From Desulfonauticus sp. (GTDB lineage Bacteria > Desulfobacterota > Desulfovibrionia > Desulfovibrionales > Desulfonatronovibrionaceae): DNA of 64,000 nucleotides. The notes beneath the pieces are model-generated. The model was given only the letters and a program-made list of their open reading frames with translations, did no database searches and was not told the origin of the DNA. Made by a program: the position numbers and the translations under genes. Below, piece by piece: positions 1-64,000 of the stretch. The stretch spans positions 124,001 through 188,000 of the forward strand of contig JAUZRP010000038.1 in NCBI GenBank assembly GCA_030950395.1, given 5' to 3'. Positions within the stretch are counted from its first letter, which is position 1, and each line of letters begins with the position of its first letter.

Positions 1-1
1 G

Positions 2-91
2 GACGTAAAAGACGATGTTTTGGTTATAGATGCCAATCATCCTTTGGCTGGAGAAGACTTAACTTTTGAAATAGAACTAATCTCAGCTTAA
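2..91 (+). CDS. C-terminus of FKBP-type peptidyl-prolyl cis-trans isomerase (partial)
   Basis: Only the last 29 codons and the TAA stop are in the window. The reading frame ends with the motif DANHPLAGEDLTFEIEL, which is the typical C-terminal signature of SlyD-like FKBP isomerases (usual form NHPLAGKDLTFEIE). These proteins speed up proline isomerisation and act as folding helpers in the cytoplasm. The gene body lies upstream of the window, so domain layout and metal-binding tail cannot be judged. A strong hairpin follows the stop. Confidence 0.8.
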   Translation, partial: DVKDDVLVIDANHPLAGEDLTFEIELISA

Positions 92-110
92 CCTTCACCA
101 TCTATCTGAT

Positions 111-141
111 AAAAAAGAGGTAGAATTTTCTACCTCTTTTT
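111..141. terminator. Bidirectional intrinsic terminator
   Basis: An inverted repeat with GAGGTAG/CTACCTC at its core is flanked by A-runs on the left and a T-run on the right, so it gives a hairpin followed by U residues on both strands. It sits between the convergent ends of the FKBP gene and the rel gene and can serve both. Confidence 0.85.
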
Positions 142-150
142 TTGTTTAAT

Positions 151-2301
151 TTAGGGCAAGCGAAATCCACCTTTCAGGCGAACGACTTTATGAATCCCTT
201 TTATGTTTTGGACCTGCCTTATAGCTTTATATAAATGGGATGTGCTTTGGACAAGAATCGTAAAATTTAGCTCAGAGTTTCCATCCACATTAGAATAAAA
301 AGTTCCAGACTCAATATTAATATTTTGCTCACCTAATACTTTAGTAATTTTTGCCAACATCCCTGGTCTATTTTCACAGTTTATTTTTATCTTTACAGGA
401 AAACTTTGATCTGTTTCATCATCCCATACAACACTCAATCTCCGCTCAGGTTCCAAATCTTTTACGTTCGGACAATCGATAGTATGAACTGTAACTCCCT
501 TACCTCTACTAATATAACCTACTATAGGATCTCCTGGAACGGGATTGCAACATTTTGCAAACCTAACCAATATATCTTCAACGCCTTTTATTTTTACCCC
601 AGGGACAGACTTGTTTTCAACGACCTGTTCTTTTTTCCCCTTTTTTTCAGTTATAACATCTGCTTTGGGTAAAAATTTATTTAATACCTGACGAGGTTTG
701 ATCTTTGTATACCCAACTGCAGAAAATAAATCATCTTCACTTTGTAAAGAAAACTCTTGAGCAACTTCTAAAAATTTCCCCTCTTTTAACAAATTTTGGA
801 AATCTAATCCCAATCTTCTGCCCTCTTTTTCCAAAATTTCTTTTCCTAAAGCAATGCTACTTTCTCTTTCTTCGTGTCTAATCCAATATTTAATTCTGGT
901 CCTGGCTTTGGCTGTTTTAACAAATTTTAACCAATCTCTACTAGGATGCTTGCTAGGATCTGTGATAATTTCTACCACATCTCCATTTTTTAAAGGTGTA
1001 TTTAAAGAAACTAATTTGCCATTTACCTTAGCTCCTGCACAATGATCTCCTATCTGAGAATGAATTAAGTAAGCAAAGTCAATTGGCGTAGCTCCTTCTG
1101 GCAATTCTTTTACATCTCCCTTAGGAGTAAACACATAAACCTCATCCTGAAAAAGATCACAACGCAAAGAATTGATAAATTCTCTTGGGTCCTTAAGTTC
1201 CTTTTGCCAATCCAAAATCTGTCTTAACCAAGAAAATTTTTTGATCTCTTTTTCATTAAGTTTGGTATCACCTTCTTTATAAGTCCAATGGGCAGCCACC
1301 CCGTATTCTGCAATTTTGTGCATTTCTTCTGTTCTAATTTGAATTTCTATTCTTTCAGCATCTGGACCAATAACTGTGGTATGTAAACTTTGATACATAT
1401 TGGCCTTGGGCATAGAAATATAATCTTTAAACCTGCCATAGATAGGTTTCCACAAGGCATGGACAAGACCAAGAACCGCATAACAATCTTTAATATTCTG
1501 AACTATTACTCTAAAGGCAACAATATCATAAACCTGATCTAGAGTTAGACCTTGTGTCTCCATTTTGTGATAAATACTATAAATATGTTTGATCCTACCG
1601 TTCACTCTTCCCTGAATTTTATTTTTTTTCAATAAATCTTCTAAAATAGAGCAAACTTTTTTAATGTATTGATCTCCTGTGGTCTGAAATTTTTTAATGC
1701 CTTGCTCAATCTGAAAATAAATATCTGGTTTTGTATAACGCAAACTTAAATCTTCTAACTCTACTTTTATTTTATATAAGCCCAGTCTATTGGCTAATGG
1801 AGCATAAATATCCAGAGTTTCCTGGGCAATCAGCTTTTGCTTAATCTCTTTTTGATGCTCTAAAGTACGCATATTGTGGAGCCTATCTGCAAGCTTTACC
1901 AAAATCACCCTAATGTCCTCTGCCATTGCTAAGATCATCTTACGAGTATTTTCTGCCTGAGCTTCTTCTTTTGAACTAAAATTTATTTTACTAATCTTGG
2001 TGACTCCACGCACAATTTTAAAAACATCCTCTCCAAATTGTTCCCTAATAGTTTCAAGAGTCACATCTGTATCTTCCACTGTATCGTGGAGCAATCCTGA
2101 AGCAATGGTGGGGCCATCCAGATAAAAGTCCGTTAAAATCTTGGCTACTTCTAAAGGATGAGAAAGATAAGGATCTCCACTTAAACGAGTTTGTCCAGCA
2201 TGAGCAGCTGCAGAAAACACATAAGCTTTTTGAATCAAAGCAATGTCTTTATTATTAAGATAGGTTCTGGCTTTATCTAAAATTTCTGTGATTCTAATCA
2301 T
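151..2301 (-). CDS. rel: Bifunctional (p)ppGpp synthetase/hydrolase, Rel/SpoT family
   Basis: This 716-residue protein makes and degrades the stringent-response alarmone (p)ppGpp. An N-terminal HD hydrolase domain is intact (His48, His72-Asp73, Glu76-Asp77). The synthetase domain (about 230-340) contains RFKD at 290-293; the RxKD form is characteristic of bifunctional enzymes, whereas monofunctional RelA has ExDD. A TGS domain starts near 386 and an ACT domain occupies the C-terminus. Length is normal for the family. It is the only gene of its kind seen here, consistent with one bifunctional Rel enzyme. No clear Shine-Dalgarno sequence precedes the ATG; an intergenic repeat begins 2 bp upstream of it. 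Confidence 0.95.
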   Translation of the reverse strand: MIRITEILDKARTYLNNKDIALIQKAYVFSAAAHAGQTRLSGDPYLSHPLEVAKILTDFYLDGPTIASGLLHDTVEDTDVTLETIREQFGEDVFKIVRGVTKISKINFSSKEEAQAENTRKMILAMAEDIRVILVKLADRLHNMRTLEHQKEIKQKLIAQETLDIYAPLANRLGLYKIKVELEDLSLRYTKPDIYFQIEQGIKKFQTTGDQYIKKVCSILEDLLKKNKIQGRVNGRIKHIYSIYHKMETQGLTLDQVYDIVAFRVIVQNIKDCYAVLGLVHALWKPIYGRFKDYISMPKANMYQSLHTTVIGPDAERIEIQIRTEEMHKIAEYGVAAHWTYKEGDTKLNEKEIKKFSWLRQILDWQKELKDPREFINSLRCDLFQDEVYVFTPKGDVKELPEGATPIDFAYLIHSQIGDHCAGAKVNGKLVSLNTPLKNGDVVEIITDPSKHPSRDWLKFVKTAKARTRIKYWIRHEERESSIALGKEILEKEGRRLGLDFQNLLKEGKFLEVAQEFSLQSEDDLFSAVGYTKIKPRQVLNKFLPKADVITEKKGKKEQVVENKSVPGVKIKGVEDILVRFAKCCNPVPGDPIVGYISRGKGVTVHTIDCPNVKDLEPERRLSVVWDDETDQSFPVKIKINCENRPGMLAKITKVLGEQNINIESGTFYSNVDGNSELNFTILVQSTSHLYKAIRQVQNIKGIHKVVRLKGGFRLP

Positions 2302-2303
2302 AA

Positions 2304-2423
2304 TTAAGATTCCATCGCAAAAATTATTTACAACAGTTAAATACGAGTATCACAATGTTTTCAATAAGTTAAGCTGTTACAATTGGACAATTTAAAATAC
2401 AATTTTTTGCAGCCACATTATAA
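2304..2423 (+). repeat. MITE-like intergenic repeat, copy 1
   Basis: The left end resembles TTAAGATCCAACTGTAAAA and the right end TTTTGCAGTTACATCTTAA, the imperfect terminal inverted repeat shared by the family in this window. The internal tract around AGTTAAATACGA matches the copy at 38070-38195. Boundaries are approximate. Confidence 0.6.
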
Positions 2424-2463
2424 TAACATTTTATGTCTTTACCCGTAACAATCTGACACCAAG

Positions 2464-3021
2464 CTAAAAAACTTCAGCTTGAAAAAAATAGATTTCCACA
2501 TCTTTATCCAGGTAACAATCTTTGTCTAATCCAGCTTTAAAACAGGTTTGCTCTAAAAAAGTTTTTCTATCCCAGCCCCATTCTGTAGCTACCTGCGGCA
2601 ATAATAAACCAGAATAAAATCCTTTCCTGATCAAAAGACCGTGTTTGCCTGGCTCTACCTGTTCTAAATTTGTGACTTTTTCTAAAGGACTTAAAATAGA
2701 AATTTCTATCTCCAACTCCTCTAGTTCCTCTAACTGCACAGGAGAAAATCTTGGATCCTTAAATGCGGCCTCTTTTGCCATCGCAATAATAGTCTTCCAT
2801 AACGGATCTTGGGCAATGACCTGGCCTATACACCCTCGTAAGTCTCCATTCTTTTTTAAGGTAACAAAAGCTCCTAAAGACGAGGTCAATTTTTTAGAAA
2901 CTGGAGGCGGATAATTAATTTTTTTACCTGATAATTCTTCTATCATACTTAATCTGGCAATTTTTTTGAGATAATCTTTTTCTTCCTGAGATAAATGAAA
3001 ATTAAAATTATCCATATTCAT
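2464..3021 (-). CDS. AMMECR1-domain protein
   Basis: A 185-residue protein made almost wholly of the AMMECR1 fold, recognised by GDLRGCIGQV near residues 59-68 (the LRGCIG hallmark). The biochemical role of the family is not established. Many bacteria carry it with a Memo-like protein and a radical SAM enzyme (AmmeMemoRadiSam), but neither partner is here. Instead it lies 5 bp downstream of the STT3 oligosaccharyltransferase gene on the same strand, so the two are probably cotranscribed; a link to glycosylation is only a guess. Start chosen: ATG at 3021, with GGGGGA just upstream on the minus strand. Confidence 0.85.
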   Translation of the reverse strand: MNMDNFNFHLSQEEKDYLKKIARLSMIEELSGKKINYPPPVSKKLTSSLGAFVTLKKNGDLRGCIGQVIAQDPLWKTIIAMAKEAAFKDPRFSPVQLEELEELEIEISILSPLEKVTNLEQVEPGKHGLLIRKGFYSGLLLPQVATEWGWDRKTFLEQTCFKAGLDKDCYLDKDVEIYFFQAEVF

Positions 3022-3026
3022 CCCCC

Positions 3027-5174
3027 TTAGTTTACTTTATAAATCCTAACCCAAGGGAATCTATCTACTACCAAAGTAAAATAAGGATTAAATTCTTCAG
3101 GATCTTTTAACAGCATCTGAACCATTAAAGAATCATACATTGACCTATCTACAAGAATCAATTTATTTATGTATGAATTATAAAGCGCACAAACCCCCTT
3201 CACCTGGGGCCAAACTTTTTCTCTAGATCGTCCTGTTTTTTTGTCAATTATTAACAATTTAAGCAAAGGTATTTTTTTCTGCCGCCAATTAAGATAACCA
3301 TTTTTTAAGTCAATATTCACTCCTCCATACACCGTTTGGATCCTAGAGTGAATTCCTTTGCCTGTAATAAGATTCCAGTTTCCAAAATAGGTAATCCAAT
3401 ATCCCAACCTAATATTTTCCCAGGAAAAAATGACGTATTGGGCAGGAATATCCGGAGCCTGCACAATTTCTTTATTTCGCAAACTATCAATAAATAATTG
3501 AGCCTTTTCTGGTCCCATTAAATTTAATTTACGCACTGGATCCACTGGCCAATAAATTACCTTGGCCTCAGGATGAGCTGGTTTTGTGCCGTTTTTTATA
3601 CATTCTTCAATCTGCTCTTGCTCGTCTTGGGCAATAAACTTTATGACCTGATTGGCCTGCCTAGGAGAATCGGTAGAATGCACCAAAGCTAAAGGATATA
3701 AGTATGGACCACTATGAGCTCCTCCATCAGCAAAGGTTTTTCTCTGAGCATAATATTGAGCAGCATAACCATAGTCCCACCACAACCAAAGCATAGCATC
3801 CTTGGGAGTAAGTTTATTTAATTCTTTTAAAGATAAAGCATAAACTTTCGGTAATACAGGTACAGGCCGTAATTTTTTCGCTAAATTAACACTGGGCAAA
3901 AGAAGTGGAATTGCAAGCACTAAATAAATAATCAGCACAACTGCTTTTCTGGAAATTCTTATTTTATCTAACAAAAATCCAATTCCCAGTCCCAAACCAA
4001 TACCAATCACAGGAGGTCCATACATGGTAAAACGATTACCCAACTTTACAGACAACAAGGCCAAACCTATTTGAGGCAAAAAGGCAAGTAACACAGGAAA
4101 ACGCATACAGGCCCAAATATAACCAATAATGCCCGGGACAAAAACAAAAGGTCCTTGCCCCACTCGATTTATAAGTACATTCCAATCTACTGTTTGAGCT
4201 TCTTTTACACTGACCAAAACATCAGGTAATTTAAGCACTTGTTTGGATGTTTCTGCTTTAAAAAAAGAAGAAATCCTGGCATAATTTAAAACAGGCTCAA
4301 TCAGAGATAAAATAGCCCCTTCTCCTTTTTCCAAAAAAAACACAATTATACTTAGAACAAAAAACACAACTCCCAAATTAAGCTTTGACCAACGTATTTG
4401 TTTCCCTTCTAACAATAAATATAAAATAGATAAAACCCAACCCCAAATACCGCCAAATCCAAGACTTAATATAATAGCAAAGCCTGGCAAAAGTTTTATA
4501 AAAATTCTTTTAGAACATAAAATAAGACTCAAAAAAAACATTAAAATAAAAGAATACATTATTATTGGATATCCATTAGGATAAAACCATTGATAGCCAA
4601 AAACAGTGACCCCTGTATAAACCGCTCCCAACATATTGTGTTTGTTTAAAATTTTCTCTTCCACTTCATTTACTTTACTCCATTGACCTAAAAATGGCTT
4701 GAGCCAGAAAATTAAACTAGCGCAATAAAGTAAAGGAAAAAATAAGGTTAAAATATCTGTATCTCCATATCCAATCCTAGTGCGTAAAAAATATCCTGGT
4801 CCAAGAGCAGTAATAATCCCTGCCACAATCCCTGCTTCTATTCTTTTAAACATAGCACAAACCAAAATAACAGGCACACAGGCTAAAGGAGCTACAAACA
4901 CAGGCAACCAAAAACTAATGGTAGCCAAATTAATACCGGTTATAGCGTGTAAGCATTGCAAAATCTGCGACATAGGAGATCCAACATAAGGACCTACTCC
5001 TATAGCCCCAGCCAGCCAAGCATAAGCATCGTGAGTTGCCATAAGAGGTTCATTGTGGATAAAAAAAGCAGGATTATTCCAAAATTGAAATTCCCACATT
5101 CTTAAACTACATCCTAAAAAATAGGTAATAAAAAATATAAAAAGACAATAAAAAATATTCTTCCTTGATTCCAT
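3027..5174 (-). CDS. stt3: STT3/PglB-family oligosaccharyltransferase
   Basis: A 715-residue multi-pass membrane protein that should transfer a lipid-linked glycan to Asn in secreted proteins. The N-terminal part is a chain of hydrophobic segments with the catalytic loop residue Asp49 (THDAYAW), the GDTD motif at 137-140 and a SVKEAQ segment near 322-327 that could be the TIxE equivalent (Glu325). The soluble C-terminal part carries the invariant WWDYG at 465-469. Length matches Campylobacter PglB (about 713). No pgl glycan-assembly genes are nearby, so the glycan must be made elsewhere. It is followed 5 bp later by an AMMECR1 gene. Confidence 0.92.
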   Translation of the reverse strand: MESRKNIFYCLFIFFITYFLGCSLRMWEFQFWNNPAFFIHNEPLMATHDAYAWLAGAIGVGPYVGSPMSQILQCLHAITGINLATISFWLPVFVAPLACVPVILVCAMFKRIEAGIVAGIITALGPGYFLRTRIGYGDTDILTLFFPLLYCASLIFWLKPFLGQWSKVNEVEEKILNKHNMLGAVYTGVTVFGYQWFYPNGYPIIMYSFILMFFLSLILCSKRIFIKLLPGFAIILSLGFGGIWGWVLSILYLLLEGKQIRWSKLNLGVVFFVLSIIVFFLEKGEGAILSLIEPVLNYARISSFFKAETSKQVLKLPDVLVSVKEAQTVDWNVLINRVGQGPFVFVPGIIGYIWACMRFPVLLAFLPQIGLALLSVKLGNRFTMYGPPVIGIGLGLGIGFLLDKIRISRKAVVLIIYLVLAIPLLLPSVNLAKKLRPVPVLPKVYALSLKELNKLTPKDAMLWLWWDYGYAAQYYAQRKTFADGGAHSGPYLYPLALVHSTDSPRQANQVIKFIAQDEQEQIEECIKNGTKPAHPEAKVIYWPVDPVRKLNLMGPEKAQLFIDSLRNKEIVQAPDIPAQYVIFSWENIRLGYWITYFGNWNLITGKGIHSRIQTVYGGVNIDLKNGYLNWRQKKIPLLKLLIIDKKTGRSREKVWPQVKGVCALYNSYINKLILVDRSMYDSLMVQMLLKDPEEFNPYFTLVVDRFPWVRIYKVN

Positions 5175-5287
5175 AAATCTATTACCTCCTAAAAATTAAT
5201 TTCATCCTTCATGAAAATTAAGATGAATAGATAAACATAATTTTTCCAAATCCATCAATTAGCAAGATCTCCACGTTAAACTTTCTA

Positions 5288-5418
5288 CCGATCCAACTGC
5301 AAAAATTTTTTTAAACAATTAATTACATGTTCAACAAAAATTTTTTAGCAATTTAAACTAATTATAACTTATAATTTAATCAAAAACACAATTTTTAGGC
5401 TTTTGCAGTATCACCTTA
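5288..5418 (+). repeat. MITE-like intergenic repeat, copy 2
   Basis: About 131 bp. It begins with GATCCAACTGCAAAAATT and ends with GGCTTTTGCAGTATCACC, with the conserved internal tract TTTAATCAAAAACACAATTTT. This is one of the best full-length copies. It fills much of the 380-bp gap between the divergent STT3 and MBL genes. Confidence 0.75.
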
Positions 5419-5563
5419 TGTAAATCAAAGTTTTTTATGCCTCTCAGTAATTACTATTTTTTTAGCTTGACCCTTAATCAAATTTACAACTAAAGTAAGC
5501 TTTCAAGGCAATACAATATTTCAACAATACAATCAAATTTTATTTAAGGAGTAATTGATTACT

Positions 5564-6403
5564 ATGATGGAAGTTATTATCTGGGGATGTAGAGGAGGTA
5601 TTCCTGTAAGTGGAAAAGAATATGTTATATTTGGAGGTAATACTCCTTGTGTACAAGTAAAAACACCTAAAACTTGTTTTATTATAGATGCTGGAACAGG
5701 TATTAGAAAATTAGGAGAGCTTTTAATTCAACCGGAAAATTTTAGTCCAGAAATAAACTTTTTATTTACGCATGTCCACTGGGATCATATCCTTGGATTG
5801 CCTTTCTTTAAACCTCTATATAAAAATATTTTCCAAAAAATAAATTTATTTTTTTGTCCAAAACACCAACCTAAATTATTCGATCAAATTTTACATCTAT
5901 TTAAAAAACCTTATTTTCCTGTAGAAAGAAAAGATATTCAATCTAAAATCTCTATTCATCATTTAACTCCTTCTTTTCATTACCACGATTTAGAAATTAC
6001 TTCTATCCCTCTTTCTCATCCTGATCCAGGATTGGGATTTAAATTTACTCACCAACAAAAAGTTTTCGTTTACTTAACGGACAATGAACTAAACCTACAA
6101 CACCCCACAGGAAAATCTTATACAGATTATAAAAATTTTAGCTTTCAAGCCGACCTATTGATTCACGACGCTGAGTATACTCAACATGAATATAACCTAA
6201 CCAAAGGTTGGGGCCACTCTTATTTTGAAAGCGTAATCCAACTCGCTATTGAAGCAAAGGTGAAGAAATTGGGCATCTTCCACCATTCGCAACATAGAAC
6301 AGATAAAGAATTGCTTAAGATAGAAAAATGGATAAAAAAAGAATTAAAACCTTTTCAAATAGATGCCTTTGTAGCTCGCGAACATCAGACTATAATACTT
6401 TAA
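5564..6403 (+). CDS. MBL-fold metallo-hydrolase, cyclic-phosphodiesterase-like
   Basis: About 279 residues with the metallo-beta-lactamase metal-binding motif THVHWDH (HxHxDH), a later Asp in HDAEYT and a C-terminal His in FHHSQHRTD. The opening (IIWGCRGGIPVSG, then GGNTPCV) is the pattern of the class that includes phosphoribosyl 1,2-cyclic phosphate and 3',5'-cyclic nucleotide phosphodiesterases, so a phosphodiester substrate is likely but not identified. Two Mg/Zn/Mn ions are expected at the site. AAGGAG at 5546-5551 supports ATG 5564 or 5567; an earlier TTG at 5555 is too close to it. It is a single-gene unit. Confidence 0.82.
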   Translation: MMEVIIWGCRGGIPVSGKEYVIFGGNTPCVQVKTPKTCFIIDAGTGIRKLGELLIQPENFSPEINFLFTHVHWDHILGLPFFKPLYKNIFQKINLFFCPKHQPKLFDQILHLFKKPYFPVERKDIQSKISIHHLTPSFHYHDLEITSIPLSHPDPGLGFKFTHQQKVFVYLTDNELNLQHPTGKSYTDYKNFSFQADLLIHDAEYTQHEYNLTKGWGHSYFESVIQLAIEAKVKKLGIFHHSQHRTDKELLKIEKWIKKELKPFQIDAFVAREHQTIIL

Positions 6404-6503
6404 AAAACGTAACTGCAAAACCATAAAACTTGTATTTTTATACATTGTTAAGTTATAACCATTTTGAATTATACAAAAATTTTTCTTATTGGTTGGATCT
6501 TAT
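6404..6503 (-). repeat. MITE-like intergenic repeat, copy 3
   Basis: Reverse-oriented, shorter copy. It opens with ACGTAACTGCAAAA directly after the MBL stop codon, keeps the GTTAAGTTATAACC core and closes with GGTTGGATCTTA. Confidence 0.65.
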
Positions 6504-6554
6504 AAAAAAATATGTTTTCTCCAAAAACAAGAGTTCAAGCATAATCTTATTTTT

Positions 6555-7319
6555 TTAGCTTAAACGCTGCTCCACCTCTTTGGCTAACTCAAGATAAGCA
6601 ATACTTCCTACTGAACGAATATCATAGGCCAACACTGGCTTGCCATGACTTGGAGCCTCAGATAAACGTACGTTTCTAGGAATAATAGTTTTAAAGACTT
6701 TATCTTTAAAATATCTAGAAAGATCTTCACTGACCTGGTGCGATAAATTGATACGTTTATCATACATGGTTCTTAAAACACCAAGAATAGATAAGATAGG
6801 ATTAATACCCTTTTTAACTAATTCATACGTCTTTAAAAGATGGGCTATCCCTTCAAGAGCAAAATACTCACATTGTAAAGGAATTATAAGATAATTACTG
6901 GCTGCCAAGGCATTTAAAGTTAATAAACCCAAGGAAGGGGGGCAATCAAAAAAAATATATTCAAATTCTTGCTCTAAAGGAGTAATTAAATTTTTAAAAA
7001 AATATTCCCTCTTTTCCTGAGATAACAATTCCACTTCTAAACCTATCAAATCCTGATGAGAAGGCAACAGGTATAAAAATGGCAACTCTGTTTGGACTAT
7101 AGCCTGATCTAAAGTAGATTCCCCAATACAAGCTGAATACAAATGGTGATCGTTTTTTTGAGAATCAATACCCAATCCACTACTGGCATTAGCTTGAGGA
7201 TCGCAATCTATTAATAAAACTTTTTTTTCCATAACAGCTAATGATGCTGCCAAATTAATCGCGGTAGTAGTTTTACCCACACCACCTTTTTGATTAGCTA
7301 TAGCAATTTTTTTACTCAT
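6555..7319 (-). CDS. parA: ParA/Soj chromosome-partitioning ATPase
   Basis: A 254-residue deviant Walker-A ATPase. KGGVGKTT sits at residues 11-18 with the signature Lys11, and FFDCPPSLG forms the Walker B region. ParA dimers coat the nucleoid and move ParB-parS complexes during chromosome segregation. Length and sequence match chromosomal Soj-type proteins, not plasmid ParA with an N-terminal HTH. No parB lies next to it in this window, which is unusual. An exact consensus parS palindrome abuts the start codon and takes the place of a Shine-Dalgarno sequence, suggesting ParB binding could influence parA expression. Confidence 0.93.
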
Positions 7320-7335
7320 TGTTTCACGTGAAACA
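7320..7335. promoter_or_regulatory. parS centromere site
   Basis: The 16-bp palindrome TGTTTCACGTGAAACA is identical to the consensus bacterial chromosomal parS bound by ParB/Spo0J. It starts on the base next to the parA start codon. Chromosomal parS sites usually cluster near the replication origin, in keeping with dnaN, gyrB and gyrA a few kb away. Confidence 0.95.
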
Positions 7336-7344
7336 TATTTTGCT

Positions 7345-7426
7345 GTGTTAATTAAAAAATTTCAACTCTAAACACCTAAAAATTACCTATTGTCGTATCG
7401 ATTACAATTCTATAATTAGATCTTAA
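7345..7426 (-). repeat. Possible degenerate MITE-like repeat, copy 4
   Basis: The tract GTCGTATCGATTAC followed by AATTAGATCTTAAAA resembles the reverse complement of the 38070 copy. The other end is not recognisable. Low-confidence relic. Confidence 0.35.
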
Positions 7427-7927
7427 AAAATAAGCAACTCTAAATTTTAAAATCTTTAAAACAAAAAAGATAGTTTTATTACTTAATTCAAGGTAATCCA
7501 TTACAAACTGTTAACATACGTTAATCAAATATTCGAATACCTATTTTTTCTTACAAAACTAGGAAAGCTACTCTCTATTTAACAAACTTTAACATACACC
7601 TATCCACTAACGATCGTCATTAATTTTGGTATTAATCCTCTTATTTAAGCCATATAATGGCAAAAAACAATTGACAAACCCAATGCGTTGCAACAAAAGC
7701 GGCTAAATAGTATAGAAAGGAGATCTCTTTTTTTTAGTGAAAAACTATATAAAAACTAACAAGGTTCATTGTTTTATATTTTTTGAAAGTCAACAATTTG
7801 TGCATTTAAGAAGTTAGAGTCTATAATAATTTTTGATATAACTATGCTGTTATTTAATTAAATATAGGTTGACATATTGAGATAAGTTTATAAAAAATAA
7901 CTTTTACAAAATTTATTATTCGTAGGA
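7427..7927. other. AT-rich gene-free stretch between parS and the 7934 ORF
   Basis: About 500 bp without a credible ORF. It holds the partial repeat TTAACATAC twice (near 7512 and 7589), the palindrome TATTCGAATA near 7533 and a TTGACA at 7869-7874 that could be the -35 element of the downstream gene. No exact DnaA box was found. I cannot assign a function; being next to parS, it is one of two candidate places for an origin. Confidence 0.4.
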
Positions 7928-7933
7928 GTGAAA

Positions 7934-8419
7934 ATGAGTGAAACTATATCTATAGCAAATAAAGTTATCCAGGTTTTTCAATTTGAACATTGGTTACGAT
8001 TTTATTTTATTCAGGAAAAAAACAATAAGTTAAAATTCGATTTTGATCAAAATTTTTTAAATCAACTAAAAAACTGTTATGGTGATCTAGTTGAAATTGC
8101 AGAAAATTTAAACCATAAAAATCTTACTCCAGAATTGTCTCAGCAGATAATAGTTGAATTTTTACAAAAACACTTTGAAAAAATAGAAGGCAGAGAAGTA
8201 GTTGCCCCTATTTTAGATAGTAAAAATTTTTTTAGAGAAATGCAACTTTTTAACGTATGGTTAAATTTGTTCGAAAATCAATTAGAAGAAAAAATTTTAC
8301 CTTTTGAAGTCTGGATCTCTTTATTTCAAAAATGGAAAGAAAGTGATCAAGGAAAAAAAATACTTTACTCTTTAAAAATGGAAAAAATAAACAAACCAAC
8401 GTCTAAAAAACTTAATTAA
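7934..8419 (+). CDS. Hypothetical protein
   Basis: I do not recognise this protein of about 161 residues. It appears soluble, with no signal peptide or transmembrane segment, and is rich in Lys, Glu, Asn and Phe. Likely helical stretches include residues near 50-75 and a Trp/Phe-rich part near 115-145 (FNVWLNLFE, FEVWISLFQKW). The ATG at 7934 is preferred over GTG 7928 because AGGAG lies 7-8 bases upstream of it. It stands alone, between the parA/parS locus and a decayed ATPase gene. Base composition is as AT-rich as its surroundings. Confidence 0.6.
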   Translation: MSETISIANKVIQVFQFEHWLRFYFIQEKNNKLKFDFDQNFLNQLKNCYGDLVEIAENLNHKNLTPELSQQIIVEFLQKHFEKIEGREVVAPILDSKNFFREMQLFNVWLNLFENQLEEKILPFEVWISLFQKWKESDQGKKILYSLKMEKINKPTSKKLN

Positions 8420-8457
8420 TCATAAAGTAATTGTTATTTGGATGGATAAAAAACAGA

Positions 8458-8990
8458 TTATAAATCCATCACAAGATGCAATTCTTTTGGTGTTAAACTA
8501 ACACAAAAATTTAAAAACTCTTTCAGCAGTTCTTTTTGTCCATTTATGTATAAATCTCCTAAAATCTGTATTTCGTCTATTATAAATACGTTTATTTTAT
8601 TGCTCTTTTTAAATTCATCTTCTAATATCTTAAAAAGATCTCCCCTATTTTCTTTAGCTTGTTGTACTCTTTTATAATTTACCACAAAAAACTCTAGGTT
8701 TAAAGCTATACTCCATTCTTTAACCACTTTTTCGTCAGCTAACATGCTTAAAACTATCGTAATTATAAACCGCCCTTCTTCTAAAAGATATGTATTTTAT
8801 ATTATATTTATTACTTTTAAACAACTGAAAATCATCAAATAAGTAATTTTCCACAACGTATTCTATTAAAGTTGTTTTACCTGTACTCTTGGGACCATAT
8901 AGCCAGAGGATCTCTTTTGGTACGTTATCTGCCCAATCTTTTAAAAATTAGATTTCCCTTTCTCTATCAACAAATTCATCACCCCTAAAT
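8458..8990 (-). pseudogene. Decayed archaeal-type P-loop ATPase gene
   Basis: Reading the minus strand from about 8990, a broken frame gives FRGDEFVDRERE, then an in-frame stop at 8948-8950, then WLYGPKSTGKTTLIEY, which is a clear Walker A motif (GPKSTGKT). That frame ends near 8745, where the chain continues in another frame as a 95-codon ORF with VFIIDEIQIL (Walker B). The order of motifs and the FVDRE start match the archaeal ATPase/PF01637-like family of stand-alone ATPases of about 350 residues. The C-terminal part is missing, as the frame stops at 8458. Stop, frameshift and truncation together indicate a dead gene. Confidence 0.75.
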
Positions 8991-9107
8991 TCTCTTATTT
9001 ACACCTTAATCCTCCACTTTAATAACAGGGAACAATAATTTATTTATATCCTTTACTTAAGATTATTAAAAGTGTTTCAGGAGAGCTATCCTATAATTTT
9101 CAATCTT

Positions 9108-9222
9108 TTAAGATATAACTACAATAAAGCAAAGTTTGTATTATTAAATCATTAAATTATAACCAAATAAAATTATTTATTATATCAAACTGATTAAAAT
9201 AATTTTTACAGGGGAATCTTTT
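9108..9222 (-). repeat. MITE-like intergenic repeat, copy 5
   Basis: It opens with TTAAGATATAACTACAATAA and closes with AATTTTTACAGGGGAATCTT. It is the first of two copies arranged head-to-tail, with the next beginning about 4 bp later. Confidence 0.7.
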
Positions 9223-9225
9223 AGA

Positions 9226-9343
9226 GACGTAACTGCAAAAGCCCAAAATTGGCGTTTTTGATTAAATTCCCAAACTGTATTTAAAAAATTGTTGTAAAAT
9301 TTTTGTCTAACTAATTAAATTAGTTTTTACAGTGGGATCTTTA
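9226..9343 (-). repeat. MITE-like intergenic repeat, copy 6
   Basis: A good copy: it opens with GACGTAACTGCAAAAGCCCA and closes with TTTTTACAGTGGGATCTTTA. Its reverse complement aligns along most of its length with the 5288 copy. It lies just 3' of gyrA. Confidence 0.8.
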
Positions 9344-9370
9344 GAATAGATATCTTATACGATGATAATC

Positions 9371-11791
9371 TTATTCTAAAATTCCTTCCTTAATTATTCG
9401 ATCAAAACAAACAATTTTTTGTTCTGGATCAAGATTAACAAGTTTTACCCCGATAGTATCTCTTCCAGCTCTTCTAATATCTTTCACCCCTATTCTAATA
9501 ATCTTGTTCGCAGAAGTTAAAATAATAATCTCATCTCCTTCATTAACTAAAACAGATCCACAAACTAGTCCTGTCTTTGAATTAACTTTCATATTTTTAA
9601 TTCCTTTTCCACCCCTTGATTGCAACCTATACATATCCAAACAAGTTCTTTTACCGTATCCATTTTCAGAAATAGTTAATAATTCAAATCTTAATGGATC
9701 GTTAATAGCTACAGCAGAAACTACACTATCAAATTGTCTCAAAGCTACTCCTTTTACTCCCATAGCATTTCTACCAATAGGTCTTATTTCTTTTGTATTA
9801 AATCTAATACAATAACCATTTTTGGTAATTAACATTATTTCAGAATCATGATTAACAACTTTAACTTCTATTAATTCATCCTCTTTATTTAATTTAATAG
9901 CAATAATACCTGTTTGTCTAATATTATTAAATAAAATTATAGATGTTTTTTTAACTAAACCATTTTTAGTAACAAATAAAAAATAGTCATTCTCTGTTAA
10001 ATTACGCTGGCAGACTAATTGTCTTATAAATTCATCTTTCATTAAAGGAATGATATTTTTTATATGTATCCCTTTAGATGTCCTACTAGCCTCAGGTATA
10101 TCGTAAACTTTTATTTTATAACACTTACCTTGATTAGAAAATAGATATAAATTTTGATGATTAGAAGTAGTTACTAAATCAATTACAAAATCATTTTTAG
10201 AAACATTGGCCCCAACAATACCCTTACCACCTCTTTTTTGCTGATTATAATTACTAAGAGAAGTTCTCTTAATATAACCATTTTTAGTTAAAGTAACAAC
10301 AACTTCACTATCAGGAACAATATCTTCTATATTGATATTATCAGGATCATCATCTAAAATAATTGTTTTTCTTTCAGATTTATATTCATCTTTAATCTTT
10401 TCTAATTCTTCCCTAATTACGCTATGCAATACTTCTTTATTATTTAAAATAGATTTTAAATATTCTATTTTTTTGATTAATTCATTATATTCATCGATTA
10501 ATTTTTGTTTTTCTAAATTTGTTAAACGCTGTAATTTCATATCCAAAATAGCTTGGGCTTGAATTTCAGAAAATTCATAATTTTCTACTAACTTAATTTT
10601 AGCTTCTAAAGGAGTTGGAGAGCTTTTTATAGTAGCAATTATTTCATCAATAATGTCTAAAGCCTTTTTTAAACCTTCTAAAATATGAGCCCTAGCCTCT
10701 GCTTTATCTAATTCAAATTTAGACCTTCTTAAAACAACAACCTTTCTATGATCTAAAAAATATTCTAAAATCTGTTTTAAATTCATTAATTTTGGTTTAT
10801 TATTTACAACAGCCATTAAATTTATACCATAAGACTGTTCTAACCCTGAAAATTTATACAATTTATTAATAATAATATCTTCATAAACTCCTTTTTTTAA
10901 TTCTATAACAATTCTAATACCATTTCTATCAGATTCATCACGTAAATCAGCTATGCCTTCTATTTTATTCTCATTTATAAGTTGAGCTATTTTCTCTACA
11001 AGAGATGATTTATTCATCGCATAAGGTATTTCTTTAATAACAATAGATTTAATTTTATTATCTTCTATCTCTATTTTAGAACGTATTTTAATACTTCCCC
11101 TACCAGTAGTATAAGCTGATATCAGTCCATCTTTACCATATACAAAAGCACCTGTTGGAAAATCTGGTCCTTTGATGTAGTTCATTAATTCTTGAATAGA
11201 ACAATCTGGATTATCCAAAAGATATAAAGTAGCTTCAATAACTTCTTTTAAGTTGTGCGGAGGAATATTAGTAGCCATTCCAACAGCAATACCAGAAGAA
11301 CCATTAATAAGAAGGTTAGGTATTTTGGTAGGTAATATTTCAGGTTCTTTTAAAGTATTATCGTAGTTTGGTCTAAAATTAACAGTATTCTTATCTATAT
11401 CAATTAAAAATTCAGAAGTAATTTTAGCTAATCTTACTTCTGTATAACGCATTGCAGCTGCTGCATCACCATCAATAGATCCAAAATTACCCTGTCCTTC
11501 AATAAGTGGCTCTCTCAAATTAAAATCTTGAGCCATCCTTACTAAAGCATCATATACTGCAGCATCTCCGTGAGGATGATATTTACCTATAACATCACCA
11601 ACTATACGAGCAGATTTTTTAAATGGTTTATTATAAGTATTACCTAATTCATACATTGCGTATAAAATTCTTCTATGAACTGGCTTTAAGCCATCTCTTA
11701 CATCAGGAAGGGCCCTTCCAATAATAACACTTAAAGAATACTCTAAATAAGACTTTTTTAGCTCCTCTTCTATATTAACAGAATTAATCAC
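9371..11791 (-). CDS. gyrA: DNA gyrase subunit A
   Basis: An 806-residue type IIA topoisomerase subunit that cuts and rejoins DNA in the GyrA2-GyrB2 complex. The catalytic Tyr116 is in AAAMRYTE. The C-terminal beta-pinwheel contains the GyrA box QKRGGKG, which marks it as gyrase and not topoisomerase IV. In the quinolone region the sequence is [10 protein letters not shown], so the position of E. coli Ser83 is Ala77 here while the Asp87 equivalent is kept. It is the last gene of a dnaN-gyrB-cysC-gyrA run. Codon use is strongly AT-biased. Confidence 0.97.
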
Positions 11792-11817
11792 TCAACCCAT
11801 CTCCTTTTTAATTATAT

Positions 11818-12429
11818 TTATATTTTAAATACATTATTTCTATCTAAATAATCTAATATAATCCTTATACTCTCATTTACATCCATTTTATCAGTTTCAA
11901 CAATTATTTCTGGATTTACAGGTGGTTCATAAGGAGCAGATAATCCTGTAAGTCCTTTAATTTGTCCATTCCTTGCTTTCTTATATAAACCCTTTGGATC
12001 TCTTTGTTCACAAATCTCTAAAGGACATTTAACATATACTTCTATAAATTCTCCATCACAAAACAAATTCCTTACCATCTTTCTATCTTCTAAATAAGGA
12101 GAAGCAAAAGCTGCAATAGTTAAAATACCTGCATCTACAAATAATTTTGCTACCTCACCTACTCGTCGAAGATTTTCTCTTCTATCTTCTGGAGAAAAGT
12201 TTAAATCTTTATTAAGACCATGACGAATATTATCTCCATCTAATATATAAGTTCTAATATTCATATTATACAATCTATACTCTAGCTCAGTAGAAAGAGT
12301 TGATTTACCAGAACCTGGTAAACCAGTAAACCAAATTAAAGCTGACTTATGTTTATTCATTATCCAGCGCTGAGATTTGTTAATTTTTCCTTTATGCCAG
12401 AGGATATTATTATTATTTACACCTTGCAA
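11818..12429 (-). CDS. cysC: Adenylylsulfate (APS) kinase
   Basis: A 203-residue kinase that converts APS and ATP into PAPS. The P-loop is GLPGSGKST near residues 35-43, followed by [10 protein letters not shown] and [11 protein letters not shown], which bind APS, and FASPY, which carries the family's phospho-acceptor Ser. The start is taken as TTG at 12429 because AGGAGG lies 6 bases before it; the N-terminal part ([11 protein letters not shown]) is also normal for CysC. It sits between gyrB and gyrA on the same strand, an unexpected place. Dissimilatory sulfate reducers do not need PAPS for respiration, so a role in sulfation or assimilation is likelier. Confidence 0.93.
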
Positions 12430-12497
12430 AACATTCCTCCTGCTCCCTACTATTTTTATTTTTTAAACTTTCATTATTCAAGACAAAAAAAGATAAA

Positions 12498-14861
<2,364 letters not shown>

Positions 14862-16007
14862 TTACTCCTCACTATAATAATTTTCTTCTCTAATTTCTAC
14901 AGGCATTGCAAAAATAAAGTATTTAAACTCATCTTCTCCTTCTACTTTAAATGGTTCTGATGAATTATCAGAAAAACAAAATTTAACTAAATTAGAATTA
15001 AAATGATCTAAAATTTCAATAGCATCTTTTGTTAAAAGAGTAATATTTTCTAATTTACCATTATATGTACAAGGTAAAACTTCTTCTGCTTCACCTAATT
15101 CAGAGCCATAAGCTTTTAAAATTAAATTATTTTCTGATATTTGAAATATAGTAGATTTACTAGATGTATTAAATAAAAGTAATCTATCTAAAGAATCTAT
15201 CAATAATTTTCTATCTATTGTTAAAATAGAATTTAATTTGTTTTGATATTTATCTACAAATTCATTATATTTTGGGAATTCATAAGAACTTAAAGGAAAA
15301 GAATACATTTCTTTTTTATCTATAGTTCTAATAAAAAGTTTATCAGGAGTTATATTAAGCTCAATTTCGTTTTCAGGTAATATTTTTTTTAACTCATTTA
15401 CTATTTTTTTATGAATCAAGATACCACTATCAGGTATAGTATTATATATATCGTCGTTATCTAATTGAAACACTGCTAACTTAGGACCATTTAATCCACA
15501 AAATTCTACTTCTCCAAATTGTTGTCCTTTTTTTATACTTAGGCAAGTCATAGCTCCCATAGTTTCATCATCACAAATACAAAAATATACTCTATCTATT
15601 ATTTCCTTAAAAATATCTCCAGACCAAATTTGTTTATTTTCTTCGGGAAAATTTTGAAGTTCTTGAAACCAAGAACTTTCCACTACAGGGATGGTATATT
15701 TATTCTTTCCCTGTTTAATAATAATTTTTTGTTCTTTAAGTTCTATAATTATTTCTCCTGGGTTCATTTTTTTTATTAGATCAGCAAAAATTTTACCCTG
15801 AACCCCTATTAATCCTGGTTCGTAAACCTGAGCAGGATAATTACAAATAATTTCAATATTAGAATCTGTAGCTAAAAAATTTAGGTTATTATTTTCAGAT
15901 TTTATCCATACGGTTCTAAGAAATGCAGCCCCACTTTTTTGAGGAAGAATAGAAGCTATTTTTTGGATGCCTTCTAAAATTTCTTCTCTTTTAAAACTAA
16001 TTCTCAT
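14862..16007 (-). CDS. dnaN: DNA polymerase III sliding clamp (beta subunit)
   Basis: A 381-residue clamp with three repeated domains, starting MRISFKREEILEGIQ and ending near FAMPVEIREENYYSEE, where the family's C-terminal M-P-x-x motif is expected. It encircles DNA and tethers polymerase III. It is the first gene of the dnaN-gyrB-cysC-gyrA run, and an ATG with AAAGGAG upstream on the minus strand supports the start. In Desulfovibrio dnaA lies beside dnaN as far as I recall; here there is a 647-bp gene-free region instead. Confidence 0.95.
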   Translation of the reverse strand: MRISFKREEILEGIQKIASILPQKSGAAFLRTVWIKSENNNLNFLATDSNIEIICNYPAQVYEPGLIGVQGKIFADLIKKMNPGEIIIELKEQKIIIKQGKNKYTIPVVESSWFQELQNFPEENKQIWSGDIFKEIIDRVYFCICDDETMGAMTCLSIKKGQQFGEVEFCGLNGPKLAVFQLDNDDIYNTIPDSGILIHKKIVNELKKILPENEIELNITPDKLFIRTIDKKEMYSFPLSSYEFPKYNEFVDKYQNKLNSILTIDRKLLIDSLDRLLLFNTSSKSTIFQISENNLILKAYGSELGEAEEVLPCTYNGKLENITLLTKDAIEILDHFNSNLVKFCFSDNSSEPFKVEGEDEFKYFIFAMPVEIREENYYSEE

Positions 16008-16654
16008 TTTTATTCTCCTTTTTGTTATTATATTTGTTCGTTTGTTCTTATTTTAAATAACTATTTAAAATTATTAACTATTTTAATAAAAAAATAAAAA
16101 CAATTTTGTTTATAACCTTTAATTGATTTTTGTTTTTAAATGAAATTGTTCCTAACTAGTTATTGAAGTATCAATTTAGTTACAAATTAGCTCCAGGGAT
16201 TATCATTACTCAATTCTTTAGTCACACCAGTAAGTTTTTTTTAGATCAAGTGTTGCTAATATTTTTTCAAAATTTAATCACATGTTCAAACGTATAAGTT
16301 TGTTAACTCTTTAAGGCTTAAAAAATACCATTTGGAGTATTTAGTTAGCCATCTTAGATAATAGGTGAATTAGAAAGTATTGCTAACCATTATTAACTAC
16401 TTTTGGCGCGTTAGGAGCTGGTTTACAAATTAAGGAATATTGACTACTAGCAATAGCCTAGATAAGATGAAATTATTATACTGATTTTTTCAATAATTGC
16501 AAATAAACTTTATTATACACTTTTATTCTTAACATGTAGAAATTATTATATTTTTTTATGATAATCTCTATCCATTAAAAGTCGTGTAAAATGAATGGGT
16601 TTAAGTTAATTAAGGATTTCACTTTAAGAGAGTAATTATTTTTCAGAGGAGCTG
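16008..16654. other. Divergent AT-rich intergenic region upstream of dnaN (possible origin)
   Basis: This 647-bp stretch separates dnaN (minus) from the plus-strand homocysteine gene. It contains two near-matches to the DnaA box TTWTNCACA, each with one mismatch in the last base: TTATACACT near 16512 on plus and TTTTACACG on minus near 16582. A tract near 16245-16290 faintly resembles the MITE family. No ORF is credible. Promoters for both flanking genes must also be here. Confidence 0.35.
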
Positions 16655-17812
16655 ATGAAAAGTATAAAAAAGACTATTCAGGAAATTAATGAGAAGATTA
16701 AAAAAGGAAAGGCAGTTATTTTAAATGCAAAAGAAATGACTGAGTTAGTGAAAAAAGTTGGTAAAAGAAAAGCTGCCTTAGAAGTGGATGTAGTTACTAC
16801 TGGGACCTTTTCTCCTATGTGTTCATCGGGGTTTTTATTTAATTTTAAGCAATATCCACCGTTGATTAAAGCTTCTAAAGTATGGTTAAATGGTGTGCCA
16901 GCTTATGGAGGTTTAGCTGCTGTTGATGCTTATTTAGGAGCTACAGAACCTAAAGAAGATGATCCTCTAAACAGGGTGTTTCCAGGGCAGTTTAAGTATG
17001 GTGGAGGTCACGTAATAGAGGATTTGTTACGAGGAAGATCCGTTCATTTACGAGCAGAAGCATATGGAACTGATTGTTATCCAAGGAAATTTTTAGAAAG
17101 AGATATTACTTTAGGTGAGCTCAATGATGCTATTTTATTAAATCCCAGGAATTGTTATCAAAATTATAATTGTGCAATTAATTTAAGTTCTAAAATTAAA
17201 TATACTTATATGGGTCCTCTTCGTCCTTATGGGGCAAATGCTAATTTTGCTACCTCTGGTGCTTTAAGTCCTCTTTTAAATGATCCTTACTTACAAACAA
17301 TTGGTACTGGCACCAAGATTTTTCTTGGAGGAGGTATTGGTTATGTAATAGGTCATGGAACCCAACACAATCCAAATCCTCCTAGAAATAAGCGAGGTCT
17401 TCCGCTTCAACCAGCTGCTACTTTAATGTTAAAAGGTGATTTGAAACAAATGAATCCAAGATATATTAGAGGACTTAGTATTCTTGGTTATGGTTGCTCT
17501 ATTTGTGTGGGAGTTGGTATTCCTATCCCTATTTTAGATGAAGAAATAGCCTTTTACACAGGAGTGTCTGACCAAGATATACAGGTACCCCTAGTAGACT
17601 ATGGGGAAGAGTACGGTCAAGGAAAAGCAAAACCTCTTAAATATGTCACATATGAAGAATTACTTTCAGGAACGATAGATTTTGAAGGTAAAAAAGTTAA
17701 TACAGTACCTCTAACTAGTTATTCTCTATCTCTAGAAATAGCGGAAGTTTTAAAAGAATGGATTAAAAAAGGAAAATTTTTACTGACCGAGCCCCAAGAA
17801 TATTTTGTTTAA
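16655..17812 (+). CDS. DUF39/HcyBio homocysteine biosynthesis protein
   Basis: A 385-residue protein of the family (PF01837) implicated in making homocysteine from aspartate semialdehyde and sulfide in methanogens and some sulfate reducers. The sequence VDVVTTGTFSPMCSSG near residues 44-59 has the family's conserved Cys, and GGGIGYVIGHGTQHNP lies near 225-240. The usual partner, a NIL-domain ferredoxin-like protein, is not adjacent. AGAGGAG sits about 5 bases before the ATG. For a sulfide-producing organism direct sulfhydrylation makes sense, but the function is inferred from the family. Confidence 0.9.
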   Translation: MKSIKKTIQEINEKIKKGKAVILNAKEMTELVKKVGKRKAALEVDVVTTGTFSPMCSSGFLFNFKQYPPLIKASKVWLNGVPAYGGLAAVDAYLGATEPKEDDPLNRVFPGQFKYGGGHVIEDLLRGRSVHLRAEAYGTDCYPRKFLERDITLGELNDAILLNPRNCYQNYNCAINLSSKIKYTYMGPLRPYGANANFATSGALSPLLNDPYLQTIGTGTKIFLGGGIGYVIGHGTQHNPNPPRNKRGLPLQPAATLMLKGDLKQMNPRYIRGLSILGYGCSICVGVGIPIPILDEEIAFYTGVSDQDIQVPLVDYGEEYGQGKAKPLKYVTYEELLSGTIDFEGKKVNTVPLTSYSLSLEIAEVLKEWIKKGKFLLTEPQEYFV

Positions 17813-17815
17813 TTA

Positions 17816-17921
17816 AGGCAGTTAGAGATAAGTTTAATGATAAATTTTTTTTTTTAATAATTTAAGTTAGTTATATTTTAATAATTTAATTAAAAATACA
17901 AATTTTGGTCTTTGGTAGTTA
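17816..17921 (+). repeat. MITE-like intergenic repeat, copy 7
   Basis: It shows GCAGTTAGAGATAAG at the left, TTAGTTATATTTTAATAATT in the middle and AATTTTGGTCTTTGGTAGTT at the right, matching the 3' half of the family. The left terminus is degenerate. It ends where the downstream peptidase frame begins. Confidence 0.55.
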
Positions 17922-17944
17922 TGAAAATAAATAAACTTTCGAAC

Positions 17945-18997
17945 ATGAGAATTTTAAGAGTAAAAAAAGTTCAAAATTTTATTCAACAAAATAATTTGGA
18001 TTGTTTTTTGGTTTTAAATCCAACTAATCGTTATTATTTATCTGGATTTGAATTAAAAGATGTCCAGTATAATGAGAGTTCTGGTTTTTTAGTTATAACT
18101 AAAGATAATTTATTTTTATTTACAGATAATAGATATTTAACTTCAGCTTTAGAATTAATTGATAAAAATAATATTTTTATTTATCATAGTGATAAATTTA
18201 AATATGTAATAGATATTTTAAAGAAAAAAAACATTAAATCTATTGGATTTGAATATAATTTTTTTCCTTATGAATTTTATTTTAATTTAAAAAAAGATTT
18301 TAATTTAATAGGTTTTCAAAACGTAATAGAGAGTTTAAGAAAAATCAAAGATGATTTTGAAATACAAAGATTAAGAGATTCAAATTCCTTAGTTTACAAA
18401 GTATTTGAGATTTTACCAAAATATTTTAAAGTTGGTCAAACAGAAAGAGAGATTGCTTGGTTTATAGAAAAATATTTTAGAGAACATGGAGCTAGTGAAG
18501 TATCTTTTCCTCCTATTGTTGCTTTTGGTGAAAATTCAGCTAAACCACATGCAGTTCCTTCTAATAGAAGATTAAAACAAGATGAGTTAATTTTAGTCGA
18601 TATAGGTTGCAGGTTAAATGACTATTGCTCTGATCAAACAAGAACTTTTTGGTTTGGTAAAAATCCTTCTGATATTTTTTTGCACACATTAGAATTAGTA
18701 AAAGAGGCTCAAAAAAAGGCTATTGATTTTATAAAAGCAGGTGAAAAATTAAAAGATGCCTATTTTTTGGTTAAAAATTTTTTTAAAGAAAATGGGGTTG
18801 AGAATAATTTTCCCCATGCCTTAGGTCATGGTATAGGTCTTGATACTCACGAACCACCAGGTATAGGTCGTAATGATGATGTATTTGAAGAAGGGATGGT
18901 GATTACTATAGAACCTGGGTTATATGACCAAAAATGGGGAGGAATTAGATGGGAATATATGGGCTTAGTAACTAAAAATGGCTTGCAAATAATTTAA
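17945..18997 (+). CDS. M24-family Xaa-Pro aminopeptidase
   Basis: About 350 residues. A creatinase-like N-terminal domain is followed by a pita-bread metallopeptidase domain. The five expected metal ligands are visible: Asp in LVDIGCRLNDYCSDQTRT (two), His in HALGHGIGLDTHEPP, Glu in ITIEPGLY and Glu in GGIRWEYMG. It should remove N-terminal residues ahead of proline in the cytoplasm. The start is uncertain. Met at 17945 gives the family-like opening MRILRVKKVQNFI; ATG 17921 is possible but falls at the edge of a repeat. No Shine-Dalgarno sequence is seen for either. Confidence 0.85.
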   Translation: MRILRVKKVQNFIQQNNLDCFLVLNPTNRYYLSGFELKDVQYNESSGFLVITKDNLFLFTDNRYLTSALELIDKNNIFIYHSDKFKYVIDILKKKNIKSIGFEYNFFPYEFYFNLKKDFNLIGFQNVIESLRKIKDDFEIQRLRDSNSLVYKVFEILPKYFKVGQTEREIAWFIEKYFREHGASEVSFPPIVAFGENSAKPHAVPSNRRLKQDELILVDIGCRLNDYCSDQTRTFWFGKNPSDIFLHTLELVKEAQKKAIDFIKAGEKLKDAYFLVKNFFKENGVENNFPHALGHGIGLDTHEPPGIGRNDDVFEEGMVITIEPGLYDQKWGGIRWEYMGLVTKNGLQII

Positions 18998-19085
18998 AAG
19001 ATCCAAAAAATGATTTATCTGTAAAATTATTTTTGTCTAATCAAATTCCGGTTAATAATAAAAATTTCCCAATACCTAAAGAAGG

Positions 19086-19137
19086 TTACAATTTGACAAT
19101 TTAATTAAAAATGCTAATTTTTGCAGTTATATCATAA
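19086..19137 (+). repeat. Partial MITE-like repeat, copy 8 (3' half)
   Basis: GACAATTTAATTAAAAATGC followed by TTTTTGCAGTTATATCATAA matches the right-hand end of the family. The left half is not recognisable. Confidence 0.5.
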
Positions 19138-19187
19138 TGTATTTATTTAAAAAAATATAACAGAATCACTTACTAACATTAGTTGTT

Positions 19188-19424
19188 ATGTTTTCTGATA
19201 GGATTTATTTAGAACTTGATAGACAAGATATAGCTTATTTTAAATTTATTCTTGAAGGCTGGGATAATATAGCTTATTTTACAGTTATTGATAAATATAG
19301 AGCAGTTATTCAGCTTGTTTGCTCTAAAGATGATTATAATAGATTGATGACTATTTTAGATGTATTAAAAAATGAACTTTATTTAAATATTTTATACATA
19401 AAAAAGGAGTATAATTATGAATAG
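19188..19424 (+). CDS. DUF4911-domain protein
   Basis: A 78-residue cytoplasmic protein that fits the DUF4911 family seen in sulfate-reducing deltaproteobacteria. It has the ELDRQDIAYFKFILEGWDN start, a central beta-rich segment and the closing LKNELYLNILYI. The family's function is unknown. Its last 8 bases overlap the next gene, so the two are translationally coupled. Confidence 0.75.
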   Translation: MFSDRIYLELDRQDIAYFKFILEGWDNIAYFTVIDKYRAVIQLVCSKDDYNRLMTILDVLKNELYLNILYIKKEYNYE

Positions 19425-19836
19425 AGAAGTTAAAACAAAATTAAATTTGATTTTTGTTTTTATATTATCTTTATTTTTGTATGCTATGGGATCAAATCAG
19501 GGAATCTTAACTAAAATACCTAATCCTGATAGATTATTTAAAGTAAAAATAGTTGATACTGATGAAAATATAATAACAGTAAGTAAATTTTCTATTGATG
19601 GTCTTACTTATCTTCCAGTAAAATTAGGTAAGACAGATATAAGTTTAGATTTTGCTAAAATAAATAAAATAGACCTGTATAATCAAAACAAATTTTTAAA
19701 AATTAAAGTATATTTTAAAAATGGTGATATTTCCTATTTTGTAATGAATAAAAATATTTACTTTGTTGGTAAAACAAAATTTGGTAATCTAAAAATAAAA
19801 GCAGCAAATTTAATAAGTATTAAATTTTTACAATAA
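19417..19836 (+). CDS. Hypothetical exported or membrane-anchored protein
   Basis: 139 residues that I do not recognise. After a charged start (MNREVKTK) comes one hydrophobic segment, about residues 9-24, which could be a signal peptide or an anchor. The remainder alternates hydrophobic and polar residues, suggesting a small beta-rich domain (ILTKIPNPDRLFKVKIVDTD onward). AAAGGAG lies 7-8 bases before the ATG. The gene overlaps the DUF4911 gene by 8 bp, so they are likely functionally linked. Confidence 0.6.
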   Translation: MNREVKTKLNLIFVFILSLFLYAMGSNQGILTKIPNPDRLFKVKIVDTDENIITVSKFSIDGLTYLPVKLGKTDISLDFAKINKIDLYNQNKFLKIKVYFKNGDISYFVMNKNIYFVGKTKFGNLKIKAANLISIKFLQ

Positions 19837-19844
19837 ATAAAAAT

Positions 19845-19938
19845 TATCAAAAATGTAATTAATAATTTAAAAACTAGTTATATTTTGATAATTTAATCAA
19901 GAACGTCAATTTTGTTTTTTTGCAGTCTGTTTCACCAT
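19845..19938 (+). repeat. MITE-like intergenic repeat, copy 9
   Basis: It includes AAAAACTAGTTATATTTTGA, TAATTTAATCAAGAACGTCA and a right end TTTTTTTGCAGTCTGTTTCA. Only the 3' two thirds are clear. Confidence 0.55.
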
Positions 19939-20009
19939 TTTTATATATTCAATTGTAGAATATCGTTTAAATGTTTGTATAATTTTAGGCAATGAAACAT
20001 CGTTTCCCC

Positions 20010-20112
20010 CGTAGGGGCGGATTCCATATCCGCCCGTGTTTTATTTTTTCGGGCAGATTCATATTTACGGGCAGAAATAGATTCACGGGCAGAAATAGAT
20101 TCTGCCCCTACG
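20010..20112. repeat. GC-rich palindromic element with an 18-bp triplet repeat
   Basis: The outer arms CGTAGGGGC (20010-20018) and GCCCCTACG (20104-20112) are exact inverted repeats. Inside are a hairpin GGGCGGAT/ATCCGCCC (20015-20035) and three 18-bp units starting CGGGCAGA at 20050, 20068 and 20086, the last forming a further hairpin with the right arm. It is far more GC-rich than the surrounding sequence. It resembles the dispersed GTAGGGGCG-type palindromes found in many bacterial genomes. Confidence 0.75.
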
Positions 20113-20282
20113 AATAAAATACAAAAAATTCACATCTTCACCCTCGCTTCCCCACTCATCAATTTTGGCAATAAGGTATCTCGCAATTTTTATAATGTAC
20201 GGATTTGGTTTTTGTTTGGTTGAATTTTCATAAAATAAGGTTTAACAATTTCATTAAATTTTCTCAAAGTTTGTTTATCAGA

Positions 20283-20411
20283 TTTTAAGAATAAACTGCA
20301 AAGAAAATGAATTTTTTTTGTTTTTGATTGAGTTGTTAAGTTGTAAGCAGTTTGAAATTGTTAAGCTATAACCATGTAAATTATGAAAATTTTTTTGTAG
20401 CTAGATTATAT
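20283..20411 (-). repeat. MITE-like intergenic repeat, copy 10
   Basis: It opens with TTTAAGAATAAACTGCAAAG, contains GTTAAGCTATAACC and closes with TTTTGTAGCTAGATTATA. The right end runs over the stop codon of the minus-strand tatD gene. Confidence 0.55.
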
Positions 20412-21216
20412 TAAAAAATTTTTTAGCATTTTGACCTGTGTAATACCAGATATCTATAACATTTTTCTTTTTTAAAAAAGCTAATTTATAAGCAGAGAAG
20501 ACAATAAAAGCAGGTTCATTTTTTTTACCTCTATAGGGCTCAGGAGTAAGATATGGGCAGTCAGTTTCTAACAAAATGTGCCTTATAGGAGTATATTTTG
20601 CAATTTCCTGTAGTTCTTGACTTTTTTTAAACGTAATTGCTCCAGAAAAAGATACTGACCAACCTTGATCTAATATTTTTCTTATTTCACTTTTACCATA
20701 ACTAAAACAATGAAATAGACATTTATTGATCTTTTTAAAATTATTTAAAATAGCAAAAGTATCTTCTTTGGCTTCTCTTGAATGTATTACTATTGGTTTA
20801 TTTAATTCTAAAGCTAAATTTATTTGATATTCAAATATTTTTTGCTGTATTTTAGGTTCTGAGAAATTATAATAATAATCAAGTCCAATTTCACCTATAG
20901 CTTTAATATCATATTCTAAACAAATTTGCCTGATTTTTTCTATTTCTTTAACCCCTAATTTTTGTCCATCATGAGGATGTATTCCTAAAATAAAGAAAAT
21001 ATTTTTATTTTTTAGATTATTAACATTTTTTATAAATTCATCACATGATAAAAAAACATTACCAATATACTGAACTCCACACCTATTAGCTCTTTTTAAG
21101 ACTTGATTTAAATTATTTTGAAAATTTTTTAAACTTAAATGAGCATGACTATCTACGCCACAGCAGGGTAAGGAAATGGTTTCTGGGCTAATTCTAATTT
21201 TTTTATTTTTTTTCAT
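20401..21216 (-). CDS. tatD: TatD-family metal-dependent DNase
   Basis: A 271-residue TIM-barrel hydrolase. The metal-binding motifs are in order: DSHAHL (residues 22-27), IGEIGLDYYY with the catalytic Glu, VIHSREA, LFHCFSYG and LLETDCPYLTPEP. TatD enzymes are 3'-5' exonucleases or endonucleases linked to DNA repair and degradation. Length is normal, with a slightly extended N-terminus rich in Lys. It stands alone between intergenic repeats; both ends of the gene are flanked by MITE-like copies. Confidence 0.93.
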   Translation of the reverse strand: MKKNKKIRISPETISLPCCGVDSHAHLSLKNFQNNLNQVLKRANRCGVQYIGNVFLSCDEFIKNVNNLKNKNIFFILGIHPHDGQKLGVKEIEKIRQICLEYDIKAIGEIGLDYYYNFSEPKIQQKIFEYQINLALELNKPIVIHSREAKEDTFAILNNFKKINKCLFHCFSYGKSEIRKILDQGWSVSFSGAITFKKSQELQEIAKYTPIRHILLETDCPYLTPEPYRGKKNEPAFIVFSAYKLAFLKKKNVIDIWYYTGQNAKKFFNII

Positions 21217-21301
21217 AGTTATTTATCATCTCTTTACAAAATTTTTTAAATTTTTTTAACAAAAATTTTTCCAATAATTTAAAATAAATTTAATTTATAA
21301 T

Positions 21302-21438
21302 TTAAGATATAACTGTAAAAGATAAAAATCTGTGTTTTTGGTTAAATTATAAATGTCTAAATGTCTAACTAAATTGAATTATTGAAAAAAATTTTTTAAT
21401 TACCTTTAATTTATTAAAAAAATTTTAATTTGGATCAT
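21302..21438 (-). repeat. MITE-like intergenic repeat, copy 11
   Basis: It opens with TTAAGATATAACTGTAAAAG and closes with AATTTTAATTTGGATCATTT. ATGTCTAA is duplicated inside it. The sequence to its left (21240-21300) has fragments of another copy. Confidence 0.6.
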
Positions 21439-21533
21439 TTAATCAAATATTTTTCAGAAAAAAATTGTCTTTTCTAAATATTAACATCTAAATATTAATA
21501 CTTTTTGTTGCCAAGTAATGTTTTAAATAAATC

Positions 21534-21728
21534 TTATTTATCAGAGTTATTGTAAAATTTTTCTAGATCGATTGCTTCTTCAATTAACAAAATAGGAATA
21601 TCATCTTGAATAGGATAGACTTTTTTACATTTTTCACAGACAAGACCATTTTCTTTTTCTGTTAGTTTAAGATTATTTTTACATTTAGGACAGGCTAAAA
21701 TATCTAACAGTTCTTTACTTATGGACAT
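21534..21728 (-). CDS. Trm112-family zinc-ribbon protein
   Basis: 64 residues with two CxxC pairs (CPKCKNNL and CEKCKKVYP), followed by IQDDIPILL, the standard Trm112/YcaR layout. In eukaryotes and archaea Trm112 activates methyltransferases; the role in bacteria is less clear. AGGAGG precedes the ATG. It is 26 bp downstream of rtcB on the same strand, so probably cotranscribed. Confidence 0.9.
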   Translation of the reverse strand: MSISKELLDILACPKCKNNLKLTEKENGLVCEKCKKVYPIQDDIPILLIEEAIDLEKFYNNSDK

Positions 21729-21754
21729 TATTTCCTCCTTGATTATAAAAAATA

Positions 21755-23176
21755 TTATCCTTTTATTACAATTACAGGTTTTAATTGGGCTACTTTTTTG
21801 GCTAATCCTAAATTATGAGTAATTTCTACTACCTGTGCTACATCTTTATAAGCTAAAGGAGCTTCTTCAGCCAGTCCTTGAAAAGATCGACATCTAATTT
21901 CTATACCTTGTTGACTCAATTCTTTTAACAATATCTTTCCTGAATATGTTTTTTTAGCCTGTTTGCGGCTAATAATTCTTCCTGCTCCGTGACAGGTGGA
22001 CCCAAAGGATAGTTCTAAGCTTTTATTGGTGCCGGCTAAGATATAAGACTTAGTGCCCATACTCCCTCCAATTAAAACAGGTTGGCCAGTATTTTTATAT
22101 TTTAGAGGCAGATCAGGATGATTTGGACCAAACGAACGGGTAGCTCCTTTACGATGAATGAAAAGTAATCTTTCTTTACCATCTATTTTGTATGTTTCCT
22201 GCCTGCAGGTATTATGAGAAACATCATAAAGCAAAGGTAGGAAAATAGCCTTAAAAAATTTAGAAAACACTTCTCGTATGAGATGAGTCAAAATTTGTCT
22301 GTTGACCCAGGCACAATTAAAAGCAGCATACATGGCTCCGAGATAGCGATCTGCTAGTTTAGAAAAAATAGGCGCACAGGCTAAGTTTTTGTCTGGAATA
22401 GACACTGAACTTTTTCGTAACATTTCAGCAATATAATCCGTTGCCACCTGATGACCCAGTCCTCTAGAACCACAGTGAATACTTATAACTATTTGATTTT
22501 CTTTTAAGCCAAAAATTTTGGCTATATTTGGTTCAAAGATTTTTTCTACTACTTGAATTTCTGCATAATGATTTCCTGCTCCAAGAGTACCCATTTCTTG
22601 CTGTTGGCGTTTTTTGGCTTTATCCGAAACATAATCTGGCCTGGCTTGTTTGGCTTCACCTCTATCTTCTATAAATTCTAAATCACTTTGCTCTCCAAAA
22701 CCTTGTTTTACTGCCCACTTTGTTCCTTGTAACAATAATTGATCTAATTGTTTTATAGATAACTTAAATTTTGCTTTTGAACCTACTCCAGCAGGTAAAG
22801 CCTGAAATAAGGCATCAGCTAATTCTTTTTGAATGGGTTTTACTTCCGCATAAGATAAGGGACTCAATAAGGTTCTTACTCCACACGCTATATCAAAACC
22901 TACCCCACCAGCACAAATTACCCCACCTCTTTCAGGATCAAAAGCAGCTACGCCTCCTATAGGAAATCCATATCCGGCATGCGTATCTGGCATTGCACAC
23001 ACAGGAGATACCACTCCAGGTAAACAGGCTACGTTGTAGAGTTGTCTCCAAACCTCTTTTTCTATTTGAGAAATTAGCGTCTTATCGCTAAACAATATAA
23101 TATTTGTGTTTAAAGCAGTTTGAAATAAAGGTTCGTATGTGTAATTATTTATTGGAACAATTTTTTCTGGAAACAT
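21755..23176 (-). CDS. rtcB: tRNA-splicing/RNA-repair ligase RtcB
   Basis: A 473-residue GTP- and Mn-dependent RNA ligase that joins 2',3'-cyclic phosphate or 3'-phosphate ends to 5'-OH ends. Conserved features are DTHAGYGFPIGG, GGVGFDIACGVR with the metal-binding Asp and Cys, GAGNHYAEIQ, SIHCGSRGLGHQ and, near the C-terminus, STCHGAGR, which holds the His that becomes guanylylated. Length fits the family. Neither archease nor the RtcA/RtcR partners are nearby. The next gene downstream encodes a Trm112 protein. Confidence 0.95.
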   Translation of the reverse strand: MFPEKIVPINNYTYEPLFQTALNTNIILFSDKTLISQIEKEVWRQLYNVACLPGVVSPVCAMPDTHAGYGFPIGGVAAFDPERGGVICAGGVGFDIACGVRTLLSPLSYAEVKPIQKELADALFQALPAGVGSKAKFKLSIKQLDQLLLQGTKWAVKQGFGEQSDLEFIEDRGEAKQARPDYVSDKAKKRQQQEMGTLGAGNHYAEIQVVEKIFEPNIAKIFGLKENQIVISIHCGSRGLGHQVATDYIAEMLRKSSVSIPDKNLACAPIFSKLADRYLGAMYAAFNCAWVNRQILTHLIREVFSKFFKAIFLPLLYDVSHNTCRQETYKIDGKERLLFIHRKGATRSFGPNHPDLPLKYKNTGQPVLIGGSMGTKSYILAGTNKSLELSFGSTCHGAGRIISRKQAKKTYSGKILLKELSQQGIEIRCRSFQGLAEEAPLAYKDVAQVVEITHNLGLAKKVAQLKPVIVIKG

Positions 23177-23355
23177 AATTTATCCGTATTATTAATGACT
23201 TATCTAAGAATTATGGTCCTATTTTCTAATCATCTCAAAAAATAGTGAAACAATTTAACAAGGTTAAATTGTTAATTTAGTTTTTTCATCGTTAATCAAA
23301 AATGTTAAATATAAACATATCTCTTTTAATAGAAAATTTTAAAAAATTGGGCGAA

Positions 23356-23456
23356 AAAATGTGACTATAAAAATTTTTAGTTTGGATTACATTGTCAAGT
23401 TGTAACTTTAACCTGAATCTAACTGCTTTAAAATAATTTTTACAGTTAGATCTTAA
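23356..23456 (-). repeat. MITE-like intergenic repeat, copy 12
   Basis: It opens with AATGTGACTATAAAAATTTT and closes with AATTTTTACAGTTAGATCTT, reaching the stop codon of the minus-strand PBP1A gene. The right part GAATCTAACTG/CAGTTAGATCT is itself an inverted repeat. Confidence 0.65.
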
Positions 23457-25783
23457 AAGATATTTTTTAAAATAGCATCTTGATTGCTATTTACGTTATT
23501 ATCGTAGCTTTGAGTAGGTTCTGTACCTCTTTTAAAGGGCAATAAATATACTTTTTTGCTGGATGGCCCGGCCAATTTTCCTGTTTGAGCATCTATTTTT
23601 AGCATAACGATGTTATCTGGTTTGGGAAAATTTTGAATAGGATAATTTGGTTCTACTGCCAATCTGTAGTTCACCCATATAGGGCATGCAGCTCGAGAGC
23701 CAGTTTCGTATTTTCCCATGGGTTTTGGTTGGTCAAAGCCCACATATACTCCAGTTAGGAGATAGGGTGTAAAACCTATAAACCAGGCATCTTGTTCGTT
23801 ATTAGTGGTTCCTGTTTTACCTGCAACAGGGCGTTTTAAAACTTTTGCTCTCCATCCTGTTCCGTCCTGCACCACTTGTTGTAACAGATAAGTTATAATG
23901 TAAGCAGTATCTGGAGAGATGGCATTTTTTATTTCAGGTTTTACTTGATAAAGCACTTTTCCCCAGGAATTTTTAACTTCTTTAACTAAATAAGGATTGA
24001 TATAACTTCCCAGCCGGGCAAAAGCTGTATAGGCCCTGCATAATTCCCAGGGCGTAACTGGCACAGAACCTAAACTAATAGAGAGGTTATTGGGAAAATT
24101 TTCTTCTATACCTAACGCCTTGGCTCTTTGGATAATGGTTTTAATACCTATTTTGGAAGCTATTCTAATGGTAACTAAATTTCTTGATTTGACTAAAGCT
24201 GTTCTAAATAAAGTTGGTCCAAAAAAGATACCTTCAAAGTTTTGTGGTTTCCAGGTAGAATTAGTTTTTGTATCTTCATACACGATAGGAGCATCTAAAA
24301 TAATAGATGCTGCAGTAAAGCCATGGTCTAGAGCTGCAGAATACACGATAGGCTTAAAGGCAGATCCTGGTTGACGTTTGGCCTGAGTGACACGATCAAA
24401 CTGAGATCTAAAAAAGTCATAGCCACCTACTAGGGCCAAAACTTCACCGTTACGAGGATCAAGGGACAGAATGCCTCCTTCTACTTCTGGTTCTTGTTCT
24501 AAAGACATAATCCAGAGATTTTTATTTTTATCTTTCTTTTTTATAGCTGCAAAGACTACATCTCCTTGTTTTAAGACTTTGGTAGCATCTTTTATCTTGG
24601 GCACATCTTCTGGGGCTTTGGTTGGATCAGGTTTTCTGGCCCAGGCCATATATTGGACAGGGATAAACCCATTTTCTTGTCCAAATTTAACCCAGGCTCC
24701 TTTTGGTTTGACCTTTATTACAAGTACCTTAAACCATTCTCCACTATCTGGAATAAGCAATTCAGGTTGAATAATTTGTTTGTTTAAAAATTCATTAAAC
24801 TGGTCTGGATTAAGATGCAAAATCGGTCCTCTAAAACCTCGTCTTTTAGTAGAGGCGATAAGTCCTTTACGTAAGGCATGTTTAGCCGCATTTAAATGCG
24901 TTAAGTCCGCGCAAGTCTGAACTACAAGCCCACCGGTATAGACCTCTTTTTCTCCAAACTTATTGATTAACCATCTTCTTACTTCTTCCAAATAATAGGC
25001 CCCTTGTTGCCAGGATGGATCTCCCATAGATTTAAGGGTCAATGGATAGTTAAGGGCCTTGTTATATTCTGCTTCTGTAATCCATTTTAACTCTTTTAAT
25101 CTATTTAATACATAATGTTGTCTTTTTTTGGCCAGTTTAAAATTATTATAGGGATCATATTTGGAAGGTGCTTTGGGTAATCCAGCCAACATAGCTGCTT
25201 CAGCTAGGTTCAACTCGCTGGCATGTTTGCCAAAATAGGTTCTAGCAGCAGCTTCTATACCATAGGCTCCATGACCAAGATAAATTTGATTAAGATAAAT
25301 AGTTAAAATTTCTTGCTTGGTTAAATATTTTTCCAGCCGATAGGCCAAAATCATTTCTTTGATCTTTCTTTTATAACTTCTTTTAGGTGTTAACAATAAC
25401 GATTTTATAATTTGTTGGGTTATCGTACTACCACCTTGTACTATTGTTCCTGCTTCAATATTTTTTATAGCAGCCCTAATAATACCTAATATATCAACAC
25501 CTTCATGTTCATAAAAGTGAGCATCTTCTGCTGCTAAAAAAGATTTAATCACTACAGGAGCTACTTGTTTTAAAGAAACCAAAAATCTTTTTTCTTTATA
25601 AAAATAACCTAATACTTTGCCATTTCTAGTATAAACAGTAGTTACCAGAGGAGGATTATAATCTGTAATTTTTTTAAAACTAGGTAAATCTTTTTGAATC
25701 CAAAAATAAATACCAACAAGACCACCAAAACCTAATAAAGCTAATACCAAAAGAGAGATAAAAACGTATTTTAACTTTTTCAT
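23453..25783 (-). CDS. mrcA: Penicillin-binding protein 1A (bifunctional transglycosylase/transpeptidase)
   Basis: A 776-residue class A PBP that polymerises and cross-links peptidoglycan at the inner membrane. A single N-terminal membrane segment (about 7-28) precedes the GT51 domain with EDAHFYEHEGVD and GGSTITQQ. The transpeptidase domain has the active-site SAFK (in RQPGSAFKP), SRN and KTGTTNN. An OB-like region lies between the two domains. Length is typical for a Gram-negative PBP1A. Downstream of kdsD on the same strand but separated from it by 159 bp. Confidence 0.95.
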   Translation of the reverse strand: MKKLKYVFISLLVLALLGFGGLVGIYFWIQKDLPSFKKITDYNPPLVTTVYTRNGKVLGYFYKEKRFLVSLKQVAPVVIKSFLAAEDAHFYEHEGVDILGIIRAAIKNIEAGTIVQGGSTITQQIIKSLLLTPKRSYKRKIKEMILAYRLEKYLTKQEILTIYLNQIYLGHGAYGIEAAARTYFGKHASELNLAEAAMLAGLPKAPSKYDPYNNFKLAKKRQHYVLNRLKELKWITEAEYNKALNYPLTLKSMGDPSWQQGAYYLEEVRRWLINKFGEKEVYTGGLVVQTCADLTHLNAAKHALRKGLIASTKRRGFRGPILHLNPDQFNEFLNKQIIQPELLIPDSGEWFKVLVIKVKPKGAWVKFGQENGFIPVQYMAWARKPDPTKAPEDVPKIKDATKVLKQGDVVFAAIKKKDKNKNLWIMSLEQEPEVEGGILSLDPRNGEVLALVGGYDFFRSQFDRVTQAKRQPGSAFKPIVYSAALDHGFTAASIILDAPIVYEDTKTNSTWKPQNFEGIFFGPTLFRTALVKSRNLVTIRIASKIGIKTIIQRAKALGIEENFPNNLSISLGSVPVTPWELCRAYTAFARLGSYINPYLVKEVKNSWGKVLYQVKPEIKNAISPDTAYIITYLLQQVVQDGTGWRAKVLKRPVAGKTGTTNNEQDAWFIGFTPYLLTGVYVGFDQPKPMGKYETGSRAACPIWVNYRLAVEPNYPIQNFPKPDNIVMLKIDAQTGKLAGPSSKKVYLLPFKRGTEPTQSYDNNVNSNQDAILKNIF

Positions 25784-25803
25784 ATTTTTATCCTTTGTAT
25801 TAA

Positions 25804-25930
25804 AAATGCAACTGTAAAATGGGAAAATTAGTCTTTTTTTAACTGTTCAGTTCTAACTATTCTAACTATTTTTAATCATTGAAAATTATTTTTATACATA
25901 CAAATTATTTAAGATGATTGAATTAAGTTA
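25804..25930 (-). repeat. Possible MITE-like repeat, copy 13
   Basis: The left end ATGCAACTGTAAAATGGG fits the terminal repeat; the other end is not clear. It lies between kdsD and mrcA. Confidence 0.4.
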
Positions 25931-25942
25931 TGCTCGTAAAAA

Positions 25943-26920
25943 TTATACACTAAATTTAAATTTACCTTTACCCAATAGATCGTGCAAGTGAATTATCCCC
26001 AATATTTTTTTTTCTTCCCTGTTGTTTAATACAGGAAGTACAGTGATTTGATGTTCTTCCATGATATCTAAGGCTTTTGCTGCCTTTTCTGTTTGTAGAA
26101 CAAATTTTGGTTTTTTGGTCATAAAAGCAGAAATGTTCTTCTTAAAATCAAGTTGTTGTTTGGAGGCAATCCTTCTTAAGTCTCCATCTGTAAAAACGCC
26201 TAAAAGTTGTTTTTTTTCATTCACTACAAAAATTATCCCAAAATTATAGTCGTTCATTATAATTAAGGCCTTTGTTAAGGGCATATCTTGTTGTATTGTA
26301 GGGACATTGGAATGCATCAAAGAGGTGATGTTTTCAGACAGTCTTTGTCCTAAGGCTCCTGCTGGATGGTAACGTTTAAAATCTTGTTCTTTAAATTGTT
26401 TTTTTTGGATTAAACACGCGGCCAGGGCATCACCTGTAACTAAAATTGCAGTAGTGCTAGAGGTAGGAGCCAGATTTAACGGACAGGCTTCTCTAGAAAC
26501 TTTAATTTTCAGCACCAAATCGCATAATTTGGCCATAGTAGAATGGGGATTGGAAGTAAGCCCAATGATTTTTAGGCCAATAGCTTTTAAACTGGGCAAG
26601 ATTGCATTTAATTCATCAGTTTCTCCACTGTTGGATATGGCCAGGACGATATCCTCTTTTTGGAGCATTCCCAGGTCGCCATGAGCTCCTTCTACTGGAT
26701 GCATAAAAAAAGCAGGAGATCCTGTGCTGCTTAATGTGGCTGCTATTTTGCGACCTACCAGACCGGACTTGCCAATACCAGTAATCACTATCCTGCCTTT
26801 ACAGTCGGCCAGGATTTCTACTAGTTCATTAAAAGTATGGTTTAGACTTTGTTGAACTTCCTTTAAACCCTGGATTTCTATGTCAAATACTTGTTTTGCA
26901 ATATTAACCCATTGTTTCAT
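25943..26920 (-). CDS. kdsD: Arabinose-5-phosphate isomerase, KpsF/GutQ/KdsD type
   Basis: About 325 residues: an N-terminal SIS sugar-isomerase domain (ITGIGKSGLVGRKIA, then AISNSGETDEL) and two C-terminal CBS domains. It interconverts ribulose 5-phosphate and arabinose 5-phosphate for Kdo synthesis, implying a lipopolysaccharide-type outer membrane. The start is placed at Met MKQWVNIAKQVFDIE (26920), the usual opening, and not at the upstream in-frame Met, which would overlap purF by 59 bp. GGAG inside the purF end serves it. Together with purF and carB it forms a tight run. Confidence 0.92.
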   Translation of the reverse strand: MKQWVNIAKQVFDIEIQGLKEVQQSLNHTFNELVEILADCKGRIVITGIGKSGLVGRKIAATLSSTGSPAFFMHPVEGAHGDLGMLQKEDIVLAISNSGETDELNAILPSLKAIGLKIIGLTSNPHSTMAKLCDLVLKIKVSREACPLNLAPTSSTTAILVTGDALAACLIQKKQFKEQDFKRYHPAGALGQRLSENITSLMHSNVPTIQQDMPLTKALIIMNDYNFGIIFVVNEKKQLLGVFTDGDLRRIASKQQLDFKKNISAFMTKKPKFVLQTEKAAKALDIMEEHQITVLPVLNNREEKKILGIIHLHDLLGKGKFKFSV

Positions 26921-26924
26921 AATA

Positions 26925-28307
26925 TTACCACTCCACACAGAATTTGCCACAGTTTTTTCCTGGGACAATGGGGTAGTCTTCATTAAAACAGGCCAAACAG
27001 AAATCGTCGTTCCAATTTATTGCCTGTTTGAGTCCATCCAGGCTTAAATAATGCAGACTATCTAGGCCTATAAATTTGGCTATTTCATGAACATTTTGAC
27101 TACTTGCGATCAATTCTCCTTTAGAAGAAAAATCTATGCCAAAAAAACAAGGATAGCGAACAGGTGGACAACTTACCCGCATATGGATTTCTCTGGCCCC
27201 AAGTTCACGTAATTTTTTAACTCTGGTTCTAATAGTAGTGCCTCTGACAATAGAGTCTTCTACGATAATAATTTTTTTGTTTTTAATCATATTGGCCACA
27301 GGATTTAATTTGATCCTCACGCCAAAGTCGCGCATATCCTGAGAGGGTTGAATAAAAGTTCGACCCACGTAATGATTTCTAATCATTGCTACTTCAAAAG
27401 GAATGTGTGATGTTTGGGCATATCCAATGGCTGCATATACTCCAGAGTCAGGAAACGGCATAACAAAATCAGCTTCTACTGGAGCTTCTTGAGCCAGGAT
27501 TTGCCCCATTTTTTTTCTGGCTAAATAAACAGATTGGTTAAAAATAATGGAATCTGGCCTAGCAAAATAGATCAATTCAAAGGCACAATAAGCAGATTTT
27601 TGGGGTTCAGCCAATTGGACCCTGCGGAGCCTATCGTTTTCTATAATAATCATTTCTCCAGGATTTACGCAGCGCAAGAACTCTGCTTCTAATAAATCAA
27701 AGGCACAAGTTTCTGAGGCCAAGACGTAAGAAGATCCCATCTTACCAATGGAAAGAGGGCGAAAACCAAAAGGATCGCGGATAGCTATAAGTTTGTTGTT
27801 TGCCAAAATAAGCAGACTATAAGCGCCCTGGACTTTTGCTAGCGCCTTGGCAATAGCTTCTTCAAGGCTGTATTGGTTTAGATATTTGGCTAATAAATGG
27901 ATGATAATTTCACTATCCATAGTGGTCTGAAAAATTATGCCTTCATTTTCTAATTCTTGACGCAGTTCCCAGGTGTTAATGAGGTTTCCATTATGACCTA
28001 TGGCAATTTGCATGTCTTTGAAGTGGACCAAAAAAGGTTGGGCATTGCGCAGTTGGGAAGAACCTGTGGTAGAATAGCGCACGTGTCCTATGGCTATGTG
28101 GCCTGGAAGATGTTTGAGGTCTTCTTCTTTAAATACGTCAGGCACTAGCCCCATTCCTTTGTGCTCAAAAGTTTTTTGTCCATCATAAGTTACAATTCCT
28201 GCACTTTCTTGGCCTCTGTGCTGCAGTGCATATAGACCAAAATAAGTCATTCTGGCCGCATCTTTATGTCCATAAATGCCAAATAATCCACAGTATTCTT
28301 TTTTCAT
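26925..28307 (-). CDS. purF: Amidophosphoribosyltransferase
   Basis: A 460-residue enzyme that catalyses the first step of purine synthesis, making phosphoribosylamine from PRPP and glutamine. The Ntn-type catalytic Cys is residue 6, so a five-residue propeptide is probably removed. The PRPP loop IIIVEDSIVRGTT is clear. Cys residues in CAFELIYFARPDS, SCPPVRYPC and FCLACFNE match the iron-sulfur-containing Bacillus-type enzyme. The gene begins 3 bp after carB, and its ribosome site overlaps the carB end. Confidence 0.95.
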   Translation of the reverse strand: MKKEYCGLFGIYGHKDAARMTYFGLYALQHRGQESAGIVTYDGQKTFEHKGMGLVPDVFKEEDLKHLPGHIAIGHVRYSTTGSSQLRNAQPFLVHFKDMQIAIGHNGNLINTWELRQELENEGIIFQTTMDSEIIIHLLAKYLNQYSLEEAIAKALAKVQGAYSLLILANNKLIAIRDPFGFRPLSIGKMGSSYVLASETCAFDLLEAEFLRCVNPGEMIIIENDRLRRVQLAEPQKSAYCAFELIYFARPDSIIFNQSVYLARKKMGQILAQEAPVEADFVMPFPDSGVYAAIGYAQTSHIPFEVAMIRNHYVGRTFIQPSQDMRDFGVRIKLNPVANMIKNKKIIIVEDSIVRGTTIRTRVKKLRELGAREIHMRVSCPPVRYPCFFGIDFSSKGELIASSQNVHEIAKFIGLDSLHYLSLDGLKQAINWNDDFCLACFNEDYPIVPGKNCGKFCVEW

Positions 28308-28310
28308 TGG

Positions 28311-31300
28311 TTATCCTTTGTGATAATATTCCTGAAGACTTTGAATACGTATTTGATGATTTAACTGTTCTTGGATGGCAAAGGCCATAGCTTTGGCCGC
28401 GGTTAATGTCGTAGCATAAGGTATCTCGTATAACAGAGCTGTTTGTCTAAGAGAAGAAGAATCCTGGATAGTTTTTTTGCCAGAAGATGTATTTATAAGT
28501 AAATTTATGTGTCCATTTTTGATGTAGTCTATTGCATTGGGTCTTCCCTCATATACTTTATTTACGATTTGCACGGGTATGTCGTGTTGTTGTAAAAATT
28601 GTCCTGTTCCTCTGGTAGCAATAATATTAAACCCTAATTTGTAGAAAATTTTAATTATGTCTACACATAAAGGCTTGTCTTTATCTTTTACAGACACAAA
28701 AATATTACCTTTGAGGGGCAAATTTTGACCTGCTGCCATCTGGGCTTTTAGATAACTGAGGGCCGGCTGTTGATCAATACCCATTACTTCACCTGTGGAG
28801 CGCATTTCTGGACCCAAAAGTACATCTACTCCAGGAAAGCGATTAAAAGGCAGTACAGCCTCTTTTACTGCAAAATGTCCTGTAGATGGTGTAAGATAAG
28901 ATTTTAAATCTTTTAAAGTGAGGCCGAGCATTACTTTAGTAGCTAGTTTGGCCAGGGGCACTCCTGTGGCCTTGCTGACAAAAGGTATAGTTCTGGATGC
29001 CCTAGGATTGACTTCCAGAATATATATTTCGTTATTTTTAATGGCAAATTGAATGTTCATCAGACCTACTACTTTCAATTCCGTGGCCAATAAACAGGTT
29101 TGGCGTTTGATTTCCTCTATGATTTCAGGTGATAAGGTATGAGGAGGCAATACACAGGCAGAGTCTCCAGAATGAATACCTGCTTCTTCAATGTGTTCCA
29201 TAATGCCGCCTATATAGGTTTGATTGCCATCACTTAGAGCATCCACGTCCACTTCTATAGCGTTTTCTAAAAATTTATCTATTAAGACGGGGTGATCTGG
29301 AGACGCCCAAACAGCTTGTTTAAAGTAATTTTGTAAGTCTTTGTCATCAAAGACTATTTCCATAGCTCTACCGCCTAAAACATAAGATGGTCGTACCACC
29401 ACTGGGTAACCAATTTGATTGGCTATTTGTAAAGCCTGATCTAGGGAAAAAGCTGTGCCGTTGTCAGGTTGTTTTAGATTTAATTTTTCTAACATTTGTT
29501 TAAATAATTCTCTATCTTCTGCCCGATCAATACTTTTAGGAGAGGTGCCCAAAATAGGTAGCCCGGCCTCCAGTAAAGGTAAGGCCAGGTTTAAAGGAGT
29601 TTGTCCCCCAAATTGGACGATAATGCCGTCTGGTTTTTCGAATTCCACAATATGTAACACGTCTTCAAAAGTGAGAGGCTCAAAATAGAGTCTATCTGAC
29701 GTATCATAATCAGTACTAACTGTTTCTGGATTGGAATTGACCATAATGGATTTTATCCCCATTTCCCGTAAAGCAAAGGATGCGTGCACACAGCAATAGT
29801 CAAACTCTATGCCTTGACCGATACGATTGGGACCTCCACCCAGGATCATGACTTTTTTGCCTGTTAAGGGAGTTACTTCTTGATGAGGTTCGTAAGTAGA
29901 ATAAAAATACGGCGTGTAAGCTTCAAATTCTGCAGCACAGCTATCAACTAAGTAATAGGTGGGCTTGAGATCGTGTTGTTGTCTGATTTTTTTGATTTCA
30001 GAAGCCGTGGTGTTATATATGCGCGCTAAATCTAGATCAGAAAATCCATATTGTTTGGCTTTGGTCAACACAGCAGGATTTTTCGCCAAAGTAGATAAAT
30101 TTAGTTGTTTTAATTCTTGCTCTAATTCAATTATTTCTTGAATTTGATGTAAAAACCAGGGATCTATTTGGGTTAATTTATGGACTGTTTGCAGAGATAA
30201 TTTTTTTAATCCTTGTTTGACGTATAACAAGCGTTTAGAGTGAGGATTGCGTAGTTTTATTTTTAATTCTTCTTCATCACATTCTAAACCATGGTCGCTA
30301 TAGCCATTTAAGCCCACTTCTAAAGAACGAAAACCTTTTTGCAAAGCTTCTTTAAAAGTACGTCCAATGGCCATAGTTTCGCCTACACTTTTCATGGACG
30401 TGTTGAGCTCGTCTTTAGTGCCAGGAAATTTTTCAAAAGTAAAACGGGGAATTTTTACCACGCAATAGTCAATGGTAGGTTCAAAAGAGGCAACAGTTTC
30501 TTGCGTAATATCATTGGGGATCTCGTCTAGAGTGTAGCCTATAGCTAACTTGGCTGCGATTTTGGCAATGGGAAAACCTGTGGCTTTGGAGGCCAGAGCA
30601 GAAGATCTGGAGACGCGAGGGTTCATTTCTATTACTACCATATCTCCATTTTCAGGATTCACGGCAAATTGAACGTTGGATCCTCCTGTTTCCACCCCTA
30701 TCTCGCGCATAATGGCAAAAGCCGCGTCTCTCATTTTTTGATATTCTTTATCTGTTAAGGTCTGGGCAGGGGCGACAGTAATAGAGTCTCCAGTATGAAT
30801 TCCCATGGGGTCAATGTTTTCTATAGAGCAGATAACCACGCAATTATCTTTTTTATCGCGCATTACTTCTAGTTCGAATTCTTTCCAGCCAAGAACAGAT
30901 TCTTCTAGCATTATTTCTTGTTTCATACTGCAGGCAAGACCATGCGCGGCAATGGCTTTTAATTCTTCGAGATTGTAGGCAATACCCCCTCCTGTCCCAC
31001 CTAAAGTGTAAGCAGGTCTTATGATAATGGGAAAAGGTATGGTTTTAGTCAGCTCTAAAACTTCTTCCATAGAGTGAGCAATACCGCTTTTCGGTACTTT
31101 TAGGCCTATTTTTCGCATTGCTGCTTTAAATAAATCTCTACTTTCTGCTTTTTTAATTGCTTCTAAGGATGCTCCTATTAATTCCACTCCATATTTATCT
31201 AAAATACCCTGCTCAGCTAAAGCAATGGACACGTTTAAGCCCGTTTGTCCTCCAAGGGTTGGCAATAAGGCATCAGGTGTTTCTTTGGCAATGATTTTGG

Positions 31301-31523
31301 CAATAATTTCAGGCAGGATAGGCTCTATATATGTGGCATCAGCTAGTTCTGGATCTGTCATAATCGTGGCAGGATTGGAATTAATCAAAACCACTTTATA
31401 ACCTTCTTCTTTGAGTGCCTTTATGGCTTGAGTGCCGGAGTAATCAAACTCACAGGCCTGTCCTATTACAATAGGACCTGAACCAATTAAAAGAATTTTT
31501 TTAAGATCCGTTCTCTTGGGCAT
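28311..31523 (-). CDS. carB: Carbamoyl-phosphate synthase large subunit
   Basis: 1070 residues in two homologous halves, each an ATP-grasp unit ([20 protein letters not shown] at the start of one, [19 protein letters not shown] near 555 in the other), followed by an MGS-like regulatory domain. It makes carbamoyl phosphate for pyrimidines and arginine with the CarA glutaminase, which is not in this window. The start has GAGG upstream and lies 23 bp from a heptanucleotide repeat array. carB leads the carB-purF-kdsD run, which puts pyrimidine, purine and Kdo precursor synthesis together. Confidence 0.97.
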
Positions 31524-31546
31524 TTTTACCTCATTCGGTTTGAAGA

Positions 31547-31623
31547 AATTACTAATTACTAATTACCAATTACCAATTACCAATTACCAATTACTAATTA
31601 CTAATTACTAATTACTAATTACT
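31547..31623. repeat. Heptanucleotide tandem repeat (11 units of AATTACY)
   Basis: Eleven consecutive 7-bp units: two AATTACT, four AATTACC, then five AATTACT. The array lies 23 bp upstream of the carB start codon, within its promoter or 5' leader, and about 30 bp from the plus-strand promoter of the feoA-like gene. Such arrays change length easily by slippage. Confidence 0.9.
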
Positions 31624-31651
31624 AATGAATAGGTTTTTGTAATTTAATAAC

Positions 31652-31680
31652 TTGACAGGGTCAATCTCTAACTTTAAATT
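31652..31680 (+). promoter_or_regulatory. Sigma70-type promoter for the FeoA-domain gene
   Basis: A perfect -35 TTGACA (31652-31657), a 17-bp spacer and a -10 TAAATT (31675-31680). Transcription would begin near 31687, giving a leader of about 110 nt. Confidence 0.65.
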
Positions 31681-31704
31681 CAAAAATAGGCGTTGAAGTT
31701 CTTT

Positions 31705-31732
31705 CACCAAGGGCCTGTTGGCCTACTTGGTG
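31705..31732 (+). promoter_or_regulatory. Leader stem-loop upstream of the FeoA-domain gene
   Basis: CACCAAG (31705-31711) pairs with CTTGGTG (31726-31732), and the enclosed GGCC-TGTT-GGCC can pair as well. It lies in the predicted untranslated leader. No U-run follows, so it is not a terminator; its role is unknown. Confidence 0.45.
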
Positions 31733-31796
31733 TGGAGGTTTAAAAAATTGAGAACAATAAAATGGTAAATGTGAAAAGAAATTAATTTGTTTACGG

Positions 31797-32033
31797 ATGA
31801 GGAGTATGAGCCCCAAACCTTTATCTCTGTTTAGTCCTGGATCAAAAGTGCGCGTAGTTAGTTTTTGTGGTGGATGCCGTCTACGTGGTAGAATGTGTTC
31901 TTTGGGTATTTTTCCTGGGGTAGAATTAGAAGTCAAGCGAGATTGTCCCTTGCAGGTGCAGGTGAAAGACAGTACTTTAATTTTGGGTAAAGGCGCGGGA
32001 GACAAAATTTTAGGTATTCCAATAGAGGATTAA
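31797..32033 (+). CDS. FeoA-domain protein
   Basis: 78 residues with an SH3-like FeoA domain. The core reads GCRLRGRMCSLGIFPGVELEV, followed by a beta strand and GKGAGDKILGIPIED, which resembles the usual end GRTTLALRRGLARKI only in position. FeoA proteins modulate the FeoB iron transporter, but no feoB is adjacent, so it may be a stand-alone regulator-like member. The start is ATG 31797 or ATG 31806; no well-placed Shine-Dalgarno sequence decides. It is 1 bp from the next gene, so the two are coupled. Confidence 0.75.
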   Translation: MRSMSPKPLSLFSPGSKVRVVSFCGGCRLRGRMCSLGIFPGVELEVKRDCPLQVQVKDSTLILGKGAGDKILGIPIED

Positions 32034-32034
32034 T

Positions 32035-32586
32035 ATGCACGAAACCAGTTTAAATCAAACTATTCAGGATTATTTGACAGGCAAAGAGATAGAGCTAACT
32101 TCTTTTGAAGATATACGTCAGGCTTTGGCCAAAATGTTAGTAGAAGAAAAGGGATATCCCAGAGAAAATATTAAGGCCAAACAAAAGCTTAGTTTGAGCT
32201 TAGAAAATGATAAATCCTTTGAAATTTTAATAGACTTTATAATTTATGATCCCCAAAAAAAGCCTTTAATGCTTTTGGCGTTTTGTCCTGGAGAAGTGGC
32301 GTCCTTTGTGCGGCAATATATCGCAGTGGCCAGATTATATGATCCGTTTATCCCTCTTGTGTTAGTTACTGATACCAAAGAAGCTTATTTGATACAAAGT
32401 GCTGATAAAAAAATTTTACAAAAAGGATATTATGCCATTCCAACGTATTCAGAATTGGCAGATTTGGCCCAGAAAGCTCCCTCCTTTAAGTTGGATGCCA
32501 AAAAGCAAAAAGCTGAAACTTGTCTTGCCCACGCTTATTTTGCTCTGACTGCAGGTTGTTGTAATTCTGGTCAGTGCTCTAAGTAA
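32035..32586 (+). CDS. Stand-alone HSDR_N-like (PD-(D/E)xK fold) protein
   Basis: 183 residues similar to the N-terminal nuclease domain of type I restriction R subunits (HSDR_N_2), but without any helicase or HsdM/HsdS genes around it. The usual order R..D-(x)n-ExK is only partly kept: EILIDFIIYD supplies an Asp, but the strand where ExK is expected reads LLAFCPG. It is therefore probably not an active nuclease. The tail is Cys-rich (AGCCNSGQCSK). Function unknown; calling it a restriction enzyme would be misleading. Confidence 0.65.
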   Translation: MHETSLNQTIQDYLTGKEIELTSFEDIRQALAKMLVEEKGYPRENIKAKQKLSLSLENDKSFEILIDFIIYDPQKKPLMLLAFCPGEVASFVRQYIAVARLYDPFIPLVLVTDTKEAYLIQSADKKILQKGYYAIPTYSELADLAQKAPSFKLDAKKQKAETCLAHAYFALTAGCCNSGQCSK

Positions 32587-32912
32587 TAGCATAAAGTAAA
32601 GCCTGCATTTTTGTAAGTACATTCATAACATCTTCCTGAGAAAAAACTTTTACTAATTAATCTAAAAAAATTCAGTCCTTCCGAGATAGCAAAATTGTAT
32701 CTTGGGGAGAAGAAGGAAATTGAGGAAGGAAAGAGAAAAATGAGAGGTGAATGGGTAGGAAAAATATTTTTTTTGAAACTAAAAATGTCTAGACTTGCAA
32801 CATGCTAGGTTGAGCACCAAACCTTAAGGGTGAAGAATAACTTGTACGTGTAAAGATGATAGGCCATGGGAGATAGAATTTATAAAGGTGGTAGGGGTTA
32901 GCATGAACTGGT
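32587..32912. other. Intergenic stretch without recognised features
   Basis: 326 bp between the convergent HSDR_N-like and SPL-family genes. I see no ORF, terminator hairpin or repeat copy here, only purine-rich tracts near 32700-32760. Confidence 0.5.
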
Positions 32913-34007
32913 TTAAATGAGATTATCAAAACTTAAGTTTTCCAGATGTTTATTTAGTCCGCCGAGTTTTTGGGGAGTATAGCCTAAAATTTTTTCCCAG
33001 ATTAGATCAGATTCCATACAGAAATATATCTGTTTGTCCAAACCAGCCTGTTTTAATTTGTTCACTATAAAAGAAAAGATTTTTAAACGTAAGGGCAAAA
33101 ATAGTCTTAATTTGCCATCCAGGCCAGGGACGTATTCGTCGTAAATATAGGTAACTTGAGGATGGTTTTGTTCTATAGTTTTAAATAGCGTGGGCATACC
33201 TCTAAAAGAACCAAGACTAAAATAACAGATATGTTCTGGTTTTAGATAATCAAAAATCATTTCAATCACTGTGGCATAACCTTTTTCCCAACCAGGATAA
33301 TGAATAATTGGATCAAAATGCAAACAAACCTTTAATCCCTTTTCCGTACAGGTTTTGGCTGCTTTTAAACGCTGTTCAAGACTAGATGTAAATTTTTCTT
33401 CTTTTTGTGCTATGTCAGGACTGTTTAGAGACCAGGCTGGCAAAACATGATCTACTTTATTTAGACCAGAGAGCCAGCTTAGATCCACTACTTTACTTTT
33501 TAATTCGATGCGAATGTTGGAATAATCGGCTAAAAATTGGACCAAATGTTTAGCATATCCAGTAATAGGCTCTAAAACTAAAGAATCTGTAAATTCACCC
33601 GTTCCAGTCCTATAACGCAAGTTAGGATTGCTGCGCAAAGTCCTGTCTAATTCTTCATAAAGGTCATTTATATTTCCCCATATCTTTAAAGTGTTGTCCT
33701 GAAAATAGGCTTGTAAAATACAATAAGAACAAGCTAGAGGACAATTTTCCCCAAAGTGAACGATTTTATATCCACAACAATTATAATATCTAGTTCCAGG
33801 ACAAAAGCGCAAAAATTTGCCCTTAAATTGTTTTACAATTAAACTGCCCTTTTGGCAGTCATCTATTTTTTTTAGGACCAAAAATTGAGCCTGAGGAAGA
33901 TTGGAACGAATATTTTGGACAATAGGATTATTCGTGCTTAGTTGCGCATCTACATAGACTTGCTTTAGATGTAAATATGAAGGTAACTTAGACGGTAAGG
34001 AGGTCAT
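32913..34007 (-). CDS. SPL-family radical SAM protein
   Basis: 364 residues of the spore-photoproduct-lyase-like radical SAM family. CPLACSYC (Cys89, Cys93, Cys96) is the CxxxCxxC motif that binds the 4Fe-4S cluster and SAM. Flanking elements such as RFCPGTRYYNCCGYKIVHFGENC and the later YRTGTGEFTDSL support this family. The organism shows no sign of spore formation here, so true spore photoproduct repair is doubtful. The start overlaps the preceding ParB-like gene by 20 bp, pointing to translational coupling and a shared role. Confidence 0.85.
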   Translation of the reverse strand: MTSLPSKLPSYLHLKQVYVDAQLSTNNPIVQNIRSNLPQAQFLVLKKIDDCQKGSLIVKQFKGKFLRFCPGTRYYNCCGYKIVHFGENCPLACSYCILQAYFQDNTLKIWGNINDLYEELDRTLRSNPNLRYRTGTGEFTDSLVLEPITGYAKHLVQFLADYSNIRIELKSKVVDLSWLSGLNKVDHVLPAWSLNSPDIAQKEEKFTSSLEQRLKAAKTCTEKGLKVCLHFDPIIHYPGWEKGYATVIEMIFDYLKPEHICYFSLGSFRGMPTLFKTIEQNHPQVTYIYDEYVPGLDGKLRLFLPLRLKIFSFIVNKLKQAGLDKQIYFCMESDLIWEKILGYTPQKLGGLNKHLENLSFDNLI

Positions 34008-34962
34008 GCCATATTTTCCAGGGGTTTTGCTTGGCTATCAGCCTTAACTCTGTAATTGCCTGCTCCAATGTTTTTTGACCATTGAGGTGGGCCTGAAAAA
34101 AAAGGGCTGTATTTTCAAGATGTTGTTTATGCTCTATGTGCCACAAGGTCCCGTTAGAAATGTTTTTAAGGTGTTGATCTAATTGGGTCTTTTTTACGGC
34201 CATAGTAGGAAATCTTTTATTCCAAACAGTATGTAAAATGTTTTTTATTTTGTCTTGAGGAGATAAGTTAGATTTTAAGATAGCTATAAGGCCAAGGTCT
34301 TGCTCTAGCTGTTCTAGAGCGATGTGCTGCTGGAGTTTTAATTCCGTTAGCCAAGTTAATAATTTATGTTGATTTGATTTAGACCATTTTAGGAGTTTAA
34401 AAAAAGGGAAAAGATATTCAAGCTCTGGCTGTTTTAACTTTGCTAGATAGGTGCTACTTTCCAAACATAAGTGTTCGTTTTCTAATAGTTCGTCCCAGTA
34501 AGCAGGTAGCCTGAGCCAGGTTTGAAAGTATTCTTGTTGAGGTCCTTTAATATTAATCTGTAACAATTCCAAATCTTCTTTTTCCCAGCCAAAAGGGGTT
34601 AAAATGCGCAGAGCTTTTATTTTAGCCCAGGGGGTATTTAGTTGGTGCGCGTTTAAGGATACGTAAAGTAAGATTAATTTTTTTATAGGTAAAGGTTCTA
34701 TTTCTAAACACCAGATGGGCTGATTTAATTGGAGCGCTGCCTGCACTCGTTTGTATCCGTGGACAAGATGGTAGCGCTTATTTTTTTTTATCACTAAAAC
34801 CGGAGTTTGCTGGCCAAATTTTTTTATCTGTTGAATAAAGTCTGTTGAAGGTTCCTTGGGCCATACGATCCAGGGATGGCGGCAAGATATGTGCTCGGGA
34901 GATACTAAAAATACCTTTTTTGACCTAATTGTTGTGTCTATTTTTTGACCATTACTTGACAT
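33988..34962 (-). CDS. ParB-like nuclease-domain protein
   Basis: 324 residues. The N-terminal part (about 30-105) carries a ParB/Srx-like motif, PVLVIKKNKRYHLVHGYKRVQAAL, with the GxxR signature as GYKR. There is no recognisable HTH DNA-binding region of chromosomal ParB, and the rest is helical and Leu/Gln-rich. It is therefore unlikely to be the missing partner of the parA at 6555. The downstream radical SAM gene overlaps it by 20 bp. ParB-fold domains may hydrolyse CTP or modify nucleotides, so a joint nucleic-acid role is possible but unproven. Confidence 0.7.
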   Translation of the reverse strand: MSSNGQKIDTTIRSKKVFLVSPEHISCRHPWIVWPKEPSTDFIQQIKKFGQQTPVLVIKKNKRYHLVHGYKRVQAALQLNQPIWCLEIEPLPIKKLILLYVSLNAHQLNTPWAKIKALRILTPFGWEKEDLELLQINIKGPQQEYFQTWLRLPAYWDELLENEHLCLESSTYLAKLKQPELEYLFPFFKLLKWSKSNQHKLLTWLTELKLQQHIALEQLEQDLGLIAILKSNLSPQDKIKNILHTVWNKRFPTMAVKKTQLDQHLKNISNGTLWHIEHKQHLENTALFFQAHLNGQKTLEQAITELRLIAKQNPWKIWHDLLTV

Positions 34963-35114
34963 TTTTTCTTTTATCTATCTATAATTCTAAGTTAAAAAAG
35001 CTTTATAGGCAAAGAAAAGAGTTTTTTCAATCTAATTTTAGTCAAAATTTAGAGAATCACAGTAAAGTAGAGTTATCCCTTGGACAGGGGAAAATAATAA
35101 AAGGGGGCAAGTTT

Positions 35115-37178
35115 ATGTTGGAAAAATTGGTAAAACAAAGGACCTATGCCTTAGTTGGTAGCGGTGGATGTGGGAAAACCTCAATAGCTGAAGCTATGCT
35201 TGTACAGGCCAAAGTTATTCCTCGTCTGGGCAAAATAGAACATGGGACAACTACTTTAGACTATGAACCCGAAGAGATTAAGCGCCGAGGCAGTATTCAA
35301 CCTGGTTTTGCGTATTTTTCCTGGCAAAAAAGCAACCATTATTTAGTAGATATTCCGGGAGATACTAATTTTCATGGGGATATCCAATACTTACTAACTG
35401 CTGTAGATGGAGTTGTTTTTGTTTTAGATGTTGTAGATGGCGTTAAACCCATGGCTAAAAAAGTGTGGCAGGAGATAGAGCAGGCTCAACTCCCTGCCCT
35501 TATGTTTCTCAACAAGTTGGATAGAGAGCTGGCTGATTTTGAATCAGCTTATAAGGGAATTCAAAAAATTTTAGGGGTTAAACCTGTTTTGCTCTTTTAT
35601 CCCATAGGTTCAGGAGAAAATTTTCAGGGTTTAGTTGATGTTTTGGCGTATCAAGCTTATTTTTTTGCCGAGGATGGATTATTACAAAAAGGCGATATCC
35701 CTGCAAATTTGGAAGAGAAAATTAAAGAAATTAGAATTTCTTTAATAGAAGATATAGCTGAAAGTGATGAGACGTTGATGGAGAAATATTTAACACAAGG
35801 GGAACTGAGCCCAGAGGAACTGTTAGCTGGACTTAGAAAAGGAGTGCTGAATAGAAATTTTTTTCCTGTATGTCTTGGAGCTGCTTTAGAAAACAAAGGC
35901 ATTAACCTCTTATTAAATTTCATCAATGGACTTTTGCCTTGTCCGTTAGATAGAGCTCCTTTTTCAGGAGAAAATAACGAAACTAGAGCATCAGATCCAG
36001 ATGCGCCTTGTGCTGCTTTTGTTTTTAAAACTATAGCTGATCCTTTTACTGGTCATTTAAGTGTATTACGAGTGCTTTCAGGAAAAATTGGCTCAGACAT
36101 GGTGTTATTTAACGCCAACAAAGGGCATAAAGAAAAATTAGGGCAATTATTTGTGTTTGAAGGGAAAAAACAAATCCCTTTAAAAGAAGAGGTAGGACCT
36201 GGAGCTATAGTTGCTGTGGCCAAATTAAAAGACACTAAGACCGGCCATACTCTTTGTGCTGAACAAGCTCCTTTTAGATTAAAAAAACCAGCTCTTGCGC
36301 CTACTATTATTTCTTATGCCTTGGCTGCTGAAAAACAAGGAGAAGAAGATAAAGTTTTTGCTAGTGTGCAAAAAATATTAGATGAAGACATAACTTTACA
36401 TCTTGCACGAGACGAAGAAACAGGAGATATGCTCTTGTCTGGCATGGGACAATTGCACATCGAAACTACTATAGAAAAAATTAAACGCCGTTATAAGGTG
36501 GGGATCGTCTTGCAACAACCCAAGATTCCTTATAGAGAGACCATCAAAAGTAAAGCAGAGGCTCAGGGAAAATACAAAAAACAAACGGGTGGACGCGGTC
36601 AATATGGAGATTGCTGGATAAGATTAGAGCCTTTACCTCGGGGCAAAGGATACGAATTTGTGGATGCAATTGTTGGCGGTGTTATTCCGAAACAATACAT
36701 TCCCGCGGTGGATGCTGGTATACAAGAAGCTGCCCAAAAAGGGGTTTTGGCTGGTTATCCTGTGGTTGATTTTAAAGTAACTCTTTACGATGGCTCGTAT
36801 CATAGTGTGGATTCTTCAGAAATGGCTTTTAAAATTGCAGGATCTATGGCCTTTAAAAATGCTGTAATCAAATCTAAACCTGTCTTGCTAGAGCCGATTA
36901 TGAAAGTAACAATATACATCCCTGACCAATACATGGGAGATATTATTGGGGATATTTCCAGCAGACGGGGTAAAGTCCTTGGCTCTGACACTAAAGACGG
37001 TTTAACCGAAGTAAAGGCAGAAGTGCCTATGGCCGAAATGTTGAGCTATGCGCAAAGCCTCACTTCCATGACCAGTGGGCAGGGTACTTACGTGATGGAA
37101 TTTGATCACTACGCTGAAGTACCAGCTCAAATAGCAGAAAAAATTATCGCAGAAAGTAAAAATCCACAGGAACATTGA
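35115..37178 (+). CDS. EF-G-like translational GTPase paralogue
   Basis: 687 residues with the EF-G domain order. The P-loop GSGGCGKT (15-22) and the FLNKLDRE motif for guanine are intact. The G3 region reads DIPGD (79-83) where canonical EF-G has DTPGH, so the catalytic His is replaced, and the switch I region RGSIQPG lacks the usual Thr. It is thus a divergent paralogue and not the main elongation factor. The start at Met 35115, with GGGGG upstream, gives the family-like opening MLEKLVKQRTYALVG; the frame remains open further 5' but without similarity. Confidence 0.85.
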   Translation: MLEKLVKQRTYALVGSGGCGKTSIAEAMLVQAKVIPRLGKIEHGTTTLDYEPEEIKRRGSIQPGFAYFSWQKSNHYLVDIPGDTNFHGDIQYLLTAVDGVVFVLDVVDGVKPMAKKVWQEIEQAQLPALMFLNKLDRELADFESAYKGIQKILGVKPVLLFYPIGSGENFQGLVDVLAYQAYFFAEDGLLQKGDIPANLEEKIKEIRISLIEDIAESDETLMEKYLTQGELSPEELLAGLRKGVLNRNFFPVCLGAALENKGINLLLNFINGLLPCPLDRAPFSGENNETRASDPDAPCAAFVFKTIADPFTGHLSVLRVLSGKIGSDMVLFNANKGHKEKLGQLFVFEGKKQIPLKEEVGPGAIVAVAKLKDTKTGHTLCAEQAPFRLKKPALAPTIISYALAAEKQGEEDKVFASVQKILDEDITLHLARDEETGDMLLSGMGQLHIETTIEKIKRRYKVGIVLQQPKIPYRETIKSKAEAQGKYKKQTGGRGQYGDCWIRLEPLPRGKGYEFVDAIVGGVIPKQYIPAVDAGIQEAAQKGVLAGYPVVDFKVTLYDGSYHSVDSSEMAFKIAGSMAFKNAVIKSKPVLLEPIMKVTIYIPDQYMGDIIGDISSRRGKVLGSDTKDGLTEVKAEVPMAEMLSYAQSLTSMTSGQGTYVMEFDHYAEVPAQIAEKIIAESKNPQEH

Positions 37179-37304
37179 GGTAACTACAAAAGCCCAAAAT
37201 TTGTGTTTTTGCTTGATTGGTAAATTGTAACTAGTTCAAATTATTAAAAAACTTGGTACAGTTGTAACCAATTTTTTAAAAGAGTTTTTACAATTGGATT
37301 TTAA
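37177..37304 (-). repeat. MITE-like intergenic repeat, copy 14
   Basis: A clear full-length copy: GAGGTAACTACAAAAGCCCA at one end and TTTTTACAATTGGATTTTAA at the other, with CTAGTT inside. It begins right at the stop codon of the EF-G-like gene. Confidence 0.75.
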
Positions 37305-37355
37305 ATTGATGCCTTTAGGAGAGAATAAAACTAAGAACAGTTTTTATTGTTTTTA

Positions 37356-37397
37356 TACCAAAAGCTGGGCCTAATTGGTTAAGCCCAGCTTTTGGTA
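37356..37397. terminator. 15-bp stem hairpin between convergent genes
   Basis: TACCAAAAGCTGGGC (37356-37370) pairs perfectly with GCCCAGCTTTTGGTA (37383-37397) around a 12-base loop. It touches the stop of the minus-strand coiled-coil gene. There is no good U-run on either strand, so termination is likely but not classical. Confidence 0.55.
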
Positions 37398-37916
37398 TTA
37401 TTGACCACTTATTTCAACCTGAAGCTGATTTAACATTTCTTGAATTTGAATTAGTTTGGTAGCCTGTTCTTGATCCTGTACCTGGGTGCTTAAGTATTTG
37501 GTTTTGGCGGCCATTTGTTGCAACATGTTGGCAATAATCATGTTTTTGGTTTTTTGAGGCAATTTTTCTAATTCTGCTACCTTGTCAGATAAGGAGGAAA
37601 GCTGAGTATTGATAGTACTTACTTGCTTAGCTGTTTGGTCGCTTAGCTGTTGAAGTTGGGAGTCCAAAGTAGCTACTTTAGAAGAAAGACTATTTAGTTT
37701 GGATACCTCTTGACTTAGGCCCTTTAGATTTTGGTTTAAACCAAAAAATAGAATACAAACTAAAACAACCGTTAAAATAGAAATAATTAAGGCTACCTTG
37801 CTACGATCCTGACTTGTACTGCTTACTTCTTTGGTCAGGTCATTTTGCTCCTTTGAAGCAGTGTCTTCTTTTTTCTTAGATATAAATTGTTTGATTTTAT
37901 TTACCTCTACGCCCAT
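37398..37916 (-). CDS. Membrane-anchored coiled-coil protein
   Basis: 172 residues that I cannot assign to a family. A charged N-terminal region (1-40) precedes one transmembrane segment (about 42-60, VALIISILTVVLVCILFF). Residues 61-172 are rich in Leu, Gln and Ser with heptad spacing (LSQEVSKLNSLSSKVATLDS and onward), which suggests a long coiled coil, probably on the periplasmic side. AGGAGG precedes the ATG, so expression should be good. No neighbour suggests a pathway. Confidence 0.7.
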   Translation of the reverse strand: MGVEVNKIKQFISKKKEDTASKEQNDLTKEVSSTSQDRSKVALIISILTVVLVCILFFGLNQNLKGLSQEVSKLNSLSSKVATLDSQLQQLSDQTAKQVSTINTQLSSLSDKVAELEKLPQKTKNMIIANMLQQMAAKTKYLSTQVQDQEQATKLIQIQEMLNQLQVEISGQ

Positions 37917-38069
37917 AATTACCTCCTTTTGGGGAATTCTTAAAAAGAAAACATAATCATTTTAAATTGATGAGGCAAGTTTTTATTTCCCTCCTTTCCA
38001 AAACAAGGACCGTGAAAATTATTAACCCATTAATTGCCTTTCATCAAATAAGTTTTTTTGGTTCTTTTT

Positions 38070-38195
38070 ATGATCGTAAAAGTTATTTTAAGCAGTTAGA
38101 TACGATAAGAATTTTTTCAAAAATTTAAGCTAATTACAATTTAATAATGTAAAAAATAAAAAGCAAATTTTTAACTTTTGCAGTCACATCTTTTA
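38070..38195 (+). repeat. MITE-like intergenic repeat, copy 15
   Basis: AGTTAGATACGATAAG and the right end ACTTTTGCAGTCACATCTTT match the copy at 2304. It lies about 150 bp upstream of the promoter of the aromatic operon. Confidence 0.6.
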
Positions 38196-38340
38196 GGTGA
38201 AAAAGCTTTTTTGGACACGTGCAGCCAGCTTAATTACCCGCTAACATCTCCTACTTACTATCAATTTTACTCTTACGCACGGATATTTGTTGCAAAAATA
38301 TTGCTTTTGTGTGTTTGTTTGGTGAAGTAAGAAAAAAATA

Positions 38341-38369
38341 TTGACAAAGTGTTGTGTTAGGGATTAAAA
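38341..38369 (+). promoter_or_regulatory. Promoter of the aromatic/trp operon
   Basis: A consensus -35 TTGACA (38341-38346), a 17-bp spacer and a weak -10 TTAAAA (38364-38369). Transcription would start near 38376, only a few bases before the leader-peptide ATG, so the leader may be translated from a nearly leaderless transcript. Confidence 0.65.
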
Positions 38370-38378
38370 GCCTGAGTT

Positions 38379-38477
38379 ATGAAAGCACAACTCTCCAGTC
38401 ACAGCCTTTCTAATTACTTTTATTTTTTTTGGTTTTTTTATTTTATGAGGGCCTGTGGTCTGGAGGGTGGCGTGTAG
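38379..38477 (+). CDS. Aromatic-amino-acid leader peptide (attenuator)
   Basis: A 32-codon ORF beginning ATG and ending TAG. Residues 13-22 are ten aromatic residues in a row ([10 protein letters not shown]: six Phe, three Tyr, one Trp), coded at 38415-38444. It lies between the operon promoter and an intrinsic terminator, the layout of ribosome-mediated attenuation. Shortage of any charged aromatic tRNA would stall the ribosome in this run. No strong Shine-Dalgarno sequence is present. Caution: the region is T-rich, which by itself favours Phe codons; the antiterminator geometry is the main support. Confidence 0.8.
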
Positions 38478-38537
38478 GCGAAGGTTAGAAACAGTAGAAA
38501 CCCGAAAGGCCGCAGGCAACAGCCAGCGGCCTTTTTT
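38451..38537 (+). promoter_or_regulatory. Aromatic operon attenuator (antiterminator/terminator switch)
   Basis: Terminator: AAAGGCCGC (38505-38513) pairs with GCGGCCTTT (38526-38534), with an inner GGC/GCC pair and six T residues at 38532-38537. Antiterminator: GCCTGTGGTCT (38451-38461) can pair along its full 11 bases, with two G-U pairs, with AGGCCGCAGGC (38507-38517), the whole 5' arm of the terminator. A ribosome reaching the leader stop (38475-38477) would cover 38451-38461 and allow termination; one stalled in the aromatic codons would leave it free to prevent termination. Confidence 0.8.
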
Positions 38538-38598
38538 GTTTTTAGGCCTCTGGTTGTTGGAAAACGGCCTCAAACACATCGAAGCAAGGAGGCAAGAG

Positions 38599-39399
38599 AT
38601 GCATTTGGGGAAAGTTATTCGTTTAGAAAGAATTTTTAACCGCAACACTGGCAGAACTATTATTGTACCTTTGGATCATGGGGTGACTGTAGGTCCTATC
38701 CCGGGTTTAATCGACTTGAAAAAAACCATAGACGACATTGCCAAAGGTGGAGCTAATGCAGTTCTGATGCACAAAGGGTTGTCTAGATGTGGCCATAGAG
38801 GGCAGGGGCAGGATATGGGACTTATTATTCATCTTTCTGCCAGCACCTGTTTATCTCCATTTCCCAATGCCAAAACTTTAGTTGGCACTGTGGAGGATGC
38901 CATTCGTCTTGGTGCCGATGGGGTCTCTGTGCACGTCAATCTTGGAGACGAAACAGAAAGAGATATGTTAAAGGCTCTTGGAGAAGTCACTTCTAAAGCC
39001 AATGAATGGGGCATGCCTGTGTTAGCCATGGTATATGCAAGAGGGCCTAAAATCAAAAACGAGTACGATGTAGAAGTAGTTAAACACTGTGCTCGAGTAG
39101 GAGAGGAATTGGGAGCAGACGTAGTCAAAGTTCCTTATACTGGAGATGCAGAGAGTTTTGAAAAAGTGGTAGAGTCTTGTTGTGTGCCTGTAGTTATTGC
39201 TGGAGGGGAGAAAATGGGCAGTGACGAAGCCATATTAAAGATGGTTTATAATGCTATTGCTGCAGGAGGAGCTGGACTTTCCATTGGTAGGAACGTTTTT
39301 CAACACGATAATCCTGAGTTATTGGTGAAAGCTTTAGCCTGTATTGTGCATGAAGATGGCACTGTAGAAGAGGCTAAAGCTATTTTGGCTGGGAATTAG
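38599..39399 (+). CDS. 2-amino-3,7-dideoxy-D-threo-hept-6-ulosonate (ADH) synthase
   Basis: A 266-residue class I aldolase of the archaeal-type route to 3-dehydroquinate, replacing DAHP synthase. The residues expected from the archaeal enzyme MJ0400, as I recall them, appear with the same spacing: Asp26 in PLDHG, Tyr146 in MVYARG and Schiff-base Lys177 in VVKVPYTGD. The start is Met 38599, with AAGGAGG before it; the frame is open further upstream, but that part is the attenuator. First structural gene of the operon; the next gene encodes the second enzyme of the same route. Confidence 0.93.
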
Positions 39400-39445
39400 A
39401 GTGTTTAATAATTTAACCTTGTGCTTTTAATTTCTGGAGAGGGGT

Positions 39446-40414
39446 ATGAAAAGAGTTTATTTTAAAGCCATTCCTTTTGATAAAAAACTCGTTACTTTAG
39501 CTTTAGAATCTGGCGTAGATGCGGTGATAGTAGAAAGTGATAAAAAAGAAGACGTGTTGTCTTTAAGCAGGATAGACGTATTTTTGGATGATGAGCTAAA
39601 ATTTATTCAAATAAAGGAAAAAAAAGATGAAGAACAGGCAGTAAGTCTGGCCAGACAGGGAGAAATGGTTGTTCTCGCGCAGGATACAGAAATTATCCCT
39701 GTGGAAAACATTTTGGCCCAGGTAGAAAATATAGGGCATGAGGTAACTTCTTTAGAGCAGGCTAAAACCGTATTGGGAGTATTGGAAAAGGGAGTAGACT
39801 TTGTGGTGGTTTTACCAGAAGCAGCAACAGAGCTAAAAGAAATTGTCAAAGTAGCCAAATTACGCAAGGGAGAGCTAGACCTTAACTGGGCTACAGTCTT
39901 AGACATCCGCCCCATTGGTTTGGGGCATAGGGTATGTGTGGATACGGTTTCTTTGTTTAAAACCGGTCAGGGGATGTTGGTAGGCAACTCTTCCAAGTTT
40001 ACTTTTTTGGTCCATGCAGAAACAGAAGCCAATCCTTATGTTTCACCTCGTCCTTTTCGGATTAATGCAGGAGCCGTGCATTCTTATACCTTTTTGCCAG
40101 AGGACAAAACTGCTTATTTAGAAGAATTAAAACCTGGCTCAGAGGTACTTATTGTAGATGCCGAGGGACAGCAAGAAATTGCAGTAGTGGGCAGGATAAA
40201 GACCGAAATACGCCCTCTTTTGTTGATAGAAGCTGAGGTTGACCAGGTAAAAGGGAGTGTGATTTTACAGAATGCAGAGACTATTCGTTTGGTGGGAGAA
40301 AATGGGCCTGTTAGCGTGGTAAAATTGCGAAAAGGAGATAAGGTGCGGGTACGTCTGGATGAGGCAGGGCGTCATTTTGGGATGAGAATTAAAGAGCAAA
40401 TTTTAGAAGAGTAG
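39446..40414 (+). CDS. 3-dehydroquinate synthase II (archaeal type)
   Basis: 322 residues, the usual length of the archaeal-type enzyme, which oxidatively deaminates ADH and cyclises it to 3-dehydroquinate; it is unrelated to AroB. Typical stretches are GVDAVIVESD, LDIRPIGLGHRVCVDT, GQGMLVGNSSKFTFLVHAET and FRINAGAVHSYTFLPED. GGAGAGGGG lies just before the ATG. It follows ADH synthase by 46 bp, and pheA starts 3 bp after its stop. Confidence 0.93.
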   Translation: MKRVYFKAIPFDKKLVTLALESGVDAVIVESDKKEDVLSLSRIDVFLDDELKFIQIKEKKDEEQAVSLARQGEMVVLAQDTEIIPVENILAQVENIGHEVTSLEQAKTVLGVLEKGVDFVVVLPEAATELKEIVKVAKLRKGELDLNWATVLDIRPIGLGHRVCVDTVSLFKTGQGMLVGNSSKFTFLVHAETEANPYVSPRPFRINAGAVHSYTFLPEDKTAYLEELKPGSEVLIVDAEGQQEIAVVGRIKTEIRPLLLIEAEVDQVKGSVILQNAETIRLVGENGPVSVVKLRKGDKVRVRLDEAGRHFGMRIKEQILEE

Positions 40415-40417
40415 CCT

Positions 40418-41503
40418 ATGTCTAGTTTAGAAGATATTCGCAAAAAATTAAACGAAATAGATCAAAATTTAGTAGAATTATTGAACAAAAGGGCTGAACT
40501 TAGCCTTGAGGTGGGCAAAATAAAAGCTCAAAGCGATGATCTAGTGTTTAAGCCCTTTAGAGAACGAGAAATTTTAAAAAAGATTCAACAGATCAATCCT
40601 GGTCCTTTGCCCTCAGAGCATCTTGTGGCAATTTATAGAGAGATTTTGTCCTCTTCCAGAAGGTTGCAACGTCCTCAGGTAGTGCTGTTTTTGGGCCCTG
40701 AGGGCACATTTTCGCATCTGGCAGCTTTAGAATATCTGGGACAAAGTGTGGAATTTCGGCCCAAAAATAGTATTGAAGGTATTTTTCAGGGAATAAGTTG
40801 TGGCGAGGCGGAGCTAGGCATTATCCCGTTGGAAAATTCTTTGCAAGGAAGTGTGGGACAAAGTCTGGATTTGTTCATGCGTTATGAGGTGTTTATTCAG
40901 GCAGAGCTTTATTATCAAATTTCCCACAATCTTTTGTCTTTAGCTAAGGATATTAGCGAGATCAAAAAAGTTTATTCTCATCCTCAGGCCTTAGAGCAGT
41001 GCAGCACCTGGTTGCGCCTCTATTTGCCCGAGGCAGATCTTCTGCCCGAGGCAAGTACGGCTAAGGCGGCCAAAAGAGTAACCCAAGAACAGGATGCTGC
41101 AGCCATTGGCAATTATAAATTGGCCAGCTTGTTTAACTTAAACATTTTGGCCTCTCATATTGAAGACTTACCAGACAACTGGACGCGTTTTCTTATTATT
41201 GCGGCCAGGCCTTCAGACAAAGAAGGCAAGGAAAAAACATCTTTGGTCTTTACTCTGGCAGACAAACCCGGGGCCCTGTTAGAAGCATTAAAAGTATTTG
41301 CCCGAGAAGGTATTAATCTGAAAAAATTGGAATCCAGACCCCTAAAAGGAGAAAAATGGAAATACGTGTTTTTTGCCGACGTGGAGTGTGATTTGACTCA
41401 GGAACAATACAAAAATTTGATTCAAGACCTCAAAAATTATTGCTATTTTTTACGCGTACTAGGAAGTTATCCCAAAGGGGAGTACATTAATGCCAGGTTT
41501 TAG
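40418..41503 (+). CDS. pheA: Bifunctional chorismate mutase/prephenate dehydratase
   Basis: 361 residues: an AroQ-type chorismate mutase domain (about 1-85, LEDIRKKLNEIDQNLVELLN), a prephenate dehydratase domain (FLGPEGTFSHLAAL onward) and an ACT regulatory domain (TSLVFTLADKPGALLEAL) for feedback by Phe. It converts chorismate through prephenate to phenylpyruvate. It lies in the aromatic operon between dehydroquinate synthase II and aroA. The tail contains several Tyr and Phe residues, but no terminator follows, so it does not look like an attenuator. Confidence 0.95.
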   Translation: MSSLEDIRKKLNEIDQNLVELLNKRAELSLEVGKIKAQSDDLVFKPFREREILKKIQQINPGPLPSEHLVAIYREILSSSRRLQRPQVVLFLGPEGTFSHLAALEYLGQSVEFRPKNSIEGIFQGISCGEAELGIIPLENSLQGSVGQSLDLFMRYEVFIQAELYYQISHNLLSLAKDISEIKKVYSHPQALEQCSTWLRLYLPEADLLPEASTAKAAKRVTQEQDAAAIGNYKLASLFNLNILASHIEDLPDNWTRFLIIAARPSDKEGKEKTSLVFTLADKPGALLEALKVFAREGINLKKLESRPLKGEKWKYVFFADVECDLTQEQYKNLIQDLKNYCYFLRVLGSYPKGEYINARF

Positions 41504-41520
41504 GGGGTTGTAATTGGCAA

Positions 41521-41553
41521 TAGGGCTATAGGCGATAGGCTATAGGCGATAAA
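41521..41553. repeat. Short direct repeat GGCTATAGGCGATA
   Basis: The 14-mer GGCTATAGGCGATA occurs twice back to back (about 41525-41551) in the 277-bp gap between pheA and aroA. The remaining gap has no ORF or terminator. No function is apparent. Confidence 0.65.
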
Positions 41554-41780
41554 CAATGGAAAGCTAAATGGGGTAGATCTTCTAAAAGTTAGCGTTCAAT
41601 CGTAGAGAAACGTTGTTTATTGGTGCAGTTAGATTCGTTGGGCGTAGGAGGGTGAACGGCGAAGGAATTAGGAATAGGGCGAGGCAGTGTTTGTCTGTCC
41701 TGTGTAATTGGTTGTACCGGTAATAAAATAAAAAATATCAATAGATTATACCGCGAGGTAGGTTGAAAGGAAGAGATCAG

Positions 41781-43088
41781 ATGAATAAAGACGTTATTAA
41801 AGTTGAGGCTCCACCTTCTAAGTCCATATCTCATAGGGCTTTGATGTGTGCTGCTTTGGCCAGAGGTCTTTCTAGATTGGAGAACGTTTTGGAAAGTGAA
41901 GATATTTTGCGTACCAAAGAATGTCTGGAGAAGCTTGGTGTTAACATTAAAAAAGACAATGGTTTTTATCTGGTAGAGTCCCCAAAAGAAAGGTTTGTCT
42001 TTAACCAAGAAGTGGAACTTTATGGTGGAGAATCAGGCACTACTTTTCGTTTGATTAGCGGGATGTTGTGCGGGATGGAAGGGACATTTAAGTTTATCCC
42101 TGCTGGCAGGATGAACAAACGTCCCATGAATGGTCTAGAGCAGGCTGTAGCCCCTCACGGAATTACTTTTACCTACTTACAGCATCCCAGTTGTCCACCT
42201 TTTATCCTCCGTTCTCAAGGACTTAAAGGGGGAGTGATTCGAGTTTCTTTAGAACAGTCTAGTCAATATTTATCTGGCTTAATTTTAGGTTCTACTTTAG
42301 CCAAAGATAAGATCACTATAGAGATAGTTGGGCATAAGGTGTTATCCTGGCCTTACGTGGGTTTGACTTTGCAGGTATTAAAGGAGTTTGGGGGCAAATT
42401 TGCGGTAGAAATTTTAGAAAATGGTCAATGGGTGGCTAAGGATTTTCAAGACATTGAGAGCGTTAGTCCAGGGAAAATCAAGTTTCACATTTATCCTGGT
42501 TCTTTGCAAGCAAGGTCATTTCGAGTAGAAGGGGATTTTAGCAATGCTTCTTATTTGTTGGCTGCAGGTGCAGTGGGACAAAGACCTGTGTTGGTGCAGG
42601 GTTTAAATTTGCAAACCCTGCAGGGGGATAGAGCTATTTTAGATATTTTAGAACAAATGGGCGCACGCTTGGAATTTCAGGAGCGGGGAGTAGTGGTTTT
42701 CCCTTCTGCGCTAAAGGGAATAGAACTGGATATGGGCAAATGCCCTGATCTGGTGCCAACGGTTGCGGTTTTGGCTTCTTTGGCTAAAGGCCCTTCCTTA
42801 ATAAAAGGGGTTGCTCATTTAAGGCTGAAAGAAAGTGATAGATTGGAGGCCATGGCAAGAGCTTTAATCTCCATAGGGGCCAGAGTAAAAGTTTTGGAAG
42901 ATGGGCTGGACATAGAGCCAGGTCTTACTTTAAAACAACCAGAAATATTTCACACCTATGACGATCACAGGATTGCTATGAGCGTGAGCTTGTATGGTTT
43001 AAAAGGGTTAAAAGTAAATTTGGATAATCCTGCTTGTGTAGCCAAGTCTTTCCCTCATTTTTTTGATGTGTTGAGAGTAATTTGTTAA
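41781..43088 (+). CDS. aroA: 3-phosphoshikimate 1-carboxyvinyltransferase (EPSP synthase)
   Basis: About 435 residues catalysing the sixth shikimate step, the target of glyphosate. Visible motifs are PPSKSISHRALMCAALARG near the N-terminus, GGESGTTFRLISGML (the GNSGT-like site), SSQYLSGLILG, RLKESDRLEAMA and YDDHRIAMSVS. The start is ATG 41781, preceded by AAGGAAGAG, which gives the family-like opening; a TTG at 41763 is less likely. It is followed after 1 bp by tyrA. Confidence 0.95.
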   Translation: MNKDVIKVEAPPSKSISHRALMCAALARGLSRLENVLESEDILRTKECLEKLGVNIKKDNGFYLVESPKERFVFNQEVELYGGESGTTFRLISGMLCGMEGTFKFIPAGRMNKRPMNGLEQAVAPHGITFTYLQHPSCPPFILRSQGLKGGVIRVSLEQSSQYLSGLILGSTLAKDKITIEIVGHKVLSWPYVGLTLQVLKEFGGKFAVEILENGQWVAKDFQDIESVSPGKIKFHIYPGSLQARSFRVEGDFSNASYLLAAGAVGQRPVLVQGLNLQTLQGDRAILDILEQMGARLEFQERGVVVFPSALKGIELDMGKCPDLVPTVAVLASLAKGPSLIKGVAHLRLKESDRLEAMARALISIGARVKVLEDGLDIEPGLTLKQPEIFHTYDDHRIAMSVSLYGLKGLKVNLDNPACVAKSFPHFFDVLRVIC

Positions 43089-43089
43089 A

Positions 43090-43872
43090 ATGAGAGCAAG
43101 GTCTATTGAACGCATAGCAATTTTTGGGGTCAGGGGGCAGATGGGTTCTCTTTTTGGGCAAAAAGCCCTTGAAGCTGGTTATAAAGTAGATGGTTTTGAT
43201 TTGCCTTTGGATTTAGAGCACATAAGATCCTTATTGCCTGCCAGTGAACTGGTGTTGTTGTGTGTGCCTATGGATGCTTTGGACAGCCTGTTGTCAAAAA
43301 TTTCTCCTTATTTATCTTGCCAACAAATTCTAATGGATATTTGTTCGGTCAAAGTTTTGCCTCTTAGGACCATGAAAAAATATTTTCAAGGAGCAGTGAT
43401 AGGTTCTCATCCTTTATTTGGTCCGGTGCAGCAGCAAGAATTTAGAAAAGTAGCTCTTTGTGTAGATGACCATAAGGCCTCTTATCTAAAAAAAGGCTTA
43501 GAATTTTGGCAGAAGTTGGGTTTTGAGCCGTTTTTGTGCACTGCCCAAGAACATGACCAAGCTATGGCTTATATTCAGGGTTTGAATTTTATTACCACCC
43601 TGACCTATTTTGCTTGTAAAGCTGGAGAAGAGCCCATTAAACGGTTTATAACTCCTTCTTTCAAACGTAGGCTTGATGCTGCTCAGAAAATGTTGCGTCA
43701 GGATTTTAAGTTGTTTGCCACTATGTTTGAAAGAAACCCTTATTCTGCAGATTGTATAAGACAATTTAGATCTTTTTTAAATTTGGCAGCTGCAGGAGAA
43801 ATAGAAGTTTTGGCTGAAAAAAGCTGGTGGTGGTGGAAAAGTACATATAAAAAAGGGAAGGACAAAAGTTAG
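43090..43872 (+). CDS. tyrA: Prephenate dehydrogenase with a Trp-rich regulatory tail
   Basis: 260 residues with an N-terminal Rossmann fold (GVRGQMGSLFGQKALEAG) and the TyrA-type helical C-terminal half (HPLFGP, EHDQAMAYIQGL). It oxidises prephenate to 4-hydroxyphenylpyruvate for tyrosine. There is no chorismate mutase or ACT domain. The last 17 residues, SWWWWKSTYKKGKDKS in part, contain four consecutive Trp codons (43825-43836). With the following terminator and an antiterminator made from its own codons, the tail appears to serve as the leader peptide for the downstream trp genes. Confidence 0.93.
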   Translation: MRARSIERIAIFGVRGQMGSLFGQKALEAGYKVDGFDLPLDLEHIRSLLPASELVLLCVPMDALDSLLSKISPYLSCQQILMDICSVKVLPLRTMKKYFQGAVIGSHPLFGPVQQQEFRKVALCVDDHKASYLKKGLEFWQKLGFEPFLCTAQEHDQAMAYIQGLNFITTLTYFACKAGEEPIKRFITPSFKRRLDAAQKMLRQDFKLFATMFERNPYSADCIRQFRSFLNLAAAGEIEVLAEKSWWWWKSTYKKGKDKS

Positions 43873-43917
43873 AGGCCAGAAGCCGTATCCTTCCCTTTAA
43901 GGATACGGCTTTTTTTG
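43825..43917 (+). promoter_or_regulatory. Intra-operonic trp attenuator embedded in the tyrA 3' end
   Basis: Four Trp codons (43825-43836) lie 34 bases before the tyrA stop (43870-43872). AAAGGGAAGGA (43852-43862, inside tyrA) is perfectly complementary over 11 bases to TCCTTCCCTTT (43888-43898), which covers the upper 5' arm and loop of the terminator hairpin. A ribosome stalled at the Trp codons would leave 43852-43862 free to form the antiterminator; one that reaches the stop codon would cover it and let the terminator form. This would couple trpEGDCFBA to Trp-tRNA charging. Confidence 0.82.
43881..43917 (+). terminator. Intrinsic terminator between tyrA and trpE
   Basis: AGCCGTATCCTT (43881-43892) pairs perfectly with AAGGATACGGCT (43899-43910) around a six-base loop, and a run of T residues follows. 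It is the terminator half of the proposed trp attenuator. No separate promoter is seen in the 68 bases before trpE. Confidence 0.93.
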
Positions 43918-43984
43918 TGCTGGGACCTTAAACAGCAGAGTGGGGCTGTTCAAGTTGTGGGGTAAACATGAGGAGGGATAAGGT

Positions 43985-45391
43985 ATGATAGAGCTAGCTC
44001 AGGAGGCAAAGATATTGTCTGCAGATATGCAGACCCCAGTATCTTTGTACCTAGATATAATTGGCAAAAAAAATGGTATTTTACTGGAAAGTGCAGAAGT
44101 AGATGGTCGGTTAGGGAAATATAGCTTGTTGGCCTGGGATTTTATTTTAGAACTTGGTTGTGAGAAGGGGTTATTGAGCCTAAAAACTATTGACCCTGCT
44201 TTAAAACCCTTAGAAAATTATGCAGGCAAGCCTTTTTTAGAAGGATTGCAATGTGTTTTAGATAATTTGAATCTGAAACCACCCGTACCGTCTCTGCCGG
44301 CTCTTACCAGATCCCTTATTGGTTATTTTGGCTATGGCAGTAGTGTGTTTTTTGAACCAAAATTGAGAACAAAATTATCTGAACAGGACGCGGAGATTCG
44401 TCTGGTTTTACCTTCTAAGATATTGTTGTTTGAACATCTCTATCATCGTTGTGTTTTTATTTCTTTAGGAAAACAGGCAAAGCTGCCCAGACCCAAAGCT
44501 CTTCAGGAAAAAAAAGAAGTTAAGGTGGGCGAGTTAAAATTTTTATTTGCCCAAAATGATTTTGAGCAGGCCGTGGCGAAGGCCAAAGAATTAATTCGGC
44601 AAGGTGAAGCCATTCAAGTGGTTTTATCTACTTTGTTTAAAGCTCCTTTTAAAGGCGATCCCTTTTCTGTTTATAGACGGCTTAGACTGATTAACCCTTC
44701 TCCCTACATGTTTTTTATGCGTTTTGAAAACGAGGTTTTGGTAGGTTCGTCTCCTGAACTAATGGTTAAGTGTGAACAAAATAGGCTAGAGTTAAGACCC
44801 ATTGCAGGGACGCGTCCACGGGGGCAAACTCCTCAAGAAGACGAGGCTTTGGCCAAAGAACTTCTGGCAGACGAAAAAGAAAGGGCTGAGCATGTAATGT
44901 TGGTCGATCTGGGGCGAAATGATTTGGGACGTATTGCTACAGGTGGGAGTGTGCATGTGGACAAATTTATGCAAATAGAAAAATTTTCTCATGTAATGCA
45001 TCTAACTTCATATCTCAGAGCTCACTTAAAGCCAGGTTTGGGACATCTGGATGTGTTGCAGGCGACCTTTCCTGCTGGCACTGTTTCAGGCGCACCTAAG
45101 ATTAGAGCCATGGAAATTATAGCTGATTTAGAACCTTGTCCTAGAGGGATTTACGCTGGAGCTGTAGGTTGGTTGGGACTGGATAAAGATAGTGTAAATT
45201 TGGATACAGGTATTGCTATTCGCACTTTGTGGTTTAGAAATGGTCAGGTTTTTGGACAGGCGGGAGCAGGTATTGTTTTTGATTCCCAGCCTGAAAAAGA
45301 ATGGCAGGAATGTCAGAACAAAGCCAAGGCAATTATAAGAGCCTTAACCCAGAAAGGAGATACTGATGATTTTGTTAATAGACAACTATGA
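43985..45391 (+). CDS. trpE: Anthranilate synthase component I
   Basis: A 468-residue chorismate-binding enzyme making anthranilate with TrpG. The N-terminal LLES (33-36) is the tryptophan feedback site, so the enzyme should be allosterically inhibited. Active-site motifs are PIAGTRPRG, DEKERAEHVMLVDLGRNDLGR and GAPKIRAMEII. GAGGAGGG precedes the ATG. Its end overlaps trpG by 26 bp, which favours equal production of both subunits. It is the first gene after the internal attenuator. Confidence 0.96.
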   Translation: MIELAQEAKILSADMQTPVSLYLDIIGKKNGILLESAEVDGRLGKYSLLAWDFILELGCEKGLLSLKTIDPALKPLENYAGKPFLEGLQCVLDNLNLKPPVPSLPALTRSLIGYFGYGSSVFFEPKLRTKLSEQDAEIRLVLPSKILLFEHLYHRCVFISLGKQAKLPRPKALQEKKEVKVGELKFLFAQNDFEQAVAKAKELIRQGEAIQVVLSTLFKAPFKGDPFSVYRRLRLINPSPYMFFMRFENEVLVGSSPELMVKCEQNRLELRPIAGTRPRGQTPQEDEALAKELLADEKERAEHVMLVDLGRNDLGRIATGGSVHVDKFMQIEKFSHVMHLTSYLRAHLKPGLGHLDVLQATFPAGTVSGAPKIRAMEIIADLEPCPRGIYAGAVGWLGLDKDSVNLDTGIAIRTLWFRNGQVFGQAGAGIVFDSQPEKEWQECQNKAKAIIRALTQKGDTDDFVNRQL

Positions 45392-45938
45392 CTCCTTTAC
45401 TTTCAACCTGGTACAGGAAATCCAAAAATTGGGCATAGAGCCTGTAGTTGTAAGAAACGATGTTGAGGAATTATTTGAACTGGTTTCAAAAGCCGAAAAA
45501 ATTATTATCTCTCCTGGACCAAGTCGGCCTGAAAACGCAGGTTATTGCCTTAAAATTTTAGAACAGGTAAAGCCCGTTACTCCTGTTTTGGGGGTGTGTC
45601 TGGGACATCAGATTTTGGGCCATTTTGCTGGGGCAAAAATTATAGGCGCTCCCCAAATTATGCACGGCAAGGTCTCTACCATATTGTTTGATACGACCTG
45701 CCCTATTTTTAAAGATTTGCCTGAGCGAGATGTAATGTGTAGGTATCACTCTTTGGTCATAGAGCCAAAGGAAAATAAACTGTTTAAAATTACTGCTACA
45801 ACAGAAGACAAAGTGATTATGGGGATTGAATATAACGATAGACCCTGGTTTGGAGTTCAGTTTCATCCAGAGTCGATCTTAAGCCAAAACGGCCCGAAAA
45901 TTTTAAAGAATTTTCTGGAAATTAGCGTTACATCTTAA
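45366..45938 (+). CDS. trpG: Anthranilate synthase glutamine amidotransferase component
   Basis: A 190-residue class I glutamine amidotransferase. The nucleophile Cys78 is in GVCLGHQILG, and the His-Glu pair is in GVQFHPESIL. It starts MILLIDNYDSFTFNL, the standard TrpG/PabA opening. It supplies ammonia to TrpE and could also serve folate synthesis. It is a separate protein here, not fused to TrpD. Confidence 0.95.
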   Translation: MILLIDNYDSFTFNLVQEIQKLGIEPVVVRNDVEELFELVSKAEKIIISPGPSRPENAGYCLKILEQVKPVTPVLGVCLGHQILGHFAGAKIIGAPQIMHGKVSTILFDTTCPIFKDLPERDVMCRYHSLVIEPKENKLFKITATTEDKVIMGIEYNDRPWFGVQFHPESILSQNGPKILKNFLEISVTS

Positions 45939-45982
45939 ATAATATTTTTTAGTTTTTTTATTTATGTAGGAGGTATGAAGGG

Positions 45983-46981
45983 ATGACGTTGGTTAAAGAG
46001 TGTTTAGAGACACTAGCTGCAGGTAAAGATTTGAGCTATGAAGTCAGTAAAGAAATATTTGCCAGGTTTTTTGATGGTCAGCTGGAACCTGCTCAAAGTG
46101 GCGCGTTGTTAATGGGTTTAAGAACAAAAGGAGAAAGCGAGCATGAAGTATGGGCAGCCGTGGAAACAGCCTTAAAAAGGGCGAGAACTATAGAAAATCT
46201 AGCAGGACCTCTTATAGATACCTGTGGCACAGGTGGGGATGGCAAGCATAGTTTTAACTGCTCCACAGCCGTTGCTTTGTTTTTGGCTGATATGGGATTT
46301 AAAGTGGTCAAACATGGGAATAGGGCAGTGTCTAGCAAGTGTGGTAGCGCAGATATCGTGGAACAATTGGGTTTTCCCTTGGTGCAAGATCCAGAAGAAG
46401 CCAAAGAAGAGCTAGAAGCCAAAAATTTTGTTTTTTTATTTGCACCTTATTTTCACCCCGCGTTTAAAAACGTGGTGCCTATTAGAAAACAACTTGGAAT
46501 TAGAACCCTATTTAATTTGATGGGACCTTTGTTAAATCCTGCCCATCCTACGCATCAGATAATTGGTGTGCCTCAGAAACAATTTTTATCTCTTGTAGCA
46601 AAAGTCCTGGCCAAAAAACGGATTGAATGTGGATGTGTGGTGTACGGAGCAGGGGGATTTGACGAATTAACGCCTTGCGGAGTTAATCAGGTAGTGCTGG
46701 TGGAAAATGAGAAATTACAAAATTTTGAATTGGATCCCGGGGAATATGGATTTTCTCTTGTCCAGGAAAAAGACTTAATTTGTCCCACCAAAGAACAAGC
46801 CCTAATAGAGCAAAAAAAAGTGTTAAGAGGTGAAGGCCCAAAAGCCTTACAAGAAATGGTGGCCTTAAATCTGGGAATGGTGTTGTATTTGTTAAAGCAA
46901 GAAGCTGATCTGAAGTCTTGTTTTGATAGAGCCAGGCATAAGGTTGCTCAGGGTATAAGCAATCTTAAGTTAAATTTATAG
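45983..46981 (+). CDS. trpD: Anthranilate phosphoribosyltransferase
   Basis: 332 residues, normal for TrpD. It attaches phosphoribose from PRPP to anthranilate. The PRPP loop is DTCGTGGDGKHSFNCSTAVA, and KHGNRAVSSKCGSADIVEQLG is the anthranilate/phosphate region. AGGAGG lies about 10 bases before the ATG. It follows trpG by 44 bp. Confidence 0.95.
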   Translation: MTLVKECLETLAAGKDLSYEVSKEIFARFFDGQLEPAQSGALLMGLRTKGESEHEVWAAVETALKRARTIENLAGPLIDTCGTGGDGKHSFNCSTAVALFLADMGFKVVKHGNRAVSSKCGSADIVEQLGFPLVQDPEEAKEELEAKNFVFLFAPYFHPAFKNVVPIRKQLGIRTLFNLMGPLLNPAHPTHQIIGVPQKQFLSLVAKVLAKKRIECGCVVYGAGGFDELTPCGVNQVVLVENEKLQNFELDPGEYGFSLVQEKDLICPTKEQALIEQKKVLRGEGPKALQEMVALNLGMVLYLLKQEADLKSCFDRARHKVAQGISNLKLNL

Positions 46982-47042
46982 AATTTATTTTCTGATAAAA
47001 AGTTTGGATGTATTTTGGTTGGTTTACTAAAGAGGGGCGAGG

Positions 47043-47810
47043 ATGTTAAACAAGTTTAAACAGGCTAAATTGACAGAGATAGAAGTGTTAAAAGCAATGA
47101 AAGAGCAAGGCAGGTTTCCAGCTCCCTGGTCTGGAGCAAGAAAAAGTTTAAAACAGGCTTTACAGAACAAACACGGTCCCAATATTATAGCTGAATATAA
47201 ACGCTCATCTCCTTCTTTGGGCCAGATAAGCACAAAAAGTATTCAGAAGGTTTTAACTGCCTATAAACAGGGTGGGGCCTGTGCCTTTTCTATTTTAACC
47301 GAAGAGAGATACTTTCAGGGGGATATAGACTTTTTGTTTCAAGCTGCAGACTTTGGTTTGCCAATTTTGCGAAAAGACTTTATTCTTGACCCCCTTCAGG
47401 TAGAATTTACCACGACCACCCCTGCTAGTGCACTTTTGCTTATTGTAAGACTATTTTCTGACCCTAAACGGTGTCAAGAGCTATACGAGCTTAGTCTAAA
47501 TTTGGGCCTGGAAGTGGTAGTAGAGGTGTTTTCAGAAGCTGATCTGGAAATAGCCAAGCAAATTCAGGCTCAAATTATTCAGGTGAATAATAGAGACTTA
47601 GATACGTTAACAATAGACTTAAATAAGTCCAAACGGTTAATCCAATTTAAACAAGATAATGAATGCTGGATATCTGCTAGCGGTTTAAACAAGCCTCAAG
47701 ATTTACAACAACTACATACCCTAGGTTACGATGGGTTTTTAATTGGCACTTATTTGATGCAACAATCAGACATAAGTAGTAGTTTAATGCAGTTAAGAGG
47801 CACAGCTTAA
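47043..47810 (+). CDS. trpC: Indole-3-glycerol phosphate synthase
   Basis: A 255-residue TIM barrel. IIAEYKRSSPSLG carries the catalytic Lys, followed by FSILTEERYFQGD, LRKDFILD, IQVNNRDLDTL and the phosphate-binding end GFLIGTYLM. It closes the pyrrole ring of indole. GAGGGGCGAGG precedes the ATG. Separate from trpF, unlike the fused E. coli gene. Confidence 0.95.
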   Translation: MLNKFKQAKLTEIEVLKAMKEQGRFPAPWSGARKSLKQALQNKHGPNIIAEYKRSSPSLGQISTKSIQKVLTAYKQGGACAFSILTEERYFQGDIDFLFQAADFGLPILRKDFILDPLQVEFTTTTPASALLLIVRLFSDPKRCQELYELSLNLGLEVVVEVFSEADLEIAKQIQAQIIQVNNRDLDTLTIDLNKSKRLIQFKQDNECWISASGLNKPQDLQQLHTLGYDGFLIGTYLMQQSDISSSLMQLRGTA

Positions 47811-47878
47811 AGAAATAAGAGTGTGATGGTGGGCGTGAAAACTTTTTTGTAATGTGTGGTCAGTTAGGAGTATTTGCT

Positions 47879-48499
47879 GTGTTGGTAAAAGTTTGCGGTC
47901 TTACCCAAAAGCAAGATGTTTTGGCGATAGATAGTTTGGGCGTTGATATGTTGGGCTTTATCTTTTATCCCAAAAGTCCACGCTATGTCAAAGATAGAAA
48001 TTTATTGCAAGTAAAGACTAGGGCCAAAAAAGTTGGAGTTGTAGTAGATTATAAGGTCTCGGATTTAGAGCAGTTAATGCAGGAATATAATTTGGACTTA
48101 ATTCAGCTCCATGGAGAGTATGAACCTACTGTATGTAAGAGCTTGGGTAAGGAAAAGGTGATCAAAGTATTTTGGCCTGCCAGGTACGAAAAGGCAAGTT
48201 TGTTGGCCAAAGAATTGGAAGAGTTTTTACCTTACGTAAGTTATTTTTTGTTTGATGCTGGGTTAAAATTAGGTGGACATGGTAAGAGGATTGAGCCGGG
48301 AGAATGGAAGGCCCTGGTGAAAGATTTTCCCATAATTTTGGCTGGCGGAATAGCTCCTGATAATGTGAAGCTATTTGTCAGTTTAAATCCCTTGGGTCTG
48401 GACGTGAACTCTGGAGTAGAGGTAGCTCCTGGACTAAAGGATTTGGCCAAAGTAGAGCAATTACTAAAAATCGCAAAAAATTATAACGAGGTAGAATAA
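47879..48499 (+). CDS. trpF: Phosphoribosylanthranilate isomerase
   Basis: About 206 residues, TIM barrel. VKVCGLTQKQDV holds the catalytic Cys, with IQLHGEY and a C-terminal GGIAPDN and LDVNSGVE phosphate site. The start is placed at GTG 47879 because AGGAG lies 8 bases upstream and the protein then opens in the family's usual way; an in-frame ATG at 47852 lacks both. Its stop is directly followed by the trpB ATG. Confidence 0.93.
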   Translation: MLVKVCGLTQKQDVLAIDSLGVDMLGFIFYPKSPRYVKDRNLLQVKTRAKKVGVVVDYKVSDLEQLMQEYNLDLIQLHGEYEPTVCKSLGKEKVIKVFWPARYEKASLLAKELEEFLPYVSYFLFDAGLKLGGHGKRIEPGEWKALVKDFPIILAGGIAPDNVKLFVSLNPLGLDVNSGVEVAPGLKDLAKVEQLLKIAKNYNEVE

Positions 48500-49672
48500 A
48501 TGAACAAAGGTTATTTTGGGGATTTTGGTGGACAATTTGTCCCGGAAATACTTATGCCTCCTCTAAAAGAGCTGGAAAAGGGGATGGAAAAATTTTTAGA
48601 TGCTCCAAGTTTTAAGCAAGAGTTAAATGCTATTTTAAAAGATTACGTGGGCAGGCCTACACCTTTGTATTTTTGTCCTAATTTGTCCAGCGAGTTAGGT
48701 TTTAATTTGTGGTTAAAACGAGAAGATCTTACCCATAGCGGAGCCCACAAAATCAACAATACTGTGGGGCAGGCCCTTTTAACCAAATTTATGGGCAAAA
48801 CCAAACTAATAGCAGAAACAGGAGCTGGTCAACACGGAGTCGCTACCGCCACTGCTGCAGCCATGTTGGGATTGGAATGTTTAGTGTTTATGGGAGCTAC
48901 AGATGTTGAAAGACAGGCTTTAAACGTAAAAAGGATGGAACTGTTGGGAGCTAAGGTAGTGGCAGTGGAAAGTGGGACAAAGACTCTCAAAGACGCTATA
49001 AATGCTGCTTTAAGGTATTGGATTGCTCATCAAAAAGATACCCATTATTGTATTGGCTCTGTGGTGGGCCCGCATCCTTTTCCTTTGTTGGTAAGAGAAC
49101 TGCAAGCTGTGATTGGACGGGAAGCAAGAGATCAAATTTTGGCTAAAACTGGCAGGTTGCCAAATAAAGTTATTGCCTGTGTAGGTGGCGGATCCAATGC
49201 CATGGGTATTTTTTATCCCTTTGTAAAGGATAAGGAAGTGGAGTTAATAGGTGTGGAAGCTGGAGGCAGTGGCAAAGAAAATGACTATCATTCTGCCACC
49301 TTAACCAAGGGTAGCCCTGGTGTTTTGCACGGCACTAGGAGTAAACTTTTACAAACTCCAGCAGGACAGATTTTGCCCTCTCATTCCATTGCTCCTGGCC
49401 TTGATTATCCGGGAGTAGGTCCAGAACACGCCCATCTACAGGCACAAGGTAGAGCGATTTATAAGGTGGTCTATGATGCTGAGGCCTTGGAAGCATTTTA
49501 TACTTTAAGTAAAACAGAAGGGATAATTCCTGCTTTGGAAAGTTCCCATGCCCTGGCTTTTGCTTTGACCTTAAAACACAAATTAGATCCTAAAAGCAAC
49601 GTTATTGTCAATCTTTCTGGCCGAGGTGACAAAGACCTAGACATTGTGTTTGGTACATGGAGCAAGGAGTAA
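48500..49672 (+). CDS. trpB: Tryptophan synthase beta chain
   Basis: A 390-residue PLP enzyme that joins indole and serine. The PLP Lys is residue 84 in [25 protein letters not shown] and [10 protein letters not shown] bind the cofactor and its phosphate. It opens [15 protein letters not shown], as in canonical TrpB1. No gap separates it from trpF and only 3 bp from trpA. Confidence 0.97.
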
Positions 49673-49675
49673 GTC

Positions 49676-50428
49676 ATGAGCAATCAATCTTTTGCAGAAA
49701 AATTTGACCAGGTAAAACAGCAGGGGAGAATAGCTCTTATTCCTTTTTTACCTGCTGGATTTCCAGACAAAACTAAATTTTGGGAAGAACTAAAACAATT
49801 GGATTTATATGGAGGAGATATCCTGGAAATAGGCGTGCCTTTTTCTGATCCTGTGGCCGATGGCCCAGTTATTGAACAGGTATCTTTAGAATGTCTGAAC
49901 AGAGGCGTGGATTTAAATTATATTTTTCAAGGTTTAAAACAACATAGCTTTCAAGCCAAGATCGTTTTAATGGGCTACTTTAACGTATTTTATCAATATG
50001 GCTTAGACAAACTTTTAGAACAATGTGAAAATACAGGTGTAGATGGTCTGATTATACCTGATTTGCCTTTAGAAGAATATCAAAAGTATTTTCCTGCCCA
50101 AACTCAGGTGAACTACATCCCTCTGCTTGGCCTTAATACTTCTGTAGATAGAATGCAGGCTTATGCCTGCTTAAACCCGCCTTTTGTTTATTTTGTGTCC
50201 TATCTTGGTACTACAGGCAAAACATTTAAAGTAGAAGAAACACTACTTGAAAGGCTAAAAAAGGCCAAAACGATTTTTTCCTGTCCTTTGGTGCTTGGTT
50301 TTGGTATAAGTTCTTCTAACCAACTAGGACCATTTGCAGGATTGATAGATGGAGTTGTTTTTGGAACTTCTTTAATTAAATTTCTTCAACAAGGAGGGAA
50401 TGCAAAAGATTTTTTACAAAATTGGTAA
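49676..50428 (+). CDS. trpA: Tryptophan synthase alpha chain
   Basis: A 250-residue TIM barrel that releases indole from indole-3-glycerol phosphate. The catalytic Glu51 and Asp62 are in EIGVPFSDPVADGP; a glycine-rich FGISSSNQ phosphate loop and GVVFGTSLI follow. It is the last gene of the aromatic/trp operon. A hairpin follows about 105 bp later. Confidence 0.96.
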   Translation: MSNQSFAEKFDQVKQQGRIALIPFLPAGFPDKTKFWEELKQLDLYGGDILEIGVPFSDPVADGPVIEQVSLECLNRGVDLNYIFQGLKQHSFQAKIVLMGYFNVFYQYGLDKLLEQCENTGVDGLIIPDLPLEEYQKYFPAQTQVNYIPLLGLNTSVDRMQAYACLNPPFVYFVSYLGTTGKTFKVEETLLERLKKAKTIFSCPLVLGFGISSSNQLGPFAGLIDGVVFGTSLIKFLQQGGNAKDFLQNW

Positions 50429-50533
50429 TAAAATAAAGTTTTTATGGTTCAGGTTGGTTAGGCCGAGTTAACAACAGCGTTGAATATTTATTGCTTTTGG
50501 CATTATTGTTTTGGATTAACGACGTTGTTTTTA

Positions 50534-50555
50534 CAAAAACGTAAAACCGTTTTTG
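50534..50555 (+). terminator. Possible terminator after trpA
   Basis: CAAAAACG (50534-50541) pairs with CGTTTTTG (50548-50555). The stem is short and mostly A-T, so this is a weak candidate for the operon end. Confidence 0.4.
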
Positions 50556-50831
50556 AGAATAATTTAGACGATTGCAGCAATAAAAACCACAACAAAATTT
50601 AATTTTTCATAATTAAGTCTGGCTAAGTGTGATGAAATAGGGGATTAGTTGTTTGGCCTGTTCAAAAAAAATTTTTATATTAGAGTAGCTACAGTTGTTT
50701 TTAAGAATTGTTCAGGCTGTCTGTGGGTTAATCAGAGATATTTTTGCAATTTTGTGAAAAAAAATAAATAAATTGACCTAAAAATTTGTTGCAAACCTGG
50801 TTTTTGTGTAACTTTTTGGATTTGTTATTTT

Positions 50832-50847
50832 TGGTATGAGAATTGTA
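50832..50847 (+). promoter_or_regulatory. Possible sigma54 promoter of glnA
   Basis: TGGTATG, four bases, then TTGTA gives the GG-to-GT spacing of a -24/-12 element (consensus TGGCACG-N4-TTGCA). It lies about 45 bases upstream of the glnA start, a common place for nitrogen control. The -12 C is replaced by T, so activity is uncertain. Confidence 0.45.
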
Positions 50848-50891
50848 TTAGGAATGGACAATATTTAAATAATTTAGACAAAGGAGGGATT

Positions 50892-52238
50892 ATGTCTGAT
50901 TTTCCAACTTTTAACTGCAAAAATGCTGATGATGTTTTAAAGGCTGTTAAAGATTATGATGTAAGTTTTATTCAGTTTTGGTTTGTAGATGTTTTAGGAG
51001 TGTTAAAGAGTTTTCAGATTACTCCTAGTGAGTTAGAAGGTGCGTTTGAAGAGGGTATGGGGTTTGATGGTTCTTCTATTGAAGGTTTTTGTAGGATTCA
51101 TGAGAGCGATATGGTGGCTTTCCCTGATCCTACTACTTTTCAATTGGTTGCTTGGAGACCTACGGACAATCCTGTTGCCAGGATGTTTTGCGACATTAAA
51201 AATCCAGATGGCACCCCTTATGAGGGCGATAGTCGTTATATTTTAAAGCGTATGACAACCAAGGCTGCTGAAAAAGGTTATACTTTTTATGTAGGGCCTG
51301 AGCTAGAGTTCTTTTTGTTCCCCAATGCTGAGGAGCCAACTATCCTTGATCGAGGTGGGTATTTTGATGCGCCACCTTTAGATTTGGGCAATGACGTAAG
51401 GCGTGATATTATTTTTACCTTAAACAGGATGGGAATAGCTGTGGAATATAGCCATCACGAGGTTGCTCCCAGTCAGCATGAAATAGACTTGCGTTATCAA
51501 GAAGCAGTGAAGATGGCAGATACTGCAGTGACTTATAGGGTTGTTGTTAAAGAAACTGCTCGTAAGCATGGATGTTATGCTACTTTTATGCCCAAGCCTT
51601 TGTTTGGTCAAAATGGTAGCGGTATGCATGTGCATCAATCTTTGTTTAAAAATGGTAAAAATGCTTTTTATTCTGCAAAGGGGGACTATAATTTAAGCGA
51701 GGACTGCCGCTGCTATATTGCTGGTTTGTTAAAGCATGCTCCAGAGATTACGGCTGTTTGCAATCAGTGGGTAAATTCTTACAAAAGATTGGTGCCAGGT
51801 TATGAAGCTCCTGTATATGTGGCCTGGGCAAGAAGAAATAGATCTGCTTTGATTAGAGTACCTATGTATAAACCTGGTAAAGAAGCTGCTACCAGAATTG
51901 AATTGCGCTCTCCAGATCCATCGTGTAATCCTTATCTTGCGTTTGCGGTTATGTTGGCAGCAGGTTTGAAAGGTATAGAAGAAAAATACGAACTCCCTGC
52001 TCCAGTAGAAGAAGATATTTTTGAAATGACAGAAGCTAGGAAAGCAGAGCTTGGTATTAAGAGTTTGCCAGGCAGTCTAAATGAAGCTATTAGTGCTATG
52101 GAAAAAAGCGAAGTTGTAAAAGAAGCTTTGGGTGAGCACGTGTTTAATAAATTTATTGAAAATAAAAAAATGGAATGGGATGCCTATAGAACTCAGATTA
52201 CTGAATACGAAATTAACAAGTATTTGCCTTTGCTATAA
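50892..52238 (+). CDS. glnA: Glutamine synthetase type I
   Basis: A 448-residue enzyme making glutamine from glutamate, ammonia and ATP as a dodecamer. GFDGSSIEGF, GPELEFFLF, NGSGMHVHQSL and the RIELRSPDPSCNPYLAFAVML block are diagnostic. The length and the segment KYELPAPVEEDIFEM resemble the shorter GSI-alpha form; a Tyr is present near the adenylylation position, so covalent control cannot be excluded. AAAGGAGG lies 7 bases before the ATG. A strong terminator follows, so it is monocistronic. Confidence 0.96.
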   Translation: MSDFPTFNCKNADDVLKAVKDYDVSFIQFWFVDVLGVLKSFQITPSELEGAFEEGMGFDGSSIEGFCRIHESDMVAFPDPTTFQLVAWRPTDNPVARMFCDIKNPDGTPYEGDSRYILKRMTTKAAEKGYTFYVGPELEFFLFPNAEEPTILDRGGYFDAPPLDLGNDVRRDIIFTLNRMGIAVEYSHHEVAPSQHEIDLRYQEAVKMADTAVTYRVVVKETARKHGCYATFMPKPLFGQNGSGMHVHQSLFKNGKNAFYSAKGDYNLSEDCRCYIAGLLKHAPEITAVCNQWVNSYKRLVPGYEAPVYVAWARRNRSALIRVPMYKPGKEAATRIELRSPDPSCNPYLAFAVMLAAGLKGIEEKYELPAPVEEDIFEMTEARKAELGIKSLPGSLNEAISAMEKSEVVKEALGEHVFNKFIENKKMEWDAYRTQITEYEINKYLPLL

Positions 52239-52268
52239 GTAAAATTGGGTCCATTTGGTCTAGTGTTA

Positions 52269-52302
52269 AAGCCGCCTGCAAATTTTTGTAGGCGGTTTTT
52301 GT
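52269..52302 (+). terminator. Intrinsic terminator of glnA
   Basis: CCGCCTGCAAA pairs with TTTGTAGGCGG (one G-U), followed by TTTTTG and further T residues. It is a classical Rho-independent terminator 30 bases after the glnA stop. Confidence 0.9.
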
Positions 52303-52338
52303 TTTTTAATAGCTAGGACGAAATTTATTTGGGAAGAT

Positions 52339-52875
52339 CTAATACTCTGGCCAGTACCCAGAAGGAATAAACTTTATTTTTTCTTTTAAAATCATATCTC
52401 CTACATAGGTCCAGGCAGCAATCACTCTTCCTTCAATCCATACGGGAGTAAGAATGCGTTGGTAAGCCGAATATCCATGGGGGAAAAATTCTTCTAATTC
52501 GTCCAGTCTAAAGAGGGCTGCTATAGGGTCCGAAAGACAAATAAGTTCTCCATGGACAATGCTCCATGGGGATAAGTTTCTTTTTTGATTTGCGTCCTCT
52601 ATAAAATTAAGTTTTGGGATGTTATCCAGATCCTGTTGGCAGCGTTTTTGAATAAGCAGGTCTAAAAAAGGATTATTGCTACCATAGGCTAGAATATTTT
52701 TTTTGGGTATTTCAAGAACAGGATATCCAGCATCAACTACTTCGTACAATCGACCCCAAACTTTTGCTTTTTCAATCGAGATTGCTCCTCTACAATAGAT
52801 GTTATGATTCCAGTGTCCCCTTTTAAGAGTTCCATAAACAAAAAGTTGAAAAAAATTGTTTTTACTCATGTTCAT
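52339..52875 (-). CDS. Gamma-glutamylcyclotransferase-fold (AIG2-like) protein
   Basis: About 178 residues. The opening LFVYGTLKRGHWN carries the YGTLRRG signature; further on are WGRLYEVVDAGYPVLE and DELEEFFPHGYSAYQR with the expected acidic active-site Glu. Members cyclise gamma-glutamyl amines or peptides, but substrates vary. The start is ATG 52875; the longer frame from TTG 52908 coincides with a TTGACA promoter element on this strand and is unlikely to be translated. It is a single gene between glnA and the type VI cluster. Confidence 0.8.
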   Translation of the reverse strand: MNMSKNNFFQLFVYGTLKRGHWNHNIYCRGAISIEKAKVWGRLYEVVDAGYPVLEIPKKNILAYGSNNPFLDLLIQKRCQQDLDNIPKLNFIEDANQKRNLSPWSIVHGELICLSDPIAALFRLDELEEFFPHGYSAYQRILTPVWIEGRVIAAWTYVGDMILKEKIKFIPSGYWPEY

Positions 52876-52879
52876 TAGT

Positions 52880-52908
52880 ACAATTACGGATTGCGTTGGT
52901 TTTGTCAA
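52880..52908 (-). promoter_or_regulatory. Promoter of the AIG2-like gene
   Basis: On the minus strand, TTGACA is followed after about 17 bases by AATTGT. The ATG comes only a few bases later, implying a very short leader. Confidence 0.4.
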
Positions 52909-53002
52909 AAAATTGCAAAAGGTTCAAGTTAAAGTTAAATGAAAGAAGCTCTATCCTGAGTTTTGAGTGAAAACTAAAAATATATTTAGAAGAAGTTCCT
53001 GT

Positions 53003-53031
53003 TTGACTTGGTTGAAAAATTTTGTTTATTA
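53003..53031 (+). promoter_or_regulatory. Promoter of the type VI secretion cluster
   Basis: TTGACT (53003-53008), a 17-bp spacer and TTATTA (53026-53031), about 46 bases ahead of tssJ. A reasonable sigma70-like match. No sigma54 element was seen. Confidence 0.5.
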
Positions 53032-53077
53032 AAAAATGTAATATCTGGAATATGAACTCTTAATAAGGTAGAGAACA

Positions 53078-53626
53078 ATGAATAACCGTTGGATTTTGTT
53101 TTTATTTTTTTTATTATTGTTTGCTGTGTCTTGTTCTAAAAAACCAGCTCCTCGCCCCATGTGGGAGTTTAAAAAAGATGCTATCATATTACATTACACC
53201 ACAGATCCCTTGCTAAACATATTTGAAGGTAGCCCTCACACCCTTCTGGTTATAATTTATGAGATGAGCGATTCCAGTAGTTTTAGTAAGTTTGCTCAAT
53301 ATCCAGCAGGTATTAGAAAACTACTCAACCAAGAGGTAGATGATCCCAGTATACTTACATATAAAAGAATTTTTATTGAACCAGGGAAAAAGGGCAAAAT
53401 CGTCTTGGATAGAGTAGAAAGAGCCAAATGGATTGGGATAGTAGCTGGTTATTATAGTTTAGATCCTCAAAAATCCGTTAAGATAATGCAAATACCATAT
53501 AAAATCGAGAAAGTAGGTTTTATATTTTTTAAAAAAAAGGTCGCTATTATTCCTAAAATAACAGTCAATTTGGTTTTTACAAAGGATAGTATTCAAATAG
53601 AAAGAACATTAGAGGAGAAACAGTAA
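53078..53626 (+). CDS. tssJ: Type VI secretion outer-membrane lipoprotein TssJ
   Basis: 182 residues with a lipoprotein signal peptide: a hydrophobic core (5-17) and the lipobox FAVSC, giving lipidated Cys19. The mature part has the TssJ pattern of a small beta-sandwich (LLNIFEGSPHTLLVIIYEM, then YPAGIRKLL, and WIGIVAGYYSLD). It anchors the TssLM complex to the outer membrane. First gene of the cluster; its TAA overlaps the tssK ATG by one base. Confidence 0.85.
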   Translation: MNNRWILFLFFLLLFAVSCSKKPAPRPMWEFKKDAIILHYTTDPLLNIFEGSPHTLLVIIYEMSDSSSFSKFAQYPAGIRKLLNQEVDDPSILTYKRIFIEPGKKGKIVLDRVERAKWIGIVAGYYSLDPQKSVKIMQIPYKIEKVGFIFFKKKVAIIPKITVNLVFTKDSIQIERTLEEKQ

Positions 53627-55020
53627 TGGCCCAATCACCTCGTCCAATTCTCTGGCACCAAGGTCTGTTCTTGCAACCCCACCACTTTCAACAACTGGAA
53701 AGAAATATAGAATACCTATTTTCTTCTGTGCTTTGCAAGGCAAAGCCTTTTTTTTGGGGGATAACAAGTCTTGATATAGATATAGACTCAATAGGAGAAG
53801 GCTATTTTAAGATAAATAAATTAGAGGCCCTTTTTCAGGATGGTTCTTGGGTGGCATTTCCAGGCAATGCCAAAATTGTTTCCAGGTCTTTTAAACAGCT
53901 GTTTGAGGAGTATGAGAATAGAGATGCATTTAAGGTGTATATAGGTTTGGCCAAGTGGGATCTGTCTACTCCCAATGTGAAAGAGGTTAGAGAAGATAGT
54001 GGAGAATATAGTAAATCTAGATTTGTGAGTTTAATAGATCCTGAAAGAGTGGAAGATCTATACTTAAATGGACCTCCTGCATCTGTTCGTTTTATGAATT
54101 ATGTGTTAAAAATATTTTGGGATTCAGAGTTAGAAAATTTGGGTGATTATTTTCTTATCCCTGTTGCTGTACTAAAAAGAGATGGTTCAAGTGTTGTCTT
54201 ATCCAAAGAATTTATTCCCCCTGTTTTGTCTTTAAATAGCTCTGCGTCTCTTAAACAAATAATAACTAACATCAGAGATCAAATTGCCTCCAGGGTAAAG
54301 GTATTGGAAGGGTACAAACTTTTAAAAGAAATTTCTTTTTCTGATCTACAAGGGAATACTTTAAGATACGTAATGGCTTTAATTGTACTGAATAAATATA
54401 TCCCATTACTAACACATTTTATAAATATTGGAGTTGTGCATCCCTGTGAATTATATGGCAAACTTCTAGAACTTATTGGAGAGCTTAGTTCTTTTACAGA
54501 TAGGATAAATGCAATGGGAAGAACATATAGTGGCAATGAGCTTGTACCTGAATATGATCACAAGGATATTGGCAGATGTTTTTTAGAAGTTAAGACTCTT
54601 ATTGAAGAATTGCTTAGCTCTATTATTGTGGGGGCAGAGAATATTATTAAACTAGAAAGAGATGGTGATGAATTCTGTGCCCAGATACCTTTTGAACTTT
54701 TGGATTCCAAAAACAGGTTTTCTCTCGTGTTAAATACAAAAGAAGATAAAAGCAAGGTCGTGGATGCTTTTGATAGCTTGGTAAAAGTAGCTCCCAAAGA
54801 AATGATGACAACCCTTATATCAAGGGCTCTTCCTGGTCTTGCTGTTATCCATAAGGCTACCCCGCCAGCAGGCCTACCCAAGGATCCACATTCATTGTTT
54901 TTTGAGCTAGATACCTCTGATCCCCTATGGATGGATCTTAAAAGAACAGGCAATATTTGTCTTTACTGGGACAATGCACCTGAGGATTTAAAGGTGATGT
55001 TGGTGGTTTCAAAATTTTAA
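53626..55020 (+). CDS. tssK: Type VI secretion baseplate protein TssK
   Basis: 464 residues opening with PRPILWHQGLFLQPHHFQQLE, the near-invariant N-terminal signature of TssK/VasE. The protein links the membrane complex with the baseplate. Later, LVPEYDHKDIGRCFLEVKTLIEELL fits the family's middle region. It starts inside the tssJ stop codon and precedes tssL by about 20 bp. Confidence 0.93.
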   Translation: MAQSPRPILWHQGLFLQPHHFQQLERNIEYLFSSVLCKAKPFFWGITSLDIDIDSIGEGYFKINKLEALFQDGSWVAFPGNAKIVSRSFKQLFEEYENRDAFKVYIGLAKWDLSTPNVKEVREDSGEYSKSRFVSLIDPERVEDLYLNGPPASVRFMNYVLKIFWDSELENLGDYFLIPVAVLKRDGSSVVLSKEFIPPVLSLNSSASLKQIITNIRDQIASRVKVLEGYKLLKEISFSDLQGNTLRYVMALIVLNKYIPLLTHFINIGVVHPCELYGKLLELIGELSSFTDRINAMGRTYSGNELVPEYDHKDIGRCFLEVKTLIEELLSSIIVGAENIIKLERDGDEFCAQIPFELLDSKNRFSLVLNTKEDKSKVVDAFDSLVKVAPKEMMTTLISRALPGLAVIHKATPPAGLPKDPHSLFFELDTSDPLWMDLKRTGNICLYWDNAPEDLKVMLVVSKF

Positions 55021-55039
55021 CCTAGAGGTTTTTTTGAAG

Positions 55040-55708
55040 ATGAAATTAGTTGATTGTTATTGTGAGATAATAAGTTATACCCTGTATTTTTTAAAAGATC
55101 CTAAACGAGACGATGTTTCCTGCATTGAACTTAAGGAAAAATATGATCTTCTTATAGCTAGGTCAAAGGAGATGGCAGAGAAAAGTGGTTTTAAGGAGAT
55201 ATGGGAGCAGGGATTTTTCCCTATATGTGCTTTAGTTGATGAATTTATAATGAATTCTGAGTGGAAAAATAAAAGAGAGTGGATAAAATATAGACTTCAG
55301 GTGGTGTATTTTCATACTTCTAATGCAGGAGAGGAGTTTTTTGCAAGACTCAATAGTATGGAAGAAGGGTCTTTTAAAGAAGTGAGAGAAGTGTATTTAT
55401 ATTGTCTAGCCCTGGGATTTAGGGGTAAATATTTTAGAGAATCTGATGAAGGTAGGTTAGAAGATTTAATTTATACCAATCTTAAAAGGATAACGGATAA
55501 TACGGATCTTGCCCTCCCAAAAGAATTGTTTCCTGAGGCCTATGAACCTGATATAGTTTCCAAACAGAGAAAGAAACCAAAGTGGCGTTCTATCTCGCTT
55601 TTTTCAGTTTTGATCGTGATATTGCCTGCCCTTTTTTTGGCTGGTTTGTATTATTTTTACAATTACAAGCTGGATATGCTTTTGAGTGCATATTTCAACA
55701 ACAAATAA
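55040..55708 (+). CDS. tssL: Type VI secretion membrane protein TssL (DotU/IcmH)
   Basis: About 222 residues. A cytoplasmic helical domain (GFKEIWEQGFFPICALVDEFIM) is followed by one transmembrane segment near the C-terminus (SLFSVLIVILPALFLAGLYY). It lacks the periplasmic peptidoglycan-binding extension present in some TssL proteins. The start is ATG 55040 or TTG 55034. It works with TssM and TssJ as the envelope-spanning complex. Confidence 0.9.
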   Translation: MKLVDCYCEIISYTLYFLKDPKRDDVSCIELKEKYDLLIARSKEMAEKSGFKEIWEQGFFPICALVDEFIMNSEWKNKREWIKYRLQVVYFHTSNAGEEFFARLNSMEEGSFKEVREVYLYCLALGFRGKYFRESDEGRLEDLIYTNLKRITDNTDLALPKELFPEAYEPDIVSKQRKKPKWRSISLFSVLIVILPALFLAGLYYFYNYKLDMLLSAYFNNK

Positions 55709-55729
55709 ACTTAGCTTAAGGAAAGAGGC

Positions 55730-58700
55730 GTGAAAAAGTTTTTGTTAATGTTTTTAAAAGTAGTTGGAATAATACTTTTACTGGGTTTGGTGGCGTTTTT
55801 GTCTTATCTAGGCGCTCAAAAGATGAAGTGGCCTGTTTGGGCCTCAGCAATAATTTTTGCTGGATTTTTGGGTTTTGTTTTGTTGATTTTATTTTTGAGA
55901 AGGTATTTTCTTAGGAAACGAGAGCGAAAATTTATTGAGCGGATAATTGCCAGAGATAGGGCTACCATTGAAGGGGCACCAGAGATAAAGAGGTTAAAAC
56001 TCCTTGAACTTCAGGAGCACTGGAAGGAGTCTATTGAAAAATTACAACAGTCCCACCTCAGAAAACTTGGCAATCCCCTGTATGTACTCCCTTGGTTTTT
56101 GGTCCTTGGAGAATCTAGAAATGGAAAGACCTCTGCTATAAAAAATGGTCGCGTGGCCTCAGCTCTTACAGAGGTAAGTAGAGCTGCAGGGATTGCAGGC
56201 ACGAGAAATTGTGATTGGTGGTTTTGCGAAGAGGCCATAATTTTAGATACTGCTGGCAGATATGCAATACCTGTGGAAGAAGGCCCTGATCTAGAGGAAT
56301 GGAAAGAATTTTTACGCTTGCTTGCTAAATATCGAAAGAAAGAGCCCTTAAATGGGGTTATAGTAGTAGTGTCAGCAGATAATCTGCTTAGCAGAGACAA
56401 AGAGACCCTAAAAGAAATAGGCCAGAGTATAAGACTTAGAATAGATCAGATGATGCGCACCATGGGGGCAAAATTCCCAGTTTATGTTATGGTAACAAAA
56501 ATGGATTTGGTCCACGGATTTACCCATTTTGCAGAGCTTCTTCCAGATGAAACCTTGAGTCAGGCCATGGGATATACCAATCAAAAGTTTAACATTTCTT
56601 GGAAAGAAGTCTTAGATGAATGTCAAAACACGGTGGGCAAGAGATTAAGAGACCTTAGGTTTTTGCTCGTAAACAAACATAAACAGATACCTCCTGGCTC
56701 CATAATGTTTCCCCTTGAATTTGAAAGGCTTTTTCCCCGGTTAGGAGCCTATTTAGAAGGACTGTTTGAAGAAAATCCCTATCAAGAAGTTCCTTTATTT
56801 CGGGGAATTTATTTTTCAAGTGCCATGATTAAAGGCTCTCCCATCTCAGAATTTCTGGAATTAACGCATCTAAAAAGAGATTATAAAAACCAAGCAGTAT
56901 CTGATAAGGGAATATTTTTAAAGGATTTTTTTCAGAATATCCTGCCCAAAGACAGGCACTTATTCAGTCCACTCCTTGAATTTTTGAGGTGGAAGAAAGT
57001 AGTCAACAACTTGGCTTTGATGACCTATTTGTTGTTTGTGTTATGTCTTGGAGGTGTCTTAACTTTATCTTTTTATAAAAATTTTGATACCATAACTAGT
57101 TTTAAAAATTCTATAGGGAAACTACCTGAGCTGACAAAGGACAGGATAGCAAATCTCTTTATGCTGGATAAGATGAGACAGGAAATTGAAGAGGTGGAAG
57201 AGAAAAACAAGAACTGGTTTGTTCCTAGACTGGGACTGGATCAGAGCCTTGAGATGGAACTAAGGCTTAAAAAACATTTTTCCCTGCTATTTGAAAAAGG
57301 ATTTTTAAACCCCATTGACGCACACTTTGTGAGTGTGGTTGAAAGGATAAATAGAGATGTGCCAGTTGACGAGTTTGTTGATTATATTGGATATGCGGTT
57401 ATACGAGCCTCTGTTTTAAGGGATGTGTTGCAAGGAAAGACAGATGCACTTGAGCAGGATTTTGTTACTTTTACAAAGGCGGTCTTTAATGTAAACGATG
57501 AAGATAGGGAACTTAGAAAAGTTCCCAAAAAATTTGCAGCTATTTATTACTCTTATCTTAAGTGGAATAAAGACAGGATAGACTTTTATGAAAAGCTAAG
57601 AGAATACGAACAATTAATCCTTAAGCTGCTTAAGAAAAAAGGAAATGACCTTTTCTGGCTGGTGGATGATATTATTGCAAATGCCCCTGCTGTTCACTTA
57701 AATGCATTCTGGCGGGTGGAATTTATTGGCGGTGCAAGGGATATAATCTTTGTTCCAGGTGCTTATACAAAAAAAGGAAGAGAAAATATTAAACGGTTTA
57801 TATCGCTGCTTGAAGAGTCTTTAACTGATAGAAAGATATTAGAAGAATTCAAAAAAAGCGTTAATAATTTCTGGAAGTGGTATGAGATAGAGTTTTTTGA
57901 TGCTTGGTACTCTTTTATTGAAAACTTCAACAAGGCAACAGATAGGATAAATAACCTTATTTCATGGCAAAAGCTCGCATCCCAAATGGCGACTTCATAT
58001 AATCCTTATTTGTTGTTTATAGAGAGATTTCATGATGAACTCTCCTCTTTAGGAAATATAAAGGGGATAGCTCCTTTGTGGGTTAAGGAATTTGAACATA
58101 TATATAAAGTGATCATGGAAGCCAGAACGCTAAGAGCAAAACAAAAGGGCTCTCTTATTGAAACATTAAAGGTAAAAGAGGAGAAAATAGCTGAAAATAT
58201 AGAAAAAAAAATAGACAAAAAAGTGGCAGAAGAAGAACTAAAACTAATAGAACAGGCTAGGGCGTGGAATGATTATATGGATGCTCTTAGAAAAGTGGAC
58301 TTTGGATCCTTTTCAATAGAAGATGATTATAGACTTTACGCAGGATGTTTTGAGGCCATATCTGGTTTTTCTCAGAGTGATAACTCACTAATAGAGGCTT
58401 ATGAGAGGTATTATAAATTTAGAAATATGATGGATTATAATTTTGAATATGCCACTATATATGATTTACCGTTTGGTCCTCTTGGATTTTTACTTGATTT
58501 TGCCTTAAAAGGAGCTTCTTGTTATCTCCAACAACAATGGGAAGAGAAAGTGCTAAGTGTGGTCAATGATGTGGATCCCGATAGGTTGACAGATGTGCTC
58601 TTTAACAAAAATCAGGGTGTTGTGTGGAAGTATGTAAATGAAGTGGCAAGTCCTTTTCTTGGAAAAAACAGCATGGGATATTTCATTCGCAGGGATTTTA

Positions 58701-59224
58701 GAAAGAGAAGTATTCCGTTTAAAAAAGAGTTTTTGACCTTTTTAAACAAAGGCGCAATTGTTAGTTTAAATAAAAAATCTAAATATCATGTGGTGATAAA
58801 GACTGTTCCCATGTCAGTAAATAGTGGTGCTGAAGTGGAACCTCTTTATACTTCTTTGACCATAAACTGTGCCAGTGGAGCTGTTACTCTGGATAATTAC
58901 AACTTCCCCAATAAAATAAGTATAGATTGGTCTCCTGAGACTTGTGGCGATGTGGTCCTTAGTATAAAATTTCCAGATGTGGTCTTAAAAAAGAAGTATT
59001 CTGGCAAACTTGGATTTGCCAGATTTTTAAAAGATTTTAGCTCAGGCACCAGGGTTTTTTATCCCGATGATTTTCCTGAGAATAAAGATTATTTGAAACA
59101 TAGGAAAATTTCGTGGATAGAGTTGTCTTATCTGTTTGAAGGAGAACATCTGGATGTAGCCAGTATACTTACTACTATTCCAAAGAATATCCCCCAAACA
59201 ATTGTAGAGTGTCCTTTTCAGTAA
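55730..59224 (+). CDS. tssM: Type VI secretion membrane protein TssM (IcmF/VasK)
   Basis: 1164 residues. Two N-terminal membrane segments (about 5-27 and 35-57) and a third near residue 428-448 (LALMTYLLFVLCLGGVLTL) frame the cytoplasmic domain. An intact Walker A motif GESRNGKT is at 127-134, followed by DTAGRYAIP, so ATP/GTP binding is plausible. The long periplasmic part has an EKIAENIEKKIDKKVAEEEL coiled-coil-like stretch. It starts with GTG behind GAAAGAGG. The length is typical. Confidence 0.93.
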   Translation: MKKFLLMFLKVVGIILLLGLVAFLSYLGAQKMKWPVWASAIIFAGFLGFVLLILFLRRYFLRKRERKFIERIIARDRATIEGAPEIKRLKLLELQEHWKESIEKLQQSHLRKLGNPLYVLPWFLVLGESRNGKTSAIKNGRVASALTEVSRAAGIAGTRNCDWWFCEEAIILDTAGRYAIPVEEGPDLEEWKEFLRLLAKYRKKEPLNGVIVVVSADNLLSRDKETLKEIGQSIRLRIDQMMRTMGAKFPVYVMVTKMDLVHGFTHFAELLPDETLSQAMGYTNQKFNISWKEVLDECQNTVGKRLRDLRFLLVNKHKQIPPGSIMFPLEFERLFPRLGAYLEGLFEENPYQEVPLFRGIYFSSAMIKGSPISEFLELTHLKRDYKNQAVSDKGIFLKDFFQNILPKDRHLFSPLLEFLRWKKVVNNLALMTYLLFVLCLGGVLTLSFYKNFDTITSFKNSIGKLPELTKDRIANLFMLDKMRQEIEEVEEKNKNWFVPRLGLDQSLEMELRLKKHFSLLFEKGFLNPIDAHFVSVVERINRDVPVDEFVDYIGYAVIRASVLRDVLQGKTDALEQDFVTFTKAVFNVNDEDRELRKVPKKFAAIYYSYLKWNKDRIDFYEKLREYEQLILKLLKKKGNDLFWLVDDIIANAPAVHLNAFWRVEFIGGARDIIFVPGAYTKKGRENIKRFISLLEESLTDRKILEEFKKSVNNFWKWYEIEFFDAWYSFIENFNKATDRINNLISWQKLASQMATSYNPYLLFIERFHDELSSLGNIKGIAPLWVKEFEHIYKVIMEARTLRAKQKGSLIETLKVKEEKIAENIEKKIDKKVAEEELKLIEQARAWNDYMDALRKVDFGSFSIEDDYRLYAGCFEAISGFSQSDNSLIEAYERYYKFRNMMDYNFEYATIYDLPFGPLGFLLDFALKGASCYLQQQWEEKVLSVVNDVDPDRLTDVLFNKNQGVVWKYVNEVASPFLGKNSMGYFIRRDFRKRSIPFKKEFLTFLNKGAIVSLNKKSKYHVVIKTVPMSVNSGAEVEPLYTSLTINCASGAVTLDNYNFPNKISIDWSPETCGDVVLSIKFPDVVLKKKYSGKLGFARFLKDFSSGTRVFYPDDFPENKDYLKHRKISWIELSYLFEGEHLDVASILTTIPKNIPQTIVECPFQ

Positions 59225-59245
59225 TTTCAAATAAAAGGTTATTTT

Positions 59246-60832
59246 ATGGATATACTTGAGCTTGGCAAGACTCCCATATCTGAAGAAAAACCAGCAGGTG
59301 AAGATGCTAGGTTTGAGCCAGAATATGAAGCTATTCAGGCAGAAATAGAAAAGCTCTCTTCTCCTACTGCAACTGGAGTTACTGACTGGCAGAAGGTGAA
59401 AGAAAATGCTGTTTATATCTTAAGCAAAAAGGCAAAGGATCTGCTTATTGCAGTATATCTTTCAATTGCCCTGCTCCATACGGATAAAATAGATGGCATA
59501 TATCCAGGTGCAGTGGTTCTAAATGACCTCTTCCACAATTTCTGGGACAAGATGTTCCCGCCGAAAAAGAGGAAAAAGGGAAGGATAAATGCCATCCTCT
59601 GGTGGAAAGATCGCATAGAAAATATTATTGCTGGATTTGAACCTGTTACCTGCAAAAAAGAAAAGCGTGATGAAATTATTAAGCAATTTAAAGAAATCGA
59701 CAGCTTTTTAGGAGAAAATCTTGAAGAAATACCCCCTCTTCGAAATCTTATAGAAGGTGTATCTTCTCTCTTTATGGAAGAGGAAGAAAAACCAGAGCCA
59801 GTAGAAGCACCAAAGGAGGAACCCAAGGAAGATAAACCTCCAGAACAGCCTCAGACTCCTGCTCCTGAAAAGGTCCAGGAAACCCAACCCGCCCCTCCAC
59901 CAGAAGCTCCATCTCCTTCTGTGGAAGTAGAGTTAGACATGGACGATCCCCAAAAGGTCCTGGAAAAAGGGCTGGAGATAGTGAGCAAGGCAACAACTTT
60001 GATGGCCAAAGCAAATCCCTTTGATCCTGAAATATTTAGATTGAACAGGATCTGTGCCTGGGTGGTTGTGGACGCTCTTCCCCTTGCAGAGGGGGGCAAG
60101 ACCATGCTTCCTCCGCCTGATGAGAGTATAGTTTCTGCTCTAAAGAGGCTATATGAGTCTCAGAACTGGAGTGGTCTGGTTGAGGCTGCTGAGTCTTATG
60201 TTCCTCAATTTTTGTTCTGGCTTGATCTGAGTAGGTACAGTTTTGATGCCTTAATGGGGTTAAATCAGGCTCGGGCTGCAGAGGCAGTGGCAGGGGAGAC
60301 CTTGTGGTATGTAAAAAAACTCCCTGGTATAGAAAAGTTGACTTTTTCTGATGGCACTCCTTTTGCCGATGAGCTTACCATGGAGTGGTTAAGAGAGATA
60401 AAAAAGGCTGGTAGCTCAGAAGAGAGTGTTTCTGGAGGTGGGGATAAAAAGTCAGAAAAGATAAATGAGGCTCTAAAGGAAATTCAAGAAAAGATTAAAA
60501 GTCAAAAAATAACAGAGGCGCTTTTGGATTTTAAAACTTATGTTGAGCAGGCCTCTTGTGTTAGCGAAAGGTTTTTGTGGTATATTGAGGTGTGTAAATT
60601 TCTTTTAAAGATAAACAAAAAACACCTTCTTATGCCCTACGTGGAGGAGATACTTACTTTGATTGATAGATATAGAGTTGAAGAATGGGACCCTGATATA
60701 TGCGTTAAGGCCCTTGAAGTAACCTTGAGAAGCATCAGGAGTATGGGAAAAGAGGGGGATAAAGAAATGGAGCAAAAAGTGCTCCATAAACTTTCTTTTC
60801 TAAATCCAGCAGTGGCAATGGAGTTTGTTTGA
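59246..60832 (+). CDS. tssA: Type VI secretion cap/assembly protein TssA
   Basis: 528 residues. The N-terminal ImpA domain (PISEEKPAGEDARFEPEYEAIQ near residues 9-30, then YPGAVVLNDLFHNFWDKMFPPKKRKKGR) is followed by a Pro/Glu-rich linker (about 175-235) and a C-terminal helical domain. TssA coordinates baseplate docking and tail sheath growth. Position between tssM and tssB is common. The linker has many PEP/APAP-like stretches and is probably flexible. Confidence 0.9.
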   Translation: MDILELGKTPISEEKPAGEDARFEPEYEAIQAEIEKLSSPTATGVTDWQKVKENAVYILSKKAKDLLIAVYLSIALLHTDKIDGIYPGAVVLNDLFHNFWDKMFPPKKRKKGRINAILWWKDRIENIIAGFEPVTCKKEKRDEIIKQFKEIDSFLGENLEEIPPLRNLIEGVSSLFMEEEEKPEPVEAPKEEPKEDKPPEQPQTPAPEKVQETQPAPPPEAPSPSVEVELDMDDPQKVLEKGLEIVSKATTLMAKANPFDPEIFRLNRICAWVVVDALPLAEGGKTMLPPPDESIVSALKRLYESQNWSGLVEAAESYVPQFLFWLDLSRYSFDALMGLNQARAAEAVAGETLWYVKKLPGIEKLTFSDGTPFADELTMEWLREIKKAGSSEESVSGGGDKKSEKINEALKEIQEKIKSQKITEALLDFKTYVEQASCVSERFLWYIEVCKFLLKINKKHLLMPYVEEILTLIDRYRVEEWDPDICVKALEVTLRSIRSMGKEGDKEMEQKVLHKLSFLNPAVAMEFV

Positions 60833-60860
60833 TTAACAATATAAAAAAAAGGAGGACATT

Positions 60861-61346
60861 ATGGCAAAGGAATCATCCGTGGCTCCAAAGGAGAGGGTAA
60901 ATATTGTATATAAACCAGCCACAGGAGATGCAAAGGAAGAGGTGGAGCTTCCTTTAAAAGTACTTGTGACAGGAGATTTTACAGGGGCTCCAGACGATAC
61001 CCCTGTGGAAGACAGAGAAACTATCAACATTAACAAAGACAATTTTGATGATGTGCTGGCAGCAATGAATGTTAAACTGGAGACTGTGGTCAAGAACAAA
61101 CTGAGCGATGATCCAGAGGCAGAGATGACAGTAACCCTGGAGTTCAAGTCTATGAAGGACTTTGAGCCCGATGCAATAGTGGAAAAGATCCCAGAGCTCA
61201 AGAAGTTAAAAGAGATTCGTGATGCCCTAAAGGCAGTAAAGGGTCCCCTTGGAAATATTCCTGAATTCAGGAAAAAGATCAGTGAACTTATTCAGGATAA
61301 AGACAAGAGGGACAAACTTTTTAAAGAACTTGGAATAGAAGAATAA
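60861..61346 (+). CDS. tssB: Type VI secretion sheath protein TssB (VipA)
   Basis: 161 residues, the small sheath subunit. RVNIVYKPATGDAKEEVELPLKVLV near the start, VEDRETININKDNFDDVL and the helical tail are the conserved VipA pattern. It polymerises with TssC into the contractile sheath. AAAGGAGG precedes the ATG, and tssC starts 10 bp after its stop. Confidence 0.94.
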   Translation: MAKESSVAPKERVNIVYKPATGDAKEEVELPLKVLVTGDFTGAPDDTPVEDRETININKDNFDDVLAAMNVKLETVVKNKLSDDPEAEMTVTLEFKSMKDFEPDAIVEKIPELKKLKEIRDALKAVKGPLGNIPEFRKKISELIQDKDKRDKLFKELGIEE

Positions 61347-61356
61347 GGAGGGATAT

Positions 61357-62841
61357 ATGGCTGAAGAAACAAAAGAAGTTGTTGCCCAGGAACAAGGCAC
61401 AGAGCAAGAAGGCTCTATTTTGGATGAAATTATTCAGGCCACAAAGTTAAGTCCAGAAGATGAGGGCTATGAGGTTACCAAGCGTGGGGTGCAGGCCTTT
61501 TTAGATGAGCTTTTAAAGCCAGAGAGAGAAAGTGTAAAAATATCTGCTGCTCTGGTAGATGAGATGATAGCCCAGATAGATAAAAAAATCAGTAAACAAA
61601 TGGATGCCATACTGCACGATGAGAAGTTTCAAAAACTTGAGTCCACTTGGAGGTCTTTAAAATTTTTGGTAGATAGAACAGATTTTAGGGAAAACATAAA
61701 AATAGAGATATTAAATGTCTCTAAGCAGGATTTACTGGACGACTTTGAAGATTCTCCTGAAATTGTTCAGTCTGGTTTGTATAAGATCGTATATACTGCA
61801 GAATACGGCCAGTTTGGTGGGCAGCCTTACGGCTTAATACTTGGAAATTATGCCTTTGGTCCTGGGGCAATGGACATTAAACTGCTTGAAAACCTTGCTA
61901 GTGTAGCCACTATGTCCCATGCGCCATTTGTAGCTGCTGCCTCTCCTGAATTTTTTGGCATAAAGAGTTTTGCAGAGCTGCCTAATCTTAAGGATTTGAG
62001 CGCAATTTTTGAAATGCCCCAATATATTAAGTGGAATTCCTTTAGAGAAACAGAAGATGCCAGAAATGTAGGGCTGGTGCTACCTCGCTTTTTGCTTCGC
62101 ACTCCCTATGACCCAGAAAATAATCCCACCAAGTCTTTTAACTATGTAGAAGATGTATCAGAAGGGGATGAAAATTTCCTCTGGGGAAACAGCGCCTTTG
62201 CCTTTGCCAGCAGAGTAACTGATAGTTTTGCCAAGTATAGGTGGTGTGCCAATATAATTGGTCCTCAAGGTGGCGGTGCAGTGGAAAATCTGCCAGTGTA
62301 TCAGTATGAAGCCATGGGAGAGTTGCAGACCAAGCTCCCTGTAGAAGTCCTTATTTCAGAGAGGCGAGAGTTTGAACTGGCTGAGTTGGGATTTATAGCC
62401 CTTACCATGAGAAAGGGAAGTGACAATGCTGCATTTTTCTCTGCCAATTCTGTCCAAAAACCCAAAAAATTCCCCAATACTCCTGAGGGTAAACAGGCTG
62501 AGCTCAACTACAAGCTCGGCACCCAGCTACCCTATAACTTTGTGATCAGCAGACTTGCCCATTATCTTAAGGTGATCCAAAGAGAAAATATAGGAACCTG
62601 GAAGAATAGAGGAGAGCTGGAAACAGAGCTCAACAAGTGGATAAGTCAGTATGTATCAGATCAGGAGAATCCCTCTCCAGGTGTAAGGAGCAGAAGACCC
62701 CTTAGAAAGGCCAAGATTGAAGTATATGAGGTGGAAGGAGAACCTGGATGGTACAGGGTAAAGATGATGGTTCAGCCCCACTTTAAATATATGGGCGCAT
62801 CTTTTACCTTATCCCTAGTTGGAAAATTGGACAAAGAATAA
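61357..62841 (+). CDS. tssC: Type VI secretion sheath protein TssC (VipB)
   Basis: 494 residues, the large sheath subunit. Family landmarks are LESTWRSLKFLVDRTDFRENI, FGQPYGLILGNYAFG in slightly altered form, FAELPNLKDLSAIFE, FLWGNSAFAFASRV and GAVENLPVYQY. The C-terminal region includes the helix that a ClpV ATPase would recognise during recycling; tssH/clpV is not in the window. AAGGAGGG precedes the ATG. Confidence 0.95.
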   Translation: MAEETKEVVAQEQGTEQEGSILDEIIQATKLSPEDEGYEVTKRGVQAFLDELLKPERESVKISAALVDEMIAQIDKKISKQMDAILHDEKFQKLESTWRSLKFLVDRTDFRENIKIEILNVSKQDLLDDFEDSPEIVQSGLYKIVYTAEYGQFGGQPYGLILGNYAFGPGAMDIKLLENLASVATMSHAPFVAAASPEFFGIKSFAELPNLKDLSAIFEMPQYIKWNSFRETEDARNVGLVLPRFLLRTPYDPENNPTKSFNYVEDVSEGDENFLWGNSAFAFASRVTDSFAKYRWCANIIGPQGGGAVENLPVYQYEAMGELQTKLPVEVLISERREFELAELGFIALTMRKGSDNAAFFSANSVQKPKKFPNTPEGKQAELNYKLGTQLPYNFVISRLAHYLKVIQRENIGTWKNRGELETELNKWISQYVSDQENPSPGVRSRRPLRKAKIEVYEVEGEPGWYRVKMMVQPHFKYMGASFTLSLVGKLDKE

Positions 62842-62866
62842 ATAAAACAAAAAGGAGGATTTTGCT

Positions 62867-63358
62867 ATGGCAATGACGAGTTATTTGACCCTGGAAGGCA
62901 AAAATCAGGGCAAAATAGAAGGCGATTGCACTCAAAAGGGAAGAGAAAAGACCATTTTGGTCTATGCTGTTGAACACGCTGTAGAGATACCAAGGGATAA
63001 TTTAACTGGCCTTCCCACAGGACAAAGGGTCCATAAGCCTTATAAAATTGTGAAAAAAGTAGATCCCTCTTCACCTCTGCTCTATCAGGCCTGTACTTCA
63101 GGTGAGCAGATGAAGACCTGGCAATTGGATTATTACCGTATAAATGAAAAAGGACAGGAAGAGCTCTACTATCAGGTAAAACTGGAAGATGCCATAATAG
63201 TGGAAATACGCCACTATAAGCCAGATACCCTAAAAGAAGATCTAAAGGCCTTGCCTGATATGGAAGAGGTGTCCTTTAGTTATACCAAGATTACCTGGTC
63301 CCATAAGACCGCCAATAAGGAATCTGAAGACGACTGGAGAGCTCCAAAAGAAGGATAG
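62867..63358 (+). CDS. hcp: Type VI secretion tube protein Hcp (TssD)
   Basis: 163 residues, forming hexameric rings of the inner tube. It opens MAMTSYLTLEGKNQGKIEGD and contains VYAVEHAVEIPRD, TGQRVHKPYKIVKKVD and YYQVKLEDAIIVEI, all typical of Hcp. A strong AAAGGAGG lies before the ATG, consistent with high expression. Placed between tssC and tssE. Confidence 0.94.
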   Translation: MAMTSYLTLEGKNQGKIEGDCTQKGREKTILVYAVEHAVEIPRDNLTGLPTGQRVHKPYKIVKKVDPSSPLLYQACTSGEQMKTWQLDYYRINEKGQEELYYQVKLEDAIIVEIRHYKPDTLKEDLKALPDMEEVSFSYTKITWSHKTANKESEDDWRAPKEG

Positions 63359-63367
63359 GAGTAAAAC

Positions 63368-63781
63368 ATGTATGAACAGAGATTGCTTGAGAGGATTAAA
63401 GCCCTGGAGGATAATGCTGCCTATGTACCTGGCAGTGACATCTCTCAGGCAATCTCTTCTATAACCTCTCACTTACAAAGGATGTTAAATACCCGCAAAG
63501 GGAGTGTGATGATAGATAAAGATTATGGCATACCTGATTTTACCAACTCTCCATCTGATAGTTTAAATGAATTGGGCAGAAAAATAGCTGAGGAAATAAA
63601 AGAATTTATTCAAAAATATGAACCAAGACTTGGCAATGTGAAGGTAAGTTTTATTGAAGATGAGGAGGATGTATTGTCCCTTAAATTTAAGTTAGAAGGA
63701 GAGCTTGTGTTTAAGGGGAGGTTGCCTGTCACCTTTGAAACCTGGATGGATCAAAACGGTAGAATAGTGGTGTCTGGATAG
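63368..63781 (+). CDS. tssE: Type VI secretion baseplate protein TssE (gp25-like)
   Basis: 137 residues with the phage gp25/lysozyme-like fold: SHLQRMLNTRKGSVMIDKDYGIPDF is the family signature, followed by EIKEFIQKYEPRLGNVKVSF. It initiates sheath polymerisation at the baseplate. It overlaps or abuts the next gene at its stop codon. Confidence 0.93.
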   Translation: MYEQRLLERIKALEDNAAYVPGSDISQAISSITSHLQRMLNTRKGSVMIDKDYGIPDFTNSPSDSLNELGRKIAEEIKEFIQKYEPRLGNVKVSFIEDEEDVLSLKFKLEGELVFKGRLPVTFETWMDQNGRIVVSG

Positions 63782-63786
63782 TGAGT

Positions 63787-64000
63787 ATGCTTAAATATTA
63801 TCAAAGAGAGCTATATAACTTAAGAAACCTTGCCCGGGAATTTTCTAAAAAACATCCTTCAGCTGCGCCTCTTCTTAGTGCAGAGACAGCTGATCCTGAT
63901 GTGGAAAGACTCCTTGAAGGGGTTGCTTTTTTAACTGGTTTACTTAGAAAAAAACTGGACGATGACCTTCCTGAAATCATTCACAATCTGGCTGAGATAA
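63787..64000 (+). CDS. tssF: Type VI secretion baseplate protein TssF (partial, cut by the window end)
   Basis: The N-terminal 71 residues read MLKYYQRELYNLRNLAREFS and later DPDVERLLEGVAFLTGLLRKKLDD, the standard TssF opening. The rest lies beyond the window. The start is ATG 63787; an in-frame GTG at 63781 overlapping the tssE stop is an alternative. Confidence 0.9.
   Translation, partial: MLKYYQRELYNLRNLAREFSKKHPSAAPLLSAETADPDVERLLEGVAFLTGLLRKKLDDDLPEIIHNLAEI

Follow-up and report, generated by a model that had tools for sequence, protein, structure and literature searches.

Spore photoproduct lyase (SPL) is the textbook radical SAM enzyme of DNA repair, and it comes from spore-forming bacteria. 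Its known H-atom relay is formed by Cys141 and Tyr99, and in the SPL of C. acetobutylicum another cysteine, C74, has been described as the donor, according to the passages on mechanism in two papers (PMC3742179, PMC5368176). SPL-like genes have already been noted in bacteria that do not sporulate, for example in vent Epsilonproteobacteria (passage in PMC2628731). ParB, Noc and KorB are CTP-switch DNA clamps. In the relevant passages of the literature, the hydrolysis of CTP is reported to need two glutamates, E78 and E111 in the ParB of B. subtilis (PMC8494293), and the arginine of the GxxR motif is reported to be needed for NTP binding in the ParB-CTPase fold (PMC12704722). Another example of this fold is PadC of Myxococcus, which is described as binding CTP without hydrolysing it, with Phe348 at the place of the first glutamate and the second motif absent (passage in PMC8494293). 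Radical SAM, photolyase and SPL all go unmentioned in the main text of a recent survey of the ParB-CTPase fold (PMC12704722), and no paper describing a pair made of the two families was found in a search of open-access journal papers, where the one paper to name both spore photoproduct lyase and ParB is a genome comparison of C. acetobutylicum.

Such a pair is described here. One member is an enzyme of SPL fold whose active site has been rewired and which is kept across a phylum made up mainly of anaerobes; the other is a ParB-family protein, nearly always encoded next to the enzyme or at another place in the genome. The pair would enlarge the radical SAM repertoire of repair and modification and give the nucleotide switch of the ParB type a role other than chromosome segregation.

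Gene arrangement at the locus

The two genes lie within a stretch of 64,000 nucleotides of Desulfonauticus sp. (assembly GCA_030950395.1, contig JAUZRP010000038.1, positions 124,001 to 188,000), referred to as the window, and their features are collected in Table 1. The nearest named relatives are records of Desulfohalobiaceae and Desulfothermus, as found in a scan of genome contigs with one protein as query, which picks up close relatives only (three loci). The ParB-like gene is the upstream one, and the SPL-like gene starts inside it in a different frame, which confirms the overlap of 20 bp given in the preliminary description. This overlap is not fixed among relatives, where the distance between profile hits varies from -17 to 570 bp; open reading frame (ORF) overlaps of 4, 8 or 20 bp occur in several of their loci, with start codons that were assigned mechanically. 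When the region in front of the ParB-like gene was searched for a palindromic operator, only weak inverted repeats were found, and these differ among relatives.

Table 1. Positions of the two genes in the window and of selected codons and motifs
Feature	Position	Strand	Details or basis
SPL-like radical SAM enzyme gene	32913..34007	-	364 aa, ATG at 34007
ParB-like partner gene	33988..34962	-	324 aa, ATG at 34962
Overlap of both genes	33988..34007	-	20 bp, ORF listing
Radical SAM motif C89-x3-C93-x2-C96 with Y95, codons 89-96	33720..33743	-	sequence
Codon Glu138, aligned with SPL Cys140/141 (H-atom donor)	33594..33596	-	alignment
Codon Cys69, one of the extra invariant cysteines C69, C78 and C330	33801..33803	-	alignment
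GxxR nucleotide (P) motif G69-Y70-K71-R72, ParB-like gene	34747..34758	-	alignment
Domains of the ParB-like protein: NTPase-fold N, ~16-110; HTH-bearing M, ~111-210; C-terminal, ~235-324		-	fold and profile

Several features were observed in the surroundings of the two genes. A perfect promoter-like site (TTGACA-18-TATAAT, 12/12 match) at window positions 34956-34985 of the forward strand lies across the start of the ParB-like gene and is directed towards a divergent EF-G-like gene (~34929-37178, forward strand). The head-to-head layout of the ParB-like and EF-G-like genes is met repeatedly within the order, also in genomes whose SPL gene sits elsewhere. On the other side, a 183-aa protein of HSDR_N_2 type (32035-32586, forward strand; Pfam E 7.4e-11) is encoded convergently with the SPL-like gene. 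In six related loci a 168-202-aa ORF of one cluster stands beside the SPL-like gene, and the 183-aa ORF of the window falls outside this cluster at the clustering threshold.

An SPL fold with a different active site

The SPL-like enzyme matches the Pfam family SPL (PF20903) with E 1.9e-16 and 60.3 bits, over a cut-off of 27. Its scores against two NCBI equivalog models stay far under the cut-offs (TIGR04070, E 2.6e-20 and 72.6 bits for a cut-off of 400; TIGR03886, 35.5 bits for a cut-off of 437.55). An AlphaFold2 model built from 29 sequences (pLDDT 91.8) was matched with spore photoproduct lyase by Foldseek (E 1.8e-20, TM 0.73-0.79), and VIA-align gave Z 32.6 to the lyase structure 4fhf over 313 residues at 2.4 Å, the next family reaching Z 14.8. 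The same closeness is found for the SplB structures as a set (PDB 4fhc-4fhg, 4k9r and 4rh0; Z ~32, 313-314 residues at 2.4 Å). The predicted structure thus shows a radical SAM protein with a complete SPL fold, and the assignment to the SPL family that had been made from the sequence is one on which Pfam, Foldseek and VIA-align agree.

Part of the SplB active site is retained. The cysteines C89, C93 and C96 of the CxxxCxxC motif and Y95 are shared by all 83 relatives, a tyrosine occupies the position of Tyr97 (Bs) or Tyr96 (Gt) in all 83, and conserved Lys, Ser and Asn positions of SplB correspond to K172, S193 and N195. In contrast to SplB, the position of the H-atom donor, Cys141 (Bs) or Cys140 (Gt), holds a glutamate (Glu138) in every one of the 83 relatives, and that of the relay residue Tyr99 (Bs) or Tyr98 (Gt) holds Ile in 74, Phe in 7, Val in 1 and Tyr in 1, Ile97 being the residue of the enzyme described here. 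Both columns were placed alike by three MAFFT methods. The enzyme differs from SplB, in addition, by an insertion that precedes the radical SAM motif and contains a CC pair, and by further invariant cysteines: C69, C78 and C330 are each present in 83 of 83 relatives, and C77 in 78 of 83. Since Cys141 is replaced by Glu and Tyr99 mostly by Ile, the enzyme has the SPL fold without the known radical relay of SPL. Judged by the alignment, C69, C78 and C330 could take over H-atom donation or could bind metal at a second site. A donor at another position would not be without example, given the C74 of C. acetobutylicum SPL and the S76C variant named in the title of PDB entry 4rh0.

These observations bear on whether the enzyme is an ordinary SPL, whose task in vegetative cells would be the repair of 5-thyminyl-5,6-dihydrothymine through the established mechanism; that reading is improbable. 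The Pfam score above cut-off, the full-length fold match, the radical SAM cysteines and the preserved position of the SAM-contacting Tyr97 agree with it. Against it stand the glutamate at the Cys141 position in all relatives, the Ile, Phe or Val at the Tyr99 position in 82 of 83, and the 72.6 bits obtained for an equivalog cut-off of 400. Because the two defining residues that were tested are not found, the enzyme is not an SPL by the known mechanism; it may nonetheless work like one. As the SPL of C. acetobutylicum uses C74, ordinary SPL chemistry might in principle be restored by C69 or C78, and in three alignment methods neither of them falls firmly opposite C74. The host speaks against an ordinary SPL as well. 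Its assembly (G000), which is 97% complete, gave no match for the Spo0A C-terminal domain in a search whose control found that of B. subtilis; there is therefore no sign of sporulation, in line with the presumption of a non-spore-former in the preliminary description, and the host differs in this from that of SplB.

The clostridial-type SPL-like proteins (examples from Fusobacterium and from a gut contig, L105 and L106) resemble the enzyme in belonging to the radical SAM SPL family and in having a residue other than Cys at the Cys141 position. Unlike the enzyme, they carry no CC / GTGE / CMES signature, have SDR-type neighbours, and are encoded without a ParB neighbour in those loci that were read.

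A ParB-family protein outside partition

The protein encoded upstream of the enzyme stays below the cut-offs of ParB-type models (TIGR00180, E 1.3e-7; Pfam ParB_N, E 0.032). Its structural model (pLDDT 91.9) aligns with ParB (7bnk, VIA-align Z 13.4), and the fold alignment on ParB, Noc and KorB spans residues ~16-210. The large rmsd on several of these rows, such as that of 8qa9 (191 residues at 5.6 Å), probably reflects different angles between the N and M domains. The alignment profile of the family matches the Spo0J structure of H. pylori over the same ~16-210 span (E 1.4e-13), and hhalign of the family with the own ParB of the host covers 151 columns. Because fold and profile alignments both extend over ~16-210, the HTH-bearing M domain is present. 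The ParB/Srx nucleotide fold proposed from the sequence is therefore borne out by structure comparison, and the lack of the partition HTH, proposed along with it, has to be withdrawn.

The protein resembles ParB, Noc and KorB in the M domain and in an N domain where the G..P and GxxR motifs are found, and it differs from them in residues of CTP hydrolysis and parS reading, as seen when 64 full-length members of the family were compared with 14 true ParBs. The GxxR motif is kept (G69 in 64 of 64 members and R72 in 62). The columns of the two catalytic glutamates, with Glu in 13 and 14 of the 14 true ParBs, most commonly hold Y/F and S/D in the family; the first of them coincides with the second position of GxxR, where 46 of the 64 members have Tyr or Phe. 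The recognition-helix columns 140, 145 and 148 read R, N and R in 13 of 14 true ParBs, residues that are not dominant in the 64 members, so that sequence-specific DNA binding may be lost. The protein thus lacks the catalytic Glu pair and the residues that read parS. Nor was a ParB C-terminal domain recognised in it, and the C-terminal domain that it has could be assigned to no relative: whole-protein searches gave no Pfam match beyond the N domain, the ParB fold rows stop short of the C-terminal part, and within that part P252 and E283 are invariant among 29 rows. No parA adjoins the gene, whose neighbours in the window are the HSDR_N-type, SPL-like and EF-G-like genes, and the host carries a separate canonical ParB of 279 aa (L129). 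Judging from these residues and neighbours, the ParB-like protein is not a partition protein.

Among the closest described systems is also PadC, with which the protein shares the ParB nucleotide fold (Z 12.4) and an aromatic residue at the place of the catalytic Glu. PadC differs from it in architecture and partners, the partner gene here being that of a radical SAM enzyme.

Co-occurrence of the two genes

The gene-neighbourhood check called for in the preliminary description was carried out on two scales. At the level of the order, each protein was used as query on the same 61 genomes. The ParB-like gene was found in 44 and the SPL-like gene in 46, the 61 being divided into 44 genomes with both genes, none with the ParB-like gene only, 2 with the SPL gene only (G023 and G035) and 15 with neither. 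In 34 of the 44 genomes carrying both, the genes are adjacent on the same strand with the ParB-like gene first; in the other 10, which include the single-contig genome G025, they lie apart. The pair is thus conserved.

At the level of the phylum, profiles of both families were run against the same set of 297 genomes, with a threshold of E 1e-5 for SPL. Since the ParB profile also picks up true ParBs, with a best E-value of 6.3e-15 among the matches listed and over the N-terminal half only, the line for a ParB-like match was drawn at E 1.2e-15. SPL matches were found in 182 genomes and strong ParB-like matches in 136: both in 133, SPL only in 49, the ParB-like gene only in 3 and neither in 112. 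In the three ParB-like-only exceptions (G127, G215 and G309) the gene lies at the very end of a contig, and it is at this end that the SPL gene would be expected. Rare co-occurrence, which had been named beforehand as the outcome that would tell against a pair, is clearly not what is seen, with both genes in 44 of the 61 order genomes and in 133 of the 136 phylum genomes with a strong ParB-like match. Among the matches listed, the genes are adjacent in 77 of 121 phylum genomes with both.

The 49 SPL-only genomes were re-examined and resolved into 10 with another SPL type, 29 with an adjacent partner (14, 5 and 8, together with G336 and G208, where the partner is cut by the contig end) and 10 without partner. 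With the 10 other-type SPL genomes set aside, a partner was found in 162 of 172 SPL-positive genomes, in a part of which the CC / GTGE / CMES signature was inspected. The genomes still without partner are G158, G171, G174, G199, G216, G222, G224, G235, G240 and G243; in G222, G240 and G243 the SPL gene lies within ~110 bp of the contig start, and G216 holds a fused fragment. The signature goes with the ParB neighbour (L143-L146, L148 and L155; L143 has Gln in place of Glu138), and the 10 other-type SPL relatives of the phylum have no ParB neighbour. In at least nine families (f5, f13, f14, f15, f19, f20, f27, f54 and f82) there are members with both genes and members with neither, a joint absence that was read by eye from tables and to which incomplete assemblies contribute some of the genomes with neither.

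The fused fragment of G216 (L121, 1557-3071, reverse strand) is an ORF of 504 aa in which a ParB-family segment stands in frame ahead of the SPL part. The segment matches positions 190-251 of the ParB-family profile (14 bits, E 2e-6), and the SPL-like part is complete and retains most of the subtype signature. This single case, with its modest score, is suggestive of a natural ParB-SPL fusion, and the ParB segment may be a decayed partner.

A functional link between the two genes is strongly supported, and from its distribution among the genomes surveyed the pair is shown to be a real two-protein chromosomal module, inherited and lost together. That two unrelated genes stand side by side by chance or through operon inertia is strongly disfavoured, to the point of being highly improbable. 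Of the 44 order genomes that have both genes, 10 do not have them as neighbours, and the flanking genes are unrelated housekeeping genes, as such a reading would have it; its difficulty is that co-occurrence persists when the genes are separated, that they are lost jointly and that other SPL types have no partner. The near-obligate ParB-like partner is a further difference from SplB.

Two other observations come from the genomes of the phylum. Just upstream of the fused ORF of G216, an ORF at L121 3002-4276 (reverse strand) resembles another radical SAM protein by eye. Genomes of family f59 have unusually many ParB-N-like places, 28 in G336 and, among the matches listed, at least 7 each in G155 and G277.

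Genomic context and carriage

Across the phylum loci read, no conserved third gene was found. The flanking genes are housekeeping genes that change between families (EF-G-like, RNase J-like, glycosyltransferase, superoxide dismutase, HDOD, SDR and RNase PH, among others), and the EF-G-like, RNase J-like and HSDR_N-type neighbours recur within the order only, as far as the loci were read. On plasmids no member of the subtype was found, the 10 SPL-family records there being all below 30% identity; phages gave no member of the subtype and 2 distant records, and among viral contigs none was confirmed.

Two further roles were considered and set aside. A defence system was rejected on the result of PADLOC, where neither protein has a match at E 0.1. 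A UV-repair complement to photolyase was rejected because photolyase and the SPL-like gene show no association in either direction (43/139/26/89; Fisher p 0.89, a value that treats genomes as independent and is not to be read as a probability), an independence that gives no support for a UV role.

Possible function of the pair

The SPL-like enzyme and the ParB-like protein probably form a nucleic-acid repair or modification pair. From the SPL fold and the ParB architecture we infer that the pair may act on DNA, and linkage together with one fusion suggests that the two proteins may form a physical complex. The best reading, held tentatively and given somewhat less than an even chance, is that an NTP-gated ParB-like adaptor delivers a diverged SPL-type radical enzyme to DNA, where the enzyme would carry out repair or modify a base. 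Its steps would be the following. The ParB-like protein would bind nucleotide through GxxR and, to judge from its residues, would hydrolyse it poorly or not at all; it would reside on DNA as an adaptor or clamp gated by NTP, with its C-terminal domain recruiting or licensing the radical enzyme. The enzyme would make the 5'-deoxyadenosyl radical and act on a nucleobase in DNA, and one of C69, C78 and C330 would donate the H atom or bind a metal. The outcome would be either a modified base or the reversal of a lesion, whether a thymine dimer or some other lesion of anaerobes. A fuller version is possible and more doubtful: a nucleotide-gated ParB-type clamp that loads the radical SAM enzyme would give the anaerobic Desulfobacterota a light-independent repair or base modification with a new H-transfer relay, and would place a ParB-family switch outside segregation.

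The main rival is a radical enzyme that has a ParB-fold adaptor and modifies a target other than DNA. This target could be RNA, a factor associated with the ribosome, or the ParB-like partner, which would serve the enzyme as substrate, chaperone or specificity subunit and have no role on DNA. The loss of the recognition-helix residues points in this direction, as do the EF-G-like gene that stays head-to-head with the ParB-like gene where the SPL gene has moved away and the fusion of ParB-fold proteins to RNA-related domains elsewhere, mentioned in a passage of the fold survey (PMC12704722). The ParB-like partner, furthermore, evolves much faster than the enzyme (mean column identity of 30% versus 54%), as an accessory protein may. 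The rival is nevertheless rather unlikely: the full-length SPL fold (Z 32.6, the next family reaching 14.8) favours a substrate of the nucleic-acid lesion type, the M domain of the partner has the ParB HTH fold, and those loci of the phylum that were read beyond the order showed no EF-G neighbour.

Genes recurring beside SPL-like genes

Two other kinds of gene recur in the loci. A family-2 glycosyltransferase gene lies directly upstream of the ParB-like gene, or of an SPL gene without adjacent partner, in L119, L123 and L128. SDR-type genes recur beside SPL-like genes in unrelated lineages (L109, L110, L112, L105 and L106), the call resting on Pfam for L109 and on inspection by eye or on size for the others; an SDR-type gene beside the spl gene of Nautilia is given in a figure legend (PMC2628731). 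The L105 contig, of Fusobacterium vincentii, carries at 349-2220 an ORF of 623 aa whose N-terminal part resembles a nucleoside phosphorylase by eye, with no Pfam match at E 0.001; behind this part comes an SPL domain (E 9.9e-17), and the ORF is adjoined by an SDR-type gene.
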